Assembly (NCBI GenBank): GCA_030744875.1
Contig: JASLPR010000055.1
Coordinates: 1 to 41,966, forward strand
DNA: 41,966 nt
Source of the DNA: Chloroflexota bacterium
GTDB lineage: Bacteria; Chloroflexota; UBA11872; VXNJ01
Direction of reading: 5' to 3'
Shown here piece by piece: positions 1-41,966 of the stretch. Made by a program: the position numbers and the translations under genes. The notes beneath the pieces were generated by a model. It was given only the letters and a program-made list of their open reading frames with translations, was not told where the DNA came from and did not search any database. Every line of letters begins with the position of its first letter. The stretch's first letter is position 1.

Positions 1-4
1 CAGC

Positions 5-39
5 AAAAAGCGGGCCTGAAGGAGAGAATCCGGCCCGCT
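5..39 (-). terminator. Rho-independent terminator downstream of the minus-strand zinc-finger gene
   Basis: AGCGGGCC (9-16) pairs with GGCCCGCT (32-39); on the minus strand the hairpin is followed by TTTTTGC. Confidence 0.8.
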
Positions 40-53
40 CTGCGCGGGAGTGG

Positions 54-302
54 CTAGTTGGAGTTGGACAGCGGCAGCGGCCGGGAGGCCTTCTGCGCGC
101 AACTGGCGCAGTCGCTGGCGCCGGGGATCAATTCGAGGCGACCGGCCTCGATATCTTCGCCGCAGATGGTGCAGACGCCGGTGCTTTCGCCCTCGGGAAG
201 CGAGTGCAGGGCGGCGTCGATGGCGGCTTGAATCAGCTGCTGGCTCTGTTCCTGGCCGCTGTCGGCCAGTCCGTCAATTAGTGGTCCGGATGAATCTGAC
301 AT
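54..302 (-). CDS. TraR/DksA-type C4 zinc-finger small protein
   Basis: 82-aa ORF with CTICGEDIEAGRLELIPGASDCASCAQK (CxxC-x17-CxxC) typical of the DksA/TraR zinc finger; followed by a terminator. Confidence 0.75.
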   Translation of the reverse strand: MSDSSGPLIDGLADSGQEQSQQLIQAAIDAALHSLPEGESTGVCTICGEDIEAGRLELIPGASDCASCAQKASRPLPLSNSN

Positions 303-697
303 TTCTGTGGCCCCCCCTTCCGATTGTCTTGAATGGTTGTGATTGGATTGTGGGCACGGTGTATATCGCTCGAGACGCGGCGGGCGTTACTCAGCTGCCC
401 CTCTGAGCACGGGGAAGATTATGACCTGAGTCCTTACTTGTCAAGTGTCTTTCTTAACGCCTATCAGAACGGCGACCGAACGACGGCCTGCGAACTGCCG
501 GGTCAACCCGGTTTTCGCGAGGATCGTAGGGCGCGCCCCGGGTCCTGACTATGAGTTGGCTAACCAAATGACAACGGTTTGCGATCGGCCGGCAAGTTTG
601 TGACCGCCCGCCGATCCCCCGGCGGAGTGCGCCACCCGCCGGCGACCGCCCTCGACTCGCGGTCAGTTATCCTTCGGAGCGCCGATCCGCGCAGCGG

Positions 698-1399
698 CTA
701 CAGCCCGTAGATCTCCGCCAGGTTGTCGCCAAAGATCGCCGCCTGGTCGGCGTCCGGTAGGCCCAGCCGCCGGATCGACTCCACCGCCAGGTCCGGGTAG
801 GCCCGCGGGGCGTTGGAGCCAAACACCACCCGCTGCGCGCCGATCAGGTCGACCGCCGCCTGGATCATCGATGGCTCGTAAGCGGCGATCGTCGTGCCGA
901 GCCACAAATTGTCCTGCTGCTGCGCCGCCGCCAGCGCGCTGTCCGCCCAGTAGCGGTGGCCCATGTGATCCATGATGAACGGGACGTCCGGGTAGCGGCC
1001 GGCGGCCACCGCGATCTCGAGCGGGTGGGCCGGGGAACTGGTGGAGTGGATCGTCACCGGGACTTTGTGGGCGCGGGCGATCTCGATGAGCGGGTCGACC
1101 GACGCGTCGAGGATGCGATAGCCGTGCCGCGGGGGCATCAGCTTGAGCCCCTGCATGCCGTCTTCGCTGAGGGCGCGCTCGAGTTCGGCGTTGGCCTCGT
1201 CGCCGAGCGCGGCGCTGACGCAGGCGCAGGGGATCAGCCGGGGGTTGCCGGCCGCCGCCGCGGCGATGGCGCGGTTGTCGGGGTGCATCACCGGCGACGG
1301 CATCAGGATGATCGTCTCGATGCCGGCCGCGTCTTCCATGGCCAGGAGTTCGTCGAGGTTGGCGCCTTCGCCGAGATAGGCTTCGAAATCGCCGGTCAT
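698..1399 (-). CDS. Amidohydrolase_2-family TIM-barrel protein
   Basis: ORF with KLMPPRHGYR, IHSTSSPAHP, IMDHMGHR, VVFGSNAP blocks; AGAAGGA upstream of ATG. Confidence 0.75.
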   Translation of the reverse strand: MTGDFEAYLGEGANLDELLAMEDAAGIETIILMPSPVMHPDNRAIAAAAAGNPRLIPCACVSAALGDEANAELERALSEDGMQGLKLMPPRHGYRILDASVDPLIEIARAHKVPVTIHSTSSPAHPLEIAVAAGRYPDVPFIMDHMGHRYWADSALAAAQQQDNLWLGTTIAAYEPSMIQAAVDLIGAQRVVFGSNAPRAYPDLAVESIRRLGLPDADQAAIFGDNLAEIYGL

Positions 1400-1412
1400 A
1401 GTGAGCTTCCTT

Positions 1413-2462
1413 CTACCAGGTTGGCGCGACGTTGAAGGTGTCGCCCATCTTTACGAGCACATCGAGTTCCTGTTGCTGGAAGGGGATGCCGTCGGCCGTG
1501 CGCTGGGCGTGGGTGGCCCACTCGATTTCCCCCGGAAGGTTGACGCGCTCGAAACCGGGGCGCGGCTTGACGTCGTGCAGGATGCGGCTGTGCTCGGTCA
1601 TGGTGTCGGCGAAGCCGGCCAGCGGCACGAACGCTTCGATGTTGATGGCCATGAAGAAGTGCCCGCTCTGGTTGCCCTGGCCGGCGATCGCGGCGTCGAG
1701 CCCTTTGATCGTGGACGGCAGCCCGCCGGTGAGGGCGCCGGCCAGGATGTCGAGCACCACGCCGATGCTGTACCCCTTGGGCCCGCCGGCCGGCAGGATG
1801 GCGCTGACGGCGTTGGGATCGTTGGTGTCTTGGCCGTCCGCATCGATGGCCCAGCCGGTGGGAATGGAGTCGCCGCGGATGCTAGCCATCATGACTTTGC
1901 CCATCGCGGCAGCGCCGGTGGCCATGTCCAGGACGATCGGGTCGGTCTCGGCGTTGGGGATGGCGTAGGCCATCGGCATGTTGCCCTGGGCGACTTCGAC
2001 GCCGCCGAAGGGCGCGGCGGTCAGGCGGCTGCCGTTGCTGCAGGCGAAGCCGATCATGCCCTCGGACGGGGCCATCAACGCCCAGTGGGCGGCGGCGCCG
2101 AAATGGCGGGAGTTATTCACCGCCACCACCCCGATGGCGCCGGCGCGGGCCTTCTGGATGGCCAGGCCCATGGCGTGGTGGGAGACCACCTGGCCCTGGC
2201 CGCGGTCGCCGTCGAGGAGCGCGTGGGAGGGGCTGTCGCGCAGGCTTGTAATGTCCGGCGTGGTATTAGTGTGGCCTGCGCGGATCTCTTCCAGGTAGCC
2301 GGGTTGCAGGCGCACCACGCCGTGGGAGTAGATGCCGCGCAGGTCGGCCCCGACCAGGCTGGTGGCTACAACCGCGGCGTCGTCGTCGGGCAGGCCGACG
2401 GCCGCAAACAGGCTGGCGCTGAATCGGCGCAAGGCCGCGGCGTCGATGGTGGCTTGGCTCAT
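1413..2462 (-). CDS. Malate/L-lactate dehydrogenase (Ldh2) family oxidoreductase
   Basis: MSQATIDAAALRRFSASLFAAVGLPDDDAAVVATSLVGADLRGIYSHGVVRL..., VLDMATGAAAMGKV; start trimmed from the longer ORF. Confidence 0.85.
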   Translation of the reverse strand: MSQATIDAAALRRFSASLFAAVGLPDDDAAVVATSLVGADLRGIYSHGVVRLQPGYLEEIRAGHTNTTPDITSLRDSPSHALLDGDRGQGQVVSHHAMGLAIQKARAGAIGVVAVNNSRHFGAAAHWALMAPSEGMIGFACSNGSRLTAAPFGGVEVAQGNMPMAYAIPNAETDPIVLDMATGAAAMGKVMMASIRGDSIPTGWAIDADGQDTNDPNAVSAILPAGGPKGYSIGVVLDILAGALTGGLPSTIKGLDAAIAGQGNQSGHFFMAINIEAFVPLAGFADTMTEHSRILHDVKPRPGFERVNLPGEIEWATHAQRTADGIPFQQQELDVLVKMGDTFNVAPTW

Positions 2463-2484
2463 GGCTGACGCTCCCGGTGGCGGG

Positions 2485-3696
2485 TCATTCCCGCTGGTAG
2501 CAGAGTTCGCGGACGACCTCGCTGAAAATGGCGACGCCGGCGGCGATCTGCTCGGATTTTTCCAGGCTGTAGGCCAGGCGGACGTAACCGTCTTCGTGCT
2601 CGTCCATGCGAAAGGCCTTGCCGGGCCAGATATCGACCCCGCGGGCCATGGTCGCACGTTCCAATTCGCCCGAGTCAACGCCGTCCGGCAGCTTGACCCA
2701 GATGAAGAATCCGCCTTCGGGGCGGCTCCAGGTAGCGATGCCGCCCAGGCCTTCCTCGAGGGCCGCCAGCATGGCGTCGCGCCGCCCATGATAGACCTCG
2801 CGCAGCTCCTCCACATGGCCTTCCAGGTGCTCTTGCATGTAGGTGGCGACGACCCGGGACATGAACGGGTTGGACCCGAGATCGAACTTGTACAGCATCA
2901 TCGCCTCACGGATTTCGGCCGGGGCGATCGCCCAGCCGAGGCGCACGCCGGCGCCTAGGATCTTGGAGAACGTCCCGGTGCGAATGACGTGGCTGCGGGC
3001 TTTGTCTAGCTCGTAGTAGCTGGGCAGCGACTCGCCGGCGAAGCGCAACTCGAAATAGGCGTCGTCCTCCAGAATCAGGAAGCGGTGCCGTCGGGCGAGA
3101 TCCAGCACCTGGCGGCGCCGTTCCAGTGTGGTGGTAGTGCCCATCGGGTTCTGGAAATTGGGGATTGTGTAGAACAAGCGCATGCGCTCGCCGTCGGGGA
3201 GCCTGTCAACCGCCCGCTCGATGTCCGCGATGATCGGGCCATCCTCATCCCAGCGGACCGGGATTGAGTGCGGGCCGAAGGCCCTGAAGACCAGCGTGCC
3301 CCAGCTGGCTTCGTCGATCAGCATTGGCGCGCCGCGGTCCAGGAAGGCCTGGGCGGCCAGGCCGATGGCCTGGGCGGCGCCGGTGGTGATGATGACATCG
3401 TCGGCCGTGATCCGCAGGGTCTCCATGCTGTTGGTTTTATCGGCCACCACTTGGCGTAGCGGCGCGTAGCCGTCGCGGGCGCCGTAGAGCAGCGCCGAGC
3501 GGTCGTTTTCGAGTACGGTTTGCATCGCCGTCGCCAGGTCTTCCACCGGCATCGAGTGCGGGTCGGGCTGACCGCTGCTGAGGCTGATGCGGATGTCCGG
3601 AGTCGAGGCGCCCCCCTCGTCGGTGTCGGTCTTGCGGCGAGCGCGGGCGTCGGCCGAGAGCAGGGTTTCGATGTCGAGGGCGCTGGTGTGGGGCAT
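2485..3696 (-). CDS. PLP-dependent aminotransferase (class I/II, 2-aminoadipate transaminase/MocR-like)
   Basis: FYTIPNFQNPMGTTTTLERR, LILEDDAYFELRF, SHVIRTGTFSKILGAGVRLGW; start trimmed to MPHTSALD. Confidence 0.88.
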   Translation of the reverse strand: MPHTSALDIETLLSADARARRKTDTDEGGASTPDIRISLSSGQPDPHSMPVEDLATAMQTVLENDRSALLYGARDGYAPLRQVVADKTNSMETLRITADDVIITTGAAQAIGLAAQAFLDRGAPMLIDEASWGTLVFRAFGPHSIPVRWDEDGPIIADIERAVDRLPDGERMRLFYTIPNFQNPMGTTTTLERRRQVLDLARRHRFLILEDDAYFELRFAGESLPSYYELDKARSHVIRTGTFSKILGAGVRLGWAIAPAEIREAMMLYKFDLGSNPFMSRVVATYMQEHLEGHVEELREVYHGRRDAMLAALEEGLGGIATWSRPEGGFFIWVKLPDGVDSGELERATMARGVDIWPGKAFRMDEHEDGYVRLAYSLEKSEQIAAGVAIFSEVVRELCYQRE

Positions 3697-3800
3697 CGGG
3701 TCCTCTCGGGCGCGGTGGACGTGGTGCGAATGAGTGCGAATTGTAGCGCCACGGGGATGGCTGCGCCGCTCACGGGCTGCCAGGCCGGCCCCCGGACGCA

Positions 3801-3832
3801 ACGAAGCCGGCCCGTCGGCGGGCCGGCTTCGT
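3801..3832 (-). terminator. Strong hairpin downstream of groEL (probable terminator, no obvious U-tract)
   Basis: perfect 14-bp stem ACGAAGCCGGCCCG / CGGGCCGGCTTCGT with TCGG loop. Confidence 0.6.
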
Positions 3833-3849
3833 GAGCAATCAGTCGGGGG

Positions 3850-3960
3850 TTACATCCCCATGCCACCCATGCCGGGCATTCCGCCCATTCCGCCCATGCC
3901 GCCCATTCCGCCCATGCCACCCATGCCACCCATGCCACCCATGTCGGGCATGCCCATGCC
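3850..3960 (-). repeat. Tandem 9-nt repeats encoding the GroEL GGM tail
   Basis: repeated GGCATGGGC/GGAATGGGC units encoding (GGM)n. Confidence 0.85.
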
Positions 3961-5577
3961 GCCGGCCTGCTCGGGGGGCAGCGCCATCGGGGTCTCGCTG
4001 AGATCGGCGATGACGACTTCGGTGGTCAGGATCATGCTGGCGGCGCTGACGGCGTTGACGATGGCCTCAATGGTGACCCCGGCGGCGTCGACGACGCCGA
4101 GTTCATAGAGGTCGCCGTAGGTCTGCGTGACCGTGTCGTAGCCGAACCAGGGGTCGTCGGCCTCGCTGGTGCGGGATGCGACGATCGGGGCCACCACGCC
4201 GGCGTTCTCGGCAATGCGGCGCAGCGGGCCTTCGAGGGCCTCTGTGAGGACGCGCGCTCCGGTGAGGGCGTCGCCCTCGAATTGATCGAGGTCGATGGCC
4301 TGGGCCGCGCGCAGGGAGGCGGTGCCGCCGCCGGGGACGATGCCGTCGCGAATGGCGGCCTTGGTGGTCGAGACGCCGTCTTCGGCACGACCCTTGCGTT
4401 CGCGTTGTTCGACCTCGGTGTTGGCACCGATTTCGAGGATGCCGACGCCGCCGGTCATCCGGGCGAGGCGCTCTTCCAGTTTCTCGCGTTCCCAGTCGGT
4501 GTCGATGAGCGCGATCTGCGCCCGCAGCGTCTCGCAGCGGGCGTCGACAGCGGTGTCGTGGCCGCTGCCTTCGAGGATCACGCTGGCCTGGCGGTTGACA
4601 GTGACGCGGGCGCACCTGCCCAGCCATTCCACCGGCACGTTGTCCCAGGAGACGCCGGTCTCCTCGGACACGACCTCGGCGCCGGTCAGCGCGCCGACGT
4701 CTTGCAGGATGCCCTTCATGCGCTCGCCGTAGGAGGGCGCCTTGATGGCCACCGTGTTCAGCACGCCGCGCAGTTTGTTCATGATGGCCAAGGCCAGGGC
4801 GTCGCCGGTGAGATCGGTGGCGACGATGAACAGGTTGCGGATGCCGGCGGCCATGATCTTCTCGAGGAAGGGCAGGAAGTCGGCGGCGCTGGAGATGCGC
4901 TGGTCGGTGAGCAGGATGGCCGGCTCCTCGATCATGGCCTCCATGCGGTCGGTGTTGGTGACGAAATAGGGCGATAGCCAGCCCTTGTCGAGCTGCATGC
5001 CTTCGACAAACCGCGCTGCCAGCGGGACGTTGGTGCGGCTGTCGTCGACCAGGACCATGCCGTCGGTGCCGACGCGGTCCATGATGTCGGCGATGGTGGC
5101 GCCGATGCCGGCGTCGTTGGCGGCGATGGTGGCCACGCGTTGGATGTCGGCCGCTTCCGAGACCGGCCGGGCCAGTTCGCGGATGGCGTCGACGGCCATG
5201 GTGGTGGCCTGGTCGAGGCCGCGCTTCATCAACATCGGGTTGGCCCCGGCGGCGATGTTGCGCAGGCCCTCGCGGGCGATTGCCTGGGTCAGCACGACCG
5301 CCGTGGTGGTGCCGTCGCCGACGCTGTCGCCGGTCTTCTTGGCGGCTTCGCGCACGATCTGCAGGCCGACGTTCAGATACTCGTCGCCGTAGCTTTCGGC
5401 GAACTGCTCGGCGATGAGGTCGCCGTCGTTGGTGACGCGCGGCGTCCCGAAGCGATCGAACATCACGTTGCGCCCCTGGGGCCCGAGCGTGGTGCCGATG
5501 ATGTCGCCCATCAGATTGACGCCGGCGGAGAGCTTGGCGCGCGCCTCCTGGTCGAAGACTATCCCTCTATCTGGCAT
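3850..5577 (-). CDS. groEL: 60 kDa chaperonin GroEL (divergent)
   Basis: TLGPQGRNVMFDRFGTPRVTNDG, GDSVGDGTTTAVVLTQAIAREGLRNIAAGANPM, DGIVPGGGTA, GGM-rich tail; downstream of groES. Confidence 0.95.
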   Translation of the reverse strand: MPDRGIVFDQEARAKLSAGVNLMGDIIGTTLGPQGRNVMFDRFGTPRVTNDGDLIAEQFAESYGDEYLNVGLQIVREAAKKTGDSVGDGTTTAVVLTQAIAREGLRNIAAGANPMLMKRGLDQATTMAVDAIRELARPVSEAADIQRVATIAANDAGIGATIADIMDRVGTDGMVLVDDSRTNVPLAARFVEGMQLDKGWLSPYFVTNTDRMEAMIEEPAILLTDQRISSAADFLPFLEKIMAAGIRNLFIVATDLTGDALALAIMNKLRGVLNTVAIKAPSYGERMKGILQDVGALTGAEVVSEETGVSWDNVPVEWLGRCARVTVNRQASVILEGSGHDTAVDARCETLRAQIALIDTDWEREKLEERLARMTGGVGILEIGANTEVEQRERKGRAEDGVSTTKAAIRDGIVPGGGTASLRAAQAIDLDQFEGDALTGARVLTEALEGPLRRIAENAGVVAPIVASRTSEADDPWFGYDTVTQTYGDLYELGVVDAAGVTIEAIVNAVSAASMILTTEVVIADLSETPMALPPEQAGGMGMPDMGGMGGMGGMGGMGGMGGMGGMPGMGGMGM

Positions 5578-5609
5578 TTATGCGGCCCTTTTCGCTGGTA
5601 TGGAAACGG

Positions 5610-5903
5610 TTAGCCCTCGACGATAGCAAGGACGTCTTTTTCGCTGATGATCAGGTACTCGGTGTCGTTGTACTTGACCTCGGTGCCGGCGTACCTGGCG
5701 AACAGGACGGTCTGGCCTTCCTTGAGTTCGACGTCCTGCCGCTCGCCGCTGTCGAGCACCCGGCCGGGGCCGACGGAAATGACTTTGCCCTCCATGGGCT
5801 TCTCTTTGGCGGTATCGGGCAGTACGAGGCCGGAACTGGTCACTTCGTCGCGAACCTCGGGCTTCACAACCAGGCGGTCTCCGAGCGGTTGGATGGTCGT
5901 CAC
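5610..5903 (-). CDS. groES: 10 kDa co-chaperonin GroES
   Basis: MTTIQPLGDRLVVKPEVRDEVTSSGLVLPDTAKEKPMEGKVISVGPG; AAGGAG upstream. Confidence 0.96.
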   Translation of the reverse strand: MTTIQPLGDRLVVKPEVRDEVTSSGLVLPDTAKEKPMEGKVISVGPGRVLDSGERQDVELKEGQTVLFARYAGTEVKYNDTEYLIISEKDVLAIVEG

Positions 5904-6113
5904 TCTGTCACTCCTTCAGAAGGGAACGAACCCCCCGGGCGCCATTGATAAGCGCGAAAACCGGGGGCGGGATGTGCGGGCGTGCTGCACCGCGGCCGCT
6001 AATAATACCGACGCCCCGCCCCCTCCCGCAACCAGTAGATCGGTAGCGGCCTCAAGGCCGGGGGCGGGTTCTCCGAATATTGACTTGATGAACACCGGAA
6101 ACACCAGCCTTTG

Positions 6114-6847
6114 ATGCGCAGCGGCATTCCGCGGATGGCCGCCCGCATGCAGCAGATCCAGAGCCGGATCGACGCAGTCAGCCGCGTCCCGTGAAGTGCC
6201 GCCGGCGAGACCACCAAGTCGGTCGGCCTGAACGTCAACGCCGGCCCGACGGCCACCGCGACCGCCGCCCAGACGGACTTCAACGCCGTCCTGCAGACGC
6301 AACTGGCGCGCGGCGTGCTCGGCGGACTCAATGACGACGAAGACGGGACAGGTTTCGGCGGCTTGCTTGACGGGACCCCGACGGGTCTGACCGACCTGCT
6401 GCCTCGACTCAACGGATCCACTGGGACGGCCTCGCTGCCGTTCGGTACCGACATCAAGTACAACCCGTTCCGCGACCTCGAAGTGACCTCGCCGTTCGGC
6501 ACCCGCGATCTGGTGCCGGCGAGCACCAGCACAACGGCCTGGACCTGGCGTTGCCGATCGGCACGTCGCTGCTTGCCATCGGTGCCGGGACCGTGTTGAG
6601 CGTCGGCGAGGACGGCGTCTTCGGCCGGAGCATGGTCTACCAGTTGGACTCCGGTGAGGTCATCCGCTACGCCCACCTGAAGTCCGAAGCGCCGTTCCTG
6701 GTGATGGCCGGTCAGCGGATTGCACCGGGACAGACGGTCGTGATATCCGGCAACACCGGCGCCTCCACCGGGCCTTACCTGCACGTTTCCGTGCAGTTGA
6801 ACGGGCAATTCGTGGACCCGCAGGCCTACCTGGCGGAACTTCCATGA
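6114..6847 (+). pseudogene. M23-family peptidase, possibly flagellum-associated, disrupted
   Basis: MRSGIPRMAARMQQIQSRIDAVSRVP*SAAG... then VTSPFGTRD | GEHQHNGLDLALPIGTSLLAIGAGTVL...; in-frame TGA at 6192-6194 and -1 frameshift at about 6513-6520. Confidence 0.75.
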
Positions 6848-7001
6848 TGAACGGCGGCAAGATCATCGAATCAAATCTCAGAGAGCGGACGGCATCGCGG
6901 CGGTTAAGTCGCCGCGCCGTCGCGCCAAACATTGATGCAACCCCCGGGCGGACCCTCCCCAAAACACCGGTCCGTCGCGCGGAAGTGAGGTAAGCAGGCA
7001 G

Positions 7002-7649
7002 ATGAGCTCTTATTCGACGGTTCAGGCCCTGGGCTCGTTACTGCCCGAGCGGCGCGGCGCCTACCCGACGCCCGGAGTCGGCGATGGCTCGTTTGACGCC
7101 GCGGTACAGGCAGCGGTGAATGCCAACGAGGGCATAATCAGCTACGACGATTTCGCGCTGTTCTCGACGGCCCGCGGCCGCTCGCAGACCACGGTGGTGA
7201 GCGGCGACCCGGCGCCAATCGTGCTGGCTTCGGTGAATCCGCAGACCACCGCCGAAACCCCGGTGGCCGCCGCCGTGGCCGCGCCCCCGATGACCAACCG
7301 CGAGCGCTTCGGCGATCTCTACTCCAATAGCGACTTGGGCGTCGTCTGGGACGCCGACGGCGACGAGCGCCGCACCCCGGGCGGCGGCAACTCGGACGAG
7401 ATCATCAACCTGATCCACGAACTGAAGGCCCTGGGCGTGAACGACGCCGAGCGCTTCTGGCAGGGCAACGAAAATGGCGGCAAAGACCACCTGAGCGGCT
7501 TCAACCTGCTGAATCAACTAAAGCTGTCGGTGGTGCGCTCGGGGCAGGAATTGCTGACCCCGGCCGAATACCGGGCCATCGGCGCCGACATGTACACCCG
7601 CGGCATCCAGCCCAACGGGTTCCCGGACGGCTTCCTGTACGGGAGCTAG
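7002..7649 (+). CDS. Hypothetical protein
   Basis: 215-aa ORF, plausible coding with upstream GAAGTGAGG; no recognised domain. Confidence 0.6.
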   Translation: MSSYSTVQALGSLLPERRGAYPTPGVGDGSFDAAVQAAVNANEGIISYDDFALFSTARGRSQTTVVSGDPAPIVLASVNPQTTAETPVAAAVAAPPMTNRERFGDLYSNSDLGVVWDADGDERRTPGGGNSDEIINLIHELKALGVNDAERFWQGNENGGKDHLSGFNLLNQLKLSVVRSGQELLTPAEYRAIGADMYTRGIQPNGFPDGFLYGS

Positions 7650-7837
7650 GCGGAGCGCGGGGCGCGACGCCCCTGAATTGATCCGGTCTTGAAACCGGCC
7701 CCAGGGCCGCGCGCCTTGCGCAGCCTTTTGTCGTTCCGGACACCGCGGCGGGATCGCCCTTCGCGGATGCTCCTGACTTCCCCCGCCGCTTACTTCACAA
7801 TAGAGGCGCCCTTTTTGCCGAAGGCCGAGGAGCCCCG

Positions 7838-9028
7838 CTGACCCGTTCGCGCATCGCCTTGCTGATCGGAATCCATTTCGCCGGATTCGCCCTGGCCGGC
7901 CTGTTGTTCCCCTACCTGGCCCTGTTCGTGCAGAACCTGGGGGTCGACGACCCGCGCGCGGTGATCCTGTGGGCTGGGCTGCTGGCCGGAGTCGGATCGG
8001 CCGGCCTGGCCGCCGGCACGCCGCTGTGGGCCTGGCTGGGACGGCGGCTCGGATTGCGGGCGATGCTGGTGCGGGTACTGGTGGGGCTGGCGGTGACGGC
8101 GTTGTTGATGGCGGTGGTGACCGAAGTCTGGCAACTGCTGCTGGTCCGCATCCTGCAGGGAGTCCTGGGCACGGCGGGGACGGTGGTGGTGGCGATGGTG
8201 GCCGGGGCGCTGGCCCACGAGCAGCGGGCGCGGGTGCTGGGCTGGCTGCAACTGGCGATGATGGCCGGCAGCGTGGTGGGGCCGGTCGTGGGTGGATTGG
8301 TGTTGTATTGGACCGGCTTCGCGGTGCTGTTTCGGCTGACCGCCGGGGTGGCGCTGGCGGTGGCGGTGCTGGCGCTGCTGACCATGCCGCGGGTGGACCC
8401 GGCCCCGGAACCCGAAATTACCGCCGAGCCCCCGGCCGGCTCGGCGGCCGGGGACCCGGGCGCGCTGGGTATGGCGATCTATTTCCTGGCCCTGCAGGCG
8501 GCGGCCATGATGTCCGGCGCGCTCCTTGTGTTGTACGTGCAGGATCTCGGCGCCGGGGATGCCGCCGCCCCGCTGACCGGGCTGTTGATCGGATCGACCG
8601 GGCTGCTCGCCGGATTGGCCGCGCCGCTGGCCGGCCGGTTCCGCACGAAGCTGGGATCGGCCGGCGGGATGGGCGTGACCGGAGCGCTGGCTGGGCTGCT
8701 GCTGCTGGCCCAGGGCCTGGCGACGGCCCTCGGAGCGGTGTGGGTGCTGCGCCTCGGCCAGGGGGTGGCCACCGGCATCTTGCGGCCGTCGGCGCAGTCG
8801 GGCGTGTTCCGACTGGTGGAGCCGGGCCGCCGGCGGCGGGCCTACGGGTTCGTGGCGTGGGCGTCGACGCTGGGGTCGATAGCCGGGGGGCTGCTGGGTG
8901 GGGTGATCGGGGCCGCCGGCGGGGTCGGGATGGCCTTTTCGGTGGCCGGCGGAGTGCTGGTGCTGGGGACCGCGGCGCCGGTGGCGCTGGTGCGGCTACG
9001 GGGCGGGCGCAACCGGCCTGGGGGATGA
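7838..9028 (+). CDS. MFS transporter
   Basis: about 12 hydrophobic segments, LGRRLGLRAMLVRVLVG loop; possible CTG start at 7838 behind GAGGAG (first conventional start TTG 7859). Confidence 0.8.
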   Translation: MTRSRIALLIGIHFAGFALAGLLFPYLALFVQNLGVDDPRAVILWAGLLAGVGSAGLAAGTPLWAWLGRRLGLRAMLVRVLVGLAVTALLMAVVTEVWQLLLVRILQGVLGTAGTVVVAMVAGALAHEQRARVLGWLQLAMMAGSVVGPVVGGLVLYWTGFAVLFRLTAGVALAVAVLALLTMPRVDPAPEPEITAEPPAGSAAGDPGALGMAIYFLALQAAAMMSGALLVLYVQDLGAGDAAAPLTGLLIGSTGLLAGLAAPLAGRFRTKLGSAGGMGVTGALAGLLLLAQGLATALGAVWVLRLGQGVATGILRPSAQSGVFRLVEPGRRRRAYGFVAWASTLGSIAGGLLGGVIGAAGGVGMAFSVAGGVLVLGTAAPVALVRLRGGRNRPGG

Positions 9029-9224
9029 GCGGTGGGGCGGTCGCAGAGGCCGAATTGGGCCGGGGGCTCTACAAACGGTGTTAACATAACGCTCCCGACG
9101 CAGAAATGGCGGCGGCGACGCGAAGTCCGCCCCCCGAAGAAGCGCCGGTGACAGCCCGGAAGAACCGGCTATGGCCCGCGCGCGGCGGGCACCCTCGCCG
9201 CAGTGCTTGTAAGGAGCGGTCGCC

Positions 9225-9863
9225 ACGAAGATTCACGATATCAGCATCAGCATCGGGCCGATGACACCGCTGTGGCCGGAAGATCCAGAAATCGTTCTGG
9301 AGCCGGCTTCGCGGATATCCAACGGCGATCGCGCCAACATCACCTTGCTGCAAATGGGCACGCATTCCGGGACCCACGTGGACCCGCCGGCCCATTTCTT
9401 CGACGGTACGGCGACGATCGATCGGGTGGACTTGGGGTTGTTGTGCGGGCCGGCCTACGTGGCTCAGTTGAACGCCACCGACCGCATCGGACGCGAGCAT
9501 CTGGACGCCGCCAAGATCCCCCCGGGGGTGCGACGGCTACTGCTCAAGACCACCAACTCCGACAAGAATCTGCTGTCCAATCGCGACTTCCAGGAGAAGT
9601 ACGTCAGCCTGTCGCCGGAAGGCGCGCGCTGGGTGGTGGACCGCGGGGTACAGTTGATCGGCATCGACTACCTCTCCGTCGAGGCCTTCAATTATGCCAA
9701 GCAGGACACCCACCGGGTTCTGCTGGGCAATCGCCTAGTGATCCTGGAAGGGATCGACCTTTCGCAGATCGAGTCCGGCCCCTACAACCTGTTTTGCCTG
9801 CCGCTGAAGCTGTCCCGTGGCGATGGCGCCCCGGCGCGCGCGGTGCTGGTGGAGGACCTGTAG
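9225..9863 (+). CDS. Cyclase family protein (kynurenine formamidase-like)
   Basis: KIHDISISIGPMTPLWPEDP, MGTHSGTHVDPPAHF, IGIDYLSVEAF; probable ACG start behind AAGGAG (first conventional start 9261). Confidence 0.82.
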   Translation, partial: TKIHDISISIGPMTPLWPEDPEIVLEPASRISNGDRANITLLQMGTHSGTHVDPPAHFFDGTATIDRVDLGLLCGPAYVAQLNATDRIGREHLDAAKIPPGVRRLLLKTTNSDKNLLSNRDFQEKYVSLSPEGARWVVDRGVQLIGIDYLSVEAFNYAKQDTHRVLLGNRLVILEGIDLSQIESGPYNLFCLPLKLSRGDGAPARAVLVEDL

Positions 9864-9866
9864 GCA

Positions 9867-10841
9867 ATGACCGGGCCGCAGGACACTACGGGCGCGACCG
9901 AGCGCCCCGCTGGGTCGACCGCCGCGGGCGGCGCAGCCCGGGAGCGGCGGCCCGATATCGAGCGCTTCCTGGACTACCTGCAAGAAACCCGCGGGTTGTC
10001 GCGCAACACCACGGCGGCCTATGGCAATGACCTGCGCCAGTACGGCGAGTACCTGGGCGAGCAAGGGGCGACCGGCTGGGAAGTGCCGGCGACCACGGTG
10101 TCGGGCTTCCTGGAGATGTTGATCTCGCGCGAGTACGCGGCGTCTTCTCAGGCGCGCAAGCTGGCGGCGGTCAAGGCGATGTATCGCTACCTGGTGGAAG
10201 AAGGGGTGGTGGGGAGCGACCCGAGCAAGGACATCGGTGGGGCGCGGGTCACCAAGAAGCGCCCGAACATCATCTCCGTCAGCGAGGCCGACCGCCTGCT
10301 GGCGGCGGCGGCATCCAGTTCCACCCCCGAGGGCTATCGCAACAGTGCGATGCTGGAACTGCTCTACGGAACCGGGATGCGAGTCAGTGAGATCGTCGCG
10401 CTGGAGACGATCGACATCGACATCGACCGGCTGACCGTCAACTGCGGGCGCGGGACGAATCGCGAGCGCAGCATTCCCTTCGGGCCGCGGGTGGTGCAGG
10501 CGCTGGGCAGCTATATGCGCGACGCGCGCGAAAAATTGCTCGGCGTGCGGACGGAGACCGCGCTGTTCTTGAATCATCGCGGCCGGCGGCTGACCCGGCA
10601 GGGGTTCTGGCTGATTATCAAGGGGCACGCGCGCACCGCCGAAATCGAGAGCACTATCACCCCGCATACCCTGCGCCACTCGTTTGCCGCCCACCGCCTG
10701 CGCAACGACGGCACGATCCCCGAGGTGCAGTCGGTGCTGGGGCACGCCAGCCCGGTGACGACCCAGATTTACCTGGAACTGGCGTGCGAAAAGGGCGCGA
10801 CGGGCGCGCTGCCGGGCGCGCAGTCGCGCTCCTCCGACTAG
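9867..10841 (+). CDS. Tyrosine recombinase (XerC/XerD-like)
   Basis: GTGMRVSEIVAL, HTLRHSFAAH, LGHASPVTTQIYLEL catalytic R/HxxR/H/Y pattern; N-terminal SAM-like domain. Confidence 0.9.
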   Translation: MTGPQDTTGATERPAGSTAAGGAARERRPDIERFLDYLQETRGLSRNTTAAYGNDLRQYGEYLGEQGATGWEVPATTVSGFLEMLISREYAASSQARKLAAVKAMYRYLVEEGVVGSDPSKDIGGARVTKKRPNIISVSEADRLLAAAASSSTPEGYRNSAMLELLYGTGMRVSEIVALETIDIDIDRLTVNCGRGTNRERSIPFGPRVVQALGSYMRDAREKLLGVRTETALFLNHRGRRLTRQGFWLIIKGHARTAEIESTITPHTLRHSFAAHRLRNDGTIPEVQSVLGHASPVTTQIYLELACEKGATGALPGAQSRSSD

Positions 10842-10850
10842 ACCGCCGCA

Positions 10851-11699
10851 GTGGCCGCCGGCCACGAAGACGACTACCCGGCCGATATTCGCCGCGCCGC
10901 GGCGCGGATAGTGGAAGAGCTCGGCGAGCCGCCGCGCCTGGGCGTGGTGCTGGGCAGTGGGATCGGGGCGGCGGGCGCCGGTTGGGAAATCACGACCCGC
11001 CTGGCCTACACCGACATTCCCGGATTTGCGGTCAGCACCGTCGCCGGCCACGCCGGGGAGATGCTGCTGGGCCGGGTCGGCGGGACGCTGGCGGCGGTCA
11101 TGAGCGGGCGGGCCCATTTTTACGAATCGGGTTCGATGGACGGGCTCACGTTTGCGATTAGGACGCTGGCGGCGACGGGCATCGCCACGCTGGTGCTGAC
11201 CAATTCGGCCGGTGGGGTGGCGGCGCGGATGAAACCGGGCACGATCGTGCTGATCGAAGACCACCTCGCCCTGCCGGCGCTGGCTGGAGGGAGCTCGCTG
11301 GTGGGACCGAACGTCGGGCCGGGGCCGCGCTTTCCGGCCATGGCCGGGGCCTACGACGCCGGCCTGCGGGAAGCGGCCCGCCGGGCGGCCGACAAGCTGG
11401 GGATCGCCGTGGCGGGTGGGGTCTACGCGATGGTCGGCGGGCCGAACTTTGAAACCCCCGCAGAGGTACGGATGCTGGCGACGCTGGGGGCGGACGTGGT
11501 GGGGATGAGCACCGCCGCCGAGGCCATCGTGGCCCGGCATGCGGGGCTCAGGGTGCTGGGGATTTCGGTGGTGACCAACCGGGCCGGCGCGGTGGTGGTG
11601 GGGGACGAGCACGCGGCGGTGCTGGCGGCGGCGGGGCGCGCGGCGAAGGACGTGGCGCGGATCGTAGGCCGGGTGGCCGAGGGTCTGGAGCGGGTCTAG
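10851..11699 (+). CDS. Purine nucleoside phosphorylase
   Basis: LGVVLGSGIG, SGRAHFYES, LTNSAGGV, GGPNFETPAEVRMLATLGADVVGMSTAAEAIVARH; GTG start. Confidence 0.92.
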   Translation: MAAGHEDDYPADIRRAAARIVEELGEPPRLGVVLGSGIGAAGAGWEITTRLAYTDIPGFAVSTVAGHAGEMLLGRVGGTLAAVMSGRAHFYESGSMDGLTFAIRTLAATGIATLVLTNSAGGVAARMKPGTIVLIEDHLALPALAGGSSLVGPNVGPGPRFPAMAGAYDAGLREAARRAADKLGIAVAGGVYAMVGGPNFETPAEVRMLATLGADVVGMSTAAEAIVARHAGLRVLGISVVTNRAGAVVVGDEHAAVLAAAGRAAKDVARIVGRVAEGLERV

Positions 11700-12379
11700 A
11701 CCCGCAGTCGCCAGAGCTGGCGCAGGTAGTTGAAGGCTTCGCGCAGCCCGGCCTTGCTCTGCTCGGCCTGGCGCGGCTCGAATCCGAACGGCACATCGAC
11801 GACCTTGCCTACCCGGCCGCGCACCAGGATCTCAAGCAGGATCTTGTAGCCGATCGGGCGCAGCGCGGCGGCCTCGACCACGGCGCGCCGAAACACGAAG
11901 AACCCGCTCAGCGGATCGGTGGTGAGCCGGGAGCGGGGCAGGATCAGGTAGGCGGCCAGGCGGGTGGCCTTGCTGGCTAGGCGGCGGTGCGGGCCCGAGA
12001 GCCCCGAATCCCAGCCGCCGGGCATGTAGCGGCTGGCGACCACCATGTCGACGCCCTCGCTGGCGGCGGCGAGCAGTGCCGGGATCATGTCCGGGGGGTG
12101 CTGCAGGTCGCCGTCAATCACGACAATGATTTCGGCGCGGGCCACCGGCAGCGCCTCTACCACGGCGGTGGCCAGCCCGCGGCCGCGGGTCCGGTGGTGC
12201 ATCCGCACCCGCGGATCGGTTTCGCCGACTTTGCGGATGATGTCGGGGGTGCTGTCGGTACTGTCATCGGCGAAGACGATCTCGTAGTCAGAGCCATCCA
12301 GGGCGGCGCCGACGGCCGCCACCAGCGGCCCGACGTTGGCGGCCTCGTTGAAGGTGGGGACGATGATGGAAATGTCCAT
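11696..12379 (-). CDS. Glycosyltransferase family 2 (polyprenol-phosphate mannosyl/glucosyltransferase-like)
   Basis: MDISIIVPTFNEAANVGPLV, VVIDGDLQHPPDMIP, DPLSGFFVFRR. Confidence 0.92.
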   Translation of the reverse strand: MDISIIVPTFNEAANVGPLVAAVGAALDGSDYEIVFADDSTDSTPDIIRKVGETDPRVRMHHRTRGRGLATAVVEALPVARAEIIVVIDGDLQHPPDMIPALLAAASEGVDMVVASRYMPGGWDSGLSGPHRRLASKATRLAAYLILPRSRLTTDPLSGFFVFRRAVVEAAALRPIGYKILLEILVRGRVGKVVDVPFGFEPRQAEQSKAGLREAFNYLRQLWRLRV

Positions 12380-12486
12380 GCCGCAAGCGTAGCGTCTCGG
12401 CGGATGTGGCGGGGCGCGGATACGGTAGGATCGTTGCCCAACTTTTGCGGCTGATTGCCCCGGCGGGCGGATTGGAAGGCGGCGAC

Positions 12487-13385
12487 TTGAAGGCTGTGAT
12501 CATGGCGGGTGGGAGGGGTCGCGGCTGCGGCCGCTGACTGCCGACCGCCCCAAGCCGATGGTGCCGGTGGCCAACCTGCCAGCGATGGAACACACGCTGC
12601 TGCTGCTGAAGAAACACGGCATCCGCGAGGTGGTGGCCACGGTCTGATACGAGGCGCGGGTTATCCAGGACTACTTCCGCGACGGCCAGGATTTCGACAT
12701 GAAACTGCACTACGCCGTCGAGGACCGGCCGCTGGGCACCGTCGGCAGCGTGCGCCAGGCGCGCAAGATTCTGGATGAGCCGTTCCTAGTGATCAGCGGC
12801 GACGCGGTGACCGATATCGACCTGACCCGGGTAACCGACTTCCATCGCGAGCGCGGCGCCGATGCCACGCTGACGCTTTACCGGGTGGCCAATCCGTTGG
12901 AATACGGCGTTGTGATAACCGCCGATGCTGGGCGGCTGCTGCGGTTCCAGGAGAAGCCCACCTGGGGCGAGGTGCTCAGCGACACCATCAACACCGGGAT
13001 TTACGTTATCGAGCCGGAGGTCATGGATCTGGTGCCGGAGGGCGAGCCCTTCGATTTCGCCAACGACCTGTTTCCGATCCTGCTGCGCGACGGCGAAGAA
13101 GAAATCGACCCCGAGAACGCTAACATCCATCTCCGGCTCAACATGCGCAACCTGGGCCCGGTCGAGGTCGGGATGGCCTTCCAGGGCGATAGCGTCTCCT
13201 GCCATTTCCATTGCGAAGAACTGGAATCGGTGCGGGCACTGGAAGTTCGTTCGTCGGAGTTGGCGGAGGCCATCGCTGAGACCGGCCGTCGGGTGGGGGC
13301 GATCCGCCACTCGCTGCAGCGGGTCGAAATCCAGAGCGAAGCTCCACAGCGGCCCATGACCGGCCGCATCGACACGATGGTCTAG
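12487..13385 (+). pseudogene. Nucleotidyltransferase (NDP-sugar pyrophosphorylase-like) joined in frame to a FliK-C-like domain; 5' part disrupted
   Basis: [11 protein letters not shown] | [21 protein letters not shown]...EVVATV*YEARVIQDYF...LNMRNLGPVEVGMAFQGDSVSCHFHCEELESVRALEVRSSELAEAIAETGRRVGAI; 1-nt deletion in the G-tract at about 12517, TGA at 12645-12647. Confidence 0.7.
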
Positions 13386-13387
13386 CG

Positions 13388-13687
13388 ATGGCTTCGAGAC
13401 GTCGGCGCCCCCCGGGAATAAAGGCGGCCACGGCGCTGACCTACGAAACCGGCGACGAGGCCCCGCGGGTGGTGGCATCGGGACATGGCTTCGTGGCCGA
13501 GAAGATCATCGCCCTGGCCAAAGAGCACGGCGTCAAGATCCACGAAGACCCGGACCTGGTGCAGGTGCTGGTCGAGCTGAATCTCGGCTCGGTGATCCCG
13601 CCGGAGATCTACCAGGTGGTCGCCGAGGTGCTGGCCTATTTGTACCGGGTGAACGCGGCGGCCGGGCGGCAGCGGTCTGTAACCTAG
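13388..13687 (+). CDS. Stand-alone FlhB C-terminal-domain-like protein (YlqH/FhlB family)
   Basis: AATALTYETGDEAPRVVASGHGFVAEKIIALAKEHGVKIHEDPDLVQVLVELNLGSVIPPEIYQVVAEVLAYLYRVN. Confidence 0.85.
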   Translation: MASRRRRPPGIKAATALTYETGDEAPRVVASGHGFVAEKIIALAKEHGVKIHEDPDLVQVLVELNLGSVIPPEIYQVVAEVLAYLYRVNAAAGRQRSVT

Positions 13688-13742
13688 CCCGATCCGGCCC
13701 GCGACCACGCGGCGATCGTGCGCGGCAGGCCCGCCCCGGCGA

Positions 13743-14681
13743 TCAGTTCCGGGGGGCGTCGACCATCAGGCGGCGGTAGCTCTCGTAGCGCTGCGGGGCG
13801 ATGGCGCCCTCGTCGATCGCCGCCCGCACCGCGCAGCCTGGCTCGGCCATGTGGGTGCACCAGCGATTTTCACATTCGCCGAGGAATTCGTGGAAATCGA
13901 CGAAGCAGACAGCCAGGTCGCCCGGGTCCACGTCGTCGAGGCCGAACGAGCGCAGCCCCGGCACATCGACCACCCAGCGGTCGTCGTCCAGTTCGTAGGC
14001 CGAGGTGCTGGTGGTGGCGTGGCGCCCCTTGCCGGTGGCACTGCTGATGGCTAGGGTTTGCAAGTCGTGGCGGCCGGTGAGGGCGGTTATCAGCGAGGTC
14101 TTGCCCGCGCCCGAGGGGCCGACAAAGGCCGAGAGTCCGGTGGGGAGCGAATCGCGCAGCGCCTCGACCCCGTCGCCGGCCAGGGCGCAGGTGCGTAGCA
14201 CCGGGTAGCCGGCCCGGCAGTACGGGGAAATGGCACCTTCCATCTCCGTCTGATCGCCCAGTAGATCGATCTTGTTCAGGCAGATGAGCGCCGGCAGGTC
14301 CACGTACTCGGCCGACACCAGCATACGGTCCAGCAAGCGTAGGCGGCGCGGGCGCATGGCCGGGTCGGACTCGACCGCCGGGATCACGAAGACCGCCAGC
14401 GCCAGGTTGGCGGCGACCTCGCGGCGGACGGTGCGGCCGTGGGCGGTAGTTGTGCGCTGGAGAGTCGAGTCGCGGGGCAGGATCTCGTCCAGCACGATCG
14501 TGCCGGAGTGCAGGGTCAGGCGGACGCGGTCGCCCACCCGGACCGGGTTCTTGCCGCCGGCCGTACGGATGACGCTGCCCAGGACGTGGAAACGGACGCG
14601 ATTCCCGTCGACGTCGGCCTCGCAGTCGGTGCGACTGACGTGGACGACCGTGCCTTCGATCAAGTCTGCCGGGCCCGTCAC
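13743..14681 (-). CDS. rsgA: Ribosome small-subunit-dependent GTPase A
   Basis: LNKIDLLGD, FVGPSGAGKTSLITAL, DVPGLRSFGL, CENRWCTHMAEPGCAVRAAI zinc motif. Confidence 0.93.
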   Translation of the reverse strand: MTGPADLIEGTVVHVSRTDCEADVDGNRVRFHVLGSVIRTAGGKNPVRVGDRVRLTLHSGTIVLDEILPRDSTLQRTTTAHGRTVRREVAANLALAVFVIPAVESDPAMRPRRLRLLDRMLVSAEYVDLPALICLNKIDLLGDQTEMEGAISPYCRAGYPVLRTCALAGDGVEALRDSLPTGLSAFVGPSGAGKTSLITALTGRHDLQTLAISSATGKGRHATTSTSAYELDDDRWVVDVPGLRSFGLDDVDPGDLAVCFVDFHEFLGECENRWCTHMAEPGCAVRAAIDEGAIAPQRYESYRRLMVDAPRN

Positions 14682-14718
14682 GCGCTGCCTCGGCCGGCCG
14701 GGAATCGGGAGAGAAGGA

Positions 14719-15874
14719 TCAGCGCGGCCCGCGGATGCGGCGACGGTACGCGAAGCCGGCGGTGAGGGGCAGCACCACCAGGCCGCCGGTGAAGAGCCAG
14801 GTGCCCCGGGGGAATTCCTCCGGCGTCGGCCCGGCGCCGATGCGAGGGAGTTCGATCACGATCGGCGCGCCGGGGTGGAACTGGATCGGCGAAACGGGCT
14901 GGCTGGCGGCGGCGATCCCGGTGGGGCCCTCGCCGACCTCGACCACCGATCTGATAGCCCGGGTGGCGTTGTTGATGACCGTCACCACGTCGGCCCCGCG
15001 GCTGGTGACGAACGCCCATCGGTTGTCCTCCGAGATGGCCACGCCCAGGGCTGCGAGGCGACGCCGATGAACTTCACTTCGGCGGTGTCGGCGGTGTTGA
15101 AGATGGCCAGGGTGTCGGCATCTTCACAGGTTACGTAGAGGTAGGCGTAGTCCAGCGTGACGGCCATGTCGCGCGGGGCCGAACAGGCGGTGAGGAACTC
15201 GGTGATGCGGCGGTCGGCGACATCGACCACCGATACCCCGCGGCCCAGCGTCGCCGAGACGTAGAGCGTGTTGGAGTCGTCCATGAAGACGACGTCGAAC
15301 GGAGCCACCGCCACCGGGATGGTGTTGATGAGCTCGAGGGTCACGCGATCGATGATGCTGATGGTGTTCTCGGCCGAGTTGGCGACCGCCAGCAGGCGGG
15401 TATCCGGCGAGTAGGCGATGCCGATCGGGGCGTCCCCGGTGGGCACCGTGGCCTGGATGATGCTGTCGTCCAGGTTGATGATCTGGATGATATCGAGGGC
15501 CGAGTTGGTCACGTAGGCGACCTCGCCGTCCGGGTCCATCAGAATCTGTTCCGGGCGACCACGGTGTAGGTCTGGCGATCCAGGATGACCACCCCGGCGC
15601 CTTCGCGATTGACAATGTAGACGCGCTGGAAGTCGGGGCTGAAGGCCAGTGAGTGCGGCCCTTCGCCGACGCCGGTACACTCGACCGTCAGGTGGTTCAC
15701 ACCGTCCAGGACGGTCACCGTGCCGCCGGTCTCGTTGGCGATGAAGACCGTGCCCACGCCGTTAGCGGCGACCGAGCCGGCCACGGCCAGCATCAGCGCC
15801 AGCGCCAGTCCGACGATGGCCAGTCTCTTCTTCAACAGTTCTCCTGAGGATTGATGCGGCCGCGCCGCCGCCAC
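14719..15874 (-). pseudogene. YVTN-type beta-propeller surface protein, disrupted by two frameshifts
   Basis: signal peptide-like N-terminus, repeated VAYVTNSALDIIQIINL / LLAVANSAENTISIIDR / YLYVTCEDADTLAIFN blades in three frames; junctions at about 15550 and 15055; C-terminal TM segment. Confidence 0.8.
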
Positions 15875-16146
15875 GCTTTACATAATAGCCGACGCGGCGG
15901 CCGGGAAAGGCATATTGAACCTGTGGGTCTATTGTCGGCAGGGTTGCGGTCGGGGATGATAGGGGGCGCGGGTCGACAGCGTTGCCCGGAGCATGTTTAA
16001 TCTGCGTTTGAATCGCGGTGCTTTCCGCGACTAGACGATGCGAGGCGGCCTGGTGACGACCGACGATCTCCGACGGATATACCGGCAACGGGCTTGCCCC
16101 GGGCCCGGGCGGCGCGCCGTTGGAGGGTGAACTCGGCTCGGGCGGC

Positions 16147-16860
16147 ATGGCCGCCAGTATCATCCAGATCATCTTCTTCGACCTGATCCTCAGCGGCGAC
16201 AACGCCGTGGTGATCGGGGTGGTGGCGGGACGGCTGCAGGGCCGGCAACGACGTACCGCGATCCTGTTCGGGGCCGGGGCGGCGGTGGTGCTGCGGATCG
16301 GTTTCGCGGCAATCGCGACGATCCTCTTCAAAACGCCGGCGCTGGCGGCGGTTGGCGGCGCGGCGCTGTTCTACATCGGGTGGCGGCTGGTGCAGCCGGA
16401 GCCCGAGGGTGATGCCGGGCACAGGGAGGCAAGTTCTCTGCGCGAGGCGATCCAGCTAATCATCCTGGCCGATGTGGTCATGAGCCTGGACAACGTGCTC
16501 GCGATTGCGGGGGCGGCCCATGGGGACGTCGGCCTGTTGATCTTCGGCCTCGCGGTGTCAATGCCGCTGCTGTTCGTCGGCGCGCAACTGATCGCGGTGG
16601 TCGCGGATCGCGCCCCGCTGGTCATTTACCTGGGTAGCGGCCTGGTGTTCCGAATCGGCTTCGTCCTGATCCTCGAAGATCCCCTGGTGGCGCCGCTGTG
16701 GGAAGAGAACTTCGTGGTCGAGCACATCCTGCCGTGGGTGGTGGGCGTGGCCGGGCCGGCGGCCTACGTGATCCAGGCGAAGCTGCGCCGCCGACCCACG
16801 ATCTCCATCATGGTCAACCCGTTCGCCGAGTCCGAGACGGCCGATTCGGTAGAGGCCTAG
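16147..16860 (+). CDS. TerC-family integral membrane protein (YjbE-like)
   Basis: IIFFDLILSGDNAVVIGVVAGRL, ILADVVMSLDNVLAIAGAA. Confidence 0.92.
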   Translation: MAASIIQIIFFDLILSGDNAVVIGVVAGRLQGRQRRTAILFGAGAAVVLRIGFAAIATILFKTPALAAVGGAALFYIGWRLVQPEPEGDAGHREASSLREAIQLIILADVVMSLDNVLAIAGAAHGDVGLLIFGLAVSMPLLFVGAQLIAVVADRAPLVIYLGSGLVFRIGFVLILEDPLVAPLWEENFVVEHILPWVVGVAGPAAYVIQAKLRRRPTISIMVNPFAESETADSVEA

Positions 16861-18083
16861 GAGACGGCCGCCGGGACTTTGTCGGGGATCTGCCGCCGGG
16901 CGGTCTGAATCTCGTAGTCGAACGCCAGCAGATCGACCTCGATCGGCGAAATGCGCTGGCCGTCCAGATCTTTGAGCAGGCGCACTACCGGGTTCTCCAG
17001 GTGGGCCTTGTCCACCCGGGCCACGATGCCCCAGTAGCCTGCGTAGGGCCCGGTCACCATCTCGACCTCGGAGCCGGTGGGGAAGCGCGGGATGATGTCC
17101 ATGTCGCGGGTCAGGATCTCGGTGTTGAGATGCTCGCCGGACATGTCCTAGAGGATCTCGCGGACCTTCTCCAGGCCGAAGGCGATGCGGTAGGGGCGGT
17201 CGGCGACCAGCGCCTCGTAGGTATCGGCGATGCCGGAAATCTCCCCTACGACGTGGATGCGGCGCGGGTCCACCGATTCGGCCCGCGAGCGGCGGATGCG
17301 ATTCTGCCCGGTGAGGCCGCGAGGATAGCCGTCGCCGTCCTGGCGCTCGTGGTGCTGATAGACGACGTGGTGGGCAATCAGGTCGTCGCCGATGCTGGCG
17401 GCGCGGAGCATCTGGTAGCCGCGCGCCGGGTGGGTCTTGATGATCTCGAACTCTTCATCGGTGAGCTTGCCGGGTTTATTGAGGACCGAGAGCGGCACGA
17501 AAACCTTGCCCACGTCGTGCAGCAACCCTCCGAGGGTGATCTGGGCGAGCCGGTCCGGCGGCATCCCGATCTGCTTGGCGATCATCGTGCTGACGATCGC
17601 CACATCCACCGAGTGCTGGAAGGCGTAGTCGTCGTGAATCATGATCGCGTTGAGTCCGTCGAGGGTATCGGCGGTGAGGGTTTCGTCGAGCATTGCCTCG
17701 ACTTCGCCGCGGAGTCGCTCCACCGGGTCGATGGCTTCGGCGGCGCGCTGGAACTCGCCGTAATCTAGGGCCTTGTCGATGGTTGCGGGATCCTCGCCAA
17801 CAAACGCGGCGGAGACATCGGCGAACATGTCGAACGTGCTGGAGAGCTTGGCCCGGGTGGCCGCCTTCACGGAATCGGAGACCAAATCCGGAATCTCGAT
17901 GTCCTCGGTGTCGGGGTCGTCGATGGTGACCGAGGATTAGCCCTTTTCGAGCAGCGATTCCAGCCGGCGCGCCGACAGCGCGGAGCCTTTCGCCAGCAGC
18001 AGGTCACCGCGGTCGCTGGTCAGGTCCTTGGCCAACACGGAACCCGGTTCATAGCCAGCGATCGTTACTCGTCGCACCTGCAT
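16857..18083 (-). pseudogene. HD-GYP domain protein (predicted c-di-GMP phosphodiesterase) with C-terminal KOW-like segment, interrupted by two in-frame stops
   Basis: one continuous frame: MQVRRVTIAGYEPGSVLAKDLTSDRGDLLLAKG...EKG*SSVTIDDPDTEDIEIPDLVSD...GGLLHDVGKVFVPL...YQHHERQDGDGYP...REIL*DMSGEHLNTEILTRDMDIIPRFPTGSEVEMVTGPYAGYWGIV; TAA 17937-17939, TAG 17148-17150. Confidence 0.82.
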
Positions 18084-18125
18084 CCATTACGCCGGAACCC
18101 TGTGGGAGTTCCGCGCCTCCCCGGG

Positions 18126-18144
18126 ACTGTCCGCCCCGGACAGT
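18126..18144. other. Intergenic perfect hairpin
   Basis: ACTGTCCG-CCC-CGGACAGT. Confidence 0.5.
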
Positions 18145-18420
18145 GGCCGATTTGCCGGCCCCTGTCCACCGTCGATCAACCGCGATCGGCGGCAACCCCC
18201 TTCCGTCCCCAGGTTGCCCACAACCTTTGAACGAGGGCCATCGTATAGGTTAGCTCCCCCGGTCCCGCGGGTGTCAGTAAAGTCGTTTACACCGTTCGGG
18301 ACCCGCCGGGCTGCCCGAATCGCCGCCTTTGACCGGGCCATATTGCCGTTGCTTCGCGCCGGGGGGAGCGATAGGGTCGGACGCGGCCAGCGCAGCGAAA
18401 TCCCGGCGAGGTGCATACGG

Positions 18421-19290
18421 TTGAAGGTGATCCCGGCGAACCCACGGGGCTACTGCCACGGGGTGGTCACGGCGATGCGCATGGCACGCGAGGTCGTCGC
18501 GCAGGCCAACGGCCCCGTCTACATGCTGGGTTACCTGGTGCACAACGAGCATCTCACCAGCGAGTTGGAAGAACTGGGCATCACCCTGATAGACGCTGAT
18601 GACCGACTCGCCGGGCTGGAGGAAGTGCGAGAGGGCACAGTGATATTCACCGCCCACGGAATCTCGCCGGCGGTGCGGGAACTTGCCAGGGCGAAGGGTC
18701 TGGATTGCGTCGATACCACCTGTTCGGATGTCGATTCGACCCACGCCCTGATCGTCGAGAAGGTGGCCGCCGGCTTCCAGGTGATCTACGTCGGCCGGCG
18801 CGGGCATCCGGAGGCGCTGGGGTGCGTGGGCGAGGCACCGGACGCGGTGCACCTGGTCCAGGACGTCGACGACGTGCAGGCCTTAACGATCAATGCGTCG
18901 AAGATCGCGGTGACCACCCAGACCACGCTGAGTGTCTGGGACACCGCCACCGTAATTCGGGCCATCAAGGCGCGGTACCCCGAGGCGGAGGTCCATAACG
19001 AAATCTGCCTGGCCACCCAGGACCGCCAGGAGGCCGTGATCGCGGCCGCCGCGGAGGCCGACCTGGTGCTGGTGGTCGGTAGTTCGCGCAGTTCGAATTC
19101 GCGGCGCCTGGTCGAGGTGGCCGAGCAGCGGACCGGCAAACCGGCCTACTTGGTGGACTCGACCACCGACATCAACCCGGAATGGCTGCGCGGCTGCGCG
19201 GCGGTGGCGGTGTCGTCGGGGGCGTCCACTCCGTCGCTGCTGACCCGGGACGTGATTCGCCACCTTGAGGCGCTGCTGGTGACGGGCTAG
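18421..19290 (+). CDS. ispH: 4-hydroxy-3-methylbut-2-enyl diphosphate reductase
   Basis: LKVIPANPRGYCHGVVTAM, YMLGYLVHNEHLTSEL, FTAHGISPAVRELA, DTTCSDVDSTHALI, VVGSSRSSNSRRLVEVA; TTG start. Confidence 0.93.
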   Translation: MKVIPANPRGYCHGVVTAMRMAREVVAQANGPVYMLGYLVHNEHLTSELEELGITLIDADDRLAGLEEVREGTVIFTAHGISPAVRELARAKGLDCVDTTCSDVDSTHALIVEKVAAGFQVIYVGRRGHPEALGCVGEAPDAVHLVQDVDDVQALTINASKIAVTTQTTLSVWDTATVIRAIKARYPEAEVHNEICLATQDRQEAVIAAAAEADLVLVVGSSRSSNSRRLVEVAEQRTGKPAYLVDSTTDINPEWLRGCAAVAVSSGASTPSLLTRDVIRHLEALLVTG

Positions 19291-19844
19291 GCCGGGCCGA
19301 GATCCCGCCGAATGAGCTCCCAGGTAAACGGGCGGCCGTCGGGCAGCGTGGCCGCGGCCTCGGCGAACGGCACCCGGCCCTCGTCACCAGGGTCGTGGAG
19401 CCGCGTCGGGAAGTTGGTAAGGATCGCCGGGGCGCCCGGGACCACCACGAACCCGTGGTGCACCAGTTGCGGGATCATCAGGGTGTACTGGCCGTCGGGG
19501 CCTTGGGCGGCGCCCATGCGAAACAGGTTCACCGCGCCCTCGGTGGCCGAACCCGGCCGCGGGTCGTGCACCCCGACCACCAGGTCGCCGTCGATCACCA
19601 CGAAGCGGTCGCGCTGGTGTTGGTGGATGTGCCAGCGGTCCTCGTCGCGGGCGACGCCGGAACGGGTGAACGAGTAGTAGTTCTGGGTGAACGGCATCCG
19701 CTCGGCGTCGTAGAAGTCGTCCCAGTCGCTCTTGAGGGTTTCGACGAGGTTGCCGCGGTTGTCGGCGTTCACCTGTAGCCGGCGCACGCGGATGCCGTTG
19801 ATGTGGCCGGCGGGCTCGAAGGGGTCGGTGTAGGGGAGCGGCAT
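19287..19844 (-). CDS. RmlC-like cupin (dTDP-4-dehydrorhamnose 3,5-epimerase family-like)
   Basis: INGIRVRRLQVNADNRGNLVETLKSDW, RWHIHQHQRDRFVVIDGDLVVGVHD. Confidence 0.75.
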   Translation of the reverse strand: MPLPYTDPFEPAGHINGIRVRRLQVNADNRGNLVETLKSDWDDFYDAERMPFTQNYYSFTRSGVARDEDRWHIHQHQRDRFVVIDGDLVVGVHDPRPGSATEGAVNLFRMGAAQGPDGQYTLMIPQLVHHGFVVVPGAPAILTNFPTRLHDPGDEGRVPFAEAAATLPDGRPFTWELIRRDLGPA

Positions 19845-20056
19845 GGGGTTCTGGTGGCGCCTCGGGCCGGCGGTTCCGCCGGCGAGAAATGGCGGTCCGG
19901 ACCGGGCCGCGGCTACAACATAACACCTTCCCGGCCGGGTCCCGCGGCGACCTGCAACGGCAATCGGAAACCTCTACACTGGCCTGGTCCGGCGGCCCGA
20001 TCGCGAGTCCGATCCAGAGAGTGATGCGCCGGCGCCCAGCGAGAAGAGAGCCAACC

Positions 20057-21700
20057 ATGACCGGCGCGGACCTGATTGCCCGAATCCTCAAAGCCGAAGG
20101 CGTGTCGCAGGTATTCAACTTTCCGTTCTCACCGATTGTCGACGCCATCGCCGGGTCTGGCGTGCGGGTGCTCACAACGCGCCAAGAGCGGGTGGCCGGC
20201 AACATGGCCGACGGGGTCTCGCGGTCCACCAACGGCCGTGAAATCGGCGTCTGGACGGTGCAGGCCAGCGCCGGCAGCGAAAACGCCTTCGCCGGCGTCG
20301 CCCACGCCTACACCGACTCGGTGCCGATGCTGTACCTGCCCGGGCATCCGGGAATCGACGCCATCGGTGTTTCGCCGACCTTCGACAGCGAGGCCAACTA
20401 CGCCGCCACCACCAAGGCAGCGATGAAGCTGTTTAAGCCCGAACACATTCAAGCGCGGATGCGAATGGCCTACCAGGCGCTGCGCTCCGGCCGCCCGCGA
20501 CCGGTGATGGTGGAAATCCCCGGCGACGTGGCGCGGGCCGAGTTCCAGGGCGAATTCACCTACGAGCCGGTGGCGCCGGTGCGGTCCGGGCCGGACGGCG
20601 GCGCGGTGAAGGAGGCGGCCGAGCGGTTGTTGGCGGCCGAGAACGCCATGATCTGGTCCGGCCAGGGAGTCCACTGGGCCGAGGCCTACGCCGAGTTGCG
20701 GGACGTGGCCGAGCTGCTGGGCATCCCCGTGATGACCACGCTGATGGGCAAGAGCGCTTTTGACGAGACCCACGAACTCTCCGCCGGGACCGGGGCCGGA
20801 GTGGTCACCGCGATGGCGGCCCACTACCTGCGCGAGTGCGACGCCCTGCTGGTCGTCGGTTCCAGCCTCAGCGACGCCTCGTTCACACCGACCGTTGGGC
20901 CGGGCAAGCTGATCGTGCACGCCACCAACGACGCCGCGGACCTCAACAAGACCCACCCGACCGCCGTCGCCATCCTGAGTGACGCCAAACTCTTCCTGGC
21001 GGCGCTGGCCGAGGAACTGCGCTGCATCGGCGCAGATCGCACGGCCATCCGCAAAACCAACGTCGAGACCCTGGCGCGTATCCGCGCCGCGTGGGAGTCC
21101 GAGTACGAGTCGGAGTTCAGCGCCGACTCCAGCCCGATCAACGGCTACCGCATGTTCCGCGAACTCTGGAGTGTGCTGGACCCGGCCACCTCGATCCTGA
21201 GCCACGAGTCCGGCTCGGTGCGTGACATCCAGTGCGTGTTCCACCGGGCTACCACGCCGCGCGGCTACCTGGGCTGGGGGCAGTCGTCGCAGCTGGGCTA
21301 CTCGCTCGGGCTGGCGATGGGCGCCAAGCTGGCCAACCCAGACAAGACGGTGGTGAATGTCATGGGTGACGCTTCCATCGGGATGACCGGTATGGACTTG
21401 GCCACCGCCGCGCAGTACGAGATTCCGATCCTGACCGTCATGAAGCACGATTCGATCTTCAGCGGCTACGACAAGCACATCCCGGTGGCGATTGAGCGTT
21501 ACGGCACCTCGACAATGGACGGTGACTACGCCGCTCTGGCCCGAGCCTTGGGCTGCCACGCCGAGCGTGTCGAGAGCGTGGCCGATCTGCGACCGGCGCT
21601 GGAGCGCGGGATCGCGGCGACCAAAGAGGGCCGGCCGGCGTTCGTGGACGTCATCACCAAAGAGACCCGCAAGCTGTCGCGGCTGGACACGGTCGGCTAG
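20057..21700 (+). CDS. Thiamine pyrophosphate-dependent enzyme (acetolactate synthase large-subunit-like)
   Basis: MTGADLIARILKAEGVSQVFNFP, three-domain TPP layout, GDASIGMTGMDLATAAQYEIPILTV. Confidence 0.9.
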   Translation: MTGADLIARILKAEGVSQVFNFPFSPIVDAIAGSGVRVLTTRQERVAGNMADGVSRSTNGREIGVWTVQASAGSENAFAGVAHAYTDSVPMLYLPGHPGIDAIGVSPTFDSEANYAATTKAAMKLFKPEHIQARMRMAYQALRSGRPRPVMVEIPGDVARAEFQGEFTYEPVAPVRSGPDGGAVKEAAERLLAAENAMIWSGQGVHWAEAYAELRDVAELLGIPVMTTLMGKSAFDETHELSAGTGAGVVTAMAAHYLRECDALLVVGSSLSDASFTPTVGPGKLIVHATNDAADLNKTHPTAVAILSDAKLFLAALAEELRCIGADRTAIRKTNVETLARIRAAWESEYESEFSADSSPINGYRMFRELWSVLDPATSILSHESGSVRDIQCVFHRATTPRGYLGWGQSSQLGYSLGLAMGAKLANPDKTVVNVMGDASIGMTGMDLATAAQYEIPILTVMKHDSIFSGYDKHIPVAIERYGTSTMDGDYAALARALGCHAERVESVADLRPALERGIAATKEGRPAFVDVITKETRKLSRLDTVG

Positions 21701-21718
21701 CGCGCCGCCGGGCCCGGC

Positions 21719-22915
21719 CTACGGGGCCGCGGCGGCCGGGTCTGGGTCGTCTTCGGTCGGCAGCGGGCGGTGCACGATCAGGAATAGCCCGAAGAGCAAC
21801 GCCCCGACGGCGGACAGCGCCGCGCCGGTAAGGAACAGGCTCGAGTAGCCGAAGTTGGCAATCAGGGCGCCGCCGATCACCGCGGTGCCGCTGGAGCCGA
21901 GCGCCCAGGATAGGTTGCTGAAGCCCGACATGAGCCCCCAAAACTCGGGGTGGACGAGATCCATTTGCCAGAGCCCGAGCGCGGGATGCATCAGGGAGTT
22001 GAAGGCAAGGACGGTTGTGAGCCCGATCACCGCGGCGGCCGGGTCGGCAATGAGGGCGGTGGGGATGAGGCATATGGCAGTAGCTATGGTTGCGAACAGG
22101 ACAGTACGGCTGGTGCCGATGCGACCGGATACGAGCGGCGACAGCAGGGCGATCGGCCCGACCAGTAGCTGAGAGAGGGCGAAGGTGATGCCGATCGTGG
22201 CGGTGTCGACGCTCAGCCCCGAGTCCATGTAGATGTTGAAGAACGTCCGCACCGAGCCTTCGCCGAACGGGCGGAGGATGCCGAGAAAGGTCATGGTGGC
22301 GATGGCGAACAGGGGGAAGCGGCTGCGGGGGGCACCCTACGGCGCCCGCCGGATTGGGGCGATGTCGGCGGCGGCGGCGATGAGGAAGAGGCCCGGCAGT
22401 ACGAAGAACGCGGCCAGGTGGAGGGGATAGCGGTAGGCGGCGGGATCGTCGAGGCCGACGCCGAGCAGGCTGGCGAAAATGCCGGGGAGGAATCCGCCGA
22501 CCAGGCTCCCGGCGAAACCGGCGGTGGGGAAGGTGGCGGAGGTGAGGGCGAAGGCGCGGCTGCGCAGTCGGGGGACAACCGCGCCCATGATGAAGGGCGA
22601 AAAGTTGACAAAGAAAATGCCGCCGCCGGCGGCGGCGACCGAGTAGCTGGCGACGAGCCAGATGGCCCGGTAGTCGCCGGACAAATCAGCGCCGAAGGGA
22701 AGTAGGCTGGCGCCCACGAAGACGCTGCCCAGCCCGAAGATCTTCAGTCGCCGGTAGCTGAAACGATTGGCCCGGGCCCCGGCCAGCGGCGCCGCCACCG
22801 CCCAGCAAAGCAACCCGATGCCGTTGACCAGGCCGACGAATCCGGGGCCGAAATCAAGACGCAGGATGAACAGGTTCATCAGCACCGCGTAGCCGCCGAA
22901 CGGCGAACTGCTCAA
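21719..22915 (-). pseudogene. MFS transporter interrupted by in-frame TAG
   Basis: 22915-22337 and 22294-21719 are the same frame: ...ADIAPIRRAP*GAPRSRFPLFAIATMTFLGILRPFGEG...; TAG at 22337-22339. Confidence 0.75.
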
Positions 22916-23124
22916 CAGCCCGGCCGATCCGAGTAAGAGTCGGATGTTGCGATCCAGAGGTTGATCGCGGGGATCGTCGGGCGAAAAGGGGTCTGTTTGG
23001 GGTGGAACGCCGGGGGGCGGGATAGGTGCGGCCGGCGAACCGGCATCCGCTGCGCGGCTACAATCGTAGCGCCCGCCGATCCGGGGATCGCGCCGGGCCG
23101 GCGATATTCACACCAGGAGACACG

Positions 23125-24294
23125 ATGAGCATCTACGAAGAGCTGTTTCGGCTGCGTCCGATCATCAACGCGGCGGGGACGATGACGGTTCTGGGGGGAT
23201 CGCTGATGAAGCCGGAAACGGTGGCCGCGATGTCACGGGCGGCCGAAGAGTGGGTGGACATGGCGGACCTGCTGCGGCTGGCCGGCGAGGCCATCGACAG
23301 CGCCTTGGGGCTGAATCCGCGGCTGGGTGGGGTGCACATCACCGCCGGGGCGTCGGCTGCCAACACGCTGGCGGCGGCCTCCGTGTTGACCGGCCACGAC
23401 CGGGCGCGCATGGCCCAACTGCCGGACACCCCCGGCTTTCCCAACGAGATCCTGATGCAACCCACCAACGCCGGCAAGTGGATCGGCAGCTACCGGGCGG
23501 CCGGGGCGAAGATCGTAGAGTGCCGGGCCGAGTCGGTGTTCGACGAAGCCAGCAACAACCGGATCCTCGGCGTCACCGAGGAGGCGTTTGAGGCGGCCAT
23601 CACCGAGAACACCTGCGCCATCGCCGCGATCCTCTCCTGGGAAGTGCCGCACGTTGGCGGGCTTTCGATCCCGCAACTGGTGGCCATCGGCGAGCGCCAC
23701 AACCTGCCGGTGATCGTCGACGCCGCCGCCCAGGTGCCGCCCATCGGCACCATCAAGAACCTGTTGGAGATGGGCGTGACGCTGGTGGCGGTCAGCGGCG
23801 GCAAGGCCATCAGCGGGCCGAACGACACCGGCATGATCGCCGGCCGCAAGATCGACCTCACCCCGGCGGTCCTGCAATCCAGCCCCTACGTGGGCATGGT
23901 CGGGCGCGGGTTCAAGGTCAGCAAGGAGCAGATTGTTGGACTCGTCACGGCGGTGAAGGCCTACGTTGACGAGGACGCCGATGCCCGCGTCGCCGAACAC
24001 CACCGCCGCTGCGACTACCTGATGGAGGAACTCGCCGGGATTGCCGCCGTGCGCCTGGAGAAGGTGTTCCCCGACGAGACCGATCTGCCGGTGCCGCGGG
24101 TGCGGGTGCATCTTGCCGCGGACTCCGGCAAGACCGTCGAGGAGATCACGGAGCGGCTCCGCGAGGAGACCCCCAGCATCCGGCTACGCGGCGGCTATGT
24201 CGGGGCGGAGTTCCTGAACGTCGACCCATCCACCCTGCGCGAAGGCGAGATAGAGGTGGTCGCCGCCCGTATCGGGGCGCTGCTGCGCGAGTAG
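23125..24294 (+). CDS. SelA/DgaE-like PLP-dependent enzyme
   Basis: RPIINAAGTMTVLGGSLM, ITAGASAANTLAAASVLTG, IVDAAAQVPP, AVSGGKAISGPNDTGMIAGR. Confidence 0.88.
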   Translation: MSIYEELFRLRPIINAAGTMTVLGGSLMKPETVAAMSRAAEEWVDMADLLRLAGEAIDSALGLNPRLGGVHITAGASAANTLAAASVLTGHDRARMAQLPDTPGFPNEILMQPTNAGKWIGSYRAAGAKIVECRAESVFDEASNNRILGVTEEAFEAAITENTCAIAAILSWEVPHVGGLSIPQLVAIGERHNLPVIVDAAAQVPPIGTIKNLLEMGVTLVAVSGGKAISGPNDTGMIAGRKIDLTPAVLQSSPYVGMVGRGFKVSKEQIVGLVTAVKAYVDEDADARVAEHHRRCDYLMEELAGIAAVRLEKVFPDETDLPVPRVRVHLAADSGKTVEEITERLREETPSIRLRGGYVGAEFLNVDPSTLREGEIEVVAARIGALLRE

Positions 24295-24310
24295 CAACCG
24301 GGCTGTGGAG

Positions 24311-25928
24311 TCAGCGAGCCTCCTGGACCCAGCGCCGCACTGAGTCGGGAGTGCTGATCAGGTGGGCCATCGTGTCGGACGGGGCCACCATGCGGATGTG
24401 GACCATCCAGGCGGGATCGGCGCGCTCGATGCCCATCGTCTCCACAACCTCCTAGACGGTCTGGCAGGTGTGGCGGCGCATCGCGCCGGCCGCCGTGATC
24501 TCCTCCGGGAAGTCGAAGAGGGAATCGTGGGACTCCAACTGGCAGCGCTCGAACGTGGCGTGCCCCAACTCGGCCTGCACATGGTCGTCCAGGTCATAGG
24601 CGTCCAGGCGACTGTTGGTGGATACCCGAAAGATGCGCACGGTGAGGCCGGTGGCGACGAAGGGAGGGTCATCGGGATCGGACAGGGCGTCGTAGTTGGC
24701 CAGGTTGGGGGCGGCGGTGAACACCAGCGTGCGTCCCTTGGAATCGGTGCGGAAGCGCCAGTTGGCGGGGACCTCCAGGCGCAGGTTGCCGTCCGGTGAA
24801 GTCAGGGTGTACCAGTCGATCGCCAGTGGCCGGTCGATCAGGTCGGTGGTGACGTCGCCGTCGGCCAGCGTCGGCACGGGCGCGACGTAGTCTTCGAGGG
24901 TGCCGACCACTTCCAGTGGCTCACCGTAGATCTCGCCGGCCAGCAACTCGCCGCTGAGGGGGCGATAGGCCGTGACCGGGACGGGCACGGCCGGATCGGA
25001 CGCCTGGAGGACCTCGCAGTAGGCGCGTTTGGTGATATCGACGGCCATGGCCACCCCGCCCATGTCGAGGATGAGGTCGTCGGTCTCGAACCCGGCCAGC
25101 GCGGCCGGCGAGGCCGGTTGCACGCGCCCGATCTGGATGCTGCGCAGGCCGGCCCAGGAGGCCATCACGCCCCAATCGCTGAGCCCGATCCAGGTGCCGT
25201 TTTCGCCATCGAGCAGGCCGTCGATCGCGGGCCGGACATCGGCCAACGGAACCATACCGATGACCGCGTCTCTACCCGGGGGCAGGACTCCGGCGTTGAG
25301 TCCGACCAGGTTGCCATCGCCGTCGACGACCGGTCCAAAGGTGGACACTTCCGACTCGATCCAAACCACGTTGAATTCCGGGGTCGAGAGGCGGTTGGAC
25401 TCCCCGGAAATGCCGAGCACTTCGACCACACCTTCGGCCAATTCAAAGCGGAGGCGGGACCCAGTCCAAGAATTGACGTAGACAGGGTCGCCGAGCGCGG
25501 CGGCGGCGTCCCCGAATTCGATGAACGGGTGATTGTCGCCTTCAAGATCGATGAGTGCGAGATTGAGGCAGTCATCGGCGGCGATGAATTCGGCCGGAAC
25601 GGCCTCCTCGCCGGCCCCGACGAAGGCGACGTGATCCTGCGATCAGGTCACCCCGATATTGGCCATCAAGGCGAGGCCGTCGGCGCTGATGAGAAACCCG
25701 GGGATGCGGTTGAAGCGCATCTCGCCGGCGACTTCTTCCTCGACTTCCACATAGATTAAGAGCTTCTTCGGCGCGCAGCAGGTCCGCGAACCCGACCCGC
25801 GCGGTGGTGTCGTCGGCAGAGTCCGCCGGCGCGGCCGCGGCTGCCGGCGCCAGGCTCGCCAGCAGTATCGCCATCGCCGCCAGCGCTATCCCCAGGTGGT
25901 GTCGGCGTCGGCGTCCCGCGCTCTTCAT
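24311..25928 (-). pseudogene. Trypsin-like/PDZ (HtrA-like) exported protein, degenerate and disrupted
   Basis: MKSAGRRRRHHLGIALAAMAILLASLAPAAAA signal peptide; frameshift at about 25757; TGA 25643-25645; TAG 24452-24454; PDZ-like IQIGRVQPASPAALAGFETDDLILDMGG. Confidence 0.7.
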
Positions 25929-26107
25929 GGCGTTGCCTTCCTGCGGTGTGCGGGTGCGGCCCCCGCTCAATTTGCCGACGATGCAGAGTCGCGGTCAAAT
26001 CGGCAATTCCAGCCGCGGGTCCTACCCCGCCGCCGGGCGGGCGACCGCCGCGCTAGGATCAGCGGCTTGCTTCACGATCGGTCGCGAGCCAAAACAGGAG
26101 GAACGCC

Positions 26108-26703
26108 GTGGCGGCACATGAGGGTTACAAAGATGGCGTGCGGGCCAGCTGCCGGAGATCGCTGACATCACCGATACCGACCTGCGCGAGCGGGTGACCG
26201 ACGCCTGGACGATGGCGCTCTCCGAAACCGAATACGAACGCATCGAAGACATCCGCCCCTCCGGCGACCCGCACACCCCACCCTTGAAGAACGGCACCCA
26301 GGCCGCTCACATCCGCGGCGTGGTCATCACCGCCCGGGCGATCGTGCAATCCCTCGAAGAAGTATCCGGGGACATGGAGGTAAATCACGACCTGCTGCTG
26401 GCCTGTGCCCTGTGCCACGATCTGGGCAAGCCGTTCGAATTCAGCCCCGCCAACCGGGTCCGCTGGCAACGCGACCCGGCCGCCGGCGGCAACCCGTCGT
26501 TGCGGCACACGGCCTACGGAGCGCACCTGGCCATAAACGCTGGCCTGCCGGAAGCGGTGTGGCACACGGCCTTCGCCCACGATCACCAGGGCGACTTGAT
26601 CGAGCGCAGCCTGGAAAACACCATGGTGCTGTGGGCCGACCGGGCATGGTAGCGGATTCATCGCGCCGCCGGAATGCTGGACCTGGAGGCGGACTCGGCA
26701 TAG
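26108..26703 (+). pseudogene. HD-domain phosphohydrolase, decayed first copy of a tandem pair
   Basis: GVRAS|LPEIADITDTDLRERVTDAW...LLACALCHDLGKPFEFSPANRVRW...ADRAW*RIHRAAG; -1 frameshift at about 26150 and TAG 26650-26652. Confidence 0.8.
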
Positions 26704-26754
26704 GGCGGCGTATCCTCTGGGCGGATTGCGGATTTGATGGAAGGGAGCACGCTG

Positions 26755-27336
26755 GTGCCGGCCTACGACGTATTCAGGGAAGGCGTGCGGGCCAGCCTTC
26801 CCGAGATTGACGAGATTTCCGACCCGGAGCTGCGCGACAAGGTCGAAGGCGCCTGGGCGATGGCGCTGGCCGAGACCGAGTTCGCGAGCATCGACGAGGT
26901 CCGCCCCTCTGGCAACCCGGACACCCCGGCGATGAAGTCGGGCACCCAGGCCGACCACCTCCGCGGGGTCACGCGGATGGCGGTGGCGCTGGCCGATTCG
27001 CTGGAAACGGTCGTCCCCGGCCTGGGCGTCAATCGCGACATCCTGCTGGCCTGCGGGCTCTGCCACGACCTGGGCAAGCCGTTCGAGTTCAGCCCGGCCA
27101 ACCAGACGCGCTGGCGGCAGGATCCGGCCGTCTCCGGGTTCCCGGCGCTACGGCATCCGGTCTACGGCGCGCACATCGCAATTACGATCGGGCTGCCGGA
27201 GGCCGTTTGCCACGCCGCCGCCGGGCACTCCGGCGAAGGCGAACTGGTGGTCCGCAGCCTCGAAAATACCATTGTGCACCACGCCGATCACGCCTACTGG
27301 CGGATCCTGGCCAGCGCCGGCAAGCTCGAGACCTGA
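26755..27336 (+). CDS. HD-domain phosphohydrolase, intact second copy
   Basis: LLACGLCHDLGKPFEFSPANQTRWRQDP; GTG start behind GGGAG. Confidence 0.85.
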   Translation: MPAYDVFREGVRASLPEIDEISDPELRDKVEGAWAMALAETEFASIDEVRPSGNPDTPAMKSGTQADHLRGVTRMAVALADSLETVVPGLGVNRDILLACGLCHDLGKPFEFSPANQTRWRQDPAVSGFPALRHPVYGAHIAITIGLPEAVCHAAAGHSGEGELVVRSLENTIVHHADHAYWRILASAGKLET

Positions 27337-27475
27337 TCCAGCGCCACACGGAGCAGGTGCGCAGTTGGATATCCACTCCTGCAGCCGCCGACTCCGGGGA
27401 AACCGCCTCGCGTATCCTTGCCGGTGCGGGGAGGCTGAAATCAGCCGACTCTTAAACCAGTCAAGCGAGGCGAAG

Positions 27476-27934
27476 ATGAGCGCTGAAGAACGACTGCAAG
27501 AACTGGGACTGGAACTGCCGGAGCCGGCCCGACCGCTCGGCTCCTACGTGACCATCGTGCGCACCGGGAACCTGCTCTTCACCGCCGGGCACCTGCCAGC
27601 GGCCGTCAATGGCAAGTCCTGGCAGGGCAAGGTTGGGGCTGAGTACTCCATCGAGGAGGGCGCCGAAGCCGCCCGTCTCACCGGCCTGAACATCCTGGCC
27701 ACCGTCAAGGACGCCGTTGGCAGCCTGGATCAGGTGGCGCGGGTGGTGAAGCTCACCGGGTTTGTGAACAGCGCCTCCGGATTCAGCCAGCAGCCGGCGG
27801 TCATCAACGGCTGTTCGGACCTGTTCGGCGAAGTATTCGGCGACGCTGGACGCCACGCCCGCTCGGCCGTTGGGGTGAGCGAACTGCCCCTGGACACGCC
27901 GGTTGAGATCGAGGCGATCATCGAGGTCCGTTAG
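27476..27934 (+). CDS. RidA family protein
   Basis: VRTGNLLFTAGHLPAAVNGKSWQGKVG, AARLTGLNILATVKDAVGSLDQVARVVKLTGFVNSA. Confidence 0.93.
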   Translation: MSAEERLQELGLELPEPARPLGSYVTIVRTGNLLFTAGHLPAAVNGKSWQGKVGAEYSIEEGAEAARLTGLNILATVKDAVGSLDQVARVVKLTGFVNSASGFSQQPAVINGCSDLFGEVFGDAGRHARSAVGVSELPLDTPVEIEAIIEVR

Positions 27935-27937
27935 CAC

Positions 27938-27960
27938 CGGGCGCGCCGCCGGCGCGCCCG
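27938..27960 (+). terminator. Terminator-like hairpin after ridA
   Basis: perfect 10-bp stem CGGGCGCGCC-GCC-GGCGCGCCCG directly after the stop; no U-tract. Confidence 0.5.
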
Positions 27961-27985
27961 CTCGGTAAAGGATGGGGACGGGTCC

Positions 27986-28897
27986 ATGCGAAACCTGCAC
28001 ATGGCCCTGCCCCTTCTGCTGTTCTTCTTCGCGATCATCATCTTCGTCGGACGTCTGGCCGATGCTCGCCCCTACCAGGAACTGGTTCGCGACTTCTCGG
28101 TAGGGACGATCGCGGAGGGTGACCGGATTGTGGCCTGGGGGCAGGTGGCGGGGCCGGTTGGCGAGCCGCTGGTGGCCGCCCGCGGGACGCCCGATTTCCT
28201 GACCAACGGCGCGACCGTGGCGCAGTTGGACGAGTTGCCGGTGACGATCACCCTGGAGCTGGACCCGCCGCTGACCGTCACCACCGCCGGCGTGGCGCTG
28301 GTCGGGCTTTCCGCCATGGAGGTCGCCGACCGGGAGCGGACCGTGGTGCGGGGTGGGGACGTGGTGACGGTGTTCGGCCAGTTGGAAGGCGAAGCAGCGG
28401 TGCGCGCCGGGACCATCTCGGCGCTGCCGCCGCAAGAACTCTACGACGACTGCCTGCGCAGCGCCGTGCGGATACTGGTCGGCGGGCTGGGCATGCTGGC
28501 GGTGTTCTACCTGCTGCCGTCGACGATCCGGCTGCTGAAGAGCTTCACCACCGAGGTGCGGCGCAGCCGTGCCCGCCGGCAACGGCAAATCGAGCTCCGC
28601 CAGCGCGACGAGTGCCCGGCCTGCCAGCCCTCGGCGGCGCGCGGCTTCATCGCCTGTGTGCAGTGCGGGCGGCCGTTGGAGCACGGCCCCCAGCTCAAGC
28701 AGATCCGCGAAGCCCTGCAGAACCTGCGCGAGGGTGGCGGCCTGCTGTTGTCAGGGGTGACCGAGGGGTCGGTTTCGCTGCGCTTCCGACGCCACGCGGG
28801 GATGAAGCTCGAGATTCGCTCCGACGACATGAGTGTCGCCGACACCCGGGCCGTGCGGCATGTACTGTCGCGGGTCGGCGGGCCGCTGCGGCGCTAA
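27986..28897 (+). CDS. Membrane protein with C-terminal zinc ribbon, unknown function
   Basis: two TM segments (LPLLLFFFAIIIFVG; ILVGGLGMLAVFYLLP) and CPACQPSAARGFIACVQCGRPL (CxxC-x13-CxxC). Confidence 0.75.
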   Translation: MRNLHMALPLLLFFFAIIIFVGRLADARPYQELVRDFSVGTIAEGDRIVAWGQVAGPVGEPLVAARGTPDFLTNGATVAQLDELPVTITLELDPPLTVTTAGVALVGLSAMEVADRERTVVRGGDVVTVFGQLEGEAAVRAGTISALPPQELYDDCLRSAVRILVGGLGMLAVFYLLPSTIRLLKSFTTEVRRSRARRQRQIELRQRDECPACQPSAARGFIACVQCGRPLEHGPQLKQIREALQNLREGGGLLLSGVTEGSVSLRFRRHAGMKLEIRSDDMSVADTRAVRHVLSRVGGPLRR

Positions 28898-29033
28898 CCC
28901 GGCCCGGTCTGAGTGATCAACTCCAGAAGACGCCACCGGCCGCGCCGCCGCCCACGGAATCATCCGAGAGGTCTACGGGCTGGACGGCGACTACGGCGTC
29001 GAGACCCGGCGGGTGCCCTAGGCGGAAAGCGCC

Positions 29034-29066
29034 AGGGCCCGCCCCGGCGTAGCCGAAGCGGGCCCT
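29034..29066. terminator. Hairpin in convergent intergenic region
   Basis: AGGGCCCGC / GCGGGCCCT stem with inner CGGC-GTA-GCCG. Confidence 0.55.
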
Positions 29067-29074
29067 GAGCTTTG

Positions 29075-29169
29075 GACAGTATGTCCGGCGGTATCACCCT
29101 CCCCATTCGCAGAGGGAACCTTCTCTAGAGGCTGTTCACCCCCAGGAAGGATGCCCCGGACATACTGTC
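29075..29169. ncRNA. Candidate structured RNA element, strand unknown
   Basis: 14-bp inverted repeat GACAGTATGTCCGG (29075-29088) / CCGGACATACTGTC (29156-29169), extended by GGTATC/GATGCC, enclosing hairpin CCCTC-N10-GAGGG. Confidence 0.45.
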
Positions 29170-29277
29170 TGTAGGTTCAGACATTGGGCATCACCCCCCT
29201 TCATCCCGAGAAAATTACCACGGCGTCGCAAAGAGGGTCAAAAGATTCGTAGTGCGGGGTGGCGTCGGGTGGGGCGG

Positions 29278-29742
29278 CTAGTCCTCGGCGAGCCCGACGT
29301 TGATCTGCATCTTGCCCAGCTCGGTCTTTAGGGGCAGTGCCACGGTGGGCATCGTGATGGAGGAGATATGGATGCCGCTGCCTTCGATGATCGTGGGTGG
29401 CGAGAGGTCGCAGGTGTAGCCGGTCTCTTCCAGGAGAATGACGGCCTAGCCGGTAATCATGTTGCCCAGCTCGCCGATGGCGCTGCGGCCCAAGTCGTCA
29501 AGTTCGGTGACCGCCTCGCCCATCATCGCGCCAAAGACGCCGACCGCCATATCGTGGGACATGGAGTACAGCACAACACCCTTGATCTTGCCGGTCACCC
29601 CGATCAGTGCGGTGACATCTTGCGGGTTCACCCCGTCGGTGGTCATCTTCAGGGGCCCGTTGCGCTCGACTTTGACGCTGGCTTCCTTGGCGAGAACCTC
29701 GTTGGCGGCGGTGATGAACGGATTGATGAGTTGCGCTTTCAT
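29278..29742 (-). pseudogene. CheX/CheC-like chemotaxis phosphatase-family protein interrupted by in-frame TAG
   Basis: MKAQLINPFITAANEVL...VTALIGVTGKIKGVVLYSMSHDMAVGVFGAMMGEAVTELDDLGRSAIGELGNMITG*AVILLEETGYTCDLSPPTIIEG; TAG 29446-29448. Confidence 0.8.
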
Positions 29743-29925
29743 CCGGGTGCCTGACTCCATGGGGCGCTACGCTCGCGGTCCGCAGCGTTCCCGTAATTAC
29801 CCTTGGGCTCGGGGATCAGTATGATTTGGTTGGATTGGAATGATCTGTAACCGTTTGTACACCCAATCCTGTGTGCTGAGCCGCCGCGTATCCGGCGCAC
29901 GGCCCGGCCGCCCCCGGGGGATCGC

Positions 29926-30552
29926 TTGATCGATTGCCAGACCTACGTCGTCTGGGACGTGGAGACATTGCGTTTCAGCTGGGAAGTGCCGGGCCGCTGG
30001 TCGAACCCGGCCGGCTTCGGGCTCGCGGTCGCCGTCAGCCAGGACCACCTGGGCGTTACCCGTACCTGGGTCGAGGCCGACGCCCTCGAACTCATCGATT
30101 ACCTGTCCGGTTACGACTGTGTGGTCGGGTTCAACTCGCGGCGTTTCGACAACCGGGTGCTCGAAAAGTACGGCGATGCAGCGGCGCTGGATGACCTCAC
30201 CGTGGACCTGCTGGAGGACATCTCGGCGGCGGCCGGCCGCCCCAATTGCGTCTCCCTCGGCAACCTGGCCGAGACCCTGCTGGGCGAGACCAAGCTCCTC
30301 GACGACCCCACCGACGCCGTGCGCATGTGGCGCGGCGGCAAGTCCGAGGATCGCGACTACGTCGTCCGCTACTGCCAGCGGGATGTCGAGTTGACGCGGC
30401 GTGCCTTTGAGTTCGGCCGCGAGCACGGCTTCGTCATCATCCCGGTGCCCGACGCCGCCTGGAACGGCCTGCCGCTCGTTGCCCGCGTGCCGGTCGACTG
30501 GGGCGCGGGCCCGGCCGGGCTGCTGATCGCACCCGAAACGCTGGGCCGCTAG
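29926..30552 (+). CDS. Predicted 3'-5' exonuclease / RNase H-like (DEDD-type)
   Basis: YVVWDVETL, VVGFNSRRFDNRVLEKYG, VVRYCQRDVELTRRAFEFG; TTG start. Confidence 0.75.
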   Translation: MIDCQTYVVWDVETLRFSWEVPGRWSNPAGFGLAVAVSQDHLGVTRTWVEADALELIDYLSGYDCVVGFNSRRFDNRVLEKYGDAAALDDLTVDLLEDISAAAGRPNCVSLGNLAETLLGETKLLDDPTDAVRMWRGGKSEDRDYVVRYCQRDVELTRRAFEFGREHGFVIIPVPDAAWNGLPLVARVPVDWGAGPAGLLIAPETLGR

Positions 30553-30556
30553 CGCC

Positions 30557-33500
30557 ATGGATCGCCCGCCGGAGCCGGCCACGCCGCCGGTTGCGGTGGG
30601 GCCCGCGGTACCGGCGCGGCGTTCGCGAAGGCGCTTCTCATGGACCGGGCTCGCGCTGGCCGCCATCGCGCTGCTGGCGCTGGGCCTGCGGGTGTTCGGG
30701 CTCAACTGGGACGACGGCCACCACCTGCACCCCGATGAGCGCTTCCTGACCATCGTCGAAACCTCGATCCAATGGCCCGGCTCGATCGCCGAATACTTCG
30801 ATCCATCGCAGTCGCCGCTGAATCCGTATGGCCAGCCGGACATCTCATTCTTCGTCTACGGCACGTTCCCGTTGTTCCTGGTCAAGGCGCTGGCTGAAAT
30901 CACCGGCTACACCACCTACGACACCATTAACCTGGTCGGGCGGGCGGTCTCGGCGGTGTTCGATGTCGGCACCGTGCTGATGCTGTTCCTGCTCACCCGG
31001 CGGTTGTTCGACCGGCGGGTGGCGCTGCTGGCGGCGTTGCTGGCGGCGCTCAGCGTGCTCAGCATCCAGCTATCCCACTTCTTCGCGGTGGACACCTTCT
31101 CGACCTTCTTCGTGACCGCCGCGCTCTATTTCATGTTGCGCGTGTACCGCGAGCAGTACTGGTACCTGTTCGCCGGGCTCGGCTTGGTCGTCGGCCTGGC
31201 GCTGGCCAGCAAGCTCAGCAGCGGGCTGATCCTGCCGCTGGTTGCGATCTACGTGGTCGCCAGCTACATCCGCGACCGCGACTCCGCCGCCCGGCCGGCC
31301 TGGACGCTGCTGCTGGCGGGGCTGCTGGCGGCGGGATTGGTGGCGGCGTTCACATTCCGCATCGCCCAGCCCTACGCCTTCACCGGGTCCAACCTGTTCG
31401 ACTTTCAGCTTGCGCGCGAGTTCCTCGACGCCATCAACCAGCAGCGCCAGATCCAGGAGGGCACCTATGACTGGCCGCCCGGCATCCAATGGGCCGGCAC
31501 CACGCCCTACCTCTTCCCGCTGAAGAACATCGTGCTCTGGGGGCTCGGCCCGGCGCTGGGGGTGACCGGCGTGCTGGCGCTGGCCGGGGCTTCCTGGCGG
31601 CTGTGGCGGCGGCGCGACTGGGCGCTGTTCCTGCCGGTGGTCTGGGTGCTGCTCAACTTCGCTTATTTCGGCGGGCTCGTCCTGAAAACCATGCGCTACT
31701 ACCAGCCCACGTACCCGATGCTGGCGCTGCTGGCGGCCTGGCTGCTGCTTAAGGCCTGGGACGGCTGGGGGCGCTCGGGCCGCGCGCGGGCACTGCGGGT
31801 GGCGCTGTTCGCCGTCGTGATTGGCGGCACGGCGCTGTGGGCGCTGGCGTTCACCGGCATCTACTCACGGCCGGTGAGCCGGCTGGCGGCCAGCGAATGG
31901 ATTCACAACACGATCCCCGACGGCACCCCCGTGGCCACCGAGCACTGGGACGACGCGCTGCCCCTGGCCCTGCCCGGGTTCGGCGGCGCCGGGCGCTATG
32001 AGTTGCTGCAACTGCCGCTGTACGACGACGACACTCCGCAGAAACGCGAACGGGTGCTCGATATCGTCACCCGTGCCGAGTACATCATCCTCAGCAGCAA
32101 CCGGCTCAGCGACAGCATCCCGCGCATGCCGCGGCGTTTCCCGATGACCATCCGCTACTACGAAGCGCTGTTCTCCGGCGAGCTGGGCTTTGCCGAGATC
32201 GCCGAATTCACCAGCCGCCCCTCGTTGGCCGGATTCGAGTTCGTGGACGACAGCGCCGAGGAGGCGTTCACCGTCTACGACCACCCGCGCGTGCGGATAT
32301 TCCAGAAGACGGCCGAGTTCGACGCAAATACCGCGCGGACGATTCTCAACGAGGTCGACATCAGCGGCGCCATCCGGTTGCTGCCGCGCGATGCGGCCCC
32401 GCCGGAGCTGCTGCTGAGCGCGGCCGACCGCGAAAACCTGCCCACGACCGGCGCGCTGCCCGAGCAGCTTTTCGGTAACTCCACCTTCGCCGGCTTCCCG
32501 GCGGTCGCTTGGTACGCGCTGGTGCTGCTGGCCGGGCTGGCGGCGTGGCCGCTGGTGGCGCTGGCGCTGGGGCGGCTGCCCGACGGCGGCTACTTCGCCG
32601 CCCGCCCGCTGGGCCTGCTGCTGGTGGTGTACCCGGGCTGGCTGCTGGCCAGCCTGCGCTGGACGCCGTTCGGCCGCGGGCCGCTGCTGGGCGGGCTGCT
32701 GACGCTGGTGGCCCTCGGCGTGGCCGTCGGCTGGCTCACCCGCCGGCGGCTCTGGCGGACCATCAAGGGCGCCTGGCCGGCCATGGCCATCGGCGAGGCC
32801 GTGTTCCTGGGGGCGTTCCTGTTCCTGCTTTCCATCCGCATGGCCAACCCCGACCTCTGGCACACCACCTTCGGCGGCGAAAAGCCGATGGACTTCGCGC
32901 ACCTGAACGCCATGCTGCGCACCGACTACTTCCCGCCCTACGATCCCTGGTGGGCCGGCGGCTACATCAACTACTACTATTTCGGGCAGCTCTACACGGC
33001 CGGCCCGGCGCGGCTGCTCGGCATCCCCGCCGAGGTGGCCTACAACCTGGGGCTGCCGGCGATGTTCGCGCTGGCGGCGGGGACCGTCTATTCCTTCGGA
33101 TTCAACCTCTGGCGCGGTGTGGGGTGGGGCTGGCGGGGAGCCGTCGGGGTTGGCCTGCTGGCGGTGGCGCTGACGCTGCTCCTGGGCAACCTGGACTCGC
33201 TGGTGCAGCTATTCCAGATCGCTGGTCAGCGGGCCGGCGGCGATGCCACCGGGCTGGCGGCGTTGGCGCAGGTGCCCGGCACGCTGCTGGGCGGCAGCTT
33301 CGCCGCCGACTTCGATTTTTGGCGCCCCACCCGGGTCATCGAACACACCGTCAACGAGTTCCCTTACTTCACGTTCCTCTACGGCGACCTACACCCGCAC
33401 CTGCTGGACCTGGCCTTCACGCTGGTGACGCTGCTGGGGGTCGTGGCGCTGGTGCTCGCGCCGGGGGCCACAAGGACCGATGGCCGGACCGCTGGCTGGC

Positions 33501-35071
33501 TCGGCGGTGGGCGGATGGCGCCGCTGCTGCTGATCGCCGTGACCCTCGGCGTGCACCGGGTGGTGAACCCCTGGGACTTCCCGACCTACCTGATCCTGGC
33601 GGCGTTCGGACTGATGTACTCGATCTGGCGCGGCAGCGGCCGGCTGAGCTGGTCGCTGTTGCTCTGGCCGGCGGTCGCCGCCGGGGCATTGATGGTGGTC
33701 AGCCTGCTGCTGTTCGCGCCCTTCCACGAAAACTTCGAGGTGTTCTTCAGCGGCACCGAACCCACTCCGGGCACCACCCCGCTGAATCGCTACCTGCTGC
33801 TCTTCGGCATGTTCTTCCTGATCCTGTTCAGCTTCGCCGGATTGAGTTTCGCGCCCCGGCGGGTACGCGGCTGGTATTCCGCCGGATTGCGCGTCGCGCT
33901 TGTGAGCCCGGTGCGGCTGCTGCGCTATGTGAGGCTCGCCGGAACGCTGGGGCGCTGGCGACGGCTACCGGCGCGCTGGGTGCTGGCCTTCCCGGCGTTG
34001 GCGCTGGCGGTGCTGGTCATCGGCGCGGCCGGCGGGCAGGCCTGGTCCACCCCGGGCGTGCAAGGGGCGCTGATTGCCGCCGGCCTCGGCGTGCCGGTGC
34101 TCTGGCTGATCGGCGGCGGCCGGGTGCCGCCGGTGCCCTGGCTGGTGATCCTGCCGGCGGTCATCTTGTTCTACGCCCTGATCGGCGACCTCGCCTGGTC
34201 CACCCGGGCCTTCCAGCCGGTGGCGATCGCGCTGGCGGTGGCGGCGGCGCTGAAGAACCGCGACCATCCGCTGCGCTTCGTGCCGATGGCGCTGCTGGCC
34301 GGGGCGCTACTGCTGACGACCCTGCCCGAATGGGTGACGCTGGAAGGCGATATCGGCCGCCTGAACACCGTCTTCAAGACCTACTTCCAGGCCTGGGTGC
34401 TGCTGTCGTTGGCCAGCGCCGTGGCCCTGCCGCAGCTGGTGGGAGCGGTGCGGCGGCGCTGGGGCGGCTGGTTCAGTATCACCGGCGGGGCGCTGCTGGC
34501 GGCCATCGCCATCGGCATCTTCGGCGCGGCGCTGTATCCGCTCGGCGCGACCCCGGTGAAGATCGACCTGCGGATCGCTCACACCGAGGCCACCCTGGAC
34601 GGGTTCGCCTACATGGAAGAGGGCAGTTTCCCCGACCGCGGCGTGGAGATCGAACTGCGCCACGATCGCGACGCCTTCCGCTGGATCATGGCCAACATCC
34701 CCGGACGGCCGACGGTGCTGGAGGCCAGCGTGGACATCTACCGCTGGGGCTCGCGGGTCTCGATCAACACCGGGTTGCCCACCGTGCTCGGCTGGGACTG
34801 GCACGAGAAGCAGCAGCGCTGGCCCTATGACCATGCCGTCGACACCCGCCGCCGCGACATCGAACTGGCCTACAACACCCGCAGCGAGGACGAGTTTCGG
34901 GCCGTCCTGGAGCGCTATGACGTAGACCTGGTCTACGTCGGCGAATTGGAAAGGGCTTATTACCCGGGCGGCGGACTGGCCAAGTTCGACGACCTGGTGG
35001 GGCGGGGGCTTGAGGTGATCTATGAGAATGCGGCGGTGCGAATCTATCGGGTAGCGTTCGACGGCGCTTAA
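30557..35071 (+). CDS. Fusion membrane protein: PMT/GT39-like N-terminal half plus Chlor_Arch_YYY (DUF2298) C-terminal half
   Basis: HHLHPDERFLTIVE near the N-terminus; C-terminal KPMDFAHLNAMLRTDYFPPYDPWWAGGYINYYYFGQ, VNEFPYFTFLYGDLHPHLLDLAF, RLNTVFKTYFQAWVLLS. Confidence 0.88.
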   Translation: MDRPPEPATPPVAVGPAVPARRSRRRFSWTGLALAAIALLALGLRVFGLNWDDGHHLHPDERFLTIVETSIQWPGSIAEYFDPSQSPLNPYGQPDISFFVYGTFPLFLVKALAEITGYTTYDTINLVGRAVSAVFDVGTVLMLFLLTRRLFDRRVALLAALLAALSVLSIQLSHFFAVDTFSTFFVTAALYFMLRVYREQYWYLFAGLGLVVGLALASKLSSGLILPLVAIYVVASYIRDRDSAARPAWTLLLAGLLAAGLVAAFTFRIAQPYAFTGSNLFDFQLAREFLDAINQQRQIQEGTYDWPPGIQWAGTTPYLFPLKNIVLWGLGPALGVTGVLALAGASWRLWRRRDWALFLPVVWVLLNFAYFGGLVLKTMRYYQPTYPMLALLAAWLLLKAWDGWGRSGRARALRVALFAVVIGGTALWALAFTGIYSRPVSRLAASEWIHNTIPDGTPVATEHWDDALPLALPGFGGAGRYELLQLPLYDDDTPQKRERVLDIVTRAEYIILSSNRLSDSIPRMPRRFPMTIRYYEALFSGELGFAEIAEFTSRPSLAGFEFVDDSAEEAFTVYDHPRVRIFQKTAEFDANTARTILNEVDISGAIRLLPRDAAPPELLLSAADRENLPTTGALPEQLFGNSTFAGFPAVAWYALVLLAGLAAWPLVALALGRLPDGGYFAARPLGLLLVVYPGWLLASLRWTPFGRGPLLGGLLTLVALGVAVGWLTRRRLWRTIKGAWPAMAIGEAVFLGAFLFLLSIRMANPDLWHTTFGGEKPMDFAHLNAMLRTDYFPPYDPWWAGGYINYYYFGQLYTAGPARLLGIPAEVAYNLGLPAMFALAAGTVYSFGFNLWRGVGWGWRGAVGVGLLAVALTLLLGNLDSLVQLFQIAGQRAGGDATGLAALAQVPGTLLGGSFAADFDFWRPTRVIEHTVNEFPYFTFLYGDLHPHLLDLAFTLVTLLGVVALVLAPGATRTDGRTAGWLGGGRMAPLLLIAVTLGVHRVVNPWDFPTYLILAAFGLMYSIWRGSGRLSWSLLLWPAVAAGALMVVSLLLFAPFHENFEVFFSGTEPTPGTTPLNRYLLLFGMFFLILFSFAGLSFAPRRVRGWYSAGLRVALVSPVRLLRYVRLAGTLGRWRRLPARWVLAFPALALAVLVIGAAGGQAWSTPGVQGALIAAGLGVPVLWLIGGGRVPPVPWLVILPAVILFYALIGDLAWSTRAFQPVAIALAVAAALKNRDHPLRFVPMALLAGALLLTTLPEWVTLEGDIGRLNTVFKTYFQAWVLLSLASAVALPQLVGAVRRRWGGWFSITGGALLAAIAIGIFGAALYPLGATPVKIDLRIAHTEATLDGFAYMEEGSFPDRGVEIELRHDRDAFRWIMANIPGRPTVLEASVDIYRWGSRVSINTGLPTVLGWDWHEKQQRWPYDHAVDTRRRDIELAYNTRSEDEFRAVLERYDVDLVYVGELERAYYPGGGLAKFDDLVGRGLEVIYENAAVRIYRVAFDGA

Positions 35072-35134
35072 ACTGGCCCCCGGCCGGGCGTGGCGTTCGT
35101 CGCGGCCTGAAGGGCCGAACGAAAGGAACCACCG

Positions 35135-37543
35135 ATAGCCGAGCCGATCCTCTGGCTGCTGATCCTGCTCGCGATGACCGGAGTGGGGTTGCCGGTGGCC
35201 CACGTCCTGTTCGCGCGGCTGCCCTCGCGGGGTTACCTGCTGGCGAAGCCGCTGGGGTTATTGCTGTTCAGTTTCGCCGCCTGGCTGCCGTTGTACACCG
35301 GGCTGGTCACCAACGGGCGGACCTACCTGCTGGCGGTACTGGGCATCGGCGTGCTGGCCGCGCTGGAGGCCCAACGCCGGCTGCCAGCCCTGCGGGCAGG
35401 CCTGCGCGAGCGCCGCTGGCAGGTGCTGGCCGGGGAAGCCGTCTTCGCGGCGGCGTTCATCCTCTTTGCCCTGTACCGGGCGCGCAACCCGGACATCGCC
35501 GGCACCGAGAAGCCGATGGAATTCGCCATGCTCAGCACGGTTATGCGCAGCCCCACCTTCCCCCCGGCCGACCCCTGGATGGCCGGTCTGCCGGTCAACT
35601 ACTACTACTTCGGCTACTTCATCTACGGGGCGCTGGGGAACCTGGCCGGCACCGCCCCGGCGGTGGCCTTCAACCTGGCGGTCACCAGCATTTTTGGTCT
35701 CGTCGCGCTGGTGGCCTATTCGCTCGGTGGCGACCTGCTGGGGCTGGCGCGGGCGCAGGCCGGGTCCCTCGCCCGCAACTTCGCCGGCGTCCTGGCCGCG
35801 GTCTTCACCCTAGTGGCCGGCAACCTCACCGCCTATCGCCTCATCACCGAGCCCGATTTGCGCAACCAGGATTTCTGGCGCGGCATCGGCTGGAACGCCA
35901 GCCGGGTTCTGCAACGCACCGACGACGGCGGCGAGTTGCAGGACTACACCATCAACGAGTTCCCGGCGTTTTCGTTCATCCTCGGCGACCTGCACCCGCA
36001 TGTGATGGCGCTGCCGTTCACCTTGCTGGCGGCGGCCCTGGCGCTGGCCTGGCTGCTGGCCTGGGCGCAGCCCGAGTTCGCCTACCGCAACACGATTCCG
36101 CCGGCCATCGGTGCCGCCATCCTGCTCGGCGCCCTGAACGTCATGAATCCGTGGGACTACCCGAGCTTCGCGGTTCTGATCGGACTCGCCGGGGCGGCCG
36201 GGCTGGTCTTCTTCGGCGACCGCGAGCGCTGGGTCGACCTGGTGATTCACATCGCGGCGGTCATCGCGCTGTCGCTCCTGCTCTACCTGCCATACCACCG
36301 CCATTTCGAGCCGTTCATCAGCCAACTCGGGCGGGTCGAGGTGCGCTCGGCAGTAGGGCCGTTCGTGGTGATCTTCGGCCTCTGGATCGTCGCCGCGCTG
36401 GGCCTTGCGGCGTACCGATTGGGGCGCGGCCGGCGCGCCGACCGCTGGATGCTGCTGGTGGTGGTCGCGGTGACGGTGATCCTGTGGCTCAGCGACGTGC
36501 CGGCCGCGGTGCTGGTGATGTGCCTGCTGATCGCCGCCACGATGGGCTTCGTCGGCGTGCGCCGCTCGGGCGCCGGGCAGCCGGGGCGGCTGGCGCTGCC
36601 GTTCCTGTTCTTCGCCGGGTTCGGTCTGGCGGCGGTGCCCGAGGCGGTCTTCGTGGACGACTTCTTCGGCCCGCCCTACGAGCGCATGAACACCGTCTTC
36701 AAGATCTATTTCCAGGCCTGGCCGCTGCTGGCCGTGGCCTCAGCGCCGGCGACTTTCCTGTTGTTGCGACGCGGCTGGGCGCGTGGGGTCTGGCGCAAAC
36801 ACGAATGGCCCCGCGGCCACCCGAGCTCGCCGCTGGGGTCGGAGTTGATGTTCATCGGCGGCATGGCGGTGATCCTGGCGGTGCTGCTGCTGTTTGGTGG
36901 GCAGCCGTTGCCTTGGCGGCTGATCACGGTCACGCTGGTGGCGGCGGTGGCGCTGCAGGCCTCCATTAAAGGCCCCTGGGAGGAAGGCGGCGCCGGTGCC
37001 TGGACGGCCGGCTTCACCGCCGTCGTGATTACACTATTTTTCGTGGCGATGATCTACCCGGTCGCCGCCGGCCGCGAGCGGATGAAGGGGAACGCGTACG
37101 CCACCCTGGACGGCCTGGACTACGCCCGCCGCATCTGGCCCGCCGAGGTTGAGGCTGCCGAGTGGCTGAGCGCCAACGCCCCGGATGGCACCGTCGTGCT
37201 GGAGGCCTCCGGGACCGCCTATTCCGACTTCGCCCACATCTCTGCCTGGACCGGCATCCCCACCGTCATCGGCTGGGATCAGCATGAGGGCCTCTGGCGC
37301 GGCGACCGGCTCGAGGTTGACCCGCGCATCCTCGACGTGGATGCGATCTACCAGGGGCGCGGCATGGCGGAGACCCTTGAACTGCTCCACAAATACGACG
37401 TGCGCTACGTCTACGTGGGACGGATGGAAATGGAGAAATACGGGCCCGGCGTGGCGAGCCGCTTCAGCGCCTTCCCGCTGCTGTTCGAGGTGCGTGGGGC
37501 CGTGGCCGTATTCGGGGTGCCGCTCAGCACCCCGGCGAACTAG
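35135..37543 (+). CDS. Chlor_Arch_YYY (DUF2298) membrane protein
   Basis: KPMEFAMLSTVMRSPTFPPADPWMAGLPVNYYYFGYF, INEFPAFSFILGDLHPHVMALPF, RMNTVFKIYFQAWPLLA; probable ATA start behind AAAGGA (first conventional start 35174). Confidence 0.88.
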   Translation: MAEPILWLLILLAMTGVGLPVAHVLFARLPSRGYLLAKPLGLLLFSFAAWLPLYTGLVTNGRTYLLAVLGIGVLAALEAQRRLPALRAGLRERRWQVLAGEAVFAAAFILFALYRARNPDIAGTEKPMEFAMLSTVMRSPTFPPADPWMAGLPVNYYYFGYFIYGALGNLAGTAPAVAFNLAVTSIFGLVALVAYSLGGDLLGLARAQAGSLARNFAGVLAAVFTLVAGNLTAYRLITEPDLRNQDFWRGIGWNASRVLQRTDDGGELQDYTINEFPAFSFILGDLHPHVMALPFTLLAAALALAWLLAWAQPEFAYRNTIPPAIGAAILLGALNVMNPWDYPSFAVLIGLAGAAGLVFFGDRERWVDLVIHIAAVIALSLLLYLPYHRHFEPFISQLGRVEVRSAVGPFVVIFGLWIVAALGLAAYRLGRGRRADRWMLLVVVAVTVILWLSDVPAAVLVMCLLIAATMGFVGVRRSGAGQPGRLALPFLFFAGFGLAAVPEAVFVDDFFGPPYERMNTVFKIYFQAWPLLAVASAPATFLLLRRGWARGVWRKHEWPRGHPSSPLGSELMFIGGMAVILAVLLLFGGQPLPWRLITVTLVAAVALQASIKGPWEEGGAGAWTAGFTAVVITLFFVAMIYPVAAGRERMKGNAYATLDGLDYARRIWPAEVEAAEWLSANAPDGTVVLEASGTAYSDFAHISAWTGIPTVIGWDQHEGLWRGDRLEVDPRILDVDAIYQGRGMAETLELLHKYDVRYVYVGRMEMEKYGPGVASRFSAFPLLFEVRGAVAVFGVPLSTPAN

Positions 37544-37545
37544 CC

Positions 37546-39288
37546 GTGGCCGGCGCGAACCCCGTGCCTGGGTACTGGAGCCAACCGGTCCGCGTCCGCC
37601 TGCCCGGCGGTCGGGTGCTCGAGCGGGCTCGCTGGGAGATGCTGCTCTACGCGGCGATCGTGCTGGCGCTGCTCGCCACCCGGCTGCCCGGGCTGGATCT
37701 GCGCGCCTACCACCACGACGAGAGCATCCACGCCAAGAACTCCTGGGACATCATGCGCGGGGCCGGCTACCGCTACGACCCCGTCTACCACGGTCCGTTC
37801 CAGTACTACGCCACCGCTGCCGTGTTCCGCGTCTTCGGCGACGGCGACTTCGCCGGGCGGATCGTGCCGGCGCTGCTCGGCATCGGCACCGTCCTAGCCC
37901 TGCCCTGGCTCTACCGCGAGCACCTGGGCCGCCACGGAACCTGGCTGGCGATGACCGCCATCACTCTCTCCACCGGCTTCATGTACTTCTCGCGGTTCGC
38001 CCGCAACGACATCTACGTCGCCTTCTGGACGGTGCTGCTCTTCGGCGCGCTGCTCAGGTTCTTCGACGAGCCGCGCCGGCGCTGGGTGCTGCTGGTCGGG
38101 GCGTCTCTGGGGCTGACCTTCGTCACCAAGGAAAACGTCTACATCACCGGGTTCATCTTCGTCAGCTTCTTGGCGTTGCTGGGCCTCTGGGCCTGGCAGA
38201 CGAGTCCCGCCGAAGGGCCGGCCGGCGAGACCCGCCGCAAGGTCGGCGCGGCCTTCGCGGCGCTCGGCCGCGATCCCGAAGGGGTGGCCTACGCCCTGCT
38301 CCTCTTCGTCGGCATCATCTTCCTCTTCATGACCTCGTTCCTGACTTACCTGCCCGGATTCCGCGAGGGGATCATCAAGTCGTTCACCGTTTGGGCCGAC
38401 ATCCATAGCTCGCAGCGGGTCAACCAGCCCTGGTTCTTCTACTTCATCTTCGTCGCCGCGTACGAGATCTTCGCGGTCCTGCTGGGGCTGGCCGGGATCG
38501 TGCAGGCGCTGTTGCGGCCGCGGCTATTCCCGCTGCTGCTGGTGTACTGGACGGTGCTGAGTTTCTTCATCTACTCGGTCGCCGGCGAGAAGGCCGCCTG
38601 GCTGTCGCTGCACCCGACACTGCCGCTGACGCTGCTGGCGGCCTGGTACGTCGGGGACCGGTTCGAGCGGATTCGCGGCGTGGCCGGTCGGGTGGTGCTG
38701 GCGGTGGTCGTGGTGGTGCTGCTGGGCTGGACGGCGCGGGTTTCGGTCCCGGTCACCTTCCTGCGCGGCGACGTGCCCAAAGACTTCGTCATCTACACCC
38801 AGACCTCCCGTGACGTCCTGGAAACCATGGAAGTCATCGAAGAGGCCGGGCGGCGCACCGGCGAAGGCCTGGGCATCCCGATCTTCCTGCACGCCGAGAC
38901 TCACTGGCCCTACGCCTGGTACCTGCGCGACTACACCGCTGCCTACTACGCTCCAAACATGACCGAGCCGCCCCATCAACAAATCATCCTGGCCAGCGAC
39001 GTGGCGGCGCGCGAGATCGGCTACCAACTGGTCGACTACGTCGGCATCGAAATGAAGCTGCGCGAGTGGTTCCCCGAGGGCGTGTACAAGGAATGGCGCT
39101 GGGCCACGATGCTGGATCTGTTCAGCGACGGCAACCTGGCGAAGCTGGGCGAGTTCTACTTCCAGCACGAACCGCCCGACGAGATGGGCTCATCGAACTT
39201 CGTGATGTACGTGCATCGCGACCTGTTGCAGAGCGGGCCGCTGGGTCGGTTCACGGCGCTCGCGCCGGTCGCTCCGGCGGCGCCCTGA
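37546..39288 (+). CDS. TIGR03663-like membrane glycosyltransferase (GT39 superfamily)
   Basis: LDLRAYHHDESIHAKNSWDIMRGAGYRYDPVYHGPFQYYATAAVF, multiple TM segments. Confidence 0.85.
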   Translation: MAGANPVPGYWSQPVRVRLPGGRVLERARWEMLLYAAIVLALLATRLPGLDLRAYHHDESIHAKNSWDIMRGAGYRYDPVYHGPFQYYATAAVFRVFGDGDFAGRIVPALLGIGTVLALPWLYREHLGRHGTWLAMTAITLSTGFMYFSRFARNDIYVAFWTVLLFGALLRFFDEPRRRWVLLVGASLGLTFVTKENVYITGFIFVSFLALLGLWAWQTSPAEGPAGETRRKVGAAFAALGRDPEGVAYALLLFVGIIFLFMTSFLTYLPGFREGIIKSFTVWADIHSSQRVNQPWFFYFIFVAAYEIFAVLLGLAGIVQALLRPRLFPLLLVYWTVLSFFIYSVAGEKAAWLSLHPTLPLTLLAAWYVGDRFERIRGVAGRVVLAVVVVVLLGWTARVSVPVTFLRGDVPKDFVIYTQTSRDVLETMEVIEEAGRRTGEGLGIPIFLHAETHWPYAWYLRDYTAAYYAPNMTEPPHQQIILASDVAAREIGYQLVDYVGIEMKLREWFPEGVYKEWRWATMLDLFSDGNLAKLGEFYFQHEPPDEMGSSNFVMYVHRDLLQSGPLGRFTALAPVAPAAP

Positions 39289-39292
39289 CCAG

Positions 39293-40276
39293 ATGAGACG
39301 CCGAACGCTGATCCGGTCGGCGGTCGGGCTGCCGATCAGCGTCCTATTCCTGTGGCTGGCGCTGCGCGGGGCGGATCTTGGAGAGGCCGTGCGCCTGATC
39401 CGAGGGGCCGACCCGCGGCTGATCGGCCTGGCCGCGGCGGTGCTGATGTTCGGGATCTGGCTGCGGGCGGTCCGCTGGCGTATCTTGCTGAATCCGCTCG
39501 GCGCAACGACGCTGCCCCAGTCCTTTTCGGCGCTGACCATCGGCTACCTGGCCAATAACGCTCTACCGGCCCGGCTCGGCGAGATCGTGCGGGTCATCAT
39601 CCTGCACCGCGACGCCGGGATCCCGCGGGCCGGGTCGCTGGGCACGATCGTGGTCGAGCGGCTCTTCGACGTGCTCACCCTGCTGCTCCTGCTCGGCGTG
39701 GCGGCCATCGCTTCGGGCTGGGAGAACCCCTGGGCCGGGGCGTTCGGGCTGGCCGGAATTGGGGCGGTCGGCGGGCTGGCGGTCACCTACACCATCGCCG
39801 CCCGCGCCGTCGCTCCGCCCGCCTGGCTCAAACGACTCTGGCAGCCCTGGCAGGCCCGCCTGCCGAACCGCGTCGTCGAGGTGGGCGCCGGCTTCCTGGC
39901 CGGATTCGCCAACGTCGCCTCCGCCGGGGCGGTGGCCCGGGTGCTGTTGCTGTCGATCGCGTCGTGGACCTTTGAGGCCTCGGTCTATTTTCTGGTCATG
40001 TGGGCGATGGACATCAAGACCGGCGGGATGTGGATGGCGACACTGGTTTCGTCGCTGTCGAACCTGGCCGGGGTAATCCCGGCGGGGCCGGCCAACCTGG
40101 GCCCGTTCGAGTACTTCGCCAAAGAGACCCTGCTCGGTTTTGCGGTGTCGGCTGAGGTGGCGGTGGCCTTCGCGGTGGCTGCCCACCTGCTCATCATCGT
40201 GCCGCCCAGCGTCATTGGCGGATTGCTGCTGCTGCGAGGCGGGTTTCGCGCTCATAACGAGGCCACCGGCGCCTAG
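39293..40276 (+). CDS. Lysylphosphatidylglycerol synthase TM region / YbhN-like flippase-family protein
   Basis: RWRILLNPLGATTLPQSFSALTIGYLANNALPARLGEIVRVIILHRDAGIPRAGSLGTIVVERLFD. Confidence 0.9.
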   Translation: MRRRTLIRSAVGLPISVLFLWLALRGADLGEAVRLIRGADPRLIGLAAAVLMFGIWLRAVRWRILLNPLGATTLPQSFSALTIGYLANNALPARLGEIVRVIILHRDAGIPRAGSLGTIVVERLFDVLTLLLLLGVAAIASGWENPWAGAFGLAGIGAVGGLAVTYTIAARAVAPPAWLKRLWQPWQARLPNRVVEVGAGFLAGFANVASAGAVARVLLLSIASWTFEASVYFLVMWAMDIKTGGMWMATLVSSLSNLAGVIPAGPANLGPFEYFAKETLLGFAVSAEVAVAFAVAAHLLIIVPPSVIGGLLLLRGGFRAHNEATGA

Positions 40277-40318
40277 CGTTCTAGAGTTCAGAACCCAGCG
40301 AGGTAACCTGAAATCACC

Positions 40319-41650
40319 ATGAGCGAAGCACCACAGGACCGGGTCGCCATTATCGGCGCCGGGATCACCGGCCTCACCGTTGGCTACGAACTGGCCCGGC
40401 GCGGGCTGGCCGTGGATGTGTACGAGGCGGCCCCCGAGATCGGCGGCGAACTCGGCGTCGTGCGGGTCAACGGCGAGGCCGTCGAACAGTACTACCACCA
40501 CCTCTTTCGCGGCGATGCCGACATCATCGGTCTGCTCCATGAACTCGGCATCGGCGGCTCGCTGGAGTGGCGTGCGCCGACCATGGGCTTCTTCTCCGGG
40601 GGGCGGTTGTACAACTTCATGACCCCCATCGACCTGCTGAAGTTCTCCCCGCTGCCGCTGCTGTCAAGGCTGCGGATGGGCATCGCCACCATGCGCCTGC
40701 AGAGGGTCAAGGATTACACCCTCTTCGAGGATCTGCGTGCCAGCGACTATCTGCCGCGGATGACCGGACAGCGCGCCTTTGACACCATCTGGCGGCCGTT
40801 GCTGCGGGCCAAGTTCGGCGAGCAATGGGACGAAATCTCGATGGCCTGGTTCTGGGGCCGGGTGCACGTGCGCATCCAGTCCCGCAGCCGCGGCGGGCTG
40901 CGTGAGGAACTGGGTTATATCAAGGGCAGTTTCGACGGGATCAGCCGGGCGCTGGCGGCGAAGTTGGGCGAGCTGGGAGGGAAAATTCTGACCGGCACGC
41001 CGGTCGAGGCGATCGCGCAAACGGGGGGGCGGGTGACCGGCGTGCGGGTGGCGGGCACGGAGCGCGCCTACGATCGTGTCATCGGTACGGTCGGGCTGCC
41101 GATCCTGCGGCGGCTGCTGGGGCCGGGCGCGCTCAGCGACGCCTACGGGGCCATCGACTACCGCGCGGCGCTGGTGATGCTGCTGCATCTCAACCGGCCG
41201 GCCGGCGACCGCTACTGGACCAACATCGGCGACGACGACGTGCCCTTCGCGGGGCTGATCGAGCACACCAATTTCATCCCGCCGGAGCGCTATGGCGGGG
41301 CGCGCCTGCTGTATGTCAGCAACTACACACGGCCTGACGACCGGCTGTTCGGGCTGTCCGACGACGACCTCCTCGCCGAGTACGCCCCGCACATCCAGCG
41401 CATCCTGCCCGGCTTTGCGCCCGACGCGGTGACCGCCCGCTGGGTCACCCGCGACCCGGTTGCGCAGCCGGTCATCACCACCGGCTACCAGCGGCGCATC
41501 CCGCCGTTTCGCACCGGGACGCTTGGCTTCTACGTCTGCAACACCTCGCAGATTTACCCCGAAGATCGTGGTGTGAACTACAACGTGCGGATCGCGCGGC
41601 AGGTGACTCGGGCGGTCTGTGCGGACGCCGGGGTCCGCTACGACGGATAG
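40319..41650 (+). CDS. NAD(P)/FAD-dependent oxidoreductase (protoporphyrinogen oxidase-like amine oxidase fold)
   Basis: VAIIGAGITGLTVGYELARRGLAVDVYEAAPEIGGELG Rossmann motif. Confidence 0.9.
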   Translation: MSEAPQDRVAIIGAGITGLTVGYELARRGLAVDVYEAAPEIGGELGVVRVNGEAVEQYYHHLFRGDADIIGLLHELGIGGSLEWRAPTMGFFSGGRLYNFMTPIDLLKFSPLPLLSRLRMGIATMRLQRVKDYTLFEDLRASDYLPRMTGQRAFDTIWRPLLRAKFGEQWDEISMAWFWGRVHVRIQSRSRGGLREELGYIKGSFDGISRALAAKLGELGGKILTGTPVEAIAQTGGRVTGVRVAGTERAYDRVIGTVGLPILRRLLGPGALSDAYGAIDYRAALVMLLHLNRPAGDRYWTNIGDDDVPFAGLIEHTNFIPPERYGGARLLYVSNYTRPDDRLFGLSDDDLLAEYAPHIQRILPGFAPDAVTARWVTRDPVAQPVITTGYQRRIPPFRTGTLGFYVCNTSQIYPEDRGVNYNVRIARQVTRAVCADAGVRYDG

Positions 41651-41659
41651 GCCCGGCGG

Positions 41660-41966
41660 CTAGATCGGCAGCAGGCGGTGGTCTTCGTCGATCGCCCCGC
41701 GCGCCAGGGTCGGGACGCGCTCCGTACGGTCGATCTGCGCGCAGAAGTCCAGGTCGGCCTCCAGCCCGATGGCCATCAAACGCCGGCCGCTGTCGGAGAT
41801 GCGCAGCATCGCCGGCACATCGTCGAAGCGCTCGGCCAGCGCCGTCGCCGCCAGCGCCGAATCCTCGGCCACCGCCCCCATCGCCACCAGCCGCCCGGCG
41901 ATCAAACCGGCGCAGACCGCGTCGTCCAGCGCGAATACCCGGTGGCTGCCGGCGCAGACGATCCGG
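41660..41966 (-). CDS. ComB-like (2-phosphosulfolactate phosphatase family) C-terminal part, truncated by window edge
   Basis: RIVCAGSHRVFALDDAVCAGLIAGRLVAMGA...SGRRLMAIGLEADLDFCAQIDRTERVPTLARGAI. Confidence 0.65.
   Translation of the reverse strand, partial: RIVCAGSHRVFALDDAVCAGLIAGRLVAMGAVAEDSALAATALAERFDDVPAMLRISDSGRRLMAIGLEADLDFCAQIDRTERVPTLARGAIDEDHRLLPI

Follow-up and report, generated by a model that had tools for sequence, protein, structure and literature searches.

A predicted structured small RNA with a micro-ORF running into its main helix lies between convergent genes in Chloroflexota

The window analyzed here, a stretch of 41,966 nucleotides covering contig JASLPR010000055.1 of a Chloroflexota bacterium (GCA_030744875.1), carries a YjgF gene at 27473-27934, identified by Pfam, and, beyond a gap at 27935-30556, a DUF2298 gene. 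Three extra genes lie in this gap, encoding a membrane protein, a CheX-like protein and an RNase H-like protein, and none of them is found in the corresponding gap of the related genomes G001-G003. The membrane protein has zinc-ribbon-like cysteines and no match in the order. The CheX-like gene (29281-29760, minus strand, Pfam CheX) contains an in-frame TAG at codon 105 with homology intact beyond it, which may be a mutation, a sequencing error or recoding, and contig C85 of the same genome carries another CheX-like gene. CheX was rejected as a synteny anchor, searches of the order's remaining genomes and of contigs having found none. The element described here occupies the minus strand of the gap, from a -35 box at 29236-29241 to the end of a terminator-like hairpin at 29026.

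A sequence-only reading had proposed a structured RNA at this position, and all the pairings that it named are present. Its long helix, here called P1, is a 14 of 14 inverted repeat between 29075-29088 and 29156-29169, and 936 kb of the same genome contain no other perfect inverted repeat of 14 bp or more whose loop exceeds 22 nt. On the minus strand the 5′ arm GACAGTATGTCCGG (29156-29169) begins at +16 of a micro-ORF and pairs with the 3′ arm CCGGACATACTGTC (29075-29088), both arms being supported by the covariation described below. The interior pairings CCCTC/GAGGG and CCTTC/GAAGG exist as well. The minimum-energy fold of the window sequence on the minus strand has an interior hairpin of CCTTCCTGGGGGT with GCCTCTAGAGAAGG at 29119-29150, with the stop codon of the micro-ORF inside, and a second hairpin, CCCTC/GAGGG, at 29097-29116, which pertains to the window sequence only; relatives prefer one single interior helix in place of the 29119-29150 arrangement. 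Folding energy is far below that of shuffled sequence (z -6.2 on the plus and -7.1 on the minus strand, with 0 of 200 shuffles matching), and across 936 kb the 110-nt segment at 29071 on the minus strand ranks third of 62,064, the plus-strand segment being weaker at rank 36. The fold at the locus is more than chance.

The stem read at 29034-29066 does pair (29033-29067), but its place was misjudged: rather than standing upstream of the long helix, it is the element's own downstream terminator-like hairpin. This GC hairpin with its tail GGCGCTTTCC (29026-29074, minus strand) is the predicted 3′ end of the RNA, assigned by its fold and by its likeness to other intergenic terminator-like hairpins of the genome, which have the same form. 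Many other top-ranked fold segments are strong hairpins of this intergenic kind, several with tails like TTGCTTTC or TTTTGCGCTTTC. Very stable intergenic hairpins at L128 6641-6791, L134 701-911, L113 6641-6791, L116 12491-12641 and L084 11831-11981 have short, T-poor tails of the kind TTGCTTTC and are probably terminators. Most relatives of the element also have a GC hairpin 3′ of P1. The position between convergent genes and the form of 29026-29074 are what one would expect if the locus were nothing more than two transcription terminators or the remains of a mobile repeat, but the conserved promoter, ribosome-binding site and ORF and the covariation of P1 make this most improbable. Intrinsic termination as the sole explanation was rejected, as P1 lacks a U-tract and its loop measures 67 nt, and 29026-29074 alone fits a terminator-like hairpin; so was a MITE or mobile inverted repeat, the element being single copy in its genome with none elsewhere by pattern.

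Searches by plain DNA similarity found no true homologue of the element. Short DNA matches in G001, G004, G013 and G030 were rejected as markers of the locus: the first lies in a TolB/WD-like coding repeat and the second in probable coding DNA, and the other two fall on the GC hairpin. Homologues were found through protein synteny, which had been hidden by the extra genes in the gap of the window's genome. In G001-G003 a YjgF gene is followed by a DUF2298 gene, and each gap between them holds a diverged minus-strand counterpart. The four sequences can be aligned over the whole length between the -35 box and the terminator region. Of the four remaining genomes of the family, three have a syntenic homologue convergent to YjgF, as do both genera of a second family; G004 has nothing element-like 3′ of YjgF and seems to have lost the element. 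A first covariance model led to the g6 genomes of the second family, and the YjgF neighborhood led to g5 genomes, missed by the models, and to more g6 genomes.

The compensatory changes suggested earlier as a check are present in these homologues. P1 is 96.9 % paired in the four-sequence alignment, with five pairs changed on both sides, and its arms differ widely in sequence among the window's genome (G000), G001, G002 and G011. Across two families, 97.8 % of P1 cells are paired and 13 of its 15 pairs have both-side changes; for the whole structure (nine sequences, two families) the count is 18 of 27 pairs. The whole structure has 46 cells changed on both sides against 16 expected from shuffling, a control that ignores relatedness, and 0 of 500 shuffles was as good. 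A control that keeps relatedness, sliding the pairing partners by 1-3 columns, lowers the paired fraction to 34-47 %. By comparison of sequences we thus show conservation and covariation, which bear out a genuine structured RNA between convergent genes. One detail of the earlier proposal fares differently: the GTCTG/CAGAC hairpin (29167-29182) pairs in the window, but it is not conserved in relatives, leaving a competing switch through it unsupported.

The alignments also show that the predicted RNA lies on the minus strand and not on the plus strand first read. In the minus-strand reading there are 17 G-U cells against 2 A-C cells, an excess that identifies this strand as the RNA, and promoter, ribosome-binding site and ORF are present there only. 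The -35 box TTGACC (29236..29241, minus strand) is followed after 18 nt by a -10-like box TAATTT (29212..29217, minus strand), which aligns with TAGCTT in G002 and G003 and with TAGGTT in G001. The position of TTGACN, an element outside the covariance model, recurs: 12 of the 27 elements have it at -55 to -57 relative to the start codon, followed 17-18 nt later by a -10-like box. Generic scans called neither the promoter nor the terminator in the window, and both were assigned by comparison with relatives. Downstream, the extended ribosome-binding site GAAGGGGGGTGAT (29190..29202, minus strand) is complementary to the 16S 3′ tail. As the 16S 3′ end in the window's genome is GGATCACCTCCTTTCT, the two pair over 13 nt, counting G-U. 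Complementarity of 11-15 nt is found in all 27 elements and is kept even where letters change; 16S-complementary stretches this long, at 14 sites in 936 kb on both strands, are rare, not unique. The anatomy of the element is well supported by sequence.

The ribosome-binding site leads into the micro-ORF MSEPTDSMSGASFLGVNSL (29125..29184, minus strand), which runs for 19 codons from ATG at 29184 to the stop TAG and takes part in the structure that no ORF had been thought to explain. Its start codon is kept in all homologues (ATG, with GTG in three), and a stop, TAG or TAA, stands in the same column, 19 codons on, in eight of nine order-level rows, G001 having a frameshifting deletion and 22 codons. 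Such conservation, together with the strong ribosome-binding site, would suit a micropeptide gene, in which a peptide of 14-24 amino acids is the product and the structure merely tunes translation or protects the message. The pattern ATG-NNN-GAN-NNN-AGT-CGN, giving the N-terminus M-x-[DE]-x-S-R, recurs across several families and fits such a gene too. However, the remaining peptide drifts, with the frame broken in G001; some of its similarity tracks RNA segments (GCATCC, GGCATCACC), and helix P1 is better conserved than the peptide. We therefore regard a micropeptide gene as unlikely, if worth keeping in view. With a conserved start and a drifting peptide, initiation of the micro-ORF looks to be under selection, and the peptide may or may not matter.

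The placement of P1 relative to this ORF is the key to the reading that we prefer. P1, of 14-16 bp, starts at nucleotide +16 of the ORF and encloses its stop codon; on bacterial mRNA the footprint of an initiating ribosome reaches about +15/+16, counted from the A of AUG, which is where toeprints usually fall. Initiation would thus be compatible with P1 and elongation would not. In most elements P1 begins at +14 to +20, with arms better than shuffles. A simple arm search gave no clear P1 in G388, G055, G119, g5 and some g6 members; the g6 folds nevertheless show it, bulged, and in g5 members it comes later or is folded differently.

From these sequence features we lean towards a ribosome-engaging structured small RNA or micro-mRNA, in which translation opens P1 and the output acts in trans, as the probable reading, if by a modest degree. 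It would be an independent minus-strand gene for a small RNA, from about 29205 to 29026, whose transcript starts almost at the 16S-complementary ribosome-binding site and ends with the terminator-like hairpin. Ribosomes would load efficiently on the micro-ORF, and the initiating ribosome would sit against P1, whose edge would coincide with the ribosome's leading edge. Each round of elongation would then open P1 and free its 3′ arm, so that ribosome occupancy would switch the RNA between two states. The output would be the RNA itself, gated by translation, whether or not the peptide has a role, as in dual-function RNAs. Since ribosomes usually unwind such helices, the gate at +16 may be mild. 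In 11 distant genomes a segment of the ORF region can significantly mask the ribosome-binding site, and in some (G083, G046, G091, G311 and G119) the masking segment is identical with the 5′ arm of P1, an arrangement that would amount to a two-state switch. Masking was rejected as a general mechanism, as it is not significant in the window's order (p 0.135 for G000).

That the output is taken to act in trans follows from the neighbors. In most genomes, namely G000-G003, G005-G011, G013, G017 and G023, the next gene is oriented towards the element. Alternative pairings, a ribosome-binding site, a micro-ORF and a terminator are also the anatomy of a leader attenuator, which would act in cis on the next gene; the attenuator-derived rnTrpL/peTrpL also has a terminator. 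Same-strand genes do follow in some genomes, as judged from translations: a peptidase in several g6 genomes and, in three distant genomes (L214, L222 and L227), a BirA-like biotin ligase gene, a placement that is possibly an ancestral one in that lineage. Yet convergence in the window and most relatives, the differing downstream genes elsewhere and the absence from the peptides of consecutive codons for a single regulatory amino acid make an attenuator very unlikely.

The element may be one member of a phylum-wide RNA family. A second covariance model, run on 400 genomes of the phylum, matched 15 genomes of the order and, weakly, 15 distant genomes. The distant matches score 23-34 bits, with per-genome E values of 1e-4 to 0.04 over 400 genomes that are individually weak; the best false score in 1.26 Mb of control sequence was 13.9 bits. 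These candidates would be unconvincing alone, but all 15 have an ORF of 14-24 codons and a long stretch complementary to 16S. Features that the model does not contain recur too: most have a GC terminator-like hairpin, and TTGACN takes the position given above in some of the elements. A weak match in G020 without the element's anatomy was rejected, as were viral contigs in which an SD-start pattern starts other genes or is unrelated. The 7.4 Mb genome G151 has two model matches (C1:2616332-2616382 and C1:4049012-4049063), and the element may be multi-copy there.

Searches of the open-access literature turned up no account of such a family, and, in line with the earlier statement that no known riboswitch, 6S or SRP consensus was recognized, no Rfam 15 family passes threshold for the window or its relatives. 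The element appears to be a ribosome-engaging RNA of a kind not described before. If so, it adds a structured-RNA family in which a micro-ORF is built into the fold and a helix edge stands where the initiating ribosome ends; if ribosome loading gates the fold, it would be a natural, compact device for sensing or regulating translation initiation.

Small RNAs with a short ORF are known. They include the dual-function SgrS/SgrT and VcdRP (PMC8672173) and the attenuator-derived rnTrpL/peTrpL (PMC7298713). The element differs from the dual-function RNAs in that its ORF is integrated into the main helix, at a fixed distance, and its 16S complement is near complete, and from rnTrpL/peTrpL in that no trp operon lies 3′ of it. 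The Downstream-peptide motif and yfr6 (PMC2864571) likewise join a conserved structured RNA to a short ORF, but in these the structured part is a 5′ UTR ahead of the ORF, whereas the structure of the element lies beyond the start codon and has the stop inside it.

A last comparison is with RNAs that might act as decoys. A perfect initiation site beside an edge helix could hold the 30S subunit, as 6S RNA holds RNA polymerase; the decoy logic would be common to both, though the partner differs and the element has no Rfam match to 6S RNA. The 16S-tail complement kept despite letter changes and P1 at the initiating ribosome's edge are consistent with such capture. Against it, the ORF has a proper stop, as though ribosomes should pass, and genes that are expressed well commonly have a strong ribosome-binding site, which leaves capture quite unlikely. 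The same low standing is given to its broader form, a widespread ribosome-capturing family that would trap free 30S subunits in a regulated way, or sense them, with CC2171 as its alphaproteobacterial counterpart.

CC2171 (RF01867) of Caulobacter, whose similar layout also speaks for capture, is the nearest Rfam family, at 21.7 bits for the window and 32.4 bits for L217 (G388), below the gathering score of 75. It aligns end to end with G388 and the window, far below threshold. Its consensus, compared with L217 1496-1628, contains an unremarked ribosome-binding site, perfectly complementary to the 16S tail over 15 nt, and a 22-codon open frame that begins with GUG; these layout features were partly read by eye from the Rfam consensus. 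The two are alike in their 16S-complementary start, short ORF, closing helix and terminator-like hairpin, a resemblance of layout only, and CC2171 differs in phylum, in its shorter closing helix and in being filed as noncoding. The comparison suggests that translated micro-ORFs may be present in CC2171 and in other RNAs now classed as noncoding.
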